A stretch of DNA of 60,249 nucleotides from Deltaproteobacteria bacterium (lineage in GTDB: Bacteria; Desulfobacterota; Desulfobacteria; Desulfobacterales; SpSt-501), in contig JACRCN010000095.1 in the NCBI GenBank assembly GCA_016219005.1, positions 1 to 60,249 on the forward strand, written 5' to 3'. The position numbers and the translations under genes were made by a program. This document shows positions 1-60,249 of this stretch, piece after piece. The stretch's first letter is position 1; every line of letters begins with the position of its first letter. The notes beneath the pieces are model-generated. The model saw nothing but the letters and a program-made list of their open reading frames with translations, was not told where the DNA came from and did not search any database.

Positions 1-49
1 AGAGAATTACCAGCAATGAAACAGCCGTCATCGACCTTGAACCCTTCAT
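1..49 (-). CDS. N-terminus of a probable exported protein (cut by window edge)
   Basis: On the minus strand an ATG at 49-47 opens a frame that runs off the left edge. It encodes MKGSRSMTAVSLLVIL: a short basic start followed by a hydrophobic stretch, as in a signal peptide. Only 16 codons are visible, so the product cannot be named. A PHO-box-like repeat and a -10-like hexamer lie just upstream, which would fit a phosphate-binding protein, phosphatase or porin; that is inference. No strong ribosome binding site is visible (CTCAGG abuts the ATG), so the start is provisional. Confidence 0.35.
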   Translation of the reverse strand, partial: MKGSRSMTAVSLLVIL

Positions 50-78
50 CCTGAGCTAAGCCACATTCAATGGACAGG

Positions 79-111
79 ATGCTATGGATGAATTGTTAGG
101 CTCTTGTTAGG
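79..111 (-). promoter_or_regulatory. PHO-box-like tandem repeat with -10 hexamer
   Basis: Read on the minus strand: CCTAACAA, 3 nt, CCTAACAA (111-93), then 8 nt, then TAGCAT (84-79). The two identical octamers are 11 bp apart, the period used by PhoB-type regulators. The same layout recurs at 631, 4739 and 10055, each time facing a gene. It would drive the leftward gene starting at 49. The match to a PhoB site is inferred from period and context, not from a known consensus for this organism. Confidence 0.5.
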
Positions 112-630
112 ATTGAGCTAACATTTCATTAACGGGCGGCAAGGCACGGGACCCAACCTCTGCGGCCTCTTTCCTCGGCGGTTCAATCGTCGTGAATTTA
201 ATGGCTTACTGCCATGAACTGGGCTTGTCGCGACATAATGGAGAAGCGGGGTGCGGAGGCCTCCAGGCCCGATCGGCAGGAGGCGAAGCACAAATCACGG
301 TCTAGAGTTGACACATATAAAACACGTTTGCTGCATTTCAAGCACGTGGGGTTGTTCTTGTCGGATTCACATAAGGAGCAGGTGCGGCAAGGACTGGTCA
401 TGTGTTCCTTCCTTTCGTTGGATTACAGCGATCGATAGAGGTGCAGCATCGGGCTGCCGATTTTCACCGGCGAAGGTATCCGGTAGGCGTTACATTTTGA
501 TGAGCCCAGCGTGAGAAAACGGCGATCCTTCCGATTTCGGAACGTCGACCCTTTGACGTGCCGCACCGCTGAAGATAGAGAAGGATCTCTTACCCGTCGC
601 TTTTTTTAGCCGGCCCGCATAGAACCCAAA
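112..630. other. Gene-free leader region
   Basis: No convincing coding sequence: the short open frames here have no family resemblance or ribosome binding sites. A second, plus-oriented pair of 11-bp-spaced half sites (GCTAACAT, 3 nt, ATTAACGG, 117-135) has no -10 at the expected distance. A long-range inverted repeat, GATCCTTC (524-531) with GAAGGATC (580-587), encloses a small ACGTC/GACGT hairpin and precedes a run of seven T (601-607). It may be a transcription terminator or structured leader, but I cannot assign a function. Confidence 0.4.
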
Positions 631-663
631 ACTAACGATCTCCTAATCCGGACAAAACAAGAT
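631..663 (+). promoter_or_regulatory. PHO-box-like repeat upstream of the PEP-utilising enzyme
   Basis: ACTAACGA (631-638), 3 nt, CCTAATCC (642-649), then 8 nt and CAAGAT (658-663), a weak -10. The period (11 bp) and the 8-nt distance to the hexamer match the sites at 79-111, 4725-4757 and 10041-10073. It sits about 50 nt before the ATG at 713 in the correct orientation. This is the weakest -10 of the set (3 of 6 consensus bases). Confidence 0.4.
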
Positions 664-712
664 CGCATCAAACTGACCCGATTATTCATTCCCACCCATA
701 ACCGGAGGCCGG

Positions 713-3106
713 ATGGTTTTTATCGTTGGGTTCGAAGACTCGCAGGCGCTGGATCCCCAGGTTGCAGGACGCAAATTCGCTTCACTGGCCCGGGCCGCGC
801 GCGAAGGGTTTGCCGTGCCCGAGGCCGTGGCGATCGTAACCAAAGCGCATGGGCATTTCCTCGCCACCGGAACCTGGCCCGACGGTCTGCGGGAGGAGGT
901 TATCGATACCGCCCGCCGGCTGGATATCCGGCAAGGGGTGTCCATTCGGTCTTCGGCCACGCGCGAGGACCTGGCGGGCCAGAGTTTCGCCGGCCAATAC
1001 CGGAGCTTTCTGGAGGTGAACAGCGAGCGCGAGATTCTCAGCCGCATCGAGGAGTGCTGGGAAAGCGCCGGGTCCGAAACCGTGCGCAGCTACCTCCGTG
1101 CGGTGAACCCGCAGGGATCCGACACCGAGCCCCCTCTATTGGCCGTCATCATCCAGCGCATGGTGAACGCATCGATCGCCGGTGTGGCCTTCAGCCGCAA
1201 CCCGCTTCGCCCCGATCGGGAAGAAATGGTCATCGAAGCCGTCAAGGGGCATGCCGAAAGCCTGGTCAGCGGGCACCGGTCGCCTTGCCGGGCCCGTGTT
1301 CACCGCGATGGCCGGGTGTCCGTCGAAAGCGGCTCGCCTTCCTACCTGCGGCTGTCCCGCAAGACGCCGTGGCGCGAGATCGCCGGGCTCCTCGAACGGC
1401 TGGAGAAATCTTACGCCGACAAGCCGCTCGACATGGAGTGGGCGGTTGATCGCGGCAAAACGCTCTGGCTGCTGCAGGTCCGTCCGATTACGGCGTTGGC
1501 GCCGGAGGAGGTGCTGCCGCCGGAGGGTGCCTGGACCCGCAAGATCGCCGACGACCTCTGGGCGGACCGGCTCGAACCCTTCATGGCCGAGGTGATGCTC
1601 AGCAACGCACCGCGGTTCGACCTGTCCCGGATCGCCCGGATAGCCGGCATCACCCCGGTGCTGCCGGCCATGACGGTGATCGATGGCTATCTGTATGTCA
1701 ATTGCGACAGCATCCGCCGCGTCATCGCGCACATCCCGCGGTCGCTGCGCTTCAAGGATCTGGATAACCTGCTGCCGGCCGGCTCACACCTTAGCGACAT
1801 TCCGCCGCCAGGAGCATGGACCCTGGCCCGCATCTTTCTCAGGGTTATCCTACTGCCCTTGAGAGAACCCGGGATGATCCCCTTCATCTGCCTGCACAGC
1901 ACCCCGCGCGCCATCCGCCGCCTGCGAGCTCGCATGGCGCTGCCGGAACCGGGATCGGCTGCCACCGCCCACTCCGTGCTGGAACGATTGCGGGCCGACC
2001 TCGAGACGTTGGCCTTGATCCAGGCAAACAACCAATGGCCCTATTTTCACGCCACGCTCTTCACCTGGGTTCTGCGCTGGCTGGCGGTAGACCGGCTGCA
2101 AATGACCGGCGCCGGATTCTTGGGGCTTATCAGCCAAGGCTCCGATAACGTCACCATCGGCATCGAGCACTGGTTCCGCAGGACCGCGCTGCAGATCGGC
2201 TCAGACCCCGGCCTGGAAGAACGCTTCCTTTCGGAACCGGCTGCGGAATTGGCCTTTTCATTGCCGGCCGAGCTTCAGGCAGAGGTCGACGCATTTCTGC
2301 AGCGCTACGGTTTCCGGTCCCGGCATCGCACGCTGCTGATAAAACGCTGGGCCGAAGCGCCTGAGGAGGTGGTGGGCATTCTCCAGTCGTTGGTGCGCCA
2401 CCCCCACGTCGGCGGGACCGCGATGGGCGTCGGCGTCCCATTCACGGAAGACAATTCTCTCGGCATGGTTTTCAGTCTGGTCCTCAGGATTCTTGCGGGG
2501 GTAACGCGCCGCTTCTTGGACTTGCGGGAGGAATTGCGATTTTTACTGGATGAAGCGCTTTTTCGGATTCGCCGTGATCTGCTCACCCTGGGGCGACTTT
2601 CGGAAATGGACGAAACCATATTCTTCCTGACACCGCGGGAGATCGAAGAGATGGTCACAGGCCGGCTCACACCTCAACTTGCCGCAACTATTGCCACTCA
2701 GCGGCAGCAGCGGTTCCAAACGCCGGTTGAGCCCGGCACCTTCTGGGTGGACGGACGCCCCGAATATGATTTCTGTGCCGGCGGCACAGTGCTGCGGGGC
2801 GTCGGGACCAGCCTGGGCCGAGTCACCGGCAGAGCGGTCATCGTGGAAGACCCCGCCGCCGCCACAATCCGGCGAGGCGACGTGGTGGTGGCGCGCCATA
2901 CCGACCCGGGATGGACGCCCATCTTCAGCATCATCGGCGGTATCGTCATGGAAGAGGGCGGCCTGCTCAACCACTGCTCAATCGTCGCGCGGGAGCTCGG
3001 CATTCCGTCCATCGTCGGCGTGAGTCGGGCCACCCAGCTGATCCCCGAAGGGGCGCGGGTGACCATCGACGGCGGGGCTGGGATGGTGCGGATTGAGGAA
3101 GGGTGA
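713..3106 (+). CDS. PEP-utilising enzyme (PEP synthase / rifampicin-phosphotransferase-like)
   Basis: 797 aa. An N-terminal ATP-grasp domain of the PEP synthase/PPDK type is marked by RSSATRED (79-86) and SFAGQY (91-96). A middle domain without clear relatives spans about 280-690. The C-terminal swivelling phosphohistidine domain carries GGLLNHCSIVAREL, with the catalytic His near 754. The architecture ATP-grasp / variable middle / His domain is that of rifampicin phosphotransferases and other PEP-synthase-like proteins that move phosphate from ATP through His to a substrate; the PEP/pyruvate-binding barrel of true PEP synthase is not apparent. The substrate is unknown. The ATG at 713 follows CGGAGG closely. 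The gene is monocistronic and convergent with the glycosyltransferase gene, with a 28-nt gap. The PHO-box-like repeat at 631 suggests phosphate control. Confidence 0.8.
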   Translation: MVFIVGFEDSQALDPQVAGRKFASLARAAREGFAVPEAVAIVTKAHGHFLATGTWPDGLREEVIDTARRLDIRQGVSIRSSATREDLAGQSFAGQYRSFLEVNSEREILSRIEECWESAGSETVRSYLRAVNPQGSDTEPPLLAVIIQRMVNASIAGVAFSRNPLRPDREEMVIEAVKGHAESLVSGHRSPCRARVHRDGRVSVESGSPSYLRLSRKTPWREIAGLLERLEKSYADKPLDMEWAVDRGKTLWLLQVRPITALAPEEVLPPEGAWTRKIADDLWADRLEPFMAEVMLSNAPRFDLSRIARIAGITPVLPAMTVIDGYLYVNCDSIRRVIAHIPRSLRFKDLDNLLPAGSHLSDIPPPGAWTLARIFLRVILLPLREPGMIPFICLHSTPRAIRRLRARMALPEPGSAATAHSVLERLRADLETLALIQANNQWPYFHATLFTWVLRWLAVDRLQMTGAGFLGLISQGSDNVTIGIEHWFRRTALQIGSDPGLEERFLSEPAAELAFSLPAELQAEVDAFLQRYGFRSRHRTLLIKRWAEAPEEVVGILQSLVRHPHVGGTAMGVGVPFTEDNSLGMVFSLVLRILAGVTRRFLDLREELRFLLDEALFRIRRDLLTLGRLSEMDETIFFLTPREIEEMVTGRLTPQLAATIATQRQQRFQTPVEPGTFWVDGRPEYDFCAGGTVLRGVGTSLGRVTGRAVIVEDPAAATIRRGDVVVARHTDPGWTPIFSIIGGIVMEEGGLLNHCSIVARELGIPSIVGVSRATQLIPEGARVTIDGGAGMVRIEEG

Positions 3107-3134
3107 TCGGAAAGGGATTTTGACAACCGCCACT

Positions 3135-4172
3135 TTAGGTGAAAACCGTCCGCTCCCACGCCAGGCGTGAAAGCCCGGCGGCATCCGTCCAGTTGCCGGC
3201 CCCGATCCAGTCCGCGATCATCCGCGCGACGTCGGGGTAGCGCACGGCCGCAACCGACCGCATGGCCAGAAACCCATCAACCGTTTCTCTGTCCAGCCGT
3301 TTCATCACGGTCCCTAGCTTCAGCTTCGCAACCGCCTTGGCATTGGACATCTGCTCCATCTGCCGGGCCAGCGGCTTGACCAGAATTTTTTTGCCGAGGT
3401 GGAGCGCTTCGCTCGCCAACTCGAACCCGGCGTTGGTGATGACCCCGCTGCTCTCGGCCAGGTCCTTCAGAAAGCCCTGCCGCGAGAAGGTCCGCAGGCG
3501 CAGATGACCTTCGTCGCTTGCTGCCGGAAGCTGGTGGTAGACATAAAACTGGTGGCCTTCGAAGGGCATCAGCAGCCGGCGGATGTCCTCGATCTCCTCA
3601 AACGGCAGGTAGATGAGGATTTTGGTCGGAATGGGTTTTAACCCATCGGGCATGTGGTTCGGAATGATCGGCGGCAGGATCGGCTGGTCGAAATGATGCC
3701 AATGCAATCCCAAGCAGTGTTCGGCGGGAGCGAAATTGCGAATGACATACAGAGCGGCGGGATCGAACCCGGCAATGGGGATCCTGTGGCGAAATGCATA
3801 TTGGTGTCCGATGCCGATGGAGGGCAGGCGGTGGCGACGGGCAATGCGGGCAGAGACCGGCTCAAAGTCGGTGATCACCACATCGACGCCCCGGGTGTCA
3901 AAGCGCCGGATGTCGGAGTAGAACTTAAAAAGATCCAGGCGGCGGGCCGTCTTGAAATATTGCAGCCGTCCGCGCTGGGTGGAAAACGTCAGCCCCTCCA
4001 AGGCGACGAAAGGCTCGAACACCTCCATCTCCCAGAGCAGGGCCGGGTCCCTGCCGCTCACCAGCACCTGCACATCGTGACCGTCGGCTTTGAGATTGCG
4101 GATGATTTCGCGCGAGCGGCTGATGTGGCCGTTCCCGGTTCCCTGGACGCCGTAGAGGATTCGCAGGCCCAC
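3135..4172 (-). CDS. Glycosyltransferase of the MJ1255/VC2487 type
   Basis: 345 aa from a GTG at 4172 (MGLRILYGVQGTGNGH). The N-terminal GVQGTGNGHISR loop and the C-terminal donor-site stretch SSGVITNAGFELASEAL, with a following KPLARQMEQ, are hallmarks of the UDP-sugar GT-B family once catalogued as MJ1255/VC2487. Members transfer a sugar from a nucleotide donor to an unidentified, probably lipid, acceptor at the membrane. The start directly follows the stop of the PAP2 phosphatase gene (TGA, one base, GTG), so the two are translationally coupled. A longer frame up to 4334 overlaps that gene and is not credible. The pairing with a lipid phosphatase suggests glycolipid or undecaprenyl-linked chemistry; the acceptor is unknown. 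Confidence 0.8.
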   Translation of the reverse strand: MGLRILYGVQGTGNGHISRSREIIRNLKADGHDVQVLVSGRDPALLWEMEVFEPFVALEGLTFSTQRGRLQYFKTARRLDLFKFYSDIRRFDTRGVDVVITDFEPVSARIARRHRLPSIGIGHQYAFRHRIPIAGFDPAALYVIRNFAPAEHCLGLHWHHFDQPILPPIIPNHMPDGLKPIPTKILIYLPFEEIEDIRRLLMPFEGHQFYVYHQLPAASDEGHLRLRTFSRQGFLKDLAESSGVITNAGFELASEALHLGKKILVKPLARQMEQMSNAKAVAKLKLGTVMKRLDRETVDGFLAMRSVAAVRYPDVARMIADWIGAGNWTDAAGLSRLAWERTVFT

Positions 4173-4173
4173 G

Positions 4174-4701
4174 TCAGCTTGCCGCCGCAATGCCGAACAA
4201 AGCGCACAGGGCCCCGAGCAGCATGCCCGCCACGACATCGGTGGGGTAGTGGACCCCCAGGTAAATACGCGAAAATCCCACGGCCAGGGCCCATGCGCCG
4301 GCGATCGGGAAAAGATAAGGGTATGCGTTGCCAAGCAGGGTGGCGACCAGAAAGGCGGCGGCCGTATGACCGGAGGGAAAGCTGAACTGGTCGCTCGGCT
4401 TCACGCGGCCTTCAACCCCGGGCAGGATTTCGCATGGCCGGTCGCGTTTCACGGACTGCTTGATGAGTTTGTAGACGGGAAGCTCGATAGAAAAGGCCGC
4501 AACGGCCGCCGTTAGAAACACGCGGCCGACTGCCGGGTCCACCGCCAGCAGAAGGGCCGCGAGCATCGGGTAGCAGTATCCGTTGCCGGTCCAGGAGATT
4601 CGCGGCATCAAAAAGTCCACCAACCGTCGGCCGTGCAGTCCGAAGATTGCGCTCAACCACAGGATGTCCCAGCGCGTGATACTGTTGACGATGGTTCGCA
4701 T
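4174..4701 (-). CDS. PAP2-family membrane lipid phosphatase
   Basis: 175 aa with about five hydrophobic segments. All three phosphatase motifs are visible: KRDRPC (about 84-89), PSGH (about 108-111) and SRIYLGVHYPTD (about 144-155), containing the catalytic His and Asp. The family removes phosphate from phosphatidic acid, phosphatidylglycerol phosphate or undecaprenyl pyrophosphate at the membrane surface; which one cannot be told from sequence. The ATG at 4701 is preceded by GAGGAG at good spacing. It is the first gene of a two-gene operon with the glycosyltransferase. A PHO-box-like repeat lies about 40 nt upstream, so a role in releasing diacylglycerol from phospholipid during phosphate starvation is plausible but inferred. 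Confidence 0.9.
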   Translation of the reverse strand: MRTIVNSITRWDILWLSAIFGLHGRRLVDFLMPRISWTGNGYCYPMLAALLLAVDPAVGRVFLTAAVAAFSIELPVYKLIKQSVKRDRPCEILPGVEGRVKPSDQFSFPSGHTAAAFLVATLLGNAYPYLFPIAGAWALAVGFSRIYLGVHYPTDVVAGMLLGALCALFGIAAAS

Positions 4702-4724
4702 AGGTTGCTCCTCTTTTGAGCCTT

Positions 4725-4757
4725 AACCTATCTCGGCGACGTTACGTTTCCGTTAGG
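4725..4757 (-). promoter_or_regulatory. PHO-box-like repeat before the PAP2-glycosyltransferase operon
   Basis: On the minus strand: CCTAACGG, 3 nt, CGTAACGT (4757-4739), then 8 nt, then TAGGTT (4730-4725). The half sites are 11 bp apart, and the distance to the hexamer is identical to that at 79-111. Transcription would start about 20 nt before the ATG at 4701. Confidence 0.5.
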
Positions 4758-4782
4758 CAATGATTTTTTTCCTGCTAGCCTG

Positions 4783-5976
4783 CTACAGGCCGGTGGTGAT
4801 GACCAGGTCTGTGATCGGTCCTCTCGATTTTTCTCCCTTGAGAACGATGTGCGAGTAGATTTTGCTTCCCTTGAACTTTTTGACCAGCCAGTTCAGGCCG
4901 TTGTTCTCCGGGCCGAGATACGGATTGTCCACCTGGCGGATGTCGCCCAGACAGAGACACTTGACGCCCTCGCCCATTCGCGTCAGCAGCGTGCGGCACT
5001 CGGCGCGGGACATATTTTGCATTTCATCAATGATGACCACTGCGTTTTCAATGTTCATGCCCCGGATGTAGTTCAACGGCAGGATTTCAAATGTCCGAGA
5101 GTTGAATTGGGGCGGGTAGTCGTCGGAGTCGATGAACAGCTTGTTGGCCGGCCGTAGACGATGCAGCTTGGAGAGCAAGTCGGCAATGTAGCGGGTGTAG
5201 GGCTCCATCTTCTCCTCGAGTTTTCCCGGCAGGTAGCCGAGCTTCTGGCCGATTTCGATCATCGGCTTGATCACGTAAATTTTCTGGTGGGATTTGCGCT
5301 CGAGTACCAGGTACAGGGCGCACGCCAGAGCCAGGTAACTTTTGCCGTAGCCGGCCTCGCTCTGCACCGACACCACCTGGATGTCCGGGTGGATCATCAA
5401 CTCCACGGCCAGGTTCTGAAAAACGTTGCGGGGCGTCACCTTCCAGACCTTGTGCTGGTAGTCGATGATCTTCTCGCCCGCCGACCCGAACAACACGGGC
5501 TTGCCTTGCTCGTTCCACATGAAGGCATTGGGCACCGCTTCTTCGCGTCTGGCCACGAAACCGGTGAAATATTCCGCCTCGGACTTGAACGGCACCGATT
5601 CCTTGTAGACTTCGCTCGCGATGCCCCGCAGCCGCGCCTGGAGTTGGAAGATCCGGTCATTGGTGACCAAAATCGGCTTTTCCACCCCGCTCGCCTGGAT
5701 TTCGTCCAGAATGAATTTATCCGCCAGATTGGCGAAGGGGTCGGCAACCGATTGGGAGTTGAGGACTTGGAAGGTGTCCGGGTTTTCGACCAGGTATTCG
5801 ATCACCCGGGCGACGATGTGCCGCAGCTTCGGGTCCTTCTTGAACTTGTCGAGCTCGAGCAACACGTGGTAGGGGATGAAAATGTGGTTTTCGTTCCCGT
5901 TGCGCAGCTTCACGAGAGAAAGGGGATCCTCCAGGAGAACATTCGTGTCGATGATGTAGTTTTTCTGCTGTTCCAT
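4783..5976 (-). CDS. PIN domain plus PhoH-like ATPase (YlaK/PhoH2 type)
   Basis: 397 aa. A PIN-type RNase domain at the N-terminus begins NYIIDTNVLLEDP, with acidic metal ligands, and reaches about residue 130. The PhoH P-loop ATPase domain follows, with Walker A SEAGYGKS (about 206-213) and Walker B AVVIIDEMQN (about 314-323). This fusion is known as PhoH2: an RNA helicase/RNase coupling ATP hydrolysis to RNA cutting. PhoH was first named from the E. coli phosphate regulon, but I see no clear PHO-box-like repeat in the 171 nt upstream. Standing alone on the minus strand, it ends just before the regulatory region of the PAP2 operon. Confidence 0.93.
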   Translation of the reverse strand: MEQQKNYIIDTNVLLEDPLSLVKLRNGNENHIFIPYHVLLELDKFKKDPKLRHIVARVIEYLVENPDTFQVLNSQSVADPFANLADKFILDEIQASGVEKPILVTNDRIFQLQARLRGIASEVYKESVPFKSEAEYFTGFVARREEAVPNAFMWNEQGKPVLFGSAGEKIIDYQHKVWKVTPRNVFQNLAVELMIHPDIQVVSVQSEAGYGKSYLALACALYLVLERKSHQKIYVIKPMIEIGQKLGYLPGKLEEKMEPYTRYIADLLSKLHRLRPANKLFIDSDDYPPQFNSRTFEILPLNYIRGMNIENAVVIIDEMQNMSRAECRTLLTRMGEGVKCLCLGDIRQVDNPYLGPENNGLNWLVKKFKGSKIYSHIVLKGEKSRGPITDLVITTGL

Positions 5977-6147
5977 AGGGGTCTCACCTCAGCCTGTTGG
6001 GAAGATTCTGTTTCTGTACGGCAGGGCGGAAGGCCTGCAGACAATCGCACGGATGCGGCATGGATGAACAACTGGATAGCAAATTTTGAGGGGTCGGAAG
6101 GCCCAAGAGAAGGCCAGGAAGGCACGATGACGGCCGGGCGTGATGGT

Positions 6148-8034
6148 TCAGATGGCACCTCGGCGGACGCGATACTTCAGCTCGCTATGGGCTGGGGAAT
6201 CGACGTCGCCCGATGTACGGAACTGCGCATTATCCGTTCCGGCCTTTGGAGTGAAAAGCCTGAGCTTGTCAGGCGCCACGCCTTTGTCTTCCAGATCCTG
6301 CTGGACCTCACGGGAGGGAACAAAGACCGTCTGCACTTGGTTGTAAAACCAGACCAGATATTTCCAGGTCAATTCCTCGATAAATCCGTCATGGGTGACG
6401 ACTCGGGCCAAGCGCGGAATGGCGTCGGTGAACGTCGCCTCAACCGGAAACTTCAGGAACCGCGCAATGAAAAGCCCGGCCAGACCGGTCGGGCCGGCAC
6501 CGGCCAAATGCAGGCGCCGAATGTCTTTTTCGAAGCAGTAATCAAGCATTTCCAGGACCGGGGGGTAGATGAGCCGGTGGCCCGGAAGATCGCTGAATTC
6601 ATAGACGCCGATGGGCGCAAAGGTGTGCACGCCGGGACCCTCTGCGGCATCGCAGGTCAGGACAATCCCGTCCGCAAGTGCATGGGCATCAACCGAAAAT
6701 TTGGCTACCCCCCGAGCCTCTTGCAGGCTGTCGGCGAAAACGGCGCAGGGCGTGTTCCGCTCTACGCTGGTCGATGGGCAGAGCTGAGCCATGACCGAAC
6801 GAGAGAGCTTGCGCTGCGCGTTGTGATGGGCAAACCCCACGAAGTAGGGCGCCAGCAGCGTGCAGAATCCTCCGGCGGATCCGATCGTGTGAAAGATACT
6901 GAAAAGATTCGCTCCGGAAAAATGATCCATAAGGTGGTTGGCGAAGCCGCGCAGGATCCGGTTGGACATCTTGTTGATGAAGTGGAACCATCGCTCCTCT
7001 AAACGCTGGGAAACCCGGTCCCCTTTCCGGGGCAGCACGAACAGGTCGGGTTCTTCTGCGATCAGCCGGGAGGACTCTTTCTTGAGCAGGTCCACCAGCG
7101 GCCCGGGGATGCTGCCCTTGATCTTGCGCAAGCGCGGGTACTGCCAGAGCAGGTGCAGCCGTGAGAGCAGTCCGGTGTCTTCCTCGCCCGTGCAACGCAG
7201 GCTGCGATCGACATAGCGCAGCAGAAAATCATGGGGAACCTGCTGGCCCAGGCCCAGCTTCTGACGGTAGAATTGGTAGGCGATGCTGTAGAGGTTGTGG
7301 GCCACGTTCTGGGGCGACGAATGCCTCTGAACGGTTTCTGCACGGCCCTTGGCGATCCCGTCCAGGAACTCGGCTGCCGAGGCGGCGCCCGACACCCGAG
7401 TGTAGTTGCACGCGATGCTGAGGGAACTGTGGTCGTCGGATCCGCCGATGAGGTACTTGGGCCACGGCTCCGGCCAAAGGGGAGTGAGGTTGTGCCTGTT
7501 GGCCAGCTGCTCAATGTCCTCGCGAGTAAGCTGCGACAGGATCTTTTCGATACAATGGTTGCTCACCGGGCTGCTGTCGCCGTTCAACTCGAAAATCTTA
7601 AAGAGCAGCAGCAGCTTTTCAAAGTGATCCGGCGTCAACCGGTCGTTTACGGCATAAAGCGGGTGGGCGACGGCACACGTGATGGCAGCCTGCTTCAGGT
7701 AGGAAACGAGTTCAAAGATGTTGGCGCGCAGTTTCTGGATGTTGGCGTGCTGGGCTTCTGTGATGTCGTAGACGAGAATATGGACCTTGCACCCGTCTTC
7801 GGGAAAATAGGAAGTGACCTCCTCGCTGATGAAGACCCCCGGTAAGTGCGCGATTTCGAGGGCGCCCTCGATTTTGTTGTGGTCCGTAATGGTGACGAGC
7901 GTCATGCCCCGCCGTTGGGCGATGTGGTAGAGATGAAGCGGCTCGGTAAAGCTCTCGGGGCAGCCGATTTTCTGGAGAAACCACTGGGACGGCCGCGTGG
8001 AATGTCTGGAGTGTACGTGAAGGTCCGCTTGCAT
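6148..8034 (-). CDS. PHP domain fused to the N-terminal half of a GT4 glycosyltransferase (truncated)
   Basis: 628 aa from the ATG at 8034 (MQADLHVHSRHS); a TTG 48 nt further upstream is possible but less likely. Residues 1-230 are a PHP metal-dependent hydrolase, with HVHSRHS, TITDHNKIEG and GGSDDHSS. From about 470 the protein matches the acceptor-side half of a GT4 enzyme (EMLDYCFEKDIRRLHLAGAG, later VFVPSREVQQDL and KLRLFTPKAGTD). The protein then ends within about 25 residues. PHP-GT4 proteins of this type normally continue with a second Rossmann domain of some 200 residues that binds the nucleotide sugar; it is absent, and I find no trace in the 170 nt downstream in any frame. The gene lies 91 nt after the OlsF-like acyltransferase and is probably co-transcribed with it. 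Confidence 0.85.
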   Translation of the reverse strand: MQADLHVHSRHSTRPSQWFLQKIGCPESFTEPLHLYHIAQRRGMTLVTITDHNKIEGALEIAHLPGVFISEEVTSYFPEDGCKVHILVYDITEAQHANIQKLRANIFELVSYLKQAAITCAVAHPLYAVNDRLTPDHFEKLLLLFKIFELNGDSSPVSNHCIEKILSQLTREDIEQLANRHNLTPLWPEPWPKYLIGGSDDHSSLSIACNYTRVSGAASAAEFLDGIAKGRAETVQRHSSPQNVAHNLYSIAYQFYRQKLGLGQQVPHDFLLRYVDRSLRCTGEEDTGLLSRLHLLWQYPRLRKIKGSIPGPLVDLLKKESSRLIAEEPDLFVLPRKGDRVSQRLEERWFHFINKMSNRILRGFANHLMDHFSGANLFSIFHTIGSAGGFCTLLAPYFVGFAHHNAQRKLSRSVMAQLCPSTSVERNTPCAVFADSLQEARGVAKFSVDAHALADGIVLTCDAAEGPGVHTFAPIGVYEFSDLPGHRLIYPPVLEMLDYCFEKDIRRLHLAGAGPTGLAGLFIARFLKFPVEATFTDAIPRLARVVTHDGFIEELTWKYLVWFYNQVQTVFVPSREVQQDLEDKGVAPDKLRLFTPKAGTDNAQFRTSGDVDSPAHSELKYRVRRGAI

Positions 8035-8100
8035 CAGTGTCTTCACCCCCACCGTTTGGGTTCGTGTGATGGATTGATTCAATCAACATCGCCTATAAAT

Positions 8101-8119
8101 GCATTAAGATCATTTTTAG
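8101..8119 (-). promoter_or_regulatory. Weak PHO-box-like repeat before the PHP-glycosyltransferase
   Basis: Minus strand CTAAAAAT, 3 nt, CTTAATGC: two degenerate half sites 11 bp apart. There is no good -10 at the 8-nt distance seen at the other sites, so this may be chance in an AT-rich gap. Confidence 0.2.
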
Positions 8120-8125
8120 GATTGA

Positions 8126-9979
8126 TCAGCCCGTTTCGGATTCCGCCGAAACCAGGCTGCCGTCGTCGAACCCGGGTTCATGCTGCGCCAGAAATGCGGC
8201 TGCGCCTTTGGGACCCAGGTAGCGCTGAAGGGTCTTGCGGTCCGTCCGAGTCAGGTCCACCACGATCAGGCCGTCCATCACGCGGCCGAAGTTCCGGTCG
8301 ATGTTGAACGCCAAAATTTGCCCGCCCAAATTCAGGTAGTGCCGTAACAAGACCGGGACGTCCCGCTGTTTAAATTCGACATCCGCGACCACCGAGCACA
8401 CTTCTTTGAAACTCATTTGGTGTGGGGTTTGACCGCCTCCGCGGATACGAACCGGCGTGAGGTTCGCTGGTTTTCTCGGTTTGACCAACAGGGCGAGATC
8501 TTTGGCTTGGCTGTGCTGCAGCAGCGTGGTGGCGATCAGGCGCCGGGACAGGTCGCTGTAGTCGCGGCTTATGCTGACGGGACCGAACAGCATGCGGTAG
8601 CGGGGGTTGCGGGCAATGAAGCCGCCGATCCCTTTCCACAGGAGCAGCAGCGGTGAATAGGAGCGCTGGTATTCGGGCCGCACGAACGAGCGCCCGAGTT
8701 CCAGCGCTGGACCGAGACTGCGGAAAAACCCCTTGCGGCTGTCGAAGAGGGTGCTCGAATACAGGCCTTTCCTGCCGTGGTGTTCGAGGATCCGGTCGGT
8801 GGCGCCGATGCGGTAGGCGCCGGCGATCTCAGAGGCTTCCGCGTTCCAGATGAACAGGTGCAGGTAATGAGCATCAAACCGGTCGAGATCCATGGATTTC
8901 CCAGTACCCTCGTTGGCCGCGCGAAAGGAGAGTTCCCGCAGGCGACCGATCTCGAGCAGCACGTGCGGGATCTGCTCCGCCGTCGCCTGCCAGACCGACT
9001 GGGTCCCGCTTTGGGCGAGACGCTGTCCGATCGGCAGCCGCTCGATTTCCCGGCGGCAGAGCGCCCCGCCCTGGGCGCGCGCCAAGGGTTGGGGTTTCTG
9101 GAAGACGGCGATTCCCGGAGCCTTGATCGGCCGGTTCTCCCGCCGGGCCGCGTGGCCCAGGAGATAGGTGCGCCAGCGCAGGTACGCCATCAGTTCCGCG
9201 TCGCTCGCGTAACGCTCCAACCAGCGAAAAGGGATCAGGCGGCCGATTTCGAACGAAACGGTTTTGCCGCGCATGCCGATGAGTTGCCGCGCCAGCAGCG
9301 CCGTGCGCAACCGTGGGTGGATAAGCCCGGCCGTCTGGAACCACGGGCCGTTGTGCCCCCGGAAATACACCGGCAGGACCGGCGCCATTGCATGGCGGAT
9401 GATGCGGCCGATGGTGGGGCTCCAAACCGGATCGGCGACCTCGAGACTGGTCAGCCTCAGGTGCGAAACCTCGCCGGCCGGGAACACGAGCAGCATACCG
9501 CCGTTCTTGAGCCAGCGCAGGGCGTCCCGCATGGGGCCGATATTGACCCGGGCCGAGCCGCTGCGGCTGAACGGGTCGACCGGGATTGTCAGATCCCGCA
9601 GCTGGGGGATGCGATTCAGGTGATAGTTCGCCATGATTTTTACATCCGGCCGACGGGTGAGAAGCGTGTCCGCCATGATGATGCCTTCAATCCCGCCGAA
9701 CGGGTGGTTACCGACAACCACCACCGGGCCTTTCCTAGGGATGTTCTCCAAATCCTCTGTTTTGACGACAGGCCGCACATCCAGTCGGCGCAGGACTTCG
9801 CGCATGAATAGATGAGAGTCGCATTGGGATCTGGCCTTTTCATATATGGCAGTGCATTGGCTCAGGCCGAGCAGATGTTCTACCGGACCGGCGATGATCG
9901 ATAAAACCTTATTGTTCTCTTTGCGCGTTGTTTTCGGGACGATTGAAAAAATTTGGTCTTCGAAAAGCGCTTCTTCCAT
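8126..9979 (-). CDS. Bifunctional acyltransferase: PlsC-like plus GNAT (OlsF-like, ornithine lipid synthesis)
   Basis: 617 aa from the ATG at 9979, which follows GGGAGG at ideal spacing. Residues about 65-280 form a PlsC-type lysophospholipid acyltransferase domain; the usual HX4D site reads NHPFGGIEG, followed by FPAGEVSH. The C-terminal part (about 310-560) resembles the ornithine-acyl-ACP N-acyltransferase (OlsB) GNAT family, with LGRSFVRPEYQRSYSPLLLLW. The fusion order matches OlsF, which makes ornithine lipids (phosphorus-free membrane lipids) from ornithine and two acyl chains. It is first in an apparent operon with the PHP-GT4 protein. A PHO-box-like repeat ends about 75 nt upstream. 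The assignment is by domain order and motifs; a haemolysin-type acyltransferase of unknown substrate is the alternative. Confidence 0.85.
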   Translation of the reverse strand: MEEALFEDQIFSIVPKTTRKENNKVLSIIAGPVEHLLGLSQCTAIYEKARSQCDSHLFMREVLRRLDVRPVVKTEDLENIPRKGPVVVVGNHPFGGIEGIIMADTLLTRRPDVKIMANYHLNRIPQLRDLTIPVDPFSRSGSARVNIGPMRDALRWLKNGGMLLVFPAGEVSHLRLTSLEVADPVWSPTIGRIIRHAMAPVLPVYFRGHNGPWFQTAGLIHPRLRTALLARQLIGMRGKTVSFEIGRLIPFRWLERYASDAELMAYLRWRTYLLGHAARRENRPIKAPGIAVFQKPQPLARAQGGALCRREIERLPIGQRLAQSGTQSVWQATAEQIPHVLLEIGRLRELSFRAANEGTGKSMDLDRFDAHYLHLFIWNAEASEIAGAYRIGATDRILEHHGRKGLYSSTLFDSRKGFFRSLGPALELGRSFVRPEYQRSYSPLLLLWKGIGGFIARNPRYRMLFGPVSISRDYSDLSRRLIATTLLQHSQAKDLALLVKPRKPANLTPVRIRGGGQTPHQMSFKEVCSVVADVEFKQRDVPVLLRHYLNLGGQILAFNIDRNFGRVMDGLIVVDLTRTDRKTLQRYLGPKGAAAFLAQHEPGFDDGSLVSAESETG

Positions 9980-10040
9980 GGTCCCTCCCGATGCGTTCAT
10001 GTGGCGCGGATACGATATTCCGCATACTGACGATGCCGCC

Positions 10041-10073
10041 ATTGTAAAAACCCAGATTTAGCCGCGCGTTAGA
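10041..10073 (-). promoter_or_regulatory. PHO-box-like repeat and -10 before the OlsF-like gene
   Basis: On the minus strand: TCTAACGC, 3 nt, GCTAAATC (10073-10055), then 8 nt, then TACAAT (10046-10041), a near-consensus -10. Period and spacing are the same as at 79-111 and 4725-4757. It faces the acyltransferase gene, whose ATG is about 60 nt downstream. Confidence 0.5.
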
Positions 10074-10150
10074 GAACCGCTAAAATTGAGTGAACCGAGC
10101 GCCGTTCGGCAGGCAAAGACGGCTGGGCACCCGGCGACGGGAGGTCATGA

Positions 10151-10369
10151 TACCCTGTGTTTCTGCGTATTTACGGCAAAGGCTATCTCGATTTCGCCAA
10201 TCGCGCGCCTCATTTTCTTGGTTACGCCTACAGTCTTCTCGACCGCGCCCAAGACAAGGAGGGAGAATTCGACCCCAACCGCTGGCGGGTCGTTCTTGAA
10301 AAGCTGAACATGCAGCCTTTGGATCGTCTTTTATTCTCAGGGCATAGTTTCTCTGCACAAAATTCTTGA
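10151..10369 (+). pseudogene. Fragment of an MGDG-synthase-like GT28 glycosyltransferase
   Basis: The frame opens after a TGA at 10148 and ends at 10369. It encodes FLRIYGKGYLDFANRAP, then GYAYSLLDR and WRVVLEKLNMQPL. This pattern (aromatic/basic helix, YGYLYDRTD-like turn, then LERLN) matches the segment about 90-150 residues into MGDG-synthase-type glycosyltransferases, which make monoglycosyl-diacylglycerol. Neither the glycine-rich N-terminal loop nor the donor-binding domain is present, so only some 60 codons survive. A GTG at 10157 could start it, but no ribosome binding site is obvious. It stands beside other lipid-remodelling genes. I read it as a decayed gene; a short real protein cannot be excluded. 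Confidence 0.45.
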
Positions 10370-10413
10370 CACACCTTATCATATGTCCTATTGTCCTATG
10401 CCAATAGGACAAT
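10366..10413 (+). promoter_or_regulatory. Promoter and palindromic operator of the GntR gene
   Basis: TTGACA (10366-10371), 17 nt, TATTGT (10389-10394). Overlapping the -10 is a perfect inverted repeat, ATTGTCCTAT (10390-10399), 4 nt, ATAGGACAAT (10404-10413), preceded by a direct copy of TGTCCTAT (10384-10391). A dimer bound there would block the promoter, so autoregulation by the GntR protein encoded 4 nt downstream is likely. Confidence 0.65.
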
Positions 10414-10416
10414 ATA

Positions 10417-11436
10417 GTGGACCTCAAGCTCAATCGTAAAAATCAGCTCCCGGTGCACGCCCAGCTCAAGGCGCAGCTGGTATATCTGATTCAATCGGGT
10501 CAAATGCGCGCCGGGACGCAACTGCCCACCGTGCGGCAACTCGCCGGGTTCCTGCGGGTGAACCGGAACACGGTGTCGAAAGTGTTTTCGGAAATGCAGC
10601 GGGAAGGATTTCTTTCCTGTGAGCCTGGGCGGGGCACCTTTGTGTCTGCCGCCAAGGCCAAATCAGAGTCGAAGGTTGAGAGCATGCACAAGCTGCTGGC
10701 GGTGGTGGACGAAGCGCTCGATCGAGCCGGAAAGCTGGGCTTCAGCCCGGAAGAGCTGTTCCTGACCCTTTATGCCCGGACCCAGGCATTGCCCGTAACG
10801 CCAGGGGGTGAGCGCGAGGTTAAAGCGCTTTTCATCGAGTGCAGCCGACCGGAGCTTGAGCTTTTCAGCGCGGAGCTCAAGAAGGAGCTGCGCATCCAGG
10901 TGGATTCCATGCTGGTCGGGGATTTCGCCAAGGCCGTTGAGCAGGATCTGGAATCGTTGAATCGCTATGCACTGATTATCACCACCTTCTACCACATCCG
11001 GGAAGTTCAGAGCCTTCTGGAAGACTCAATGATGGAGGTGGTCGCCCTCATGGTGGACACGAGTCTGGAGACTTTGATGCGGCTGACGTCGCTTCCCGAG
11101 GGGACCAAGGTGGGGGTGACCTGCACCACTGGGGCCGGAGCAGAGAACATGAAACTTTCAATCCAGAGAGCCGGATTGAAGCACCTGCGGGTGATCACCG
11201 GCTGCGGCGAAGAAAGGTCCAGCTTGCAAAAGATGATAGCCGAGGCCTCCGTGGTCGTCTGCTCCAGTCTGGTCGAAAGCAAGCTTCGCGCCCTCGCCCC
11301 AAAGGGCAAGGAGATCATCGTCGACAACAAAAGAATCGACAAGGCGGGGATCGAGATGCTTCGGTCCCGCCTGATGGAGATAACCTCCGGAGATTACGCC
11401 AGGAAGAGTTCTCCAAAGTCGCTCATAATGCCATAA
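10417..11436 (+). CDS. GntR-family (YtrA-like) transcription regulator with an unusual effector domain
   Basis: 339 aa. Residues 1-75 are a GntR winged helix: LPVHAQLKAQLVYLI, TQLPTVRQLAGFLRVNRNTV, then GRGTFVS. Residues about 85-330 are not one of the common GntR effector domains; alternating beta/alpha stretches such as EVKALFIECS, YALIITTFYHI and TKVGVTCTTG suggest a periplasmic-binding-protein-like fold. The ligand is unknown. The GTG at 10417 lies only about 16 nt from the predicted transcription start and has no ribosome binding site, so the mRNA may be nearly leaderless. It is followed by a small membrane-anchored protein. Confidence 0.85.
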   Translation: MDLKLNRKNQLPVHAQLKAQLVYLIQSGQMRAGTQLPTVRQLAGFLRVNRNTVSKVFSEMQREGFLSCEPGRGTFVSAAKAKSESKVESMHKLLAVVDEALDRAGKLGFSPEELFLTLYARTQALPVTPGGEREVKALFIECSRPELELFSAELKKELRIQVDSMLVGDFAKAVEQDLESLNRYALIITTFYHIREVQSLLEDSMMEVVALMVDTSLETLMRLTSLPEGTKVGVTCTTGAGAENMKLSIQRAGLKHLRVITGCGEERSSLQKMIAEASVVVCSSLVESKLRALAPKGKEIIVDNKRIDKAGIEMLRSRLMEITSGDYARKSSPKSLIMP

Positions 11437-11457
11437 TCCTGCGAAAGGAGGCATGCC

Positions 11458-11844
11458 ATGGCAGAGTTGTTTGCAAGTCTCGGCAAACTGTCCATAGGGT
11501 TTCTGTGCATTCTGGGGCCCGTTGTCTTACGGATAGCGTTCCTTCGCGCGCGCGACCAGCGGGAAGCCGCGCTAAGCACCAGGGTCCTCCAGGAATTGAA
11601 TTCACCGAATTTTCGAGGGTTGTTTTCCGTAAAGGTCAAGCGCCGGTCGATAGGAGCGGATACGGTTATAGTCGACCTTTGGGGCTGTTCGTGCGAGCAG
11701 ATTTGGGATTTGATGGAAAGGCTTTCCGCGCGGCTGCCCGCGCACGTGCGGGTTGAGGTCAACGGCATCAGCGGCTGCCGATTGAGCTCGACGTGGACCC
11801 TGACGGTCGGGAAAGGACCTGCTGTCGCCTATTGCAGCGGGTGA
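11458..11844 (+). CDS. Small membrane-anchored protein of unknown function
   Basis: 128 aa, not recognised. The ATG at 11458 is preceded by AAAGGAGG. An N-terminal hydrophobic helix (about 9-26: KLSIGFLCILGPVVLRIA) is followed by a soluble domain with two Cys (WGCSCEQIW), a predicted beta/alpha pattern and NGISGCRLSSTWTLTV near the end. It starts 21 nt after the GntR gene and is very probably under the same promoter, so it may be what that regulator controls. Confidence 0.7.
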   Translation: MAELFASLGKLSIGFLCILGPVVLRIAFLRARDQREAALSTRVLQELNSPNFRGLFSVKVKRRSIGADTVIVDLWGCSCEQIWDLMERLSARLPAHVRVEVNGISGCRLSSTWTLTVGKGPAVAYCSG

Positions 11845-12146
11845 CCGCAAGCAGGGTGCGCCGGTTCTGCAGGGCCCTCTGCGCGGCGCGGGATGCCCGC
11901 TTTCGCTCATCCCTCCGCGCCCTGTCGCGTGTGGAGACAGGGCGCGGACGTCTTGGTTTGATCTGCAGAAACTATACCATCCCTTTGAGGGCCTGCCGCA
12001 CTCCTGGTCCGCCCGCCGGCACCCGCCGCTGACCCGGTTCGGTTTCCGCGGCTTCCAGAAACCCGCCGGCTTCTTCCATTCAGAACTACCAGCCAGTCTG
12101 CCGCAACCGCCTCGCCGATCATGCAAGAGGATTTGGTTCAGGTGCC
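11845..12146. other. Intergenic region with a terminator-like hairpin
   Basis: No supported gene. A strong inverted repeat of 13 bp (11914-11926 with 11936-11948, core CGCGCCCTGTC) has a 9-nt loop and is followed by a modestly T-rich stretch; it probably ends the GntR operon. The remainder is GC-rich without recognisable coding potential on either strand. Confidence 0.5.
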
Positions 12147-12198
12147 CCTAACCAGATCTTAACCAATTTCTCACATTCACCTAAATTTTTGGTATGAT
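12147..12198 (+). promoter_or_regulatory. PHO-box-like repeats and -10 upstream of phoU
   Basis: CCTAACCA (12147), CTTAACCA (12158), TCTCACAT (12169) and CCTAAATT (12180) follow one another with 3-nt gaps, an 11-bp period over four units; the first two match best. TATGAT (12193-12198) follows 5 nt later, and GATAGT would fit the 8-nt spacing seen at other sites. CTTAACC octamers at 11-bp period are the known cyanobacterial PHO box form, which supports the reading, though phylogenetically distant. Confidence 0.55.
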
Positions 12199-12242
12199 AG
12201 TTTACAAACGATGCAAACCGCCGGTTCAGGAAGGACGAGTTT

Positions 12243-12899
12243 ATGACCAAGCACTTCCGCAAGGAATTGGAAATCATCAAGAAGCGCATTCTCACCCTGG
12301 GTTCCATGGTCGAGGACCTGGTGCATGATTCGGTCCGGGCCGTGGATCGCGTCGATGTGGATCTAGCGGACCGGATCATCAAGAGGGACCGCGAAATCAA
12401 CGACACCGAGGTGGATATCGAGGAGGAGTGCCTCAAGGTCCTGGCGCTGCACCAGCCCGTGGCCGTCGACCTGCGCTTTATCATCACAGTGATCAAGATC
12501 AACAACGAACTGGAGCGCATCGGCGACCAGGCCGTGAACATCGCCCAGCGGGTGCAGGTCATTGCCAAGCGACCCAAGCCGCCGTTCTGGTTCGATTATT
12601 CCGAGATGGGGGAAAAGGCCCAGAAGATGCTCAGGATGAGCCTGGACGCTCTGGTCAACCTGGACGTGGACCTGGCCTACCGGGTGATCACCATGGACGA
12701 TGAGGTGGACAAGATCAAGAACGACGCCTACGACAAGATCAAGCAGGCCATCAAGGACCTGCCGGAGCGGGTGGGGTACTACATCAACCTGCTGCTGATC
12801 TCCCGCCACCTGGAGCGGCTGGCCGACCACGCCACCAACATCGCCGAAGAGGTGATCTACCTCGTGGAAGGCGAAATCTTCCGCCACGCGGGATACTGA
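12243..12899 (+). CDS. phoU: Phosphate signalling protein PhoU
   Basis: 218 aa, the usual length. Two three-helix bundles carry the PhoU signature acidic/basic patterns: ERIGDQAVNIAQRV (about 91-104) and its second-repeat counterpart ERLADHATNIAEEV (about 195-208), the metal-binding E(K/R)xxD motifs. PhoU links the PstSCAB transporter to the PhoR kinase and silences the Pho response when phosphate is plentiful. Here it stands alone: no pst or phoRB genes are in the window. An ATG at 12243 follows GGAAGGACG at good distance. The PHO-box-like repeats upstream would place it under the regulon it controls. It is convergent with parC. Confidence 0.97.
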   Translation: MTKHFRKELEIIKKRILTLGSMVEDLVHDSVRAVDRVDVDLADRIIKRDREINDTEVDIEEECLKVLALHQPVAVDLRFIITVIKINNELERIGDQAVNIAQRVQVIAKRPKPPFWFDYSEMGEKAQKMLRMSLDALVNLDVDLAYRVITMDDEVDKIKNDAYDKIKQAIKDLPERVGYYINLLLISRHLERLADHATNIAEEVIYLVEGEIFRHAGY

Positions 12900-12956
12900 A
12901 ACCGTTCTTTCGGCACCATGAGCGGATGTGGAGCGCGAAATGGTGCAGCCCCCGCG

Positions 12957-15266
12957 TTAGAAATTGTCAAACGTGACCTGCTCGGGTGCTTGGGGCGGCT
13001 TGGCTTCAATGTCGGCCGCTTCGCGCTCGACCCGGTCCACCGTCCGGAAGCCCCGCGGCAGTTTCTTGCCCCGCCTGCCCCGTTCACCCATGTAGGACTT
13101 GGCGATTTCCGGGGTCAACTTATAACTGCGCTTGCCCGAATGGATCACCAGGCAGCCCTGGGGATCGAACACCACCAGGTGTTTCAAGAATTCTTCGCGG
13201 CTGACAAGCTTCTTCCTGGGGATTTGAATGATTTTATTGCCCTTGCCTTTGGGAAGGACCGGAAGCTCGTTTAGCCCGATCACCAGGAGGCGTCCCGCGC
13301 TGGTGATGGCGGCAAGATACTGATGCTGCGGGTCGTCGACGGCGAGCGCGGGCAGCGCACTAGCGCCGGCTGCGACTCGCAGCATGGCTTTGCCCTTCTG
13401 GTTCTTGCTCTGCAGGTTCCCCATTTCAGTCACAAAACCGTAGCCGAAATCGCTCGCCAGGAGATGCTTCTGGTTTTCGGGGCCGATGGCAACCGAAACG
13501 AAACGTGCCCCCGGCGGCAGGACGAAGCGCGCGGTGATCGGCTCCCCCAGCCCGCGGGCCGATGGAAGGCTGTGAGCTTCGAGCGAGTAGGTACGGCCGG
13601 TCGTGTCCATAAACACCGCGAGCTGGTTCGACTTGCCCCGCGCCGCGCTTAAAAATGAATCCCCGGGTTTGAACCCCAGGCTTTCCGGATCGATGTCGTG
13701 GCCCTTGGCGGCCCGGACCCAGCCGTTGGCAGACAGGATCACGGTCACCGGGTCTGCGGGGACGAGGTCCTTTTCCTTGATGGCCTGGGCCTCCTTGCGC
13801 GCGACGATGCGGGTCCGGCGGCTGCCGGCGAACTTTTCCGCATCGGATTTCAACTCTTTCTTGATCAGGCCCTTGAGCTTGCGTTCGGACGAAAGGACCG
13901 CTTCGATTTCCTGTTTTTCGGCTTCGAGATCCTTTTTTTCCGCCTTGAGCCTGATCTCTTCGAGGCGTGCCAGCTGCCGCAGGCGGATCTGCAGGATGGC
14001 CTCCACCTGAATCTCGCTCAGCCGGAAGCGCCGCATCAACTCTTTCTGCGGGTCGTCGCTCTTGCGGATGATCCGGATCACCTCGTCCAGGTGCAGGAAG
14101 ACGATGAGCAGTCCTTGCAGCAAATGCAGCCGCTCGTTTATTTTCTCCAGCCGGAAGCTGAGCCGCTTGAGCACCGTCTGCTTCCGGAACTCCAGCCACT
14201 GCCTGAGCAGATCGATCAGGCCGAGGGTCTGCGGCCTGCGGTTCAGCCCGATGACGTTGAAATTGAGCCGGCAGGTCTTTTCGAGCTCGGTTGTGGCCAT
14301 GAGGTGGCTCAAGAGCACGTCCTTGTCCACGCGGTTGGACCGCGGGATGATGCGCAGCCGGATAGGGTCTTCGTAGTCGGACTCATCCCGGATGTCGGCC
14401 ACCATCGGAAGCTTCTTGGCTTGCATCATGGCCGCGATCTGCTCGATGATCCTGGCAGGCGACACCTGGTAAGGCAGAGCCGTGATGATGATGTCGCCGT
14501 TGTCGTACTCGCAGGTGGCCCGCATGCGGATGTTGCCCAGACCGGTGCGGTAGGCGTCGAGGATTTCGGCCCGGGGGTTGATGATCTCCGCGCCGGTCGG
14601 GAAGTCGGGCCCCTGGATGTGGGTGCAGATGTCCTCAATTTTCGCCTGGGGGTGGTCGATCAGGTGAATGCAGGCCTCCACGACCTCGCCGATGTTGTGG
14701 GGCAGGATGTCGGTCGTCATGCCGACCGCGATCCCGGCAGCCCCGTTGAGCAGGATGTTGGGCAGCCGGGCCGGCAGTGCGACCGGCTCCCGGAGCGTGC
14801 CGTCGAAGTTCGGGACCCAGTCGGTCGTGCCCATTTCGACCTCGGACAAAAGCATGTCGGCATAGGCCGACAGCCGTGCCTCCGTGTAGCGCATCGCCGC
14901 GAAATCCTTGGGGTTGTCCGTGGAGCCCCAGTTGCCCTGGCCATCCACGAGGGGGTAGCGGTAGGAGAAGGGTTGGGCCATGAGCACCATGGCCTCATAG
15001 CAGGCGGAGTCGCCGTGGGGGTGGTATTTGCCGAGCACGTCGCCGACGGTGCGGGCGGATTTCTTGTACTTGGCCGTTGCCCGCAGGCCGAGTTCGCTCA
15101 TCGCAAAAACGATGCGGCGCTGAACCGGCTTGAGCCCGTCGCCGATGAAAGGCAGGGCCCGGTCCATGATGACGTACATGGCATAGTTCAGATAGGCGGG
15201 CCGGACGAATTCCGAAAGCGGCAGCTGCTCGACACTTTCCACTTGAAGCGGTTTTGCACGTGCCAT
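12957..15266 (-). CDS. parC: DNA topoisomerase IV subunit A
   Basis: 769 aa. The N-terminal breakage-reunion domain includes [20 protein letters not shown], the quinolone-pocket stretch [12 protein letters not shown] and the catalytic Tyr in [11 protein letters not shown] (about residue 127). A coiled coil (about 360-480) is followed by a C-terminal beta-pinwheel. The GLKPVQRRI form, the length (E. coli ParC has 752 aa) and the neighbouring parE point to ParC rather than GyrA; no GyrA-box is seen. It decatenates daughter chromosomes as a ParC2ParE2 tetramer. The gene follows parE after 175 nt that carry a nested inverted repeat. Confidence 0.95.
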
Positions 15267-15298
15267 TACAATCTACTCCAATGACTCCTGATAAAATG

Positions 15299-15442
15299 GA
15301 AGCTGTTTCAAAGCCTCGGATCAGGCTCGAGGGCAAGGCACCCCGCGGTTTGAAAGCGGAGCGTACACGCGCTAGTACGTGAGCATTTCAAACCGCGGGA
15401 CAACGCCGCCATCGAGTCTCAGACGAGATTTTAAACAGCTTC
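15299..15442. repeat. Nested inverted repeat between parE and parC
   Basis: Outer arms GAAGCTGTTT (15299-15308) and AAACAGCTTC (15433-15442) enclose inner arms CCCGCGGTTTGAAA (15342-15355) and TTTCAAACCGCGGG (15386-15399), all perfect. The element is 144 bp, has no coding capacity and touches the parE stop codon. It could be a small non-autonomous palindromic element or an attenuating structure between the two genes. No second copy was noticed in this window. Confidence 0.6.
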
Positions 15443-17346
15443 TAAAGCGACTCGGCTCCGACGCGATCCCCTTCCTCCTCCAGCCACCGCCTGCGGTCCT
15501 TGACCCGCTTCTTGGACAGCAGCATGTCCATGACTTCGCCGCTACCGTCGTTCTGGGGGAGGGTCAGCCGGACCAAGCGGCGCGTCTCGGGGTGCATGGT
15601 GGTTTCCCGCAGCTGCAAGGGGTTCATCTCGCCGAGACCCTTGAAGCGCTGGACGTTGATTTTGCCTTTTTTGCCGTCCTCGCTCAAGCGTTTCAGAATC
15701 GCGTTCTTCTCCGGCTCGTCCAGGGCATAGAAGACCCTGGGCCCCTGGTCGATCCGGTAAAGCGGCGGCATGGCCACGCAAATTTTTCCGGCCTCCACCA
15801 GCGGCCGGAAATGCCTGAGAAACAGGCCGCACAGAAGGGTTGCGATGTGCAACCCGTCCGAGTCGGCATCGGCCAGGATGATGTTCTTGCCGTAGCGCAG
15901 CCCCGCAAGATCGCTCGACCCCGGGTCCACGCCGATCGCGACCGCGATGTCGTGGATTTCCCTGGACCGCAGGATCGAGTTCGCGTCCTCCTCCCAGGCG
16001 TTGAGGATCTTGCCTCGCAGGGGCAGTACCGCCTGGGTGTTCTTGTCCCGGGCCTGCTTGGCGGAGCCTCCGGCCGAATCTCCTTCCACCAGGAAAAGCT
16101 CGCTTTCCTCCGGGTTCTGCGAGATGCAGTCCGTGAGTTTTCCGGGAAGCGCGGGGCCGGCCCCGGTTTTGCGCCGGACGACCTTGGCCGCCTCCTTCAG
16201 ACGGCGGCGGGCGTTTTCGATGGCCATCTCGCAGAGCTTCTGCGCCGCCTCCGGGTTCTGGGTGAGCCAGTGCGAAAACGCGTCCTGCACGACGCTCGCG
16301 ATGAAGCCCGTGCACTGCCGCGAGGAAAGCCGCTCCTTGGTCTGCCCGGAGAACGCCAGGTCCGCCAGCTTGGCCGAGAGGATGTAGCTGCAACGCTCCC
16401 AGACGTCCTCGGGGGTGAGCTTCACCCCCCGCGGTATGAAGCCCCGGAACTCGCCGAAATCGCGCAGCGCGGCCAGAAGTCCCGCCCGGAACCCCGCTAC
16501 GTGGCTCCCGCCCTGAGGGGTGGGGATCAGGTTCGCATAGCTTTCGGCGATGCCGTCCCCGTCCTCGGGCAGCCAGATGACCGCCCAGCTCACGGATTCG
16601 TCCTGGCCTTCCAGGTGACCGACAAACGGTTCCACGGGGATGCGTGCGAAATCCCTGACGCTCTCCGCCAGGTAGTCCTTCAAACCGTCCTCGAAATACC
16701 AGCTGTCGGTTTGGCCGGTGCCTTCATCGAAAAATGTGACCGTAAGCCTGGGGCAGAGCACCGCCTTGGCGCGCAGCGTGTGCCGCAGCCGGCTCACTGA
16801 AAATTTCAATGTTTCAAAATATCGGGCATCCGGCCAGAACCGGACCGTTGTGCCCGTGTCGGACTTCTTGGCTTTGCCGATCGTTTTAAGCTCGGAGGCC
16901 TTCTTCCCGGACTTGAAAACCATCTGGTAGATGAGGCCGTTTCGGCGGATCTCGACATCGAGCCGGGTCGAAAGTGCATTGACCACCGAGACCCCGACCC
17001 CGTGCAGGCCCCCGGAGAACTGGTAATTCTTGTGCCCGAATTTCGCGCCGGCATGCAACCGGGTCAGGATGACCTCGACCCCGGACACCTTTTCCTCGGG
17101 GTGCTGGTCCACGGGCATCCCACGGCCGTTGTCGATGATCTGGATGGAGCCGTCCTTGAAATGGGTGACCTCGATGCGGGTGGCGAAGCCGGCAATAGCC
17201 TCGTCCACGGCATTGTCAATAACCTCCTGGGCCAGGTGGTTCGGCCGGGTGGTGTCGGTGTACATGCCGGGTCGCCGCTTGACGGGCTCGAGGCCTCGCA
17301 ACACCTCGAGGTCGGCGGCATTGTAATGATTTGCACCGTTTCTCAT
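15442..17346 (-). CDS. parE: DNA topoisomerase IV subunit B
   Basis: 634 aa. The GHKL ATPase domain shows EVIDNAVDEAIAG, IIDNGRGMPVD and FSGGLHGVGVSVVNAL. The TOPRIM domain has FLVEGDSAGGSAKQARD and ILADADSDGLHIATL with the metal-binding acidic residues, and the C-terminus contains QRFKGLGEMNP. The length matches ParE (about 630 aa) rather than GyrB (about 800 aa). It supplies ATP-driven strand passage to ParC. It is first gene of the parE-parC unit; the ribosome binding site is weak. Confidence 0.95.
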   Translation of the reverse strand: MRNGANHYNAADLEVLRGLEPVKRRPGMYTDTTRPNHLAQEVIDNAVDEAIAGFATRIEVTHFKDGSIQIIDNGRGMPVDQHPEEKVSGVEVILTRLHAGAKFGHKNYQFSGGLHGVGVSVVNALSTRLDVEIRRNGLIYQMVFKSGKKASELKTIGKAKKSDTGTTVRFWPDARYFETLKFSVSRLRHTLRAKAVLCPRLTVTFFDEGTGQTDSWYFEDGLKDYLAESVRDFARIPVEPFVGHLEGQDESVSWAVIWLPEDGDGIAESYANLIPTPQGGSHVAGFRAGLLAALRDFGEFRGFIPRGVKLTPEDVWERCSYILSAKLADLAFSGQTKERLSSRQCTGFIASVVQDAFSHWLTQNPEAAQKLCEMAIENARRRLKEAAKVVRRKTGAGPALPGKLTDCISQNPEESELFLVEGDSAGGSAKQARDKNTQAVLPLRGKILNAWEEDANSILRSREIHDIAVAIGVDPGSSDLAGLRYGKNIILADADSDGLHIATLLCGLFLRHFRPLVEAGKICVAMPPLYRIDQGPRVFYALDEPEKNAILKRLSEDGKKGKINVQRFKGLGEMNPLQLRETTMHPETRRLVRLTLPQNDGSGEVMDMLLSKKRVKDRRRWLEEEGDRVGAESL

Positions 17347-17496
17347 TTCTTAGCCTGTCTTATCAACATATTGAGGTATCAGATAAATTGGAAGCTGCTA
17401 ATAGTGCAAGACTTTATCAGGAATGAGAGAAAAATGCCAGCCGGATTGCATCGGATTCTCGATGGCGAGACACCCCGGCCCAATCTTAAAGTATTG

Positions 17497-18963
17497 TCAC
17501 AGGGACCCTGATACAATCGAACCCAGGATTTCGACCGCCTCTTTGATCTTGTGACTGAAGGGGGCTGCGCAACCGATTTGGATATAATTGGTAAAGATCT
17601 TCGAATTCGAACAAACCACACCGGGAATAATCGCGATATTCCGATCGAAAGCCGCTTGATAGACCGCCAATCCGTCGACGGCCGGAGGCAGCTGGATCCA
17701 GAGCAGGGATCCCCCCTGGGGAACGGCCAACCGGGTCTGGGTCGGAAAATGTTTCTGGATTTCGAGGGCTGTCCTGAAAAGCTGTTTCTTTAAGGCGGTT
17801 CTCAAGACCCGCAGATGCCGCTCGTAAGCGCCGCTTTCCAGAAATCGGGATACGAGGTATTGGTCCAGGGTGGACGTGGAAATCGTAATCCCGGCTTTCA
17901 AGCGTTTAATTTTGGGACTGAAACGGCTGCCCGGAATGGTCCAACCCAGGCGCAACCCCGGTGCCAGGGTTTTTGAAAAGGACGAGCAGGTCAGCACCAG
18001 GTTGTCGCGGTCATACGCCTTGAGCGGCTTCGGGCGCTGTTCGCCGAAATAAAGCGGGCTGCTGATATTATCTTCAATGACCGGGACCCCGTGCGCGCTC
18101 AGCAATTCCATCAGGGCCTGCTTTTTCCCTTCGGGCATCAGCGCCCCGAGAGGGTTGTGAAAGTTGGGCATGAACAGACAGGCTCGAATCGTGCTTGTGC
18201 TCAGACTTTTTTCAAGCTCCTCGAGATCAACCCCTTCCCGCGGGTCGGTGGCGATCTCCACGACGAGCAGGCCGAGTTCCTTGAGCAGTTGCAGAAAACT
18301 GAAGTTGGTCGGTGCCTCGATGGCAACGGTATCTCCCGGCTGGGTGACGGCCAGGAGCGAGAGCGCGACCGCTTCCATGCAGCCGTTGGTGATAATGATG
18401 TCTTCGGGTGCAATGCCCTCCAGCACCCCTACGGTTCGCAGCGCGATCTGCCGTCTCAGTTCAGGAAAGCCTTCCGAGGGCGAATAGGTCAGCAGGGTCC
18501 GCATCTCGCTGTGGCTTAGGGACTTCAGGATGCGGGCGAGGGGCTTGACGGGCAATAGGGCCGGATCCATGGCGGTGTTGCCGAGGGGGACAAACCGGGG
18601 ATTGCTGATAGCCTCGACCACGGAGTTGATCGCAGGCGCCAGGCTGACGCGCTGGGGGGCGGATGATTTCTTGCTGAAAACCGGGGCCTCCAGTTTTTGC
18701 AGCGAAACGGGGCGAACGTAATAGCCGGACTTTGGACGGGCTTCGACCACACCCGTGTTTTCGAGCTCCACGTAGGCCTGATAGACCGTCGAGATGCTCA
18801 AGCTCGTCTGCTGGTGAAGCCGGCGGATGGAGGGTAGTTTCTCGCCCGGCTGATAAATCCCGCCTGTTATCCTGCGCTCGATCTCGCCGGCCAGCTTCCG
18901 GTAGCGAAAAGCCTCCCGTGATGTGAAAGGCGGCCGTTCATTTCTGCTCTTGTCCCCGGGCAT
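17497..18963 (-). CDS. MocR/PdxR-type PLP-dependent transcription regulator
   Basis: 488 aa from the ATG at 18963, with GGAGGG upstream. A GntR winged helix (about 15-85; KLPSIRRLHQQTSLSISTVY) is linked to a full fold-type I aminotransferase domain (about 125-485) that keeps the PLP lysine in SSFSKTLAPGLRLGW. Such proteins use the aminotransferase part as a PLP sensor. It is divergent from pdxS-pdxT across a 136-bp gap, the standard arrangement for PdxR, the activator of pdxST, so that role is the best inference. The protein ends 150 nt upstream of the parE start on the same strand. Confidence 0.9.
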   Translation of the reverse strand: MPGDKSRNERPPFTSREAFRYRKLAGEIERRITGGIYQPGEKLPSIRRLHQQTSLSISTVYQAYVELENTGVVEARPKSGYYVRPVSLQKLEAPVFSKKSSAPQRVSLAPAINSVVEAISNPRFVPLGNTAMDPALLPVKPLARILKSLSHSEMRTLLTYSPSEGFPELRRQIALRTVGVLEGIAPEDIIITNGCMEAVALSLLAVTQPGDTVAIEAPTNFSFLQLLKELGLLVVEIATDPREGVDLEELEKSLSTSTIRACLFMPNFHNPLGALMPEGKKQALMELLSAHGVPVIEDNISSPLYFGEQRPKPLKAYDRDNLVLTCSSFSKTLAPGLRLGWTIPGSRFSPKIKRLKAGITISTSTLDQYLVSRFLESGAYERHLRVLRTALKKQLFRTALEIQKHFPTQTRLAVPQGGSLLWIQLPPAVDGLAVYQAAFDRNIAIIPGVVCSNSKIFTNYIQIGCAAPFSHKIKEAVEILGSIVSGSL

Positions 18964-18989
18964 CCGAGTTGTCCCTCCGGCACCTGCCA

Positions 18990-19026
18990 ATCTGTTATGC
19001 CATTTTTTATAAAAATCTGTATCTGT
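18990..19026. promoter_or_regulatory. Candidate PdxR operator repeats
   Basis: ATCTGT occurs three times in direct orientation within the divergent gap: 18990-18995, 19015-19020 and 19021-19026, the last two adjoining. MocR regulators bind direct repeats, so these are the likeliest sites. The surrounding AT-rich run (TTTTTTATAAAAATC) may contain the -10/-35 elements of one or both genes, but no clean hexamers can be assigned. Confidence 0.4.
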
Positions 19027-19099
19027 TTTTTAATTATCACATCCGCTAAGAAAGGCCAAACGACATCAATTTGAACTTCTGAACTTGGGAGGGAACGCC

Positions 19100-20008
19100 A
19101 TGGACAAGCCGCGGCGCAAGGAGGCGCAGAGATCCGCCAGCTTCACGGTGAAAAGCGGGTTGGCGCAAATGCTTAAGGGAGGCGTCATCATGGACGTGGT
19201 GTCGCCCGAACATGCCGTTATCGCGGAAGAAGCCGGGGCCTGCGCCGTGATGGCGCTCGAGCGGGTGCCGTCCGATATCCGGGCTCAGGGCGGAGTGGCG
19301 CGCATGTCCGATCCCGGCCTGATACGGGAGATCATGTCCTGCGTCAGCATCCCGGTCATGGCCAAATGCCGCATCGGCCACTTCGTGGAGGCCCAGATCC
19401 TGGAGTCCATCGGGGTGGACTATGTCGATGAGAGCGAAGTCCTCACTCCGGCAGATGAAGACCACCACATCTATAAACACGGCTTTGGCGTGCCGTTTGT
19501 GTGCGGGTGCCGCAACCTGGGCGAGGCGCTGCGCCGTATCGGCGAGGGGGCGGCCATGATCCGCACTAAGGGCGAGGCCGGAACCGGCGATGTGGTCGAA
19601 GCCGTGCGCCACGCACGCGCCGTGCTGGGCGAGATCCGACTCCTGCAGGCCAAGCCCGATGAAGAGTTGATGGCCTACGCCAAAAACATCGGCGCACCCT
19701 ACGAGCTGGTGCGGCAGACCAAGGAACTGGGCCGTCTGCCGGTGGTCAATTTCGCCGCCGGCGGCCTTGCCACCCCGGCGGATGCCGCGTTGATGATGCA
19801 GCTTGGCGTGGACGGTGTTTTCGTGGGATCGGGGATATTCAAGAGCAGTGATCCCGCCAAAAGGGCGAAAGCCATTGTGCAGGCCACCACGCAGTACCGG
19901 AACCCCGGCATCCTGGCCGAATTGAGCGCCAACCTGGGCGCGCCCATGCCAGGCATCAGCGCCGCCGGTTTGCCTGAAGGTGAGCGGCTGGCGGGCCGGG
20001 GCTGGTAG
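19100..20008 (+). CDS. pdxS: Pyridoxal 5'-phosphate synthase subunit PdxS
   Basis: 302 aa from the ATG at 19100 (GGGAGGG upstream; a TTG 15 nt earlier is not needed). It is an almost textbook PdxS barrel: [51 protein letters not shown] and [10 protein letters not shown]. It condenses ribose 5-phosphate, glyceraldehyde 3-phosphate and ammonia from PdxT into PLP, in a dodecamer of the DXP-independent pathway. It is followed by pdxT with a 31-nt gap. Confidence 0.98.
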
Positions 20009-20039
20009 CCGGAGCACGCGCACCGGGAATGGGGGGGAG

Positions 20040-20615
20040 TTGAGAATCGGGGTATTGGCGCTGCAGGGAGCCTTCATCGAGCACATCCACAAGCTGAGGG
20101 AGCTCGGCATCCCGGCCGTCGAGGTGCGCCTGCCGCAGGACATGCCGGGACTCGACGGCTTGATCATGCCGGGCGGTGAAAGCACCACCATCGGCAAACT
20201 GATGGTGGCCTATGGCCTGATGGATCCCATCCGCAGCTTCGCCGTCCAGAATGCGGTCTGGGGCACCTGCGCCGGGATGATCTTGATGGCCAAGGAGGTC
20301 GGACGGGAACAGCCCGTCTTAGGGCTCATGGACATCGCGGTGGAGCGCAACGCCTTCGGACGGCAGATAGACAGTTTTGAGGCGAGCCTGCAGGTGGAAG
20401 TCCTGAAAGAGGGACGGACCAAACCATTTCCGGCGATTTTCATTCGAGCGCCCCGCCTGGTTGAAGCCCGGCCGCCCGCGCAGGTGATCGCCCGTCTGGC
20501 AGACGGCACGGCCGTTGCCGCGCGCGCGGGCCGGCTGCTGGTCACCTCTTTTCACCCGGAGCTGTCCCGCGATCTCCGGTTTCACGAATATTTTCTTGAG
20601 ATGGTTCAATCGTAA
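20040..20615 (+). CDS. pdxT: Glutaminase subunit PdxT of PLP synthase
   Basis: 191 aa if begun at the TTG at 20040 (M-RIGVLALQGAF), which matches the family's usual start; a G-rich tract precedes it. Class I glutamine amidotransferase: nucleophile Cys in GTCAGM (about 80), GGESTT substrate loop, and the HPE dyad in SFHPELS near the C-terminus. It feeds ammonia to PdxS. Last gene of the operon; a strong terminator follows directly. Confidence 0.96.
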   Translation: MRIGVLALQGAFIEHIHKLRELGIPAVEVRLPQDMPGLDGLIMPGGESTTIGKLMVAYGLMDPIRSFAVQNAVWGTCAGMILMAKEVGREQPVLGLMDIAVERNAFGRQIDSFEASLQVEVLKEGRTKPFPAIFIRAPRLVEARPPAQVIARLADGTAVAARAGRLLVTSFHPELSRDLRFHEYFLEMVQS

Positions 20616-20620
20616 AAAAA

Positions 20621-20667
20621 ACAAAGAGGCGCTCCTCGCTATCGGGGAGCGCCTCTTTGTTTTTTTT
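20621..20667. terminator. Strong bidirectional terminator after pdxT and dsrP
   Basis: ACAAAGAGGCGCTCC (20621-20635) and its exact complement at 20646-20660, with A-rich sequence on the left and a T-run on the right, so it works on both strands between the convergent pdxT and dsrP. Confidence 0.9.
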
Positions 20668-20670
20668 GAT

Positions 20671-20694
20671 ATAAAAGGGCGTAAGCCCTTTTAT
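20671..20694. terminator. Second hairpin overlapping the dsrP stop codon
   Basis: ATAAAAGGGC, 4-nt loop, GCCCTTTTAT: a perfect 10-bp stem that includes the dsrP TAA (20693-20691). Confidence 0.6.
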
Positions 20695-21848
20695 GCTCGC
20701 ACTTCTTCTTTAACCGACACCGCGATCTTGAAAAGTATGGTCAACACAAAGAAGCCCAGGGCGTAGACGCCTATAGTGATCATTCCCTCCAACAGGGTCG
20801 GGATGTACTCGTTCACCTCGTGCAACGGGTTCGGCACGAAGCCGCCGGAGATCATTCCCAGGCCCTTGTCGATCCAGCATCCGAAGAAGACGCAGATGCA
20901 GCCCACGATGAGCGTCAGCTCGTTCTTGCGGGTGATCGGGTTCACGAGCAGGATGATCCCGGCGACCATGAGTGCCATCGAGGTCCACATCCACGGCACG
21001 TAGGCGCCTTTGCCCTGCAGCCCCACGAACAGGTAGAGGAGGTGATCCACGTGCTCGGGGATCTGGCTGTAGAAGGCCACGAACACCTCGCACAGCAGGA
21101 AGAAAACATTGATGCAGATGGCGTAGGCCACGGTCACGGCAAGCGACTGGATTTGCTTCCAGCCCGGGTCGAAGTTGGTGACGCGACGGATGACCAGGCA
21201 CAGCAGGATCAGGAGCGCCGGCCCCGAGGCAAAGGCCGACGACAGAAAACGCGGGGCCAGGATGGCGGTCAGCCAGAAGCCCCGGCCGGGCAGGCCGCAA
21301 TACAGGTAGGCGGTGACGGTGTGGATGCTGACCGCCCAGGGGATCGAAATGTAGATGAGCGGCTTGAGCCAGTTCTGGTAGTGCACGCCGTTTCGCTCCG
21401 CCTCGAGCACGTTCCATCCGATGACCAGGTTCAGGAACAGATACCCGTTCAGCACGATGGTGTCCCAGAACAGCACCGAGTTAGGAGACGGATAGAGCAG
21501 CACGTTCATTACCCGCATCGGCTGGCCGAGGTCGACCAGGATGAAGGTGATGCACATGACCACCGAGGCGATGGCCAGGAACTCGCCCAGGATCGTCACC
21601 TTGCCGTAGGCCTTGTAGTCGTGCAGATAGTAGGGCAGCACCACCATGACGCCCCCGGCGGCCACGCCGACCAGGAAGGTGAAATTGGCGATGTAAAAGC
21701 CCCAGGACACGTCCCGGCTCATGCCGGTGATGCCCAGGCCGAAATCCAGCTGCTTCAGGTAGACCAGAAAACCGACCCCGGCGATACCGAGAAGCAGCGC
21801 CATCCATCCGTAATATCTCTTAGATCCTTTAACGGCTAGCTCGAGCAT
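20691..21848 (-). CDS. dsrP: DsrP, NrfD-type quinone-interacting membrane subunit
   Basis: 385 aa with about ten transmembrane helices, characteristic of the NrfD/PsrC family (MSRDVSWGFYIANFTFLVGV; RFLSSAFASGPALLILL). It contains no cofactor motif. In the DsrMKJOP complex it is thought to exchange electrons between menaquinone and the periplasmic iron-sulfur subunit DsrO. It is the last gene of the operon, 8 nt after dsrO. Confidence 0.95.
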   Translation of the reverse strand: MLELAVKGSKRYYGWMALLLGIAGVGFLVYLKQLDFGLGITGMSRDVSWGFYIANFTFLVGVAAGGVMVVLPYYLHDYKAYGKVTILGEFLAIASVVMCITFILVDLGQPMRVMNVLLYPSPNSVLFWDTIVLNGYLFLNLVIGWNVLEAERNGVHYQNWLKPLIYISIPWAVSIHTVTAYLYCGLPGRGFWLTAILAPRFLSSAFASGPALLILLCLVIRRVTNFDPGWKQIQSLAVTVAYAICINVFFLLCEVFVAFYSQIPEHVDHLLYLFVGLQGKGAYVPWMWTSMALMVAGIILLVNPITRKNELTLIVGCICVFFGCWIDKGLGMISGGFVPNPLHEVNEYIPTLLEGMITIGVYALGFFVLTILFKIAVSVKEEVRA

Positions 21849-21856
21849 GCGTCACC

Positions 21857-22648
21857 TCACACGATGTAATAAACAGCCGGCTCGGTCCCCAGGTTGACTT
21901 TGCGCCGAATGGTGTAGTGGGTTTTGATGAGCTCGCGCACCTTGGATTTCTCATCGAAGAGGTCGCCGAACGTCAGCTTGCCCTCCGACGCCTCGACGCA
22001 GGCCGGCATCTTGCCCTCGGCCAGACGCTCGACGCAGAAGCTGCACTTCTCGACCACTCCCTTCATGCGCGTGGGGAACTGCTTGTTGGTGTATTTGAGC
22101 GCGGGGCGCGGGTCCCGGTAGTTGAAGCTGCGGGCCCCGAAGGGGCAGGCCGCCATGCAGAAGCGGCAGCCGATGCAGCGGTGGAAGTCCATCATGACGA
22201 TGCCGTCCTCGGGCCGCTTGAAGGTGGCCTTGGTGGGGCAGGCGCGCACGCAGGGCGGGTTCTCACAGTGGTTGCAGAGAACCAGGAAGGGCCGGTGCTG
22301 CACTTCCTCGGCGACGAACCGCCGGGAAACGGTCCCCGTGAAGGCGTGCTCGTAGTGGGTTGCCCACAGCCACTTGATCTCCCAACGCTTCTCGTCCCAG
22401 TGCGGGACGTTGTGGATCTTGTGGCAGGCTTCGACCAGGGGCTCGACGTCCTTCTCGGACTTGAACTTGGGGGTGTCGATCACCATGGCCCACTGCTTGG
22501 CCGTCAGGGCCTCCTTGCTCGGCCCGATCTGGGGGGCGGCCGCCGGTTCGTGCGCCTCCTTGGCCAGCGCGTTGAAGACCGGCGGGGCCGACAGCGCTGC
22601 GGCGGAAAGCCCCAAAAGCTGTAGCACACGACGTCTGCTGGTATCCAT
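21857..22648 (-). CDS. dsrO: DsrO, periplasmic ferredoxin-like iron-sulfur subunit
   Basis: 263 aa. The ATG at 22648 overlaps the dsrJ stop (TGATG) and has AAGGAG upstream. A Tat signal ([16 protein letters not shown], residues 4-19) directs the folded protein to the periplasm. Cys clusters for [4Fe-4S] centres are [29 protein letters not shown] and CSFCVERL with a later Cys. It is homologous to NrfC/HybA-type electron-transfer subunits and pairs with DsrP. Confidence 0.95.
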
Positions 22649-23037
22649 CACGAATTCTCCTTCGGGTTGTCTATGTGGCAGTCCCAACAATACGGCCGCA
22701 CCGATGCGTAGTTGTGGCACTTGTCGCAGAAGTCCGCCTTGTTGGAATGACAGTCGAGGCAGGTGTTCGAAAGGCTCATCACGAACTGCTTGCCCTTGGG
22801 GTTCGTGTAGATCCGGTCGGCTTCGCGCACCACCGACTCGCGCCAGAGGTCGAGCAGCTGCATGTGCTCGGAGCGCATGTAATCCTTGGAGAGCACGCAC
22901 TCCTTGGCCGCCTTGGCCTGCTCGGTGAGCTTGACCTCGGGCGGGGGAACCGCCCTGCCCCGGTTGTACCAGAAGGGGAACAAGACGATTATGAGAAAGA
23001 TGACCAATCCGGTGACAATCAGTTTCTTGTCATTCAT
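22648..23037 (-). CDS. dsrJ: DsrJ, triheme cytochrome c
   Basis: 129 aa. One N-terminal membrane helix (about 6-22, [17 protein letters not shown]) anchors a periplasmic domain with exactly three c-heme motifs: CLDCH, CDKCH and CWDCH. In characterised DsrJ proteins the three hemes have different axial ligands, one thought to be His/Cys. The start overlaps the 3' end of dsrK by 8 nt, and its stop overlaps the dsrO start, so the genes are translationally coupled. Confidence 0.96.
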
Positions 23038-24676
23038 CGGTTTCGCCCTCCGCTTGCGCCTTGAGTTCTTCGAGATCGTCGCCCCGCAGGTTGGTGGCCC
23101 GATCGTTCTGGCCGGGCAGGTTCAGGGCGTTGGCCACCAGCTCGTGGGTGCCCGCGACCTGAACCCCGGGCAGCCAGTAGTCCATGAGCGCGGGCAGTGC
23201 CGCCCGGTCGATGGCGCAGATGCAGGCCAGCATGTTGACCCCGTGGGCGTCGCGCACGTGCTTGACGGCGTTGGCCCGCGGCATGCCGCCGCTCATGCGC
23301 AGCTCCATGTTCTCGCCGGCGTTCAGGCCCGCCCCGCTGCCGCAGCAGAAGGTCTGCTCGCGGATGGTGCTGGCCGGCATGTCGTAAAAGTGGTTGCAGA
23401 CGTTCTGGATCACGTAGCGCGGTTCGTCGAAGAACCCCATGCCGCGCGAGGGGTTGCAGGAGTCGTGGTAGGTCACCTTCAGGTAGTCGTTGCGGGCGGG
23501 GGTCAGATCGAGCTTCCGGTTGCGGATCAGGTCGGCGGTAAACTCGACGATGTGCACCATCTTGGTGGAGCGGGCCTGCTCGAAGCGGGTCCCGGTGATC
23601 GGGTTGACCGGCACATCCAGGAAATCGGCCGGCCCGTTCATGGTGTCCATGTACTGGTTGATCACCCGCCACATGTGGCCGCACTCACCCCCGAGGATCC
23701 ACTTGACGCCCAGGCGCTTGGCCTCGGCATACATCTTGGCGTTCAGCCGCTTCATGGTCTCGTGGGAGGTGAAGAAGCCGAAGTTGCCGCCTTCTGAGGC
23801 GTAGGTGCTCCAGGTGACCTCCAGGCCGTACTTTTCCTTCAGGTAGTGGAAGAGCATGAGGTAGCCCATGGCGGTGTAAGTGCCCGGGTCGGCAAAAACG
23901 TCGCCGGAGGGGGTGATGAACAGGATGTCGGCCCCCTTCTTCATGTATTCGGGCTTCACCCGCACGCCGGTGCGCTCCTCGATGTCGTCGACAAAGAAGT
24001 CGAGCATGTCCTTGAAGGCGTGGGGCTGGATGCCGAGGTGGTTGCCGTTCATGTAGCAGTTGGAAACCGGGGTCGCGATCCAGTCGATGTTCAGGCCCAC
24101 CAGGTTGAGCAGCTCCCGGCCCATCATGGTGATCTCGGCCGTATCGATGCCGTAGGGGCAGAACAGCGAGCAGCGCCGGCACTCCGAGCACTGGAACAGG
24201 TAGTACCACCACTCCTTCAGGACGTCGAGGGTGAGGGGCCGGGCGCCGTTGGCCTTGCCGAGCAGCTTGCCCATGCGGGTGAAGTCGTTGCGGTAGACCG
24301 AGCGCAAGAGCTCCGCCCGCAGGACCGGCATGTTCTTGGGGTCGCCCGTCCCGATGAAATAATGGCACTTGTCGGCGCAGGCGCCGCAGCGCACGCAGAT
24401 GTCCATGAACACCTTGAAGGAGCGGAAACGTTCCAGGCGCTCCTTGAACCCGTCGTGGATGATCTGCTGCCAGTTCTCCGGCAACTTCCAGTCCGGCTCG
24501 GTGGGGTTCCACGGCCGCGCGTTGGGGAACCCCAGGTTAGCGACACTCTTGGGGTTGGAAGCGTAGCAGTACATCCCCTTGCGGATGTCGATGGGGGTGT
24601 CCATCCAGTCGGTCTGCGGCGGCTGGTAGCCGATCCTGTCTATCAGTTCTTTGGGTTTGAGCAGTTTGTCAGCCAT
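23030..24676 (-). CDS. dsrK: DsrK, HdrD-like catalytic iron-sulfur subunit
   Basis: 548 aa. Two [4Fe-4S] ferredoxin motifs (CVRCGACADKC and CSECRRCSLFCPYG) are followed by the CCG domain of heterodisulfide reductases, with SCNPSRGMG and CCGSGAGLNAGENME, which binds a special [4Fe-4S] centre. DsrK is cytoplasmic, held by DsrM, and is the proposed reductant of the DsrC trisulfide made by sulfite reductase. It begins 3 nt after dsrM. Confidence 0.97.
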   Translation of the reverse strand: MADKLLKPKELIDRIGYQPPQTDWMDTPIDIRKGMYCYASNPKSVANLGFPNARPWNPTEPDWKLPENWQQIIHDGFKERLERFRSFKVFMDICVRCGACADKCHYFIGTGDPKNMPVLRAELLRSVYRNDFTRMGKLLGKANGARPLTLDVLKEWWYYLFQCSECRRCSLFCPYGIDTAEITMMGRELLNLVGLNIDWIATPVSNCYMNGNHLGIQPHAFKDMLDFFVDDIEERTGVRVKPEYMKKGADILFITPSGDVFADPGTYTAMGYLMLFHYLKEKYGLEVTWSTYASEGGNFGFFTSHETMKRLNAKMYAEAKRLGVKWILGGECGHMWRVINQYMDTMNGPADFLDVPVNPITGTRFEQARSTKMVHIVEFTADLIRNRKLDLTPARNDYLKVTYHDSCNPSRGMGFFDEPRYVIQNVCNHFYDMPASTIREQTFCCGSGAGLNAGENMELRMSGGMPRANAVKHVRDAHGVNMLACICAIDRAALPALMDYWLPGVQVAGTHELVANALNLPGQNDRATNLRGDDLEELKAQAEGETDE

Positions 24677-24679
24677 GAC

Positions 24680-25732
24680 TTACTCCTTCTCCGCTGCTTC
24701 CGCTGAGGCTTCAAGCGGTTTGTCCACCGGCAGTCCGGCTTCGACCATCTTTTCACGGAACTCTTCTTCATACTCCTCGTAGGTATGGACCTTCACCGGG
24801 TAGTTCCAGGGGTTGACGTGCCGATAGGAGCGGGTGCTGGCGAGCATGTTGCGGGTGGGGCTCAGGAACACGCCCGCCAGGTGCATCAGCTTGCTGTAGG
24901 GGAAATAGGCGAGCAGCACGCTGACAAAGAAAAGGTGGATATAGAATATCGCTCCGATGCCCGCCGGGACGGTGGGGTGAAAGGTCACCAGTCCCATGGT
25001 CAGCTGTTTGGCCGCGTTGATGTCGATCTTGGTGACGTAGCGCATCATGATGCCAGTAAAGGCGATCCCGAAGATCAGCAGAAGCGGGAAGAAATCCGAG
25101 GCGAGCGAAATGTAGCGCACCGAAGGGATGACGATCCGGCGCAGCGCCAGGTAGACGACGGCAGCCAGCAGGACGATCCCGGAGAGGTACACCGCCGGCA
25201 GGCCGAACTGGAACTGGGGATAGATGATCTCCAGGCGGAAGAAGCTGTCGACATTTTCAAGCAGCTGCACGCACCAGGGCACGGGCTCGGTGAAGAAGCG
25301 CGTGTGGCGGAGGATCACCGTGAGAAACGCGTAGTGGAACGCCAGCGCGCCCACCCACAGGAAGATCTCAAGTTGGTAGGACAGCTTGCCCCCGCTCAGC
25401 TTCATGCGGGTGTTGCGGAAGAGCGAGCGAAAAGTCAGGATCTCGAGCGCCATGCGCACCCAGAGATCGAACCGGCTGTCCGGGCAGTCGAACCTGGCAT
25501 GCCGGATCCACGGGAAGGATTTGGCCTGCCCGCCCGTAGTGGGGATGGCAAACGGCACGGCCGAACGCGACCATCCCAGGACCCTGCGAACGAAGCCGGT
25601 GGCAAAGACCAGGACCGCCAGGTAGGGGATGATCACTCCGAAGACCCACTGCAGGCCGATGGATACCCCTGCCCAGGCAATCAGGAACAGACCGAAAACG
25701 GCGATGAAGGAGACCATGTACTTTTTGTTCAT
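24680..25732 (-). CDS. dsrM: DsrM, NarI-like cytochrome b subunit
   Basis: 350 aa, about six transmembrane segments, related to NarI/HdrE diheme cytochromes b. Candidate heme His ligands sit in helices such as ALAFHYAFLTVILRHTRFF and FYIHLFFVSVLLAYFPYSKLMH. It passes quinol electrons to DsrK. The long cytoplasmic C-terminal tail is acidic (EEYEEEFREKM onward). It is the first dsr gene proper, 82 nt after the RsbRD_N gene. Confidence 0.95.
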   Translation of the reverse strand: MNKKYMVSFIAVFGLFLIAWAGVSIGLQWVFGVIIPYLAVLVFATGFVRRVLGWSRSAVPFAIPTTGGQAKSFPWIRHARFDCPDSRFDLWVRMALEILTFRSLFRNTRMKLSGGKLSYQLEIFLWVGALAFHYAFLTVILRHTRFFTEPVPWCVQLLENVDSFFRLEIIYPQFQFGLPAVYLSGIVLLAAVVYLALRRIVIPSVRYISLASDFFPLLLIFGIAFTGIMMRYVTKIDINAAKQLTMGLVTFHPTVPAGIGAIFYIHLFFVSVLLAYFPYSKLMHLAGVFLSPTRNMLASTRSYRHVNPWNYPVKVHTYEEYEEEFREKMVEAGLPVDKPLEASAEAAEKE

Positions 25733-25814
25733 CGATCAACACCTCGCGAAAATCTGCGCCTCGCCGGCAGGGGGCCGTCCTGAAGCGCGGTGGAATGTAG
25801 TTGACCTTGATCGC

Positions 25815-26348
25815 TCAATCCTGCGGCTCTTCCCCCGCGGGCTCTGCGACCAGCCCGGCCCGCTTGAACGCCCGAAAGGTGCGGTTGCGCATTTCGTTTG
25901 CTTTGAGTTCGAACACCTGCTCCCGGCAGCCCACGTAGATCTCAAACGCCGCGAGGCAGACCCGGTCGATGCGCGCCGCGAACTCGAAAAACTGCCGGGC
26001 CATTCCGGGGTCCTGAAGTTGCTTGTCAAACATGTCGCGCAGGACCTGTTTCAATGCGAAGATGAACGCGGTGGCCTGGGCCGGGGATAGACTCTGAACG
26101 GCCCGGATCCGCATGATGGGATCCAGACTGGCGGCGATCGCCTCGCCGTTCATGTCCCCCATCAGCTGGTCCAGCAGGGTCTCGATCCCTTTGCGGGTGC
26201 TGCTTCCCACGGGGTTGGCAAATTGATCTTGCTGGCTCTTGAGGAAGGCGGCCGTGTCGGGGGCGTAGGCGTGAACGGTGGAATCAAACCATTTGGCAAT
26301 GATTGCGGATCGCTTCTTATGAATGAGACTGACCAAGGCCTCTGCCAT
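25815..26348 (-). CDS. RsbRD N-terminal-domain protein preceding dsrMKJOP
   Basis: 177 aa, all-helical. It matches the stand-alone RsbRD N-terminal domain family: HKKRSAIIAKWFDSTVHAY at the start and NPVGSSTRKGIETLLDQLM in the middle, the globin-like sensory module of stressosome RsbR proteins. No STAS domain follows. Such genes commonly precede dsrM in sulfate reducers; their role is unknown, perhaps sensing or assembly. It is probably transcribed with the operon from the sigma70 promoter at 26426-26454. Confidence 0.85.
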   Translation of the reverse strand: MAEALVSLIHKKRSAIIAKWFDSTVHAYAPDTAAFLKSQQDQFANPVGSSTRKGIETLLDQLMGDMNGEAIAASLDPIMRIRAVQSLSPAQATAFIFALKQVLRDMFDKQLQDPGMARQFFEFAARIDRVCLAAFEIYVGCREQVFELKANEMRNRTFRAFKRAGLVAEPAGEEPQD

Positions 26349-26425
26349 AGGGCTGACGCTATCCTGTTCCTCGCAAAAAGAGTGAAACCGAGAGAGATTA
26401 TCGATAAAAAATCAGGGGAAATTTT

Positions 26426-26454
26426 TTATTAAACGAGTTGCCGGTCCGTGTCAA
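26426..26454 (-). promoter_or_regulatory. Sigma70 promoter of the RsbRD_N-dsrMKJOP operon
   Basis: On the minus strand: TTGACA (26454-26449), exactly 17 nt, TAATAA (26431-26426). This is nearly consensus and suits a highly expressed respiratory operon. The 5' leader is about 70 nt. Confidence 0.75.
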
Positions 26455-26495
26455 GCACAAATGGGGCTGCAATCACCGCTATCGGCCAAAGCCGA

Positions 26496-26523
26496 TTGAC
26501 TGGCGGGCGAATCTATATAGAAT
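26496..26523 (+). promoter_or_regulatory. Sigma70 promoter of the zinc-ribbon gene
   Basis: TTGACT (26496-26501), 16 nt, TAGAAT (26518-26523), about 30 nt before the GTG at 26553; divergent from the dsr promoter. Confidence 0.6.
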
Positions 26524-26552
26524 GGTACCGGCATGTAACGAAAGGGTGCAGC

Positions 26553-26885
26553 GTGATCAACCTTGACGCCTTTTTTTTCGTCATCGCCGGCATCTCGCCC
26601 AAGGTCAAGGTCCTGGATGAGAAGCCCCGGCGCTGCCCGGTCTGCGGCCTGCACCAGGCCTATTACAAGCGCGTGGACCATTACCTGAGCGTCTTTTTCA
26701 TCCCCATCCTCAAGGTCAAGACCGGAGAACCCGTCATCATCTGCGCCCGCTGCGAGCGGACTGTCTCCGAATCCGGGTCCGCACCGGCCGCACCGGTTCA
26801 GGGCGAGGCCAGGGGATGCCGCTTCTGCAGCAAGGACCTGCCATCCGATTACACGTTTTGCCCGCACTGCGGCAGGAGGCTTTAG
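26553..26885 (+). CDS. Double zinc-ribbon protein
   Basis: 110 aa from a GTG at 26553, chosen because AAAGGG precedes it and the promoter lies in the preceding bases; the frame is open further upstream. An N-terminal ribbon CPVCG...CARC brackets the hydrophobic stretch LSVFFIPILKVK. A second ribbon, CRFCSK...CPHCG, ends the protein. Similar small proteins are annotated only as zinc-ribbon domain proteins. Function unknown. Confidence 0.75.
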   Translation: MINLDAFFFVIAGISPKVKVLDEKPRRCPVCGLHQAYYKRVDHYLSVFFIPILKVKTGEPVIICARCERTVSESGSAPAAPVQGEARGCRFCSKDLPSDYTFCPHCGRRL

Positions 26886-26977
26886 CCGGCTTTTGATAAA
26901 TGCCCGTCTGCACAGCCGGCGGCAATTGAAAAAGCGTTGACCCGTTGCCGGTCAGTCCGGTTAAGAAAGGCGGCCTC

Positions 26978-27502
26978 TTGCAAATTGGCAAATCCAGCTC
27001 TCCTCTAAAACCGATCCGCCCGGAGCGCCACGTGGTCCTCGTGGCGCCCGAAATCCACTGGAATACGGGTAACATCGGCCGCACCTGCCTGGCTGCCAAT
27101 GCCTGCTTGCATCTGATCAAGCCGCTGGGATTTTCCCTGGAGAGCAAAGAGGTGAAGCGGGCCGGGCTGGACTATTGGGAGCAGGTGAGCCCGAGAGTGT
27201 GGGAGAGCTTCGACGCACTGGCCGAGGACATGACGCCAGCGGAAGCCGAGGTGGCGATGTTCACCAAGACCGGGGCGCTGCCTTTCTGGTCCATGCCGTC
27301 TTTGCCACGCATGTTTCTGGTCTTCGGTTCTGAAACCAGAGGACTGCCCCGGGCCCTTGTCTCGCGCTACGCCGCATCCACTTACCACATCCCCATCACG
27401 GACCGCACGCGCTCCTTGAATCTTTCCACTGCGGCCGGAATCGCCCTTTACGAGAGCCTGCGCCACAACCCGCCTCCGCATGCCTGGGGGACAGCTTTAT
27501 AA
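26978..27502 (+). CDS. trmL: tRNA (cytidine/uridine-34-2'-O)-methyltransferase TrmL
   Basis: About 174 aa from a TTG at 26978 with AAAGG upstream; E. coli TrmL has 157 aa and the core here begins at HVVLVAPEIHWNTGNIGR. SPOUT-fold motifs are present: NTGNIGRTCLA, FGSETRGLP and the knotted SAM-binding loop RSLNLSTAAGIALYE. It methylates the ribose at the wobble base of certain leucine tRNAs. The start is uncertain because of the non-ATG codon. A terminator follows the stop. Confidence 0.9.
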   Translation: MQIGKSSSPLKPIRPERHVVLVAPEIHWNTGNIGRTCLAANACLHLIKPLGFSLESKEVKRAGLDYWEQVSPRVWESFDALAEDMTPAEAEVAMFTKTGALPFWSMPSLPRMFLVFGSETRGLPRALVSRYAASTYHIPITDRTRSLNLSTAAGIALYESLRHNPPPHAWGTAL

Positions 27503-27533
27503 AAGCCCTATTTCTGCGAATATGGGCTTTTTT
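27501..27533 (+). terminator. Terminator after trmL
   Basis: AAAAGCCC (27501-27508) pairs with GGGCTTTT (27524-27531) and runs into TT; it overlaps the trmL stop codon. Confidence 0.75.
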
Positions 27534-27615
27534 CATTGCCGTCCATTTTTCTTTCAAGACAAGGAGGTCAAAGGTGAAGGAACAGTACTTCGATCGTCCT
27601 TTTTCGTTCGGCGGC

Positions 27616-28647
27616 TCAGGGATTTGCCGGATTAAGGCTCCCGGTCGCCTGAAAGGCGTGATTGATCATCAGGGCGGCGCTGTTGGGAACCGGATGTTTC
27701 CAATATTTGACGATCCGTTCGGCGATCTTGAGGATGTTGAGGGCGGCCATGCTCTCGCGGAAGTTGGGGAGGAAGGGTCTGCGGACCACGAGCGCACGGC
27801 GCACGGAAGGATCGTGAAACACGAACCCGAAAAAGTCTGGCTCGATCGCCAGCACCTCGGTCATGCTTTCACGGATGTTGAGCGCCACACGGGATTCCTC
27901 CGGTCCCAACCCCATATTGAACACCACGCGCGGCCGGACACCGGCGATGGCATCGGCGAGCGCCTGCCCGGCATTCACGTTCTGCTGCACCATCCGGGAT
28001 TTCAACGCATTCAGTGACGCAGGCTGGCGATCCAAGGGCTCTTTCAAAAGCCCCTTGAGCAAGGGGCGCAACGGCCTGAAGCCGTTGATGGAAAGCCGCC
28101 GATCGATGCGCCGCAGCAGGTGGTTTTTCAAGAATACCTGCATGCCCATTACGGACGGCAGGTCGGGGGTGGTCACCATGATGCCCGTTGGAGCGCAGGC
28201 AAAAAAATCCAGAGTGTTGAAGGTCGCCCCGGCGCCGAGATCAAGCAGGATATAGTCGGCCGGCAGGGCCTGAATGTATCGAACCAATTTTTGTTTCTGA
28301 GCGCTGCCCAGGTTGGCGAGGAAAGGCGTCCGGCCGTCCCCCGGCAGGAAACGCAGGTTGGGTACTCCTGCATCGATTAGCAGACCCTCCAGCGTCGGCG
28401 CAGCATTGTGGATAAAGTCGCCGATCCCGGGATAACGATTCGCCAGCCCCAGGAAGGTGTGCAGGTTGGACCCTCCCAGGTCCAGGTCAACCGCTATGGT
28501 GCGGTGGCCCATGCCGGCCAGGGCCATGGCGAGGTTCGCCGTGAGAAAGGATTTGCCGACACCACCTTTGCCGGATGCGACGGGGATGATAACGGGATGC
28601 GGCCGTACTGCGGTCGAAAGACCGGATTTCGCAACGTTTCGAGCCAT
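27616..28647 (-). CDS. MinD/ParA-family P-loop ATPase
   Basis: 343 aa. Deviant Walker A ASGKGGVGKSFLTANLA (about 24-40), switch region AVDLDLGGSNLHTFLGL and a later LLDLGAGATFNTLDFF. The C-terminal third (from about 185) is longer than in plain MinD and resembles the FlhG-like MinD/ParA ATPases common in Desulfobacterota. The gene is isolated: convergent with trmL and divergent from clpB, without min, fli or par partners in view. A role in positioning a cellular structure is possible but not shown. Confidence 0.85.
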   Translation of the reverse strand: MARNVAKSGLSTAVRPHPVIIPVASGKGGVGKSFLTANLAMALAGMGHRTIAVDLDLGGSNLHTFLGLANRYPGIGDFIHNAAPTLEGLLIDAGVPNLRFLPGDGRTPFLANLGSAQKQKLVRYIQALPADYILLDLGAGATFNTLDFFACAPTGIMVTTPDLPSVMGMQVFLKNHLLRRIDRRLSINGFRPLRPLLKGLLKEPLDRQPASLNALKSRMVQQNVNAGQALADAIAGVRPRVVFNMGLGPEESRVALNIRESMTEVLAIEPDFFGFVFHDPSVRRALVVRRPFLPNFRESMAALNILKIAERIVKYWKHPVPNSAALMINHAFQATGSLNPANP

Positions 28648-28676
28648 TCGATCACCATTCGATTATCTTCAGCTGT

Positions 28677-28704
28677 TTGACATGAGGGAGAGGGTGATTA
28701 TTTT
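28677..28704 (+). promoter_or_regulatory. clpB: Possible promoter of clpB
   Basis: TTGACA (28677-28682), 16 nt, TATTTT (28699-28704). No CIRCE element and no sigma32-type hexamers were seen. Confidence 0.45.
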
Positions 28705-28758
28705 CCATGCAAATTTTGGACCAACAAAGTTAGATATCCGAACCCTTGGGGAGGCGAG

Positions 28759-31347
<2,589 letters not shown>

Positions 31348-31365
31348 GCCCACCGCAGGAACGGC

Positions 31366-31399
31366 AAGCCCCGGCCGGGTTACCGGCCGGGGCTTTTTG
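31366..31399 (+). terminator. Terminator of clpB
   Basis: AAGCCCCGGCCGG (31366-31378), 4-nt loop, CCGGCCGGGGCTT (31383-31395), then T residues. Confidence 0.9.
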
Positions 31400-31497
31400 G
31401 ATTATCCGTGGGGTGCGGTTTTTGCCTCTATAGCCCTTGTAATCCGTGCCGTCAGCAAGTATGATCGACCCTTCCGATCCCGAGGGACCCGTTGGTC

Positions 31498-32532
31498 ATG
31501 AAAGTTACCACGGCTGAAAAAATCAGCGAATTTTTCAAGCAGTTTTCAGGCGCCGACCGGGTGCTGGTCGTTATATCGGCGGACCCGGATGCCGTCGCCA
31601 GCGCCATGGCGGTGGGCCGCCTGCTGTGGCGCAAGGTCGACAGCGTGACGATCTCCTGTGTCAACGAGGTCGACCGGCCCGACAACCTGGCCATGATCCG
31701 GATGCTGAAGGTCGCGCTCGTCCCCTTCGCGCAGCTTGAGCTCAACACCTTCACGAAGACGGTCATCGTCGACTCCCAGCCGTCTCACCACAAGCTCATG
31801 GCCCGCTTAAGCCCGCAGGTCGTGATCGATCACCATCCGGATACCGGATGCAGGGCGCCGTTCACCGACATCCGCCCGGCCTACGGTGCGACCGCCACCA
31901 TTCTGACCGAATATCTGCACGCCGCGCGTATCATTCCCTCCCGGAACCTGGCAACCGCCCTTTACCACGCCATCAAGACCGATACCGATGATTTCAAACG
32001 CCAGACCCTGATCGAGGACGTGCGCGCCTTTCAATATCTGTTCCGGCGGGCCAACATCCCCATGGCGCGACGCATCGGCCAGGCCGAGCTGCGGCTCGAA
32101 TATCTGAAGTACTTCAAGACCGCCCTGCTGCACATGCGTCTGCGCAAGGGCCGGGTGTTCGCGCACCTGGGACCGGTGGTCAACCCCGACGTCTGCGTCA
32201 TCATCGCGGATTTTTTCATGCGCATCCACACCGTCAGATGGAGCATCGTCTCCGGCACCTGCGATAGCAAACTGGTGGTCATTTTCCGCAACGACGGCTC
32301 CCGCAAGAACGCGGGCCGGGTGGCCAAGGAAAGCCTGGGCTGTTTCGGCTCCGCCGGCGGCCACAAGGCCATGGCCCGTGCGGAAATCAACCTGGCCGAA
32401 TTCAAGGAGCCCCCCATCGACTTCAAAGACGACCGCAAGGTCGCCGCCTGGATCGTCATCCGCACGGAGAAGAGGGCGGGGCGCAAAGCGCCCACCGCCA
32501 AGCCCAATTTCGAGATCACGCCCAATGCATGA
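31498..32532 (+). CDS. DHH/DHHA1 family phosphoesterase
   Basis: 344 aa from the ATG at 31498. DHH-domain motifs: SADPDAVASAM (metal site; the usual form is DPDAIGS), VDSQP and the name-giving IDHHPD. The DHHA1 part ends with the substrate loop GSAGGHKAMARAEI. The family includes oligoribonuclease/NrnA-type enzymes and cyclic-dinucleotide or pAp phosphatases; this member cannot be assigned more narrowly. It overlaps the following metallo-hydrolase gene by 8 nt, so both are co-translated. Confidence 0.88.
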   Translation: MKVTTAEKISEFFKQFSGADRVLVVISADPDAVASAMAVGRLLWRKVDSVTISCVNEVDRPDNLAMIRMLKVALVPFAQLELNTFTKTVIVDSQPSHHKLMARLSPQVVIDHHPDTGCRAPFTDIRPAYGATATILTEYLHAARIIPSRNLATALYHAIKTDTDDFKRQTLIEDVRAFQYLFRRANIPMARRIGQAELRLEYLKYFKTALLHMRLRKGRVFAHLGPVVNPDVCVIIADFFMRIHTVRWSIVSGTCDSKLVVIFRNDGSRKNAGRVAKESLGCFGSAGGHKAMARAEINLAEFKEPPIDFKDDRKVAAWIVIRTEKRAGRKAPTAKPNFEITPNA

Positions 32533-33313
32533 GCCTTTGCCCGACATCCGGTTGACCATTCTCGGCTCCGGGACTTGTGTGCCCTCTCTGGAGCGCAGCT
32601 CCTGCTCCGTACTGGTCGAGTCCGACGGCGGCAAATGGCTCATCGACTGCGGACCCGGGACCCTCCGGCGGATGCTGGAGGCCGGCACGACCCTGCACGA
32701 GATCTCGCACCTGTTCCTCAGCCACCTGCACCCCGACCACACGGCCGATTTCGTACCGCTGCTTTTCGCCACCAAGTACCCGGACGGCATCGGCCGCACG
32801 GGCCCGCTCACCGTGGTGGCCGGTCAAGGGTTCGCCGATTTCATGGAGCGCCTCAAGAACGTGTACGGCAATTGGATCGACATCGGCAGCGACAATCTGA
32901 AGATCGCCGAGATGGATACCCGCGGGCCGGATCGCCGGGAATTCGAGGGGGTGCGGGTGGATTCGGCCCCGATGGAGCACAGCCCGCAGAGCGTGGCATT
33001 CCGGCTGACCGGGCCGGGCGGCCGGTCCGTGGTTTACTCGGGGGACACCGACTATAGCGAGCAACTGGTCGCTCTCGCGGCCGGGGCCGATCTGTTGATC
33101 TGCGAAGCATCTTTCCCCGAAGGGCACAAGGTTGCCGGCCATCTGACCCCCGCGCTGGCCGGCGAGATCGCCGCCCGCGCCGGCGTGCGTCGGCTGGTGC
33201 TCACCCACTTCTACCCGGTGTGCGCGCGGACCGACATCGCGGCACAGTGCCGCCGCACCTACGCGGGCCCGCTCGTCCTCGCGCAGGACCTGATGCGCAT
33301 CGACATCGGCTGA
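32525..33313 (+). CDS. Metallo-beta-lactamase-fold hydrolase (RNase Z-like)
   Basis: 262 aa from the ATG at 32525. Metal ligands are in SHLHPDHTADF (HxHxDH), MEHSP, SGDTDYSE and a final THFYP. N-terminal LTILGSGTCVPS is typical of the RNase Z/ElaC-like branch, but without the exosite arm needed for tRNA processing. The substrate is unknown; the overlap with the DHH phosphoesterase suggests nucleotide or phosphodiester metabolism. Confidence 0.85.
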   Translation: MHEPLPDIRLTILGSGTCVPSLERSSCSVLVESDGGKWLIDCGPGTLRRMLEAGTTLHEISHLFLSHLHPDHTADFVPLLFATKYPDGIGRTGPLTVVAGQGFADFMERLKNVYGNWIDIGSDNLKIAEMDTRGPDRREFEGVRVDSAPMEHSPQSVAFRLTGPGGRSVVYSGDTDYSEQLVALAAGADLLICEASFPEGHKVAGHLTPALAGEIAARAGVRRLVLTHFYPVCARTDIAAQCRRTYAGPLVLAQDLMRIDIG

Positions 33314-33424
33314 TTTGACAAACGGGGCATTTTCAGGCAAACCGGCCCACTCGCTGCCGGCCTGGAGCCCGATGAAAGTCAAGAGCTCCGCGATCTTTGC
33401 GAATTTGCGGTGAGACTAAACGAA

Positions 33425-34087
33425 ATGAGATATTATCCTGTTCAATTGGATATCCAGGGCCGCAACTGCCTGGTGGTCGGCGGCGGCGCTGTCGGCACCC
33501 GCAAGGCGGAAAGGCTGCTTTCCTGTGGGGCGCAGGTGACGGTGGTGAGCCGCGGTGCCACCGATACCTTGCGCGGCCTGGCCGCGCAAGGGGCGGTCAC
33601 CCTCACGCTGCGGGACTATGCCTCGGAGGATCTGGCGCAAATGTTTCTGGTCGTCGGGGCAACGGACGATGAGGCGCTCAACCGCCGGATCAGCGCCGAC
33701 GCCGAGCGGCGGCAGATCCTCTGCAACATTGCGGACCGGCCCGAGATGTGCAACTTCATCCTGCCGTCGATCCTGCAGCGCGGCGATCTGACCATCACCG
33801 TCTCCACCTCGGGCAAAAGCCCGGCCTTCGCAAAGAAGCTGCGCCGCACGCTTGCGGCCCAGTACGGTCAGGAGTACGCCGCCTTCCTCGACCTGATGGG
33901 TGCGATCCGGCAGCGACTGCTGGCCCAGGCGCATGCCCCCGAGGCGCACAAACCCCTGTTCGAGGCGCTGATCGACAGCGACCTTCCGGCGCTGATCCGC
34001 GCGAACCAGCGCGATGCGATCAACGTCCTGCTTGAAAAGGTCCTCGGCAAAGGGTATCGCGTGGAAGAACTCCTCAAAGCGGATTAA
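33425..34087 (+). CDS. Precorrin-2 dehydrogenase / sirohydrochlorin ferrochelatase (Met8/CysG-N type)
   Basis: 220 aa beginning MRYYPVQLDI; a GTG 15 nt upstream is an alternative. The Rossmann NAD site is VVGGGAVGTRKAERLL. Further conserved blocks are NIADRPEMCNFILPSI and TVSTSGKSPAFAKKLRR, followed by the helical C-terminal domain of CysG-N/Met8. The enzyme oxidises precorrin-2 to sirohydrochlorin and may insert iron to give siroheme, the cofactor of dissimilatory sulfite reductase. It is the first of three tetrapyrrole/cytochrome genes on one strand. Confidence 0.93.
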   Translation: MRYYPVQLDIQGRNCLVVGGGAVGTRKAERLLSCGAQVTVVSRGATDTLRGLAAQGAVTLTLRDYASEDLAQMFLVVGATDDEALNRRISADAERRQILCNIADRPEMCNFILPSILQRGDLTITVSTSGKSPAFAKKLRRTLAAQYGQEYAAFLDLMGAIRQRLLAQAHAPEAHKPLFEALIDSDLPALIRANQRDAINVLLEKVLGKGYRVEELLKAD

Positions 34088-34110
34088 CCCCAACATCATC
34101 CGTGAAGCCC

Positions 34111-34932
34111 ATGGACGCATCCGCCCTTGTCATCAGCATCGTGTTGTACATGCTCAGCGCCGCCGGTTACCTGGCGTATCTGCTGCTTCAAAAGAACGCC
34201 CTGCAGCGCGCCGGCTTTTTTCTGTTGCTGGCCGGATGGGTCTGCCACACCGTCTCCATCCTGCTTGAGGTGGCGCGGCAGGGCCACATCCCGGTCAGCA
34301 ACCTGCACGAGACGCTGTCGTTTGCCGGATGGGCGATCGCGGGCGTCTTCATCGTCCTGCACTATCGCTATGGCCTGAAAATCCTGGGCGTGGTGGCTGC
34401 CCCCTTCGTGGCCCTGATCATGGTGATCGTCTCCCTGCTCCCGGACGAGCCGGCCCAGACCACCGCCATCTTCAAGAGCTTCTGGCTGGTGTCCCACGTG
34501 ACGGTCATCTTCATCGGCGAGGCGGCCTTCGCCCTGGCCTGCGGCGCCGGCATTCTGTATCTCACGCAAGAAAATGCCATCAAGACGAAGCGGCGCCGCT
34601 TTTTTTTCAAGCGCCTGCCCTCTCTGGACCTCCTGGACTCGACCGGGTACGCCTGCATCGTCGTGGGCTTCACGATGCTGACGCTCGGGCTCATCACCGG
34701 GCTCGTTTTTGCCAAATCCGTCTGGGGTCGGTTCTGGAGCTGGGACCCCAAGGAGGTGTGGTCCGGCATCTCCTGGCTGTTCTACGCCGCGCTGCTGCAC
34801 GAGCGCCTGACGGTCGGCTGGCGCGGCCGGCGTTCGGCCATCATGGCGATCGTCGGCTTCGGGGTGCTGGTATTCACGTTCCTGGGCGTGAACTTCCTCA
34901 TGGAAGGGCATCACGCCGTCTTCACTAAATAG
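34111..34932 (+). CDS. CcsA/HemX-type cytochrome c assembly membrane protein
   Basis: 273 aa from the ATG at 34111 (an in-frame GTG lies 9 nt upstream). About eight transmembrane helices and the tryptophan-rich heme-handling motif WGRFWSWDPKEVWS (about 212-225) with nearby His residues. CcsA proteins move heme across the membrane for cytochrome c maturation, while HemX is a shorter relative found beside hemA; size and position here favour the HemX/CcsA group. It directly precedes hemA. Confidence 0.9.
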   Translation: MDASALVISIVLYMLSAAGYLAYLLLQKNALQRAGFFLLLAGWVCHTVSILLEVARQGHIPVSNLHETLSFAGWAIAGVFIVLHYRYGLKILGVVAAPFVALIMVIVSLLPDEPAQTTAIFKSFWLVSHVTVIFIGEAAFALACGAGILYLTQENAIKTKRRRFFFKRLPSLDLLDSTGYACIVVGFTMLTLGLITGLVFAKSVWGRFWSWDPKEVWSGISWLFYAALLHERLTVGWRGRRSAIMAIVGFGVLVFTFLGVNFLMEGHHAVFTK

Positions 34933-34943
34933 CTGTGATGATC

Positions 34944-36209
34944 ATGCGCGAGATCGTCTTAATCGGAATCAACCACAAAACAGCCCCGGTGGAGCTGCGG
35001 GAGTGCATTGCCTTTTCAGAGGATGAGGCGGTGACAGCCACCGCGGCCCTGCGCGGCCGGCCCCACATCCACGAATCCCTGCTCTACTCCACCTGCAACC
35101 GGGTGGAGCTGCTTCTGGTTACGGACGATAAGCCCGCGGCCGTCGCCGACGCCAAGGCCTTCATTGCCGATTTCAATAAAATCCCCGTCGCGCAGTTCGA
35201 AAGCGCCCTGTACATCCACGCCAACGACGACGCCGTACGCCACCTGTTCCGGGTGGCCGCAAGCCTGGACTCGATGATCGTGGGCGAGCCTCAGATCCTG
35301 GGCCAGATCAAGGAGGCCTATCGCCGCGCGGCCGAGGCGAAGACCGCCGGGGTCATTCTCAACCGCCTGCTGCACCGCGCCTTCTTCATCGCCAAGCGCA
35401 TCCGCACCGAAACCGGCATCGGCGACCGCGCGGTGTCGATCAGCTATGCCGCGGTGGAGCTCACCCGCAAGATCTTCGGGTCCCTGGACGGCAAGCGGGT
35501 GCTGTTGATCGGCGCCGGGGAAATGGCCGAGCTGGCCGTGGAGCACCTGCTGCGCCACCCGGTCGCCGAAACGTTCGTGGCCAACCGCACCTTTGAAACC
35601 GGCCTCGCGCTCGCCCGCCGCTTCAACGGCCAGGCCATCCGCTTCGAGGAGATCCCCGAGCACATCAAGCGGGTCGACATCATCATCAGCTCCACCGGCG
35701 CGCCCGGCTTCGTCATCACCCGGGAGGACGTCAAGAGCATCATCCGCGCCCGCAGGAACCGGCCGATCTTTTTCATTGACATCGCCGTGCCGCGCGACAT
35801 CGATCCCGAGATCAACCGGCTGGACAACGCCTATGTCTACGACATCGACGACCTGAAGGGGGCCATTGAGGAGAACATCGAGGACCGCCAGAAGGAGGCC
35901 ATCAAGGGCGAACGCATCGTCGACGAGGCCACCGTCCGTTTCCGGGAATGGCACGACAGCCTCGATGTGGTGCCCACCATCGTCGGCCTGCGCAAAAAGC
36001 TGGAGACCATCGCCGAGGCCGAGATCAAACGGACGGTGCACGGCAACGGCATGTCCCCGGAGGACGCTCAGGCGCTTACCCGCATGATGGCGGCTTTCAT
36101 CAACAAAATGCTGCACGACCCCACCGTGTTTTTAAAGCGGGAGGGCATGCACGGCGACAAGGCGTTGTATATCGATACGGTCAGAAAACTGTTTAAACTC
36201 GACGAATGA
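34944..36209 (+). CDS. hemA: Glutamyl-tRNA reductase
   Basis: 421 aa from the ATG at 34944 (MREIVLIGINHKTAPVELRE); ATG/GTG codons 6-9 nt upstream are equally in frame. Catalytic Cys in YSTCNRVELL, GEPQILGQIKEAY, then the NADPH domain GAGEMAELAVEHL and a C-terminal dimerisation helix. It makes glutamate-1-semialdehyde from Glu-tRNA, the first step to siroheme and heme. It starts about 11 nt after the CcsA-like gene. Confidence 0.97.
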   Translation: MREIVLIGINHKTAPVELRECIAFSEDEAVTATAALRGRPHIHESLLYSTCNRVELLLVTDDKPAAVADAKAFIADFNKIPVAQFESALYIHANDDAVRHLFRVAASLDSMIVGEPQILGQIKEAYRRAAEAKTAGVILNRLLHRAFFIAKRIRTETGIGDRAVSISYAAVELTRKIFGSLDGKRVLLIGAGEMAELAVEHLLRHPVAETFVANRTFETGLALARRFNGQAIRFEEIPEHIKRVDIIISSTGAPGFVITREDVKSIIRARRNRPIFFIDIAVPRDIDPEINRLDNAYVYDIDDLKGAIEENIEDRQKEAIKGERIVDEATVRFREWHDSLDVVPTIVGLRKKLETIAEAEIKRTVHGNGMSPEDAQALTRMMAAFINKMLHDPTVFLKREGMHGDKALYIDTVRKLFKLDE

Positions 36210-36240
36210 GCGGCACATGAGCCGACCTGGAACTGGCGGA

Positions 36241-36363
36241 GATGACTTTTTAAAAAGTCCAGGTTCAAGGCGCGAATCTCGCGGAGTGCGGCGAGCTCAT
36301 AGTGCGCCGCAGCGACAGCGAGATGAAGCGCGACGCCGATATTGGGCTTTTTACGAAGGCATC
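36241..36363. repeat. MITE-like intergenic element with 20-bp terminal inverted repeats
   Basis: Left end GATGACTTTTTAAAAAGTCC (36241-36260); right end 36344-36363 is its inverted counterpart with 16 of 20 matches (core TTTTTACGAAGGCATC). The 123-bp element has no coding capacity. Repeats with ends of the form CTTCGTAAAAAGTCC are familiar from Desulfobacterota genomes. It lies between hemA and fabD and contributes the bases directly before the fabD leader. Confidence 0.7.
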
Positions 36364-36392
36364 ATAATTCGATTGCACTCAGGAGGCATGCG

Positions 36393-37337
36393 GTGAAAAA
36401 GACGGCATTCTTATTCCCAGGCCAGGGATCCCAGGCGGTCGGCATGGGGGCGGACCTGCATCGGGAGTTCGATTTCGTGCGCGAGATTTTCGACATGATG
36501 GAGGAGATCACGCGGATCAACATATCGCGGCTGTGTTTCAAGGGCCCGATGGAGGAGCTGACCCAGACGGTCAACCTTCAGCCGGCCCTCACCGCCGTCA
36601 ATCTGGCCTGCCTGGCCGTGCTCCAGCGCGAAAACGTGCCGTTCGATTTCTGCGCCGGCCACAGCCTCGGGGAGTACAGCGCGCTGAATGCGGCGGGGGT
36701 CTTGTCGCGCGCCGACACGGCACGACTTGTCTTCCGGCGCGGCGAACTGATGCAGCGCGAGGCCCAGAAACACCAGGGGGCCATGCAGGCCATCGTCGGC
36801 CTCACCTTAGCGGACGTCGAGCAGCTAGTTAAGGAAGTTCAGCCGCACGGGATCGTGGCCATCGCCAACCACAACATGGAAACCCAGATCGTGATCACCG
36901 GCGCGCCCGGGCCGGTCGCCCAGGTCGGGGCCTTGGCCGCCGCGAAAGGGGCCAAGGCCGTTGCGCTGAAAGTGAGCGGGGCTTGGCACAGCGAACTGAT
37001 CCGGGGTGCGGAAGCCGAATTCACGCAATGTCTCGGCGCGGCCGTCTTTCAGAAGCCGCACGCGCACGCCGTGCTGAACGTCACCGCCGACACCGCCGAG
37101 AAGCCCGAAGACATCCGGGCCGTTATGGTCCGGCAGCTGTGCAGCCCCGTGCGCTGGTACGACAGCATGGTCCGCCTGCGGGATGCGGGGGTTGCGTTGT
37201 TTGTCGAGGTCGGGCCGGGGAGGGTCCTTTCCGGAATCCAGCGCAAGGTCCTTCCCAAGGACCACCCGGCGCAGATCTGCAACGTCGGCAGCCTGGCCCA
37301 ACTGGAGGAATTCCTGAAGCGCCCGGCCCAGGGATGA
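36393..37337 (+). CDS. fabD: Malonyl-CoA:ACP transacylase
   Basis: 314 aa from a GTG at 36393 with AGGAGG six bases upstream. FLFPGQGSQ at the start, the nucleophile elbow GHSLGEYSAL (Ser about 91) and the catalytic His in SGAWHSEL. It loads malonate on acyl carrier protein for fatty acid synthesis. No other fab genes are adjacent. Confidence 0.96.
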   Translation: MKKTAFLFPGQGSQAVGMGADLHREFDFVREIFDMMEEITRINISRLCFKGPMEELTQTVNLQPALTAVNLACLAVLQRENVPFDFCAGHSLGEYSALNAAGVLSRADTARLVFRRGELMQREAQKHQGAMQAIVGLTLADVEQLVKEVQPHGIVAIANHNMETQIVITGAPGPVAQVGALAAAKGAKAVALKVSGAWHSELIRGAEAEFTQCLGAAVFQKPHAHAVLNVTADTAEKPEDIRAVMVRQLCSPVRWYDSMVRLRDAGVALFVEVGPGRVLSGIQRKVLPKDHPAQICNVGSLAQLEEFLKRPAQG

Positions 37338-37440
37338 ACACGCGCGCGGCATTTTTATGTTTACTTTTTCATGCTGTTGTGATAATTAATTCTATTTTAT
37401 TAATCCAATTTTGTCCTCACATCAGCAGCATGAGGTCTCC

Positions 37441-37803
37441 ATGAAGAAAAAAGATCTGGATTTTTTCAAGAAATACCTGGAAAAGCGTATGGATGAGCTC
37501 CTCAGCCAAGCGGACGATACCGTGTCCGGGATGAACAGCTTGGCCGAAACATTCCCGGACCCGACGGACCGGGCCTCCCTGGAGGCCGACCGCAATTTCA
37601 CGCTCCGCATCCGGGACCGCGAAGCCAAGCTGATCAAAAAAATCCGACAGGCGCTCGAGCGGATCGAGAACGGCACCTTCGGGATCTGCGAGTCCTGCGC
37701 CGAGGAAATCTCGGTCAAGCGGCTGAAAGCGCGGCCGGTGACAACCCAGTGCATCGAGTGCAAGGCCAAAGAGGAGGCATTGGAGAAAGCGCTTGGAATA
37801 TAA
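37441..37803 (+). CDS. dksA: DksA/TraR-family RNA polymerase-binding protein
   Basis: 120 aa from the ATG at 37441, behind GAGG. A coiled coil with the acidic tip in FPDPTDRAS is followed by a C4 zinc finger, CESC...CIEC. DksA-type proteins enter the secondary channel of RNA polymerase and act with ppGpp. It is shorter than E. coli DksA (151 aa), as is usual in this phylum. Its last codons overlap the start of the PHP phosphatase gene. Confidence 0.92.
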   Translation: MKKKDLDFFKKYLEKRMDELLSQADDTVSGMNSLAETFPDPTDRASLEADRNFTLRIRDREAKLIKKIRQALERIENGTFGICESCAEEISVKRLKARPVTTQCIECKAKEEALEKALGI

Positions 37804-38662
37804 GCCCGAGCTTTCGATCGACCTGCACATCCACTCCACCGCCTCGGACGGAACGCTGTCGCCGACGGACATCATCGCCATGGCCGTGCGGCTGCACCTC
37901 GGGGCGATCGCCATCACCGACCACGACTCCATCGCCGGTTCGCGCGAAGCCCTGCTCTCCGGTATTCCCCCCGAACTCGGTTTTCTGACTGGCGTGGAAA
38001 TGAGCGCCGAGCCGCCGCCGTCGTACCCGGGCTCCGGGAGCATCCACATCCTGGGCTACGCCCTGCGCTTGGACGACCCGGAGCTGAATCGGACGCTGGA
38101 GCGTCTGCAGGCCGCTCGCAAGAACCGCAACCCGGAAATCCTCCAGCGCTTGAACCAACTCGGCATCCCGATCCGCCTGCAGGAGGTCGAGCAGGAAGCG
38201 GCCGGCGGCCAGGCGGGAAGACCCCATATCGCGACACTGCTGATTAAAAAGGGCGTGGTGAAGACCATCAACGAGGCCTTCGATCGCTACCTGGGCAACG
38301 GTAAACCGGCCTACGTGGACAAGTTCCGCATCGAGTGCCGTCAGGCCATCGAGCTGATCACTGCCGCCGGCGGCATCCCGGTCCTGGCCCACCCCAGCCT
38401 GCTCGAACTCGACGACGATGAGCCGCTCGACGACATGCTGCAGGAAATGATCGCGATGGGGCTGAAAGGCCTGGAGGTGGTTTTTCCCGAGCACTCGCCG
38501 GAGCAGACCCGCCACTATGCCGGGCTGGCCCGGCGCCATATGCTGCTCATGACCGGCGGGACCGACTTTCACGGAGATATCCATCCGGACGTCAGGATGG
38601 GGGTCGGGAAAGGGGGCCTGCACGTCCCGTATTCACTTTATGAAAAGCTGATCGAACGCTGA
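37793..38662 (+). CDS. PHP-domain phosphoesterase (RNase AM / TrpH type)
   Basis: 289 aa from a TTG at 37793 that overlaps dksA by 11 nt, with GGAGAAAG upstream. PHP motifs: DLHIHSTASDGTLSP, ITDHDS, GVEMSAE, AHPSL and GGTDFHGD. The family includes 3',5'-nucleoside bisphosphate phosphatases and the 5'-3' exonuclease RNase AM. Linkage to dksA and rnc fits an RNA or ppGpp-related nucleotide role, but substrate specificity is inferred. Confidence 0.88.
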   Translation: MEYKPELSIDLHIHSTASDGTLSPTDIIAMAVRLHLGAIAITDHDSIAGSREALLSGIPPELGFLTGVEMSAEPPPSYPGSGSIHILGYALRLDDPELNRTLERLQAARKNRNPEILQRLNQLGIPIRLQEVEQEAAGGQAGRPHIATLLIKKGVVKTINEAFDRYLGNGKPAYVDKFRIECRQAIELITAAGGIPVLAHPSLLELDDDEPLDDMLQEMIAMGLKGLEVVFPEHSPEQTRHYAGLARRHMLLMTGGTDFHGDIHPDVRMGVGKGGLHVPYSLYEKLIER

Positions 38663-38746
38663 ATTTTGGAACCCGCACCGTCGGAGCAGACGCTCTCCCC
38701 TTTTTGCCCAACGTGCCATGTTCAACAATTTACGCGCCCCTGCGCC

Positions 38747-38795
38747 GGAGGCCTTAGCCAACCGACAGCCCCGCCGCAGGTTGGCTAAGGCCTCC
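38747..38795 (+). promoter_or_regulatory. Perfect 17-bp hairpin in the rnc leader, ending at the start codon
   Basis: GGAGGCCTTAGCCAACC (38747-38763), a 15-nt loop, and its exact complement GGTTGGCTAAGGCCTCC (38779-38795); the ATG of rnc begins at 38796. The only SD-like bases (AAGG) are inside the 3' arm. The duplex length suits RNase III cleavage, so feedback control of rnc by its own product is the obvious reading. If translation began at the ATG at 38718 instead, the hairpin would be coding. Confidence 0.7.
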
Positions 38796-39488
38796 ATGGA
38801 TCCGACCCCGGCATCTTCGATTGAAGCGCAGTTGAAATACACGTTTGCCGACAGAGGCCTGTTCGAGGAGGCCCTGCGGCACAGCTCGTACGTCAACGAA
38901 GCCCCCGAGACCGGCCTGCGGGACAACGAGCGCCTGGAGTTCCTCGGGGATGCGGTTCTGAACCTGGTGGTCGGGCACCTTCTGCTCACCCGGTTTCCCA
39001 TGCTCAAGGAAGGAGACCTGTCGCGCATGCGGGCGAGTCTCGTCAACGAGCAGCAGCTCGCCCGGCTGGCGCGCACGCTGAACCTGGGGGCCTTCGTCCG
39101 GCTCGGCAAGGGGGAAAGCCAAACCGGCGGCCCGGAAAAAAACTCGATCCTGGCCGGTACCCTGGAGGCACTGGTGGCGGCGGTCTTTCTCGACGGCGGT
39201 TTCGAGGTGGCCTCCAGCCTCATCCAGGCGCATTTCCTGCCCCTGGTCCATGAGCTGGACGGCGCCTACGAGCACGCCGATTTCAAGAGCCAGCTGCAGG
39301 AACTTGTGCAGGCGCGCCCCGGCAGCATGCCGCACTACACGATCATCCGGCAGGAGGGACCGGACCACGACAAGACCTTTTGGGTGGAGCTCAAGGTCCT
39401 GAACGTCGAAACCCTGGGAAGCGGCAAAAGCAAGAAGACCGCCGAGCAGGATGCGGCGCGCAAGGCACTCGCCCTGATCAAGTCGTAA
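38796..39488 (+). CDS. rnc: Ribonuclease III
   Basis: 230 aa from the ATG at 38796; the frame is open back to an ATG at 38718, but that extension is encoded by the inverted repeat and would exceed the family's length. RNase III signature NERLEFLGDAVLNL, a second acidic site in GTLEALVAAVFLDGGF, and a C-terminal dsRNA-binding domain (about 158-228; SGKSKKTAEQDAARKAL). It processes rRNA precursors and structured mRNAs. Followed after 18 nt by a radical SAM gene, and often found upstream of era in other bacteria; era is 7 kb away here. Confidence 0.96.
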   Translation: MDPTPASSIEAQLKYTFADRGLFEEALRHSSYVNEAPETGLRDNERLEFLGDAVLNLVVGHLLLTRFPMLKEGDLSRMRASLVNEQQLARLARTLNLGAFVRLGKGESQTGGPEKNSILAGTLEALVAAVFLDGGFEVASSLIQAHFLPLVHELDGAYEHADFKSQLQELVQARPGSMPHYTIIRQEGPDHDKTFWVELKVLNVETLGSGKSKKTAEQDAARKALALIKS

Positions 39489-39506
39489 CGGCTCCGGAAG
39501 AACATC

Positions 39507-40598
39507 ATGTCCCTTCGCGATCTGCAACCGGCACCGCTATCTCATGATTCCAAAGACCTCCGTCCCTTCATCGTGCCCGTGTTCATCCCGCATGCCGGCT
39601 GCCGCCACCATTGCGTTTACTGCAACCAGGCCGCAGTCACCGGCCGCGCGGAAACCCGGTCGGGGCCCGAAACCATCCGAAACCAGGTGGCGGCCTTCCT
39701 GAAGTTCCGCGGCCGCCGCCGCGGGCGGGCCCAGATTGCATTTTTCGGGGGCAATTTCCTGGGCATGGCGGAAGCCGGCATCCGGCAGCTCCTGACCGAG
39801 GCCGCCGGGTTCGTCCGCTCGGGCGACGTGCAGGGCATCCGGTTCTCCACCCGCCCCGACACGGTGAGCCGGCGCACGCTCGACATCCTGTCCTGTTTTC
39901 CGGTTCAAACCGTTGAGCTGGGAGCCCAATCCATGGACCCGGAGGTGCTGCAGCGGTCGCGGCGCGGCCATACCCCGGACGACACGGTGAACGCCGTCGG
40001 CCTGCTCGTGGATCGCGGCTACGAAGTGGGTCTTCAGATCATGGCCGGGCTGCCCGGCGACGACGGCAACCGCCTCATGGAAACCGGCCGGCGCATCGCG
40101 GGGCTGGCCCCGGATTTCATCCGGATTTATCCCACCGTGGTGCTGGCCGGCAGCCCTCTTGAAAAATGGTACAGGGAGGGAATATATCAGCCCCTGGCGC
40201 TGGATGCGGCCGTCGACCTCGTCCAGAGACTCTTCGGTCTATTCCGGGCGCATTCCATCCCGGTCATCCGCATGGGACTTCAGGCCACAGACGAGCTTGT
40301 TGCCGGGGGTGCCGTTCTGGCGGGTCCGTGGCATCCCGCCTTCGGCCATCTGGTCCTTTGCGCCGCCTTCCTGACGGCGGCCCGCCGCGCTTTAAAGGAG
40401 GGCGGTGAACCCGGACTCGAGCTGGTCCTCAAGGTGCACCCAAGGAGTGTATCCCGGATGCGCGGCATGCACAACGACAGCTGCAAACGCTTGAAGCAGG
40501 ATTTCGGGTTCAGGCGGGTGGATGTGGTCCCCGACCCCGCGCTCGCGGAGGATGAGATCGCGCTCCGGGGTGGAAGCGTCGTAAAAGTGTATGGATAG
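39507..40598 (+). CDS. Radical SAM protein of the Elp3-like group
   Basis: 363 aa. The SAM cluster motif is CRHHCVYC (CX3CX2C), followed by FFGGNFLGM and ELGAQSMDPEVLQRSRRGHT, which resembles the Elp3/YhcC branch of radical SAM enzymes. No acetyltransferase domain follows. It sits in the same operon as rnc, a pairing seen in related bacteria, and is convergent with the PBP1A gene (3-nt gap). Substrate unknown; an RNA or tRNA modification is a reasonable guess only. Confidence 0.85.
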   Translation: MSLRDLQPAPLSHDSKDLRPFIVPVFIPHAGCRHHCVYCNQAAVTGRAETRSGPETIRNQVAAFLKFRGRRRGRAQIAFFGGNFLGMAEAGIRQLLTEAAGFVRSGDVQGIRFSTRPDTVSRRTLDILSCFPVQTVELGAQSMDPEVLQRSRRGHTPDDTVNAVGLLVDRGYEVGLQIMAGLPGDDGNRLMETGRRIAGLAPDFIRIYPTVVLAGSPLEKWYREGIYQPLALDAAVDLVQRLFGLFRAHSIPVIRMGLQATDELVAGGAVLAGPWHPAFGHLVLCAAFLTAARRALKEGGEPGLELVLKVHPRSVSRMRGMHNDSCKRLKQDFGFRRVDVVPDPALAEDEIALRGGSVVKVYG

Positions 40599-40601
40599 CC
40601 G

Positions 40602-43034
40602 TTACAAGTCCTTCTTAAGGAAGTCTTCCGTTTCCTTGACTTCTCCCGGACGCTTGGTGAACTCGATCGGCACGGTGCCATCCTTGAAGCACTCGAAGAT
40701 CGTCTTGCGCGATTCAGGCACCGGCAAGAGTCCCGTTTCCGCGTCGACCTTGACGAAGACGACACCCTCGGGCGGTTCGAACACCTGGGGGGGCTGGTTC
40801 GCCAGCACCCGCTTCATGAACCCGAGCCAGATGGGGATGGCCGCAACGGCGCCGGTTTCGGTCTTGCCCAGCGGAGCCTCCTCATCGAAGCCGACCCAGG
40901 TGCCGGCGATGTACTCCCGGGTGTAGCCTAAATACCAGGCATCGTACATGTCGTTGGTGGTCCCGGTCTTGCCGGCGGACGGCCGGTTGAGGGCCTTGAC
41001 TCTCTGGCCCGTGCCATGCTGGACCACGCTCTCGAGCAGGCTGGTCATGATGTAGGCCGTATCCTTCTCGATGACCTGCCGGCGTCCGGCGCCCGCCTCT
41101 TCCAGGACCTGCCCGTCCCGGTCGACGATCTTCAGCACGAACACCGGCTCCACCAGGAAGCCCTGGTTGGCGAACACGGAGTAGGCTCGCGTGAGCTCGA
41201 ACAGGGACACCCCGGATGAGCCCAGGGCCAGGGCCAGGGTGCGGGTCAGGTCCGACGTGACCCCCAGCCGGCGGGCATAGTCGATCGCGTAATCCACTCC
41301 GATGTCCTGCAGGATCTTGATCGTCACCACGTTGCGCGACTGGGCCAGGGCCTCCCGCAGCAGCGTGGGGCCGTAAAAGGTTTCCCTGAAGTTCCTCGGC
41401 TTCCAGGTCTGGTCCCGCTCCTTGTCCTCGAACACCACGGCCGAGTCGATGATGACCGAGGCCGGGGTGTAGAACTTTTTGGGGTCTTTGAATTTCCGGT
41501 CCAGCGCCGCGGCGTAGATGATCGGCTTGAAAGCCGAGCCCGGCTGGCGCCGGGCCTGAACGGCGCGGTTGAACTGGTTCTCGGTGAAATCGCGCCCGCC
41601 CACCATGGCCTTCACCAGCCCGGTTTCGGTCTCAAGACACAGCAGGGCGCCCTGCACGACGGGGTCCTGCTCGAGGGCAAGGCGCCAGCCGCTATCCCTC
41701 TGGTCGTTGCGCTTCTCCTTGACCCTCACCAGGATGACGTCGCCGGTCTTGAGCGCTTCGCCGGGCCGCCTGAGCTTGGCTGCATAGTGGGCCACATCGG
41801 GGTTGGGTCTGCGCGCCCAGTCCATGTCCGCCAGAGCGATGACGCCCTGCTGGCTGCCGATGCGCACCGTCACCGTCTTGCCCGCGTCGTTCACCTGGGT
41901 GACAACCCCCCGGGCCGTCGCGCCGGCCTCGAGCGGCTTCTTGTCCAGGTCCGCCTGAACCTCGCCGGCGAAGGCCTCGATCTCATCGGCCCGGATCGAT
42001 TTCAGGGGGCCGCGGTACCCGTAGCGCTTGTCGAGCTCCATAAGCCCCTTGAGCACTTCCTCCTCGGCGGCCTTCTGGAAGCGAATGCTGACACCCGTGG
42101 TGATCTGAAGCCCCTGGGTGTAGAGGGCGTCGGTGCCGTACTTGGTCTCGACGTAGCGGCGCACATGCTCCGTGAAATAGGGGATCTCCTCGATGTAGAT
42201 GTTCCGGCGGGGTTTGATGTCGAGTTTGACGTTGAGGGCCTCGGCGGCCTGCGCGGCCGTGATGGTACCCTCCTCGACCATCCGGTTCAGCACGTAGACC
42301 TGGCGCTGCCGGGCCTGGTCGGGGTGGCGGAAGGGCGAATACCGGGACGGCGCCTGGGGCAGCCCGGCCAGGACGGTGCACTCGGCTAGACTCAGATCCT
42401 TGACCCGTTTGCCGAAATAGTTGTCCGCCGCCGCCTCGACCCCGTAGGCCCCGTGGCCGAGGTAGATCTGGTTCAGGTAGAGAAAAAGGATTTCCTCCTT
42501 GGTGAAGGCCTTTTCGATCCGATAGGATAAAATGAGCTCCTTGATCTTGCGGATATAGCTGCGTTCGGGCGTCAGCAGAAAGGAGCGCGTCACCTGCTGG
42601 GTGATGGTGCTGCCGCCCTGCTTGATGGTGCCGGCCTCCAAATTCTTGATGAAAGCCCGCACGATGCTGACGAGATCGAACCCCTGGTGCTTGAAAAAGC
42701 GGGAATCCTCGGCAGCGACGAAGGCGTTGACAAGGGTGGGCGGGACCTCGCTCAACGGTACGACGATGCGCCGCTCCTTGAAGAACTCTGCGATGACGCG
42801 ACCGTCGTCCGCAAAGACCTTGGAGATGATGGCCGGACGGTAGTCTCTGAGGGAGTTGATCTTGGGCAGGTCCTGGTCGATGTAGAGGTAGCCCCCCACC
42901 AGAGCCAGCCCCCCGAGAAGGCCGATCGCCAGCAGGAACAGGAGCGGGAAAAGGAGGAAGCGCCTGAAAAACCCGCGTTTTTTAGGGGGTCGGGATTGAG
43001 TTTGCTTCGGGGGTGCGGGTTTTTGCGGTACCAT
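40602..43034 (-). CDS. Class A penicillin-binding protein 1A
   Basis: 810 aa. A proline/basic cytoplasmic tail precedes a membrane anchor (about 26-50). The GT51 glycosyltransferase has EDSRFFKHQGFD and QGGSTITQQVTRSFLL. An OB-like insert spans about 320-420. The transpeptidase has the SxxK serine in GSAFKPIIYAAAL, the SRN triad and KTGTTNDMYDAWYLGY. It polymerises and cross-links peptidoglycan in the periplasm. The length and insert match MrcA/PBP1A of Gram-negatives. Divergent from hisI. Confidence 0.95.
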   Translation of the reverse strand: MVPQKPAPPKQTQSRPPKKRGFFRRFLLFPLLFLLAIGLLGGLALVGGYLYIDQDLPKINSLRDYRPAIISKVFADDGRVIAEFFKERRIVVPLSEVPPTLVNAFVAAEDSRFFKHQGFDLVSIVRAFIKNLEAGTIKQGGSTITQQVTRSFLLTPERSYIRKIKELILSYRIEKAFTKEEILFLYLNQIYLGHGAYGVEAAADNYFGKRVKDLSLAECTVLAGLPQAPSRYSPFRHPDQARQRQVYVLNRMVEEGTITAAQAAEALNVKLDIKPRRNIYIEEIPYFTEHVRRYVETKYGTDALYTQGLQITTGVSIRFQKAAEEEVLKGLMELDKRYGYRGPLKSIRADEIEAFAGEVQADLDKKPLEAGATARGVVTQVNDAGKTVTVRIGSQQGVIALADMDWARRPNPDVAHYAAKLRRPGEALKTGDVILVRVKEKRNDQRDSGWRLALEQDPVVQGALLCLETETGLVKAMVGGRDFTENQFNRAVQARRQPGSAFKPIIYAAALDRKFKDPKKFYTPASVIIDSAVVFEDKERDQTWKPRNFRETFYGPTLLREALAQSRNVVTIKILQDIGVDYAIDYARRLGVTSDLTRTLALALGSSGVSLFELTRAYSVFANQGFLVEPVFVLKIVDRDGQVLEEAGAGRRQVIEKDTAYIMTSLLESVVQHGTGQRVKALNRPSAGKTGTTNDMYDAWYLGYTREYIAGTWVGFDEEAPLGKTETGAVAAIPIWLGFMKRVLANQPPQVFEPPEGVVFVKVDAETGLLPVPESRKTIFECFKDGTVPIEFTKRPGEVKETEDFLKKDL

Positions 43035-43324
43035 GGGTCGCCAAATAATTGATGTTCAAAAAAACGCACGGAGGGCGTTGTGCGCCCACCCGTCACTGAA
43101 TGATTGTAAGCCTTCGGGAGGTCCGTTTGCAACTTCTATCAAAAAATAATGCCCCCGACAATTAAAAAAGCATTTGACAACGGCTCGAAGCCGGTATTAG
43201 TAAAGAGGTTTTCGATGCCGGCCGTGAAGCGCACGGTCTTAATCGGTGGGGAATAGTAGGCCCGGTTCGAGCCAATTGCAACCCTTCGGAAAGACGGCCG
43301 GCCGCAGATTGCCATGGACACCGC
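43035..43324. other. Divergent PBP1A-hisI intergenic region
   Basis: 290 bp without a gene. A possible plus-strand promoter is TTGACA (43174-43179) with TATTAG (43195-43200), but the 15-nt spacer is short; the spacer itself forms a small CGGCT/AGCCG hairpin. No histidine leader peptide with His codon runs was found. Confidence 0.4.
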
Positions 43325-43702
43325 ATGATCAAGCTTGATTTCAAAAAGCTCGGGGGGCTCGTCCCGGCCATCGCCCAGGATCACGTCACGGGCGAAGTGC
43401 TGATGCTGGGCTTCATGAACGAGGAGGCCTGGGAGGCGACCTTGAAGACCGGGAGGGCGACCTACTTCAGCCGCAGCCGGAAGTCCCTGTGGGTGAAGGG
43501 CGAGACCTCCGGCCACGTGCAGCTCGTGCGCGAGATCCGCATCGACTGCGACAACGACACGGTCATTCTTAAGGTCGAGCAGGTCGGCGGAGCCGCCTGC
43601 CACACGGGCCACCGCAGCTGTTTCCACAAAATGGTCGAAGATGGTGCCGTCCGCGTCATCGGCGAGCCGGTGTTCGACCCCAAGGAGGTTTACAGGAAGT
43701 GA
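43325..43702 (+). CDS. hisI: Phosphoribosyl-AMP cyclohydrolase
   Basis: 125 aa, the stand-alone form without a HisE domain. [23 protein letters not shown], the metal-binding DCDNDTV and HTGHRSCF with its Cys are the family hallmarks. It opens the purine ring of PR-AMP in the third step of histidine synthesis. Its stop overlaps the hisG start (GTGA). Confidence 0.97.
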
Positions 43703-44574
43703 GCACGAAACTGAAGCTGGGGATCCCCAAGGGGAGCCTCCAGGAGGCGACGATCGCGCTGTTCAAGCGCTCGGGCTGGTCCATCAATGTGAACAGCCGT
43801 AGTTATTTCCCTGAAATCAATGACGATTTCATTGAATGTGCCATCTGTCGCGCGCAGGAGATGTCCCGCTATGTGGAAAGCGGCACACTGGACGCCGGGC
43901 TCACCGGCAAGGACTGGATCGCCGAAAACAGCTCGGACGTGCACGTCGTGGCGGACCTCGTCTACTCCAAGGTGAGCGCGCGGCCGGCGCGCTGGGTGCT
44001 GGCCGTTCCCTACGACTCCCCGATCAAGCGGCTGGAGGATCTGGCCGGCAAGAAGATCGCCACCGAGCTGGTCGAGTACACCCGGCGCTACTTCGGCGAG
44101 CGCAACATCGAAGTCAAGATTGAGTTTTCCTGGGGGGCGACCGAGGCCAAGGCGGTCTCCGGGTTGGCGGACGCCATCGTCGAGGTCACCGAGACCGAGA
44201 GCACGATCAAGGCCCACGGCCTGCGCATCATCCACGAGCTGATGCAGACCAACACCCAGCTCATCGTGAACCACGGGTCCTGGAAGGATGCGGACAAGCG
44301 CAGAAAGATCGAGCAGATCGCGCTCCTGCTCAAGGGTGCGCTGCTGGGCGAAAAAATGTCGGGTCTGAAGATGAATGTGCCCGAGGAACGCATGGAAGAG
44401 GTGATCGGCCTACTGCCTAGCCTGAAGGCCCCGACGGTGGCGCCGCTTTACCGTTCGAAGTTTTTTTCGGTGGAAACCGTGGTCAGCCGCGAGACCGTCC
44501 GCGAGCTGATCCCCCGGCTGCTGATGCACGGCGCCGAGGGCATCATCGAGTACCCATTGAATAAAGTTGTTTAA
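43699..44574 (+). CDS. hisG: ATP phosphoribosyltransferase, long form
   Basis: 291 aa from a GTG overlapping the hisI stop by 4 nt. [20 protein letters not shown] at the start, [10 protein letters not shown], then the PRPP-binding [14 protein letters not shown]. The extra C-terminal domain (about 210-291) is the histidine-binding regulatory domain, so this is the HisZ-independent form. It catalyses the first, feedback-inhibited step of histidine synthesis. The pairing of hisI with hisG separates them from the other his genes, which are not in the window. Confidence 0.97.
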
Positions 44575-44602
44575 AGCTGGAAAAACGGCTTTAAACGACT
44601 TT
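44563..44602 (+). terminator. Hairpin after hisG
   Basis: AAAGTTGTTTAAAGC (44563-44577) pairs with GCTTTAAACGACTTT (44588-44602), 15 bp with one G-U pair and a 10-nt loop. It contains the hisG stop and is followed by AT-rich sequence without a clean T-run, so termination may be partial. Confidence 0.5.
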
Positions 44603-44649
44603 ATTTAATTTAAATCACTTAACGTTAATTTTTCCGAAGGAAAAATTAT

Positions 44650-45807
44650 ATGGTATCGAAGCGAACCCAGGAGCTGACCTCCTTCATCGTGATGGACGTG
44701 CTCGAGAAAGCCAAGGAGATGGAGCGCAAAGGGGTGCACGTTATCCACCTCGAGGTGGGCGAGCCCGACTTCGACGCGCCCACGTGCGTGAAGGCGGCGG
44801 CCTGCCGGGCGCTGGAGGAGGGCCACACCCACTACACCCACAGCCTGGGCAACCTCGATCTACGGGAGGCCATCGCCCACTATTACCGGGGCACCTACGG
44901 CGTCAGCGTGGAGCCGGACCAGATCATCGTGACCTCCGGTTCGTCGCCGGCCATCCTGCTGGTGTTCTCGGCGCTGCTCGACCCCGGCGACGAGGTCATC
45001 ATCTCCGATCCGCACTACGCCTGCTACCCCAACTTCATCAAGTTCGTCCAGGGGGTGCCGGTCGGTGTACCGGTCTTCGAGGAGGACGGTTTCCAGTACC
45101 GGCCCGAGGCCATCCGGGATAAAATCACCGCCCGGACCAAGGCGATCTTCATCAACTCGCCCTCCAACCCCACCGGCAACCTGCTGTCCGAAGACCGCAT
45201 GCGGCAAATCGCGGCCATGGCTTCGGGGCCGGATGCGCCCATGATCGTCTCCGACGAGATCTACCACGGGCTGGTGTACGAGGGCAACGATCACAGCATC
45301 CTGGAATTCACCGACCGCGCCTTCGTGCTGAACGGGTTTTCCAAGCTCTTTGCCATGACCGGCCTGCGGCTAGGCTATGTGATCGCCCCCGCCTCGCTCG
45401 TCCGGCCGATGCAGAAGCTGCAGCAGAACTTCTTCATCTCCGCCAATTCCATGGTGCAGAAGGCCGCGATCGCCGCCCTGCAGTGCGCCGGTGACGACGT
45501 GGCCCGCATGAAGTCCATTTACAATGAGCGCCGCAAGTTCATGATTCGCCGGCTCAAGGAGATCGGACTGGGGATCACGGTGGAGCCGACCGGCGCCTTC
45601 TACGTGTTTGCCAACGTCAAGCATATCTCAACGGATTCCTACAAGCTCGCCTTCGATATCCTCGAGAAGGCCCATGTGGGAGTTACTCCCGGGATCGACT
45701 TCGGCGCAAACGGCGAGGGCTACCTGCGGTTTTCCTACGCGAGCTCCATGGAAAACATCGCCGAAGCCATGAACCGCCTGGAGAAGTATTTTCGCACGCA
45801 CCGGTAA
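44650..45807 (+). CDS. Class I/II PLP-dependent aminotransferase
   Basis: 385 aa, ATG at 44650 with AAGGA upstream. Fold-type I motifs: HLEVGEPDFDAP, the PLP-stacking region, NSPSNPTGN, SDEIYHGLVY and the PLP lysine in GFSKLFAMTGLRLGY. It is of the aspartate/aromatic aminotransferase group. Position after hisIG raises the possibility of histidinol-phosphate use, but the sequence resembles the general AspC/AraT-like enzymes more than HisC. Confidence 0.88.
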   Translation: MVSKRTQELTSFIVMDVLEKAKEMERKGVHVIHLEVGEPDFDAPTCVKAAACRALEEGHTHYTHSLGNLDLREAIAHYYRGTYGVSVEPDQIIVTSGSSPAILLVFSALLDPGDEVIISDPHYACYPNFIKFVQGVPVGVPVFEEDGFQYRPEAIRDKITARTKAIFINSPSNPTGNLLSEDRMRQIAAMASGPDAPMIVSDEIYHGLVYEGNDHSILEFTDRAFVLNGFSKLFAMTGLRLGYVIAPASLVRPMQKLQQNFFISANSMVQKAAIAALQCAGDDVARMKSIYNERRKFMIRRLKEIGLGITVEPTGAFYVFANVKHISTDSYKLAFDILEKAHVGVTPGIDFGANGEGYLRFSYASSMENIAEAMNRLEKYFRTHR

Positions 45808-45899
45808 AGGCCGCATGCTTCAGGGACGTCCCCGTGGGACATACGGCCAGGCCATAACCACCTGAAGACACGGATACCCGGGGCCCGCCCTCTCATGAC

Positions 45900-46529
45900 A
45901 TGAAGATCAAGTCAGCCGAGTTCGTCACCAGCGCCGTCCAGCCGTCGCAGTACCCGCCGGGGGAGTTGCCGGAGTTCGCTTTTTCCGGCCGCTCCAACGT
46001 GGGCAAGTCCAGCCTGATCAACGCGCTGGTCAACCGCAAGAAGCTTGTGCAGACCAGTTCCACCCCCGGAAAGACCCGCCTTGTCAACTTCTTTCGGGTA
46101 AACGACGAGCTCATGCTGGTCGACCTGCCGGGATACGGGTATGCGCGGGTGTCCGAAGCCGAACGCCAGAAATGGCGGCCCATGATCGAGCAGTACCTGT
46201 CCGGCCGGAAAAGCCTGAAAGCGGTGATCGTTATCCTGGATGCCCGCCGGGACCCCGGCAAGACCGACATCCAGCTGCTGGACTGGCTCGCCCGGCTCGG
46301 GATCCCGCGCATCATCGCCGTCACCAAGTGCGACAAGCTGTCCAAGACCGCCTTGGCCAAGCAGGTAAGGGTTATTGCGCAGGGACTCGCCGTCGCGCAC
46401 GAGGAATTGGTGCTCTTCTCCGCCACGTCGCATCAGGGCCGGGATGTGCTCTGGAGGGCCATTTCGAATCTAGCGAAAATAAGTCCGATTTCCACTCCGT
46501 CCGAAGAAGGACCGCCGGCCACTATATGA
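45900..46529 (+). CDS. engB: Ribosome-biogenesis GTPase EngB (YsxC/YihA)
   Basis: 209 aa. GTPase motifs in order: G1 GRSNVGKSS, G2 SSTPGKTRLVNFF, G3 DLPGYGYA, G4 TKCDK and G5 SATSHQG. It is an essential assembly factor for the large ribosomal subunit. Its stop codon overlaps the era start (ATGA), coupling two ribosome-maturation GTPases. Confidence 0.95.
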   Translation: MKIKSAEFVTSAVQPSQYPPGELPEFAFSGRSNVGKSSLINALVNRKKLVQTSSTPGKTRLVNFFRVNDELMLVDLPGYGYARVSEAERQKWRPMIEQYLSGRKSLKAVIVILDARRDPGKTDIQLLDWLARLGIPRIIAVTKCDKLSKTALAKQVRVIAQGLAVAHEELVLFSATSHQGRDVLWRAISNLAKISPISTPSEEGPPATI

Positions 46530-47440
46530 CGACCACCTCCGATCCAGCCCCCGCCCCTTTTAAATCCGGCTACGTCACTATTGCCGGCGCGCCCAATTCC
46601 GGCAAATCCACGCTGCTCAACCGGATCCTGGGCGAAAAAATATCGATCATTTCCAGCAAGCCCCAGACGACGCGCACCCGGATCCTGGGCGTCTGCCACC
46701 GGCCCGGGGCCCAGATCGTTTTTTACGACACGCCGGGGGTCTTTGTTGCGAAGGACACGCTGAACCTGCGGATCGTGGATACGGCCATCGGCGCCATCGG
46801 CGAAGCCGATGTGCTGTTGGCCGTTGTGGACGCCGCGCGCCCGGACCCGGAGGCCGAAGACTGCCTGCTGCAAAAGATCCGGAACCAGAAACACCCGGCC
46901 GTCCTCGCCCTCAACAAGATCGACCTGGTCTCCGACAAACAGGGCCTCCTCGAAATCATCGAGCGGTGGTCCGGCCGCCACCCGTTTGAGGCCGTGGTGC
47001 CGATTTCAGCGCTCGACGGCACCCAGGTCGAAGAAATCGTCTCCGCTATCGTCAAAGCCCTTCCCGCGGGCCCGGCCTACTACCCCGAAGACACCCTGAC
47101 CGACGTGACCGAGCGATTCATTGCAGCCGAGCTCATCCGCGAGAAGCTCTTCCGGCTGACCGGCGAGGAAATCCCCTATGCCTCGGCCGTGACCGTGGAA
47201 GACTACAAACCGAGTGCGGACGGCAAGCGGGTGAGCATCGCGGCGACGATCCACCTCGAGCGCGATTCCCAGAAGGGGATCGTCATCGGCAAAGGGGGTG
47301 CCGTGCTGAAACGGATCGGTACCGAGGCCCGGCAGGACATCGAGCGGATGACCGGAGCGAAGGTTTACCTGAAGCTGTTCGTGCGGGTGCAGAAAAACTG
47401 GCGGAAGGACAGCAAGGCCATCGAACGCTTCGGTTATTGA
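46526..47440 (+). CDS. era: Ribosome-assembly GTPase Era
   Basis: 304 aa from the ATG at 46526, with GAAGAAGGA upstream. G1 GAPNSGKSTLLN, G2 QTTRTRILG, G3 DTPGV, G4 NKIDL, then a KH RNA-binding domain with KGIVIGKGGAVLKRIG (about 250-265). It binds the 3' end of 16S rRNA. A frame open back to 46172 lies inside engB and is not used. Confidence 0.97.
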   Translation: MTTTSDPAPAPFKSGYVTIAGAPNSGKSTLLNRILGEKISIISSKPQTTRTRILGVCHRPGAQIVFYDTPGVFVAKDTLNLRIVDTAIGAIGEADVLLAVVDAARPDPEAEDCLLQKIRNQKHPAVLALNKIDLVSDKQGLLEIIERWSGRHPFEAVVPISALDGTQVEEIVSAIVKALPAGPAYYPEDTLTDVTERFIAAELIREKLFRLTGEEIPYASAVTVEDYKPSADGKRVSIAATIHLERDSQKGIVIGKGGAVLKRIGTEARQDIERMTGAKVYLKLFVRVQKNWRKDSKAIERFGY

Positions 47441-47637
47441 ATGGAATTGACCCACCAGGAGAAAATGCCATGGACTCTTGCGAAAATGCGCTCTGCGGCC
47501 GAGTCGAAACTTCCATGCGCGTCCTGCCCGGAGGTGCTCCGCGGCAGGGCGGGGTCCGATTTCTCAACCTGATTCCTCCGGGCAAACATCGTCGCGGAGA
47601 TCGGCCGCCCGCGTCAGTCGGGCGGTCTTGCCTTGCG

Positions 47638-48282
47638 GTGGCCTCGCACGGCAGATTTTATGCGTGCCTGCTTTTGGCGGCCGGCCTGGTTTCCGGCTGT
47701 TTCGTTCCCCAAAAGCAATTCACGGATAAGCATCGCAACTTCTCGCTGGGCAAGGGCGAGCTTGCGAACCACGGCCTCGCCATCATTACGCCGTCCACGG
47801 TAACCGGCCAGGAGGAGGAAAAGCAGGGGGTCGCTCTCATCGCGGCCGAGGTTTTTAAAGAGAAGCGGCCGGACATACGCTGCGTCAGCCTGGCTGATAC
47901 GCTCAGTGCCGTCAATAGAGCCGGCCTGGCAGATCAATATAAGGATATGTACATCGATTACCGTGATACCGGCCTCTTCAAAAAGGACATGCTGAAGCGG
48001 ATCGGTGAGTTGACAGGGGTCAAGTACGTTGCGCAACTCAAACTGGCAAGCTTCAGCCAGAGCAACCGGAATCGGTTTCAAATCTTCGGGATGCGGATCC
48101 TTGAAACCGATAAAGCCGACCTGAGACTGGTACTGCAAATCTGGAACACCAGCGACGGCGCGATCGCCTGGGAGATTGTCGAGGAGCTTTCATACGCGCA
48201 GGACACGGTCTACAGCAGCACCGTTGCGCTTCGGACGATGCTTGAGGAGGTGTTGGAAAACGCGATCTCTCATTTGGAGTGA
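47638..48282 (+). CDS. Lipoprotein of unknown function
   Basis: 214 aa if begun at the GTG at 47638, which gives a compact lipoprotein signal (FYACLLLAAGLVSGC; lipid-modified Cys about residue 21). The frame is open further upstream: an ATG at 47470 has a good AGGAGA, but would put 67 mostly low-complexity residues before the signal, unlike any export signal. The mature domain is mixed alpha/beta (GLAIITPSTVTGQ, VKYVAQLKLASF, VLQIWNTSDGAIAWEIVEE), reminiscent of small envelope lipoproteins of unknown role. Not recognised further. Confidence 0.6.
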   Translation: MASHGRFYACLLLAAGLVSGCFVPQKQFTDKHRNFSLGKGELANHGLAIITPSTVTGQEEEKQGVALIAAEVFKEKRPDIRCVSLADTLSAVNRAGLADQYKDMYIDYRDTGLFKKDMLKRIGELTGVKYVAQLKLASFSQSNRNRFQIFGMRILETDKADLRLVLQIWNTSDGAIAWEIVEELSYAQDTVYSSTVALRTMLEEVLENAISHLE

Positions 48283-48295
48283 TGTGCCATTTTGA

Positions 48296-48540
48296 GACAG
48301 CTTCAACCGTACTGCCGCCGGGGCGGAGATCGATCTCTTCTTGACGAAAGGAAAAAGGCAGATCGCCGTGGAATGCAAAGCGTCCTCGGCGCCGGAGGTG
48401 GGGAAGGGATTCTGGAGCGCCCTGAAGGACCTCGGTATCAAAGAAGCCCGGGTCGTCGCCCCCGTCAAGGAATCCTATCCGATTGAAATGAATGTTTTCA
48501 TGGCAAACCTCGGGGAGTTCCCGGCAAAAATGGTTAAATG
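48296..48540 (+). pseudogene. C-terminal remnant of a DUF4143 (AAA-type) ATPase
   Basis: After a TGA at 48293 the frame reads FNRTAAGAEIDLFLTKGKR, then IAVECKASSAPEVGKGF and ALKDLGIKEARVVAPV. RTxxGAEIDL followed by a VECK strand is the nuclease-like C-terminal DUF4143 domain of the common bacterial AAA+ ATPase/DUF4143 proteins. Everything upstream, including the P-loop domain (some 300 residues), is missing, and there is no start codon with a ribosome binding site. It is a relic between the lipoprotein and the kinase gene. Confidence 0.6.
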
Positions 48541-48575
48541 CCGCGGCCGAGTAAGAAACCGGCGATGGGGGGCGG

Positions 48576-50675
48576 TTATCGGTCTTTTTCCAGCATTTTC
48601 CGGACGGTCCCGGCAAGCTCCCTCAACCCGAAAGGCTTCATGAGGAACCCCTGGAACCCAAGGCTTTTCGCTCTTTCGGGGCTGCTCTTTTCACTGAAGC
48701 CGGTACAGAGAAGTATGGGAAGATTCGGCCGAAGCTTGAGCAGCTCCCTGGCAAGGTCCACGCCCGTCATATGGGGCATGGTCATGTCCGTGATCACCAG
48801 CGCGTAGGGCTTTTCGTCGGACTGGTGACGGAAGGCTTCCAGCGCCTCAAGACCGTTCGTTCGATAATCGACCTCGTAGCCCAGACATTCGAGCATTTGT
48901 GTTGTGGCCGTGGCCAGAGCGGGCTCATCGTCAACGATCAGAAGCTTTTCCCGGCCATGCGGAATAGGAGCGGCCTCCACCGTTTCCGATGCCGGGGCAC
49001 TTTGCCTGGCAGGGAAAAAGACCCGGAATGTTGTTCCTTTGCCGGGGACGCTGTTCACCTCGATGCCGCCCTCATGGCTTTTCACAATGCCGTGCACAAC
49101 GGAAAGCCCCAATCCGGTTCCGGTTCCCTGCTCCTTGGTGGTGAAGAAGGGATCGAAAATGCGATCGAGAACGCCGGGTTCCATGCCATGGCCCGTATCC
49201 GTGACGGTGAGCTTCACATGCGATCCCGGCTGCAAACCGGAATGAGGCTTAATGTCTTGCGGCTCCAGATGAACATCGCTCAGGGTCACCTCTAGAACCC
49301 CGCCCTTCTCCAGCATGGCATGCGCCGCATTGGTGCATAGGTTCATCAGTACCTGATGGACCTGAGTCGGATCAGCCATCACCACTCCCCTGGAGGTCAG
49401 ATTCATTTTGATCTCGATCGTTGACGGCAGAGACGCCCGCAGCATTTTCATTACCTCTTTCACGACCGGCCCGACCTGCACCGGCTTCTTCTCCTGCTCC
49501 TTCTGGCAACTGAAGGCCAGAATCTGCCGCACCAGATCCTTGGCCCGATGGGCGGCCTTGAGCACCTCCTGGAGGTCCTTGCTCACAGGAGCTCCTTCGC
49601 CTGCCTCCAACTGGCCGATTTCCGCGTAGCCGAGAATAACCCCGAGGATGTTGTTGAAGTCATGGGCGATCCCCCCCGCCAAGGTGCCCAGCGCCTCCAT
49701 TTTCTGAGCCTGTCTCAGCTGAGATTCGACACGGGTCCGTTCCTCTTCCGCCCGCTTGTGCTCGGTGATGTCGCGGCTGACGCCAAGCACGCCCAATACC
49801 TCTCCATCCGGGCCGTAATATGGGGTCTTGAGGGTGTCAAGCAACACGAGTTGGCCGCTCGGATAGGTAACCCACTCCTCGTAGCGTCGAGTCCTGCCGG
49901 CAGCCAGCATTTCCCGATCCTTTCGTCGATAGGACTCGGCGCTCTCCCGGTCGAAGAAATCGAAATCGGTATGGCCCACGAGTTCTGATTCGGGCCGGCC
50001 TGCGTAAGCCTCGAAGGCCTTGTTGCAGCCCAGGTAGACGCTGTTCGAGTCCTTGAAAAAAATCAGGTCCGGACTGGAATCGATGAGCGAGCGCAGCAAA
50101 GCGCGTCCACGCAGGATTTCGGCCTCCGCCCGCTTGCGTTCGCTGATATCGTGAAACACCATCATGAGACTGGGCCGCCCGCCCAAATCCAGGCGCATGA
50201 TCCGGATTTCGGCCCAAAAGGTGCTTCCATCACGGCGTTTAACGCTGGCTTCGATCGGACCTTCAGCCTTGTTCTGGACACCACTTGGGGATTTGTCGCC
50301 GGCGCGGAGTGGATCGGCGGAAGGCAGCACGTCTGCAAGCGAAAGATCCGGCAGTTCTTCTTTTCCGTATCCCAGCATGCGACCGATGGACTCATTGCCC
50401 ATCACGGGTTGCCCGGTCTCGATATCCATCACAAGAATGCCGTCCGTGATGTGCTCGAACAGCAGGCGGAACCTCTTTTCACTATCCTCGGCCCTGCGGC
50501 GTGCTTCATCGCGCTCCGTCAGCATGCTCAACAAGGTTGCTGATTTTTCTTCCAGTTCCTGGATGCGCGCATGCAATTGGGGGTAATAGCTTTTGCGACC
50601 GGCCCGTTCCCCCAGCCCCATGATCTTTTTCCGAATGTCGACCCAATCCGGTTGTGCTTCAGAGGGCTTGTTCAT
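48576..50675 (-). CDS. Hybrid PAS-PAS sensor histidine kinase with receiver (ErcS-like)
   Basis: 699 aa, no membrane helix, so cytoplasmic. N-terminal coiled coil, PAS 1 (about 68-190), PAS 2 (about 195-318), H-box GGIAHDFNNILGVILGY with the phospho-His near 350, N-box NLCTNAAHAML, G-boxes DTGHGM and GTGTGLGLSVVHGI, and a C-terminal receiver (about 575-695) with the phospho-Asp in VITDMTMPHMTG. The start overlaps the end of the preceding Fe-alcohol dehydrogenase gene by 17 nt. That pairing recalls ErcA-ErcS of pseudomonads, where both act in a regulatory chain for alcohol oxidation. Confidence 0.92.
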   Translation of the reverse strand: MNKPSEAQPDWVDIRKKIMGLGERAGRKSYYPQLHARIQELEEKSATLLSMLTERDEARRRAEDSEKRFRLLFEHITDGILVMDIETGQPVMGNESIGRMLGYGKEELPDLSLADVLPSADPLRAGDKSPSGVQNKAEGPIEASVKRRDGSTFWAEIRIMRLDLGGRPSLMMVFHDISERKRAEAEILRGRALLRSLIDSSPDLIFFKDSNSVYLGCNKAFEAYAGRPESELVGHTDFDFFDRESAESYRRKDREMLAAGRTRRYEEWVTYPSGQLVLLDTLKTPYYGPDGEVLGVLGVSRDITEHKRAEEERTRVESQLRQAQKMEALGTLAGGIAHDFNNILGVILGYAEIGQLEAGEGAPVSKDLQEVLKAAHRAKDLVRQILAFSCQKEQEKKPVQVGPVVKEVMKMLRASLPSTIEIKMNLTSRGVVMADPTQVHQVLMNLCTNAAHAMLEKGGVLEVTLSDVHLEPQDIKPHSGLQPGSHVKLTVTDTGHGMEPGVLDRIFDPFFTTKEQGTGTGLGLSVVHGIVKSHEGGIEVNSVPGKGTTFRVFFPARQSAPASETVEAAPIPHGREKLLIVDDEPALATATTQMLECLGYEVDYRTNGLEALEAFRHQSDEKPYALVITDMTMPHMTGVDLARELLKLRPNLPILLCTGFSEKSSPERAKSLGFQGFLMKPFGLRELAGTVRKMLEKDR

Positions 50676-51819
50676 AAAGCACCTCGATGTCGCGCAAGGT
50701 CGGCTGCGTCGGGTTGGTGGCTAGACACGGGTCGTTAAAGGCATCGTGTGCCATGGCAGGTATGTCGCCAGGCCGCACGCCCATTTGCCCGAGTGTCTGG
50801 TGGATGCCCACGCCCCGGCGGAACTGGCTCAGTGCATCCGCCAGCCTCGCCCCATCGGTGGGCAATCCCTCCAGGTCGAGCCCCATGGCCCGGCCCGCGG
50901 CGCGATATCGCTCTGCGGCGGCAGCGAAGTTGAAAAGCACCACATGCTCCAGCAAAATCGCATTGCAGTCGCCGTGGGCCATATCCAGCCTCCCGCCCAG
51001 GGCATGAGCCATGCTGTGGACCAGTCCCAGGCTGGCATTCGAAAAAGCCAGTCCCGCCAGCAGGCTGCCCATCATCATCCCATTGCGGCTCGCTATATTC
51101 TTGGGTTCATGGACCGCGGCAGGCAGGCAGCGGTTGATCAAACGGATCGCCTCAAGGGCGTTCAGGTCCGTCAGCGGCGAGCTGGCGTTGGAAACATAGG
51201 CTTCAAGGGCGTGCACCAGCGCGTCCACACCGGTAGCGGCGGTCAGCTGGGCCGACATGGTGAGCGTCGTGGACGGGTCGATCAAGGCCACATCGGGCAC
51301 CATGGTTTTGCTGATGATGGCGATCTTGACCTTGCGCGCCGTATCGGTGATGACGGCAAACTGCGAAACGTCGGCCGCGGACCCCGCCGTAGTAGGGATG
51401 CAGAGCAGGGGCGGACCGGGCACAACCACTTCGTCCAGCCCCTCGAATGCGAGGACATGGCGGTTGTTGGTGACGACGATGCCGATGGCTTTGGCACAGT
51501 CCATCGGGCTGCCGCCGCCCACGACGACGATGACGTCGCACTTTTCAGACCGATATACTTCGGCGCCGGCCATGGCTTCGTGGTCTTTGGGGTTGGGGGT
51601 TACGCCCTCAAAGACCGCGTAGGCGATCCCGGCCTCCTTCAGCGACTTCTCGGCAGCCCCTGCCCAACCGGCCGCCCGCACTCCGGGGTCGGTTACCAGG
51701 AGTACCTTGCAGGCGCTGTAGCCGGAGGCGTATTGTCCCGTGAGATCAATGGCGCCTTCTCCAAAGACAATTTCCGGAGAGACGAACTTCCTCAATTCCC
51801 TTGCGTCACACGCAGCCAT
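50659..51819 (-). CDS. ercA: Iron-containing alcohol dehydrogenase, ErcA-like
   Basis: 386 aa. LRKFVSPEIVFGEGA start, nucleotide loop VVGGGSPMDCAKAIG, and Fe ligands in GVDALVHALEAY (Asp, His), GLVHSMAHALGG (His) and MAHGDCNAI (His). Length and the stretch PTTAGSAADVSQFAVI match ErcA, an Fe-ADH homologue that in Pseudomonas has a regulatory role in ethanol oxidation, besides true class III alcohol dehydrogenases. The fused reading frame order with the PAS kinase supports the ErcA assignment; enzymatic activity cannot be excluded. Confidence 0.82.
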   Translation of the reverse strand: MAACDARELRKFVSPEIVFGEGAIDLTGQYASGYSACKVLLVTDPGVRAAGWAGAAEKSLKEAGIAYAVFEGVTPNPKDHEAMAGAEVYRSEKCDVIVVVGGGSPMDCAKAIGIVVTNNRHVLAFEGLDEVVVPGPPLLCIPTTAGSAADVSQFAVITDTARKVKIAIISKTMVPDVALIDPSTTLTMSAQLTAATGVDALVHALEAYVSNASSPLTDLNALEAIRLINRCLPAAVHEPKNIASRNGMMMGSLLAGLAFSNASLGLVHSMAHALGGRLDMAHGDCNAILLEHVVLFNFAAAAERYRAAGRAMGLDLEGLPTDGARLADALSQFRRGVGIHQTLGQMGVRPGDIPAMAHDAFNDPCLATNPTQPTLRDIEVLYEQAL

Positions 51820-52432
51820 CGCTTTTCTCCTCCTGCCTTGACCATGCTTTCTTATGCGGGATACCTCTGTCAGGGTGTTGAAAACGGAGCTTCAGGCCGG
51901 CAACCGGCGTTGCGTGGCGTTTGGCAATGCGCACCTGTTATTGACGATGCCGCGCTTTCCAAAACGCCGCACACCTTGGCGGACGGCGTGATGCTTGTTT
52001 TTCAAGAGACCGCTATAGGGTTCGATGGTCCTGGGTGCTTCCGGGCTCAAATGTCACAACGCAGCTTAAAATTATCATTCAAGGAAAAATCAATCTTGCG
52101 AGCGTGTGCGCGCTAACTGCGGTGTGCAGCGAGTGGCGCAGCCCTAGGCGCAGAGGGCTTGTTGGGCAGCTTCTGAATGGGGGCAGGGGGAAAATCTAGC
52201 TTTGGCTTTTCTTACACCGTTGAAAACAGCGCGAAATCAACAAACCGCATAGCCCGTTGAACCGCCTGGCTGTCCGATTCGTCCCGCTTGATGCAGCGGC
52301 AAGTCCTTCAACTTTATTATATATTAGTTCTGAATAAGAAGGCAAGCTGAATAATTGTTCCCCTGCCGGCGGCATCGATACCAGCTTCACGAATTTTCAA
52401 CCGGAGCAGGCTTATCAACCGGCGCGGAACTC
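51820..52432. other. Intergenic region between ercA and the DMT transporter
   Basis: About 610 bp without a supported gene. The base composition falls towards AT in 52040-52330. I looked for sigma54 and sigma70 promoters on the minus strand and found no convincing match; open frames on either strand have no family resemblance. Confidence 0.5.
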
Positions 52433-53353
52433 TTAGGGTCGTATTCGGGCGAGCAATCGGCCGTCGATGGCGGCAAGCCCGGCCCCGATCAGCCCCATTC
52501 CTGAAAAATGCCGCCAGGCAAGCTGCTCGCCGAGAAAGACCGTTCCCAAAATAATGGCACTCACAGGGATGAGAAACGTCACCAGCATGATGTTGGTAGC
52601 CCCCGCTGTGGCAAGCACGCGGCAGTAGATAATATAGCCCAGGGCGGTGGATAGAGTCGCTAGCCCGAAGACCGCCCACAGTACCGGTGCCGCAGGAATG
52701 GGGAGCCCCCAGGGATGGTCCACCGCAAGCGCTAACGGCAGCATCACGATCGCCGATGCGCTCAGCATCCCGGTGGCGGTAACGACCGGGTGCACGCCAA
52801 GGCGCTGGAAACGCCTGCCGTATATTCCGGCAAACGAATAGCAGACGGTTGCCCCGAGAACAGCCATTTGAGCGAAGATGTTCGTGCCTAGACCTTGAAG
52901 CGCTTCCGGGCCGATAATTACACTGACGCCCGTCAGCCCGACCAGCACGCCAATCAGACGGTTTGTGGTCAATTTCTCATCCCGGGTTAAAAAATGCGCA
53001 ACGATGACGGTGAACACCGGAGTCGTTGCATTCAGGATCGAGGCCAAACCGCTGGCGATGTGCGTCTGGCCCCAGAACGTCAGGCTGAAAGGCACCACGT
53101 TGTTGAGAACCCCCATGCAGAAAAAGGCGGACCAGGTTTTCCGGTCCGTTGGCATGCGCAGGCCGACCGCCGGAACAACCAGGTTCAGCACGACCGCGGC
53201 CAGCGCCACACGCAAGAAAACCATGGTCAGCGGCGGCAGCGATTTTACGGCAACCCCGACAAAGAAAAATGTGCCACCCCAGATGACCGAGAGGGCCAGC
53301 ACGAGACTCCACTCCTGCAACCCCATGGTGTTGCTGACATCGTACTCTTCCAT
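52433..53353 (-). CDS. EamA/DMT-superfamily membrane transporter
   Basis: 306 aa from the ATG at 53353, with AGGGAGG upstream. About ten transmembrane helices in two EamA repeats: VIWGGTFFFVGVAVKSLPPL in the first, ATVCYSFAGIYGRRF at the start of the second, and ISAIILG-type ends. The family exports amino acids and other small metabolites; the substrate is unknown. It is divergent from the molybdopterin oxidoreductase gene. Confidence 0.9.
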   Translation of the reverse strand: MEEYDVSNTMGLQEWSLVLALSVIWGGTFFFVGVAVKSLPPLTMVFLRVALAAVVLNLVVPAVGLRMPTDRKTWSAFFCMGVLNNVVPFSLTFWGQTHIASGLASILNATTPVFTVIVAHFLTRDEKLTTNRLIGVLVGLTGVSVIIGPEALQGLGTNIFAQMAVLGATVCYSFAGIYGRRFQRLGVHPVVTATGMLSASAIVMLPLALAVDHPWGLPIPAAPVLWAVFGLATLSTALGYIIYCRVLATAGATNIMLVTFLIPVSAIILGTVFLGEQLAWRHFSGMGLIGAGLAAIDGRLLARIRP

Positions 53354-53600
53354 GCAACCTCCCTTTCGTGATGTGCGGCACCCACCATAACCAGGATAAA
53401 GGGGTGAGGCCACCCGTTTCTTGCGGTATTCTGTTGAGGTTGGCGGGAATCCATGGAAACGGATGCGCGCGGCGGGGTATGCAAAGGCCCTAATGAAATG
53501 CAATTCAATGGGCCATTTTGGTGTAAAGTCCTCGCGGACTATGGCCATTCGGTTCTGTTTTTGGTACGTTTTGCAAGATTTCACCGATGTCGAGGTGCCA

Positions 53601-55505
53601 ATGCCAATCATAACCGCCTGCTCCCAGGACTGTCCGGATACCTGCTCATTGGTGGTGGAAACGTCACCTTCGGGCCGGGTGCTTATCAAAGGCAACCCTG
53701 ACCATCCCTTCACGGCCGGATTCTGCTGCGCCAAGATCAAGTCCTGGCATCGCCGCTTGAACAGCCCAAGCCGGATTACCGCTCCCTTGATGCGCGACGG
53801 GACAGGGTGGCGCGCGATCGGCTGGGACGAGGCGCTCGAAATCTGCGCGGCCCGGATCCGGGCGTTGCGAGCTGAACCGTTGTCGATCCTGCACCTGGAC
53901 AGCAGCGGCAATATGGGGTTGATGGTCCAGGTTCCTCAACACTTTTTCAATTTGTTGGGGGCCAGCCGGGCCTCCGGAGGCCTTTGCGCAAGCGCCGGCC
54001 TGGCAGCGTGCCAAGCTGATTTTGGGAAGGTGGAACACAATGAGCCAGGCGATCTTCTGAATGCCCGAGTGGTCGTCAACTGGGGCAGGGACATTGCCCG
54101 TACCTCTGTTCACCTGGCCGCCTTGGTCAAAAAGGCCCGCAAGAAGAACACGCGGGTGCTGACCATATCACCCGGAGGCGACGGACACGAGGCTTGGACC
54201 GACGAGTTCATTCGCGTGCGCCCAGGCCAGGACCGTTTTCTGGCCGCGGCGGTGTGTCGAACGCTCATTGAGGGCGGACACACAATTGCTGGCATAGACG
54301 ACGTGGCCGCCAACTGGCTGGCTTTCCGAAAAGTCGTCATGGCCCAACCGGCAAGAGAAATGGCCAAGGCCTGTGGAGTCGGCCAGGCCGAGGTGGAACG
54401 CCTGGCTGAGGTTTACGGGTCCGGCGAGCCTGTAGCCACGCTTATCGGCTGGGGGCTGCAGCGTCACATCTACGGGGCGGAGAATGTCCGGTTCACCAAC
54501 GCGCTGGCCTTGCTTGCGGGCCACATCGGTCGTTCCGGAGGCGGGTCCTACTACATTGCTCCATCCACCCGGCATCTCGATCTGGGCTGGTTGTCAAAGC
54601 CCGTGCCGGATCAGTGCAATCGCTTCTTCAAACCCACCATCGGACGGGACATCCTTGCGGCCGACCCTGCGGTGAAGATGATCTGGGCCAACGGGACCAA
54701 CCCGGTCAACCAAGCGCCGGATTCGCACCAGGTGGCCCGGGCGTTTCGTTCGGTTCCCTTCAAGGTGGTGGTGGATGCTTTCATGACCGACACGGCCGAG
54801 TTGGCTGACTTGATTCTGCCTTGCACGCTCAACTTGGAGCAGGAAAACCTGAACCCGTCCTATTTCCACGACTTCATCAATTACGCCCGCCCGGCATTCA
54901 CGCCGCCGGCCTGCGCCCGTAGCGACCACTGGATTCTGACCCAGGTGGGGCGGCGGCTGAACCCACCCATCGATCTACCGCTGATGGAGGAGTTGATTGC
55001 CGCCAGCCTGCCGTCTGCTGCGGGAGTCGGGTTGGAAGAGTTGCGACGCACCGGTTATGTGCAAATCAAGCGGCCCGCCGTATCTTTCGAGGGCATGCAT
55101 TTCGCCCACCCGGACGGCCGCTATCGCTTCCCGGAGGAACTTCACATAGACCCGCCTGCGCCCGACGGGTACCCGCTGCGGCTGCTCAGCCTCATCCGGT
55201 CCGAGGCCATCCACTCGCAGATGCTACCCGAAGACCACATCCATCCGCCCAAGGTATACCTGGCCGCGGATAGCCCCTCCTGGTCCAACCTGAAAAGCTC
55301 GCAACCGGTGTTCATGGTATCGCCACTGGGGCGGCTTGAGGTTCAACTGGTGGAGCTGCCCGGGCTTTATGCGGATGTTGTGGTCTATCGCCGCGGCGAC
55401 TGGCTTAAGCTGGGAGGAGGAGCCAATCAGCTGATCGCCGATGTGGCTACGGACCACGGCTCGGGAGCTGCCTATTATGCCCAGCATGTCAGGCTCGAAA
55501 ATTAG
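53601..55505 (+). CDS. Molybdopterin-dependent oxidoreductase
   Basis: 634 aa from the ATG at 53601, with GAGGTG upstream. The N-terminal [4Fe-4S] site is CSQDCPDTC...FCCAK. The molybdopterin domains include RITAPLMRDG, GWDEALEIC, WGRDIARTS, GWGLQRHIYG and WANGTNPVNQAPD, and the C-terminal dinucleotide-binding domain follows from about 530. No Tat signal, so cytoplasmic. It belongs to the large DMSO-reductase family branch of short single-subunit enzymes; no iron-sulfur or membrane partner gene is adjacent. It is followed after 22 nt by a cyclase-family hydrolase, probably in one operon. Substrate unknown. Confidence 0.88.
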   Translation: MPIITACSQDCPDTCSLVVETSPSGRVLIKGNPDHPFTAGFCCAKIKSWHRRLNSPSRITAPLMRDGTGWRAIGWDEALEICAARIRALRAEPLSILHLDSSGNMGLMVQVPQHFFNLLGASRASGGLCASAGLAACQADFGKVEHNEPGDLLNARVVVNWGRDIARTSVHLAALVKKARKKNTRVLTISPGGDGHEAWTDEFIRVRPGQDRFLAAAVCRTLIEGGHTIAGIDDVAANWLAFRKVVMAQPAREMAKACGVGQAEVERLAEVYGSGEPVATLIGWGLQRHIYGAENVRFTNALALLAGHIGRSGGGSYYIAPSTRHLDLGWLSKPVPDQCNRFFKPTIGRDILAADPAVKMIWANGTNPVNQAPDSHQVARAFRSVPFKVVVDAFMTDTAELADLILPCTLNLEQENLNPSYFHDFINYARPAFTPPACARSDHWILTQVGRRLNPPIDLPLMEELIAASLPSAAGVGLEELRRTGYVQIKRPAVSFEGMHFAHPDGRYRFPEELHIDPPAPDGYPLRLLSLIRSEAIHSQMLPEDHIHPPKVYLAADSPSWSNLKSSQPVFMVSPLGRLEVQLVELPGLYADVVVYRRGDWLKLGGGANQLIADVATDHGSGAAYYAQHVRLEN

Positions 55506-55527
55506 ATTCGCCAGGAAGTGAGGCATC

Positions 55528-56415
55528 ATGGATCGTCGGGTGAAGTTTGATTTCGAGATCGAGTTTACGATCGGCGGCGGAATCCAAGGGCAGGATTTTC
55601 GCCTTGATATTGCCGGGGACGGGATCTCTGATGAAGAGCTTGCCGCTTACATCGTACAAGACATGCGACTTCTGATGGTCGGAGGAGTACGCATTCTTAA
55701 CAAGGAAATTCTAACTGAAAATCATAAACGCCATCCGATCAACGATGGCTCCAAACGGTCGTCTTTCATCGATGTGAGCCACACCATCGAGACTGGTCTG
55801 ATCACGTATAGAGGATTACCCGCTCCCATCATCTGCGACTATCTGAGCAGGGAAAAATCCAGAGATATCTACGAAACAGGCACCGAATTCCAGATCAGCA
55901 GATTCGAAATGGTCGCAAACACGGGCACGTATGTGGATTGCCCTTTTCACCGATACGGACACGGCAAGGATTTGTCCCAAGTTGCCTTAGAAGCATTCGC
56001 TGACCTTGAAGGCATTGTCATCCGAGCCGACTATCGCAAAACATTGGCCGTTGATGCGGCGTTTTTCAAGGAGAAGGAAATCCGAAACAGGGCCGTTTTG
56101 GTGCATACGGGCTGGGACTTTCACTGGAACACCGCCGCGTATTTTGAGAACCATCCTTATCTAACCGAAGATGCCGCCCTGTACCTGCAAAAATGCGGTG
56201 TCAAACTGGTTGGCATCGACTCGATGAACATCGACAGCACTCACGGCAGGTGCAGACCGGTTCATTCCATTCTGCTGGCATCCAATATTCTCATTGTTGA
56301 ACATTTATGCAATTTGGCTGAACTGCCCGACGAGGGTTTTCTGTTCAGCGCCGTGCCGCCCAAGTTCAAAGGAGCGGGGACGTTCCCTGTTAGAGCAATG
56401 GCGAAACTTAAATAA
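55528..56415 (+). CDS. Cyclase-family (kynurenine formamidase-like) protein with altered metal motif
   Basis: 295 aa, ATG at 55528 behind GAGG. Residues 1-65 are an extension not found in the family (FDFEIEFTIGGGIQGQDF). From FIDVSHTIETGLITYRG on it is a cyclase-family fold. The usual metal site HxGTHxDxPxH reads NTGTYVDCPFH here: the first two His are replaced by Asn and Tyr, while Asp and the last His remain. Variant members of this kind exist, so a different metal or reaction is possible. The C-terminal GIDSMNIDS and HSILLASNILIVEHLCNL are typical. The gene is more AT-rich than those before it, an early sign of the island. Confidence 0.8.
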   Translation: MDRRVKFDFEIEFTIGGGIQGQDFRLDIAGDGISDEELAAYIVQDMRLLMVGGVRILNKEILTENHKRHPINDGSKRSSFIDVSHTIETGLITYRGLPAPIICDYLSREKSRDIYETGTEFQISRFEMVANTGTYVDCPFHRYGHGKDLSQVALEAFADLEGIVIRADYRKTLAVDAAFFKEKEIRNRAVLVHTGWDFHWNTAAYFENHPYLTEDAALYLQKCGVKLVGIDSMNIDSTHGRCRPVHSILLASNILIVEHLCNLAELPDEGFLFSAVPPKFKGAGTFPVRAMAKLK

Positions 56416-56566
56416 TCGTGCTGCTATTCAATCTCGATCAGCACTTTAGCTTTTACTGAGTTCGCTATGAAACAATTCTCATGCGACACTCTTGCAGAGA
56501 AACAAAAACTATGCCCCTTTTACGAAATGGTTAAATGATGAGAGCGTCCTGGAATGCCCGGGCGGG
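56416..56566. other. Gap before the tRNA
   Basis: No gene or clear promoter seen. A G-rich stretch (56557-56576) leads directly into the tRNA. Confidence 0.4.
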
Positions 56567-56642
56567 GTGGCGGCGGTTGAGGCTGGAGAGCGCTACCCTG
56601 ACACGGTAGAAGTCGGCGGTTCAAATCCGCCCGTGCCTACCA
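56567..56642 (+). tRNA. tRNA-Val(GAC), mispaired acceptor stem (possible pseudogene)
   Basis: 76 nt including an encoded CCA. Anticodon arm CTACC-CTGACAC-GGTAG (56593-56609; anticodon GAC), 5-nt variable loop, and T-arm GGCGG-TTCAAAT-CCGCC (56615-56631) are perfect. The D-arm GTTG...GAGC pairs at three of four positions. The acceptor strands GTGGCGG (56567-56573) and CGTGCCT (56632-56638) pair at only about three of seven positions. An alternative 5' strand, GGGCGGG at 56560, pairs better but leaves 7 extra bases before the D-arm. Either way the 5' part is abnormal, as after damage or recombination at an integration site. Confidence 0.6.
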
Positions 56643-56650
56643 AATAAAAT

Positions 56651-56696
56651 CGGGCGGTTAGATCTTAATTGGTCTAACCGCCCGTTGTGTTTTTTG
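56651..56696 (+). terminator. Terminator after the tRNA
   Basis: CGGGCGGTTAGA (56651-56662) and its exact complement (56673-56684), then TTGTGTTTTTT. Confidence 0.9.
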
Positions 56697-57285
56697 GGTA
56701 TATTTTGTATCCCCACGAAGGCCAGAAACCGGTTATTCTCGGCAACTCCTGGCGCCTACCCTGAATGGATTAGCTGAGCGGGTCTGTGAATAGGTTACGA
56801 GGCCGCTCAATATCTGGCCTTTTCAGAATTCGCAATCTTCGACTATATGCTGTTAATTGCATCCGCTTGGCGCCAACCGCTTTTCATGGGATATATCCTG
56901 ACACACAATCTATCCAAGTACTTCCAGTCAATGCGCCGACGATTATCTGAATGATCCGCTGTATCCCCACGAATTGCAATTTTGAAAGATCCTTCGGCCC
57001 GATGAGCTAGGGCTTGCCCAAAAGCATCAGAAAATAGGTCTGAGCGGATGGGTCTCCGTTGTTGACAGCCTCAAAAGGTGGTGCTACGAGCGTAACCGTT
57101 TCAGGGGACTAAATGCCGTTCCGATATTTTGAGGCAGCGATGCAGGAGGAGCACAATCACACTCATGGGCAATCGCCGCCCTTCAAAAGCGGGTTCTTTT
57201 CCTTAAAATTTTTATTTTGCTCAACATTTTGAGGCCACGAATGCGCCTATCTTCACAAACCGTTACCTGTCGAGGAGACAATTAC
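56697..57285. other. AT-rich gene-free stretch at the island border with short direct repeats
   Basis: No gene found in about 590 bp. TGTATCCCCACGAA occurs at 56706-56719 and again at 56960-56973. ATTTTGAGGC occurs at 57126-57135 and 57226-57235, each followed by a related CGA..TGC tail, with an inverted copy of its core (GCCTCAAAA) at 57068-57076. These may be att-like or regulatory repeats; no integrase gene is visible. Confidence 0.45.
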
Positions 57286-57927
57286 ATGAAACCAAGGTTC
57301 ACAACTGTAGCTCTCATTTTGCTCATAGGAAGTCTAATAGGCGGATGTTATAAGTACAGGATCTCTGATGTCCAAGCTCAGTTTGAAGCAACCGGAAAAT
57401 ACTCTGTAGTGGTGGCCAGCTTGGATCAACGTCAATTTATTGTCGATAAAACAAGTCCTGATACTTATGTTGGAATGGTAAGAGGGTTTTTTGGAAATCC
57501 TTGGAATTTTACAACCATGAGCGGATTGCCATTTTCTGATGATGTTAGTCAAGCAATTTGCAATTCACTTAGCCGCAAAGGATTCACAGCAAAACTTGTT
57601 TCGGTTAAGTTCGATTTGACTGAAGAGAAGGTACGCGAGCGACTTCTCTCTAATAAAGAGGATCGCGCCCTCCTTGTTATCATTCGAAAATGGGAAAGCG
57701 ATACATACGCCAACATGAATGTGGGCTACGATTTAATTCTGAAAGTGATCGCTAAAGATGGAACCATATTAGCTACCGCCCAAGCCAGAGATGAAGTACA
57801 CGTACCCAGCAATATAATGGCAGCACCAGTTTATATGTCCGAAAAGGAGGTTCCAAATATTTTTAAAAAATCCATCGAATCGCTTTTAAATAATCCTGAC
57901 ATTGTAAAAGTTCTCGCCAGCAATTAG
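57286..57927 (+). CDS. Lipoprotein of unknown function
   Basis: 213 aa from the ATG at 57286 with GAGGAG upstream; a TTG further up is not needed. A lipoprotein signal (FTTVALILLIGSLIGGC) places the Cys near residue 22. The mature part alternates strands and helices (YSVVVASLDQRQFIVDK, SRKGFTAKLVSVKF, YDLILKVIAKDG), a layout seen in small envelope lipoproteins. Not recognised. Codon use is AT-rich compared with the core genes, in keeping with acquisition. The next gene, a STAND NTPase, has its own promoter, so a functional link is uncertain. Confidence 0.75.
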   Translation: MKPRFTTVALILLIGSLIGGCYKYRISDVQAQFEATGKYSVVVASLDQRQFIVDKTSPDTYVGMVRGFFGNPWNFTTMSGLPFSDDVSQAICNSLSRKGFTAKLVSVKFDLTEEKVRERLLSNKEDRALLVIIRKWESDTYANMNVGYDLILKVIAKDGTILATAQARDEVHVPSNIMAAPVYMSEKEVPNIFKKSIESLLNNPDIVKVLASN

Positions 57928-57967
57928 CAACTAATAAAGGAAGGTTGATCGACAGGCGAATCAATTC

Positions 57968-57996
57968 TTGACCTGATCTTAGAGCGAGGATACAAT
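57968..57996 (+). promoter_or_regulatory. Sigma70 promoter
   Basis: TTGACC (57968-57973), exactly 17 nt, TACAAT (57991-57996). Expected start near 58003. It is followed by a hairpin and a terminator before any gene. Confidence 0.65.
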
Positions 57997-58002
57997 AGCA
58001 AG

Positions 58003-58098
58003 AACAAATAGTTAGGCATAGACCCTTTAAACGAGGTGGCTATAAGCCAAGGAGCGGAACCCCATATCTCATTCAGGATGTGGGGTTTTGTGTTTTAT
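58003..58098 (+). ncRNA. Possible small RNA of about 95 nt
   Basis: Between the promoter at 57968 and a strong terminator there is no open frame with a ribosome binding site. The predicted transcript has a hairpin TGGCT-ATA-AGCCA (58037-58049) and ends in the 58058-58087 stem with a T-rich tail. It may be an sRNA, or a leader whose terminator attenuates transcription into the STAND gene 130 nt further on. Confidence 0.35.
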
Positions 58099-58100
58099 TT
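58058..58100 (+). terminator. Terminator between the island promoter and the STAND gene
   Basis: AACCCCATATC (58058-58068), 8-nt loop, GATGTGGGGTT (58077-58087): 11 bp with one G-U pair, then TTGTGTTTTATTTT. Confidence 0.75.
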
Positions 58101-58226
58101 TGCGAATAAGTGACCAGAAGGCGCCCTAAATTTCAACACCATTGACCTCCATGGGAAAAAGAAAGAAAAGGCCAAGGAATCCCAACTCGCCGAAGGATAA
58201 GTAACACTAATTCTCTCGAGGATATT

Positions 58227-60249
58227 ATGTTCACCATCACCATCACACCCTTTGTCGCGAAAACCGCAGCTCTGGCACCTACCTTCTCTCTCATCACATT
58301 CAAAACCGGTGGGCATGCGGATCAGGCGATCGAGCTTGACGTGCCGTGGCATCCACTACAGGCGAACCCTTCATTGTTTGCTTTGCTTAGCTGGCACACC
58401 CGCGCGTCCGAGTTCAAAGGCCGCGACGAGCAGATGGCGGCGCTGAAGCGGTGGGCGAATGACGCTCGAGCGGTGTCCATCCGGTTCGTGACCGGGGCAG
58501 GCGGCGTCGGCAAAAGCAGACTTGCAGCAGAGTTTGCATCTGAACTGCAGAAGGATGGATGGGCGGCGGGCTTTGTCGATTTAAAAGAACCGAAGAGTTA
58601 CGAGAGCCATTCGAAAAACATCTTGATAGTCATCGACTACCCCGAAGAGAACCAGGAAGACACAAGGGAGCTACTGCGGAAGCTCGCACCGCTGCGGCAT
58701 GAGGGACGCTTACGGGTCCTTTTCCTCACCCGTCAGGAAATGAGCACCTGGCAAAATGTCATCCGGGATAGCCGTGTTGAGACCCTTGTCGAAATGAAGC
58801 CGGTGCATTTGAGCGGGATAGATGCTGCGGCTGCACTTGAGATCTATCTCTCAGCATCCCAAACGGCTGGCGAAGTTTTCACAAGCGAGTGGCTTGGGGT
58901 TGACGAGGAAATGATTTCAGCCTGGCTCAAAGAAGCCCCCGAAAACGAGCTGCCGCTTTTCATTTTAGCAGCCGGGGTGCACAACGCAACGAAACCAGGC
59001 ATGGAAACGATAGAGTACAAGGGGCGCGATATTGTGGAATCTCTGGTTGAGCGTGAGCTGACGAGGTTTCGCAACATAGCACGCGACTGCAACGTTAAAG
59101 ATGGAATCCTCTTTGCCAGGCTGCTCTCGATAGCCACCATAGCCGGCGTCATCCCAGAAAATAAAATCAGCGAAGTGATGGAGAGATTAGAGCCATACAG
59201 TGAATTGCCGGCGCATTTCGACCCGCAATGCGAACTGCAAAAAGCGGGACTCTTAAATCAAGGTGAGATTCGGGCTTTGGCGCCCGACATAGTAGCTGCA
59301 GCATTTATTACCCGAGTTCTTCGTCTGAAGATGGATATTGCCCCTGAGCTTGCTTGGATCGGCTTAAACATGGATGTCCAGGGGGGCTTGCTCCGTCTTG
59401 GCAGGTTGAGTTATGACGCAGAAGTAGTGCTGGGTAATCACAGATTCCGGTTGAGCAATTGGCTTGCCGAAGGCATCGAGGGCCATATCGATAGAGCCCA
59501 GGTGTTTATTTCGTCCTTTAATGATGTTCCGCCAATAGGCTTGCTTAATGCTGCAATTGTTGCATGCATGACTATACTGCCAAAAGCTGAAAACGAAATT
59601 GAAAGGGCAGGTATATATAACAACCTCTGTCTATGTCTGTCTAATTCGGGCCAGCGGCGGGAGGCGCTGGAGGCCGCCAAACGGGCCGTGGAAATCTACG
59701 AGCGTTTAGCCGCAGCCAATCCCCAGGCCTTCGAATCCGACCTGGCCATGAGCCTAAACAACCTGGGGAGTCTTTATTCCGGGCTGGGCCAGCGGCGGGA
59801 GGCGCTGGAGGCCGCCAAACGGGCCGTGGAAATCTGCGAGCGTTTAGCCGCAGCCAATCCCCAGGCCTTCGAACGCCACCTGGCCGGTAGCCTAACCAAC
59901 CTGGGGAATCGTTATTCCGTGCTGGGTCAGGGGCAGGAGGCGCTGGAGGCCGCCAAACGGGCCGTTGAAATCTGCGAGCGTTTAGCCGCAGCCAATCCCC
60001 AGGCCTTCGAACCCGACCTGGCCATGAGCCTAAACAACATGGGGAATCGCTATTCCGTGCTGGGTCAGGGACAGGAGGCGTTGGAGGCCGCCAAACGGGC
60101 CGTTGAAATCAGAGAGCGTTTAGCCGCAGCCAATCCCCAGGCCTTCGAATCCGACCTGGCTTCGAGCCTAATCAACCTGGGGAGCCTTTATTTTGAACTG
60201 GGCCAGCAGCGGGAGGCGCTGGAGGCCGCCAAACGGGCCGTTGAAATCT
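58227..60249 (+). CDS. STAND-type NTPase with C-terminal TPR array (partial, runs off the window)
   Basis: At least 674 aa; ATG at 58227 with GAGG six bases upstream, and no stop before the window end. The first 65 residues have no recognisable effector. FKGRDEQMAALKRW precedes the P-loop GAGGVGKSRLA (about 91-101). Walker B is ILIVIDYPEEN and an arginine-type sensor lies in RVLFLTRQEM. A helical/winged-helix stretch spans about 190-470. From about 475 near-identical 46-residue TPR units follow (GQRREALEAAKRAVEI, then LAAANPQAFE), at least four and a half of them. This layout is that of STAND ATPases, the bacterial NLR relatives, many of which are antiphage sensors. The effector may lie beyond the TPRs or be encoded by a neighbour; neither is visible. 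Confidence 0.85.
   Translation, partial: MFTITITPFVAKTAALAPTFSLITFKTGGHADQAIELDVPWHPLQANPSLFALLSWHTRASEFKGRDEQMAALKRWANDARAVSIRFVTGAGGVGKSRLAAEFASELQKDGWAAGFVDLKEPKSYESHSKNILIVIDYPEENQEDTRELLRKLAPLRHEGRLRVLFLTRQEMSTWQNVIRDSRVETLVEMKPVHLSGIDAAAALEIYLSASQTAGEVFTSEWLGVDEEMISAWLKEAPENELPLFILAAGVHNATKPGMETIEYKGRDIVESLVERELTRFRNIARDCNVKDGILFARLLSIATIAGVIPENKISEVMERLEPYSELPAHFDPQCELQKAGLLNQGEIRALAPDIVAAAFITRVLRLKMDIAPELAWIGLNMDVQGGLLRLGRLSYDAEVVLGNHRFRLSNWLAEGIEGHIDRAQVFISSFNDVPPIGLLNAAIVACMTILPKAENEIERAGIYNNLCLCLSNSGQRREALEAAKRAVEIYERLAAANPQAFESDLAMSLNNLGSLYSGLGQRREALEAAKRAVEICERLAAANPQAFERHLAGSLTNLGNRYSVLGQGQEALEAAKRAVEICERLAAANPQAFEPDLAMSLNNMGNRYSVLGQGQEALEAAKRAVEIRERLAAANPQAFESDLASSLINLGSLYFELGQQREALEAAKRAVEI
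59649..60249 (+). repeat. 138-bp tandem repeats encoding the TPR array
   Basis: Unit starts at 59649, 59787, 59925, 60063 and 60201 (each GG(C/T)CAG). The copies are almost identical at the nucleotide level, for example the shared GAGGCCGCCAAACGGGCCGT in every unit; most differences fall in short segments around the second helix. The array continues past the window end. Confidence 0.95.

Follow-up and report, generated by a model that had tools for sequence, protein, structure and literature searches.

A piece of a valine tRNA gene lies close to the right end of the DNA analyzed here (the window, an entire contig, C65, of 60,249 b in a 5.24-Mb draft genome of 106 contigs with 4.67% contamination). 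A sequence-only reading of this region took the piece for a damaged tRNA-Val that marks the border of an AT-rich island. Is it a tRNA gene, the edge of an island, or neither? At first inspection, the first part of that reading fits. The anticodon arm (GAC) and the T arm are intact, and the two acceptor strands fail to pair: opposite CGTGCCT on the 3' side AGGCACG is required, and the window reads TGGCGGC at that register, so that the paired acceptor stem of a functional tRNA-Val is absent. ARAGORN calls no tRNA in the window, and the Rfam tRNA model scores the fragment at 30.9 bits, below each of the other 40 of the genome's 41 matches (45.9-74.8). The proposed comparison with other Val tRNAs revealed an intact tRNA-Val(GAC) gene in the same assembly, at C29:15252-15323, which is identical to the fragment at 58/58 positions; the copy in the window is thus not the sole GAC gene. 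Elsewhere, identity over these 58 nt is at most 51/58 for the other compared Val tRNAs of the genus (leaving out the 18/58 of the GAC gene of G006, an end-shifted ARAGORN call that gives an alignment artefact), 49/58 for the genome's own CAC gene and 36/58 for its TAC gene. Each of the three Val anticodons, GAC, CAC and TAC, has an intact gene in this genome. The 17 nt where the tRNA 5' end should stand are unrelated to the gene, and the fragment is therefore not functional. The acceptor stem had been described as chimeric; it is no tRNA-tRNA chimera, since its 5' side is unrelated DNA. The features of the locus are collected in Table 1.

Table 1. Features around the tRNA-Val fragment, by position in the window
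Feature	Position	Strand	Evidence or remark
Cyclase (PF04199), 49.9% GC, in AT-rich DNA left of the fragment	55528..56415	+	No match in 6/6 genus relatives, some of them incomplete
Short repeat R60	56488..56559	+	56500-56559 copied in island E1 at C16:33328-33386; shorter copies at C19:43764 and C88:159200
Site of the absent tRNA 5' end; GC-rich unrelated DNA	56568..56584	+	4/17 nt match the intact gene
3' part of tRNA-Val(GAC), non-functional, spanning D-arm 3' strand through CCA	56585..56642	+	Identity, ARAGORN, Rfam
Left arm (terminator and downstream DNA)	56643..56844	+	Homologous to the left end of E1 at C16:42646-42845(-); 178/200 aligned bases
Arm terminator hairpin, CGGGCGGTTAGA...TCTAACCGCCCG, then a T-run	56651..56684	+	Sequence reading; same place in C16 and in the G004 attL
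Arm motif, GGGTATATTTTGTATCCC; core begins 56 nt past CCA	56696..56713	+	Mismatch scoring across tRNA-Val loci
Two more short dispersed repeats	56869..56987	+	Also present elsewhere in the order
R220, copy of a dispersed leader-like genus repeat, ~220 nt	56982..57201	+	68-75% identity to copies at C66 and C7; also in G004 and G005
Predicted lipoprotein, possible island cargo, 40.3% GC	57286..57927	+	No match in 6/6 genus relatives
AAA/STAND-like NTPase with TPR repeats, possible island cargo; runs past the contig end	58227..60249	+	

As a border, the fragment does not hold up. Composition was said to drop just downstream of the tRNA; in fact the GC drop lies some 1 kb left of it, at ~55.5 kb, from 60.9% in the gene preceding the cyclase to 49.9% in the cyclase itself. 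To the right of the fragment, GC runs at 48.6, 40.3 and 42.5% up to 58.2 kb and at 55.6% thereafter. AT-rich, strain-specific DNA, expected on the arm side of an attL, is thus present there, and likewise on the left side for ~1 kb. Core genes were also said to stop just downstream. The gene order common with four genus relatives (G002-G005) ends past Era, at ~47.4 kb, 9 kb left of the fragment; past Era, the order in G001 is unlike both the window and G002-G005, and the G006 contig stops there. Since strain-specific DNA begins at ~47.4 kb and the GC fall at ~55.5 kb, the fragment is not the border of the core genes. It marks a change neither of gene order nor of composition, and is located within strain-specific DNA rather than at its edge. 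The ~9 kb of genes 3' of Era (47438-56415) stand in an order unlike that of G002-G005, which carry at that place pilus-type genes (predicted from translations) followed by MnmE and YidC.

The DNA that directly follows the fragment is unlike the 3' flank of the intact GAC gene on C29. Instead, it matches what follows tRNA-Val(CAC) on C16, with 178/200 aligned bases identical. The fragment is of GAC type and its flank of the C16 CAC type; a GAC tRNA half is therefore joined to a CAC-site flank. On C16, tRNA-Val(CAC) (42849-42920, adjoining scpB) is the site of an AT-rich island of ~10.3 kb, here called E1 (32.49-42.92 kb), with 47.7% GC against 61.5% and 62.0% in its flanks. A conserved gene at C16:31999-32448, read from its translation as predicted SET-domain-like, sits 10.4 kb from tRNA-Val(CAC). 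In G006 and G005, the aligned end of the same gene is only 52 nt and 566 nt from tRNA-Val(CAC), respectively, and E1 is absent from the corresponding locus in both. On the far side of E1 lies a decayed attR, TCCAGGAGCGCGTACCATGAAATAAA, at C16:32491-32516(-), which matches the tRNA end and flank of a relative's attR (G004, below) at 23/26 positions. Its score of 37 compares with a maximum of 27 in 500 shuffles; tRNA ends sought downstream of tRNA-Val(CAC) in G002, G003, G005 and G006 (with ~1 kb searchable in the last) score 16-19. Among seven E1 ORFs scanned, five match Pfam families (GNAT acetyltransferase, AAA ATPase, OmpA, PAS histidine kinase, SnoaL-like) and two match none.

The genus relative G004 carries both kinds of end. 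Its tRNA-Val(CAC) on C70 also adjoins scpB; a similar arm comes next and is cut off by the contig end. This attL shares the tRNA and the first part of the arm with the window, at 83% over 129 nt (from a query including the tRNA, run on 58 genomes with five candidates scored in each). When 56651-56990 was the query for 291 genomes of the order, with two candidates scored in each, the genome itself was the only one to match over the arm; matches in four others were restricted to short pieces downstream of it. On G004 C130, a CAC 3' fragment that starts at the anticodon arm is followed by native genes in the G005 order. On C91 there is a GAC 3' fragment, and ~3.2 kb further on stand genes that are sited downstream of the GAC tRNA in G002 and G003. 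Judged by these sequences, G004 has its native CAC flank at attR and an island-borne one at attL, and for this reason we read the flank in the window as an island arm. Against that reading, G002 and G003 have a terminator like that of C16 at their CAC genes, where no tRNA fragment was found; these terminators may be relics. The idea that the CAC terminator is simply native flank was dropped, since the flank by native genes at the G004 attR differs.

In all, tRNA-Val 3' fragments without an ARAGORN tRNA were found at six places in five genomes of the order (G041, G007, G029, G047 and two in G004). They come from seven candidate places picked from a larger table of partial matches; the seventh candidate (G049 C329) sits inside tRNA-Met and was discarded. 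All six start 10-14 nt further 3' than the homology in the window does. In G047 (C20, 70-78 kb), a tyrosine integrase ends ~150 nt before the tRNA-Val(CAC) 3' fragment. This place is a prophage end, with a head protein, a small terminase and the integrase preceding the tRNA-Val(CAC) fragment. A second copy of the tRNA 3' end, which had been suggested as the other att site, did not turn up: a search of the genome with the region returned intact tRNA genes elsewhere and no second Val fragment. Likewise, a search for a GAC attR on C29 (15.3-34 kb) and in the window (44.0-56.5 and 56.7-60.2 kb) gave best scores of 16-23, with no null run to set beside them. On C29, ~18 kb past the intact tRNA-Val(GAC) (15.34-33.2 kb) has 55.1% GC and no matches in the compared relatives; with an arm motif and no attR found, this stretch is a probable second island.

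The arm motif was scored as TAYATTTTGTAT over the 130 nt past CCA, and was picked with the sequences already seen. The window, its source, has 0 mismatches, the genome's own CAC locus 1, its GAC locus 2, and the CAC and GAC loci of G004 2 and 3, all at 44-57 nt. The own TAC locus has 5, eight other genus loci 5-6 and the six attR flanks 3-5; the CAC locus of G002 shows a gapped resemblance to the motif. Another 22 loci of the order have 2-6 mismatches (2 in one, 3 in four). In the scoring, L082, a repeat of the G001 GAC locus, was counted once. Across 29 loci (L055-L083; 23 with GAC, 5 with CAC and 1 without tRNA-Val), integrases of the L060 family occur at the tRNA-Val(GAC) 3' end in four: those of L060 and L070 are full-length, that of L057 is in two pieces and that of L078 is a 30-aa remnant. 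G007 has an integrase beside its tRNA-Val(GAC). The integrase-bearing L057, L060 and L070 have 4 mismatches each to TAYATTTTGTAT. We also searched for inverted and direct arm copies before the fragments, using two motif forms in two orientations on 8 pre-fragment stretches (32 tests, 300 shuffles each). Inverted arm-matched pieces precede both G004 fragments, at 52 nt for CAC (0/300 shuffles) and at 65 nt for GAC (1/300); G047 gave one weak direct match (p 0.04, among the 32 tests). Before the fragment in the window, nothing reached p <= 0.05 in either form or orientation, which argues for a left rather than a right island end.

As in an attL half-site of the E1 family, then, a tRNA-Val 3' half is joined directly to the left arm and its motif. 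The complete tRNA that such a site restores is not there, and we call the site a truncated relic because the 5' 17 nt are absent. Nor does it look like an attR as Islander defines it, a fragment followed by native chromosomal flank, as an island-type left arm follows instead. An attR with its island to the left was likewise considered and rejected, since the 3' flank is island-type and the strain-specific stretch begins, on its left, without any tRNA called by ARAGORN. The claim that an island integrated at this tRNA therefore survives in part: the 3' flank shares homology with the E1 left end, relatives carry attR-like fragments, and the island had been placed downstream, the side of the tRNA that bears the left arm. 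What falls away is the role of border, the chimeric stem and the direct repeats as an att pair.

No integrase was seen by the earlier reading, and the contig indeed has no phage-integrase domain (PF00589); C16, which carries E1, has none either. Three such domains exist in the genome, on C1, C72 and C94. The C94 protein is, by length and by reading of its sequence, a putative phage-type integrase, and C94 has no entry in the genome tRNA list; the C72 and C1 proteins are taken for putative Xer-type recombinases.

The DNA around the fragment is rich in repeats. Between the cyclase and the lipoprotein, 657 of 870 nt belong to repeats found elsewhere (intervals entered by hand). The paired direct repeats noted earlier fared unequally: TGTATCCCCACGAA stands exactly at 56706 and 56960 (3 matches at up to 2 mismatches against 0.32 expected, a number reached in 0/100 shuffles), and ATTTTGAGGC is near chance (10 matches at up to 1 mismatch against 4.4 +- 2.1; 1/100 shuffles reaches 10). 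They were rejected as an att pair, since one TGTATCCCCACGAA copy overlaps the arm motif, the other belongs to a separate short repeat, and ATTTTGAGGC is near chance. The E1 copy of R60 is ~0.8 kb from the right end of E1; a pattern search found no R60 in the 6 other genus genomes, and the same pattern also missed the C16 copy owing to an indel. Copies of R220 occur in the window and at L122, L087, L125, L126, L128 and L130. Eight of ten inspected copies stand directly before a same-strand gene start, the genes including TRAP dctP-like ones and an aminotransferase (all predicted). A pattern from two R220 copies had no exact match in the genome-contig collection, from which the genome itself is possibly absent. 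A riboswitch was considered for R220 and rejected: no Rfam family matched it up to E = 1, a search that gave only the tRNA fragment and one match far under the cut-off, and the consensus fold over 9 copies is weak. In the STAND-like NTPase, the TPR units are highly alike, and the only PADLOC match is a weak TPR one. Elsewhere in the genome, GC drops sharply to about 40% toward a contig end at C88 163-166 kb. C87 as the continuation of the window is unsupported; its left end bears an ORF that reads, in translation, as antitoxin-like.

We consider it rather likely that the fragment is a relic attL-type half-site belonging to a family of AT-rich islands whose integration targets are tRNA-Val genes in this Desulfobacterales genus. 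On the standard scheme, a tyrosine integrase would cut in the anticodon loop. The island would supply a fresh tRNA 3' half and, with it, a left arm of its own made up of terminator and arm motif; the old host 3' half would be displaced to the far end as attR. The window would then keep the island-borne 3' half and the left arm, and the DNA right of 56643 would be an island copy, with its AT-rich cargo, repeats, lipoprotein and STAND/TPR gene, that extends beyond the contig end. A later rearrangement in the repeat-rich strain-specific DNA would have removed or replaced the 17 nt of the tRNA 5' end, orphaning the island border; the truncation would thus have come after integration. Several points run counter to this account: PF00589 is missing from both C65 and C16, no arm motif precedes the fragment at p <= 0.05, the far end of the island would lie past the contig end, the homology starts 10-14 nt further 5' than in the six relative fragments, the motif was picked with the sequences already seen and has 2-3 mismatches at five other loci of the order too, and the tRNA part is GAC-type, yet the arm is of the CAC-site type. 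Moreover, 11% of the arm positions deviate from C16, whereas the tRNA part has 0 changes in 58 nt. If the two were equally old and unconstrained, the chance of 0/58 would be ~0.04 (at half of the arm divergence) to 0.001 (at all of it). These numbers therefore allow a plausible role for conversion by the GAC gene, or a tRNA half younger than the arm.

Other histories could produce the same junction. The fragment could separate two islands, with the right part of one (R60 and the cyclase) before it and the left arm of the other after it, an attP-like junction such as a tandem array or a circle inserted again would leave. R60 recurs about 0.8 kb from the right end of E1, both sides are AT-rich and the cyclase is strain-specific; against this, the arm motif is absent left of the fragment, R60 also has copies at C19 and, in part, at C88, near which the genome list shows no tRNA, and the left end of the strain-specific stretch has no tRNA. 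We regard such a junction as unlikely. Somewhat less probable still is a plain pseudogene, in which a tRNA-Val region with CAC flank was duplicated, converted by the GAC gene and shorn of its 5' end, all without a mobile element. The repeat mosaic would suit that history (657/870 nt between cyclase and lipoprotein), and the unchanged tRNA part, at a probability of ~0.04-0.001, makes conversion, or a younger tRNA part, plausible, but the copied flank appears to be island-borne, as the flank by native genes at the G004 attR differs from that at its attL.

An assembly chimera, in which the 58-nt tRNA repeat linked genuine reads from the left arm of an island to unrelated sequence, is improbable. 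In its favour, the assembly is a draft of 106 contigs with 4.67% contamination, the shared block matches C29 without a difference and breaks off abruptly on the 5' side, and in G004 contigs stop 77 nt past a tRNA-Val and 193 nt before a fragment. Yet the arm differs from C16 at 22/200 bases and is therefore genuine separate DNA; Era is single-copy in the assembly, so that C65 is not a second copy of the Era region. We hold in equally low regard the bolder idea that islands of a family with conserved arms and no integrase pass between the two tRNA-Val isoacceptor genes and that the window preserves a decayed isoacceptor-swapping integration. Since everything 3' of the anticodon loop, loop included, would come with the island, a GAC-half island entering a CAC gene would rewrite the anticodon and leave a mismatched acceptor stem. 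A functional unusual tRNA or tRNA-derived RNA can be practically dismissed: intact anticodon and T arms, CCA and a terminator are there, but the 5' acceptor strand is missing, the model score is low and intact genes serve all three Val anticodons.

The relic attL half-site, our preferred reading, belongs to a kind already known; the island family behind it is possibly undescribed, a suggestion whose sole basis is that no literature was found on tRNA-Val genomic islands with integrase in Desulfobacter. Such fragments can mislead annotation into calling a tRNA gene and the eye into drawing an island border, and comparison with relatives separates what is tRNA, what is island and what is neither. 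In the present case it also brings to light that an uncultured Desulfobacterales genus has islands with a conserved arm at its tRNA-Val genes, and it prompts the question whether one island crosses between isoacceptor genes. Islands at tRNA genes are described as carrying a gene-restoring tRNA part at one end and displacing the old part to the other (PMC4383910, PMC9897764); in the Islander account, 3760/3919 islands have a 3' fragment (PMC4383910). The islands studied here resemble that class in combining an intact tRNA with its own 3' fragment and in their AT-rich insert, and the fragments of relatives likewise begin at the anticodon arm. Islander looks for a fragment of a tRNA gene in the same replicon, and the gene on C29 is in the same assembly and presumably the same replicon. 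Islander further expects the 3' fragment 2-200 kb downstream of the intact tRNA and in the same orientation; here C29 and C65 are separate contigs. Unlike the islands of that account, the window joins its fragment to an island-type left arm rather than to native flank, and no integrase domain lies on the assembled part of the interval. Fragments of tRNA genes are expected to be pervasive in prokaryotes (PMC9897764), and ours is like the misread fragments treated there, incomplete copies that integration leaves behind and that score low against the model; the integration cases presented in that source differ in being an attR that adjoins an identified element. E1, with no PF00589 domain, is like the integrase-less islands or hitcher elements set out in PMC11389934, a state that decay and a non-autonomous life style would explain alike.
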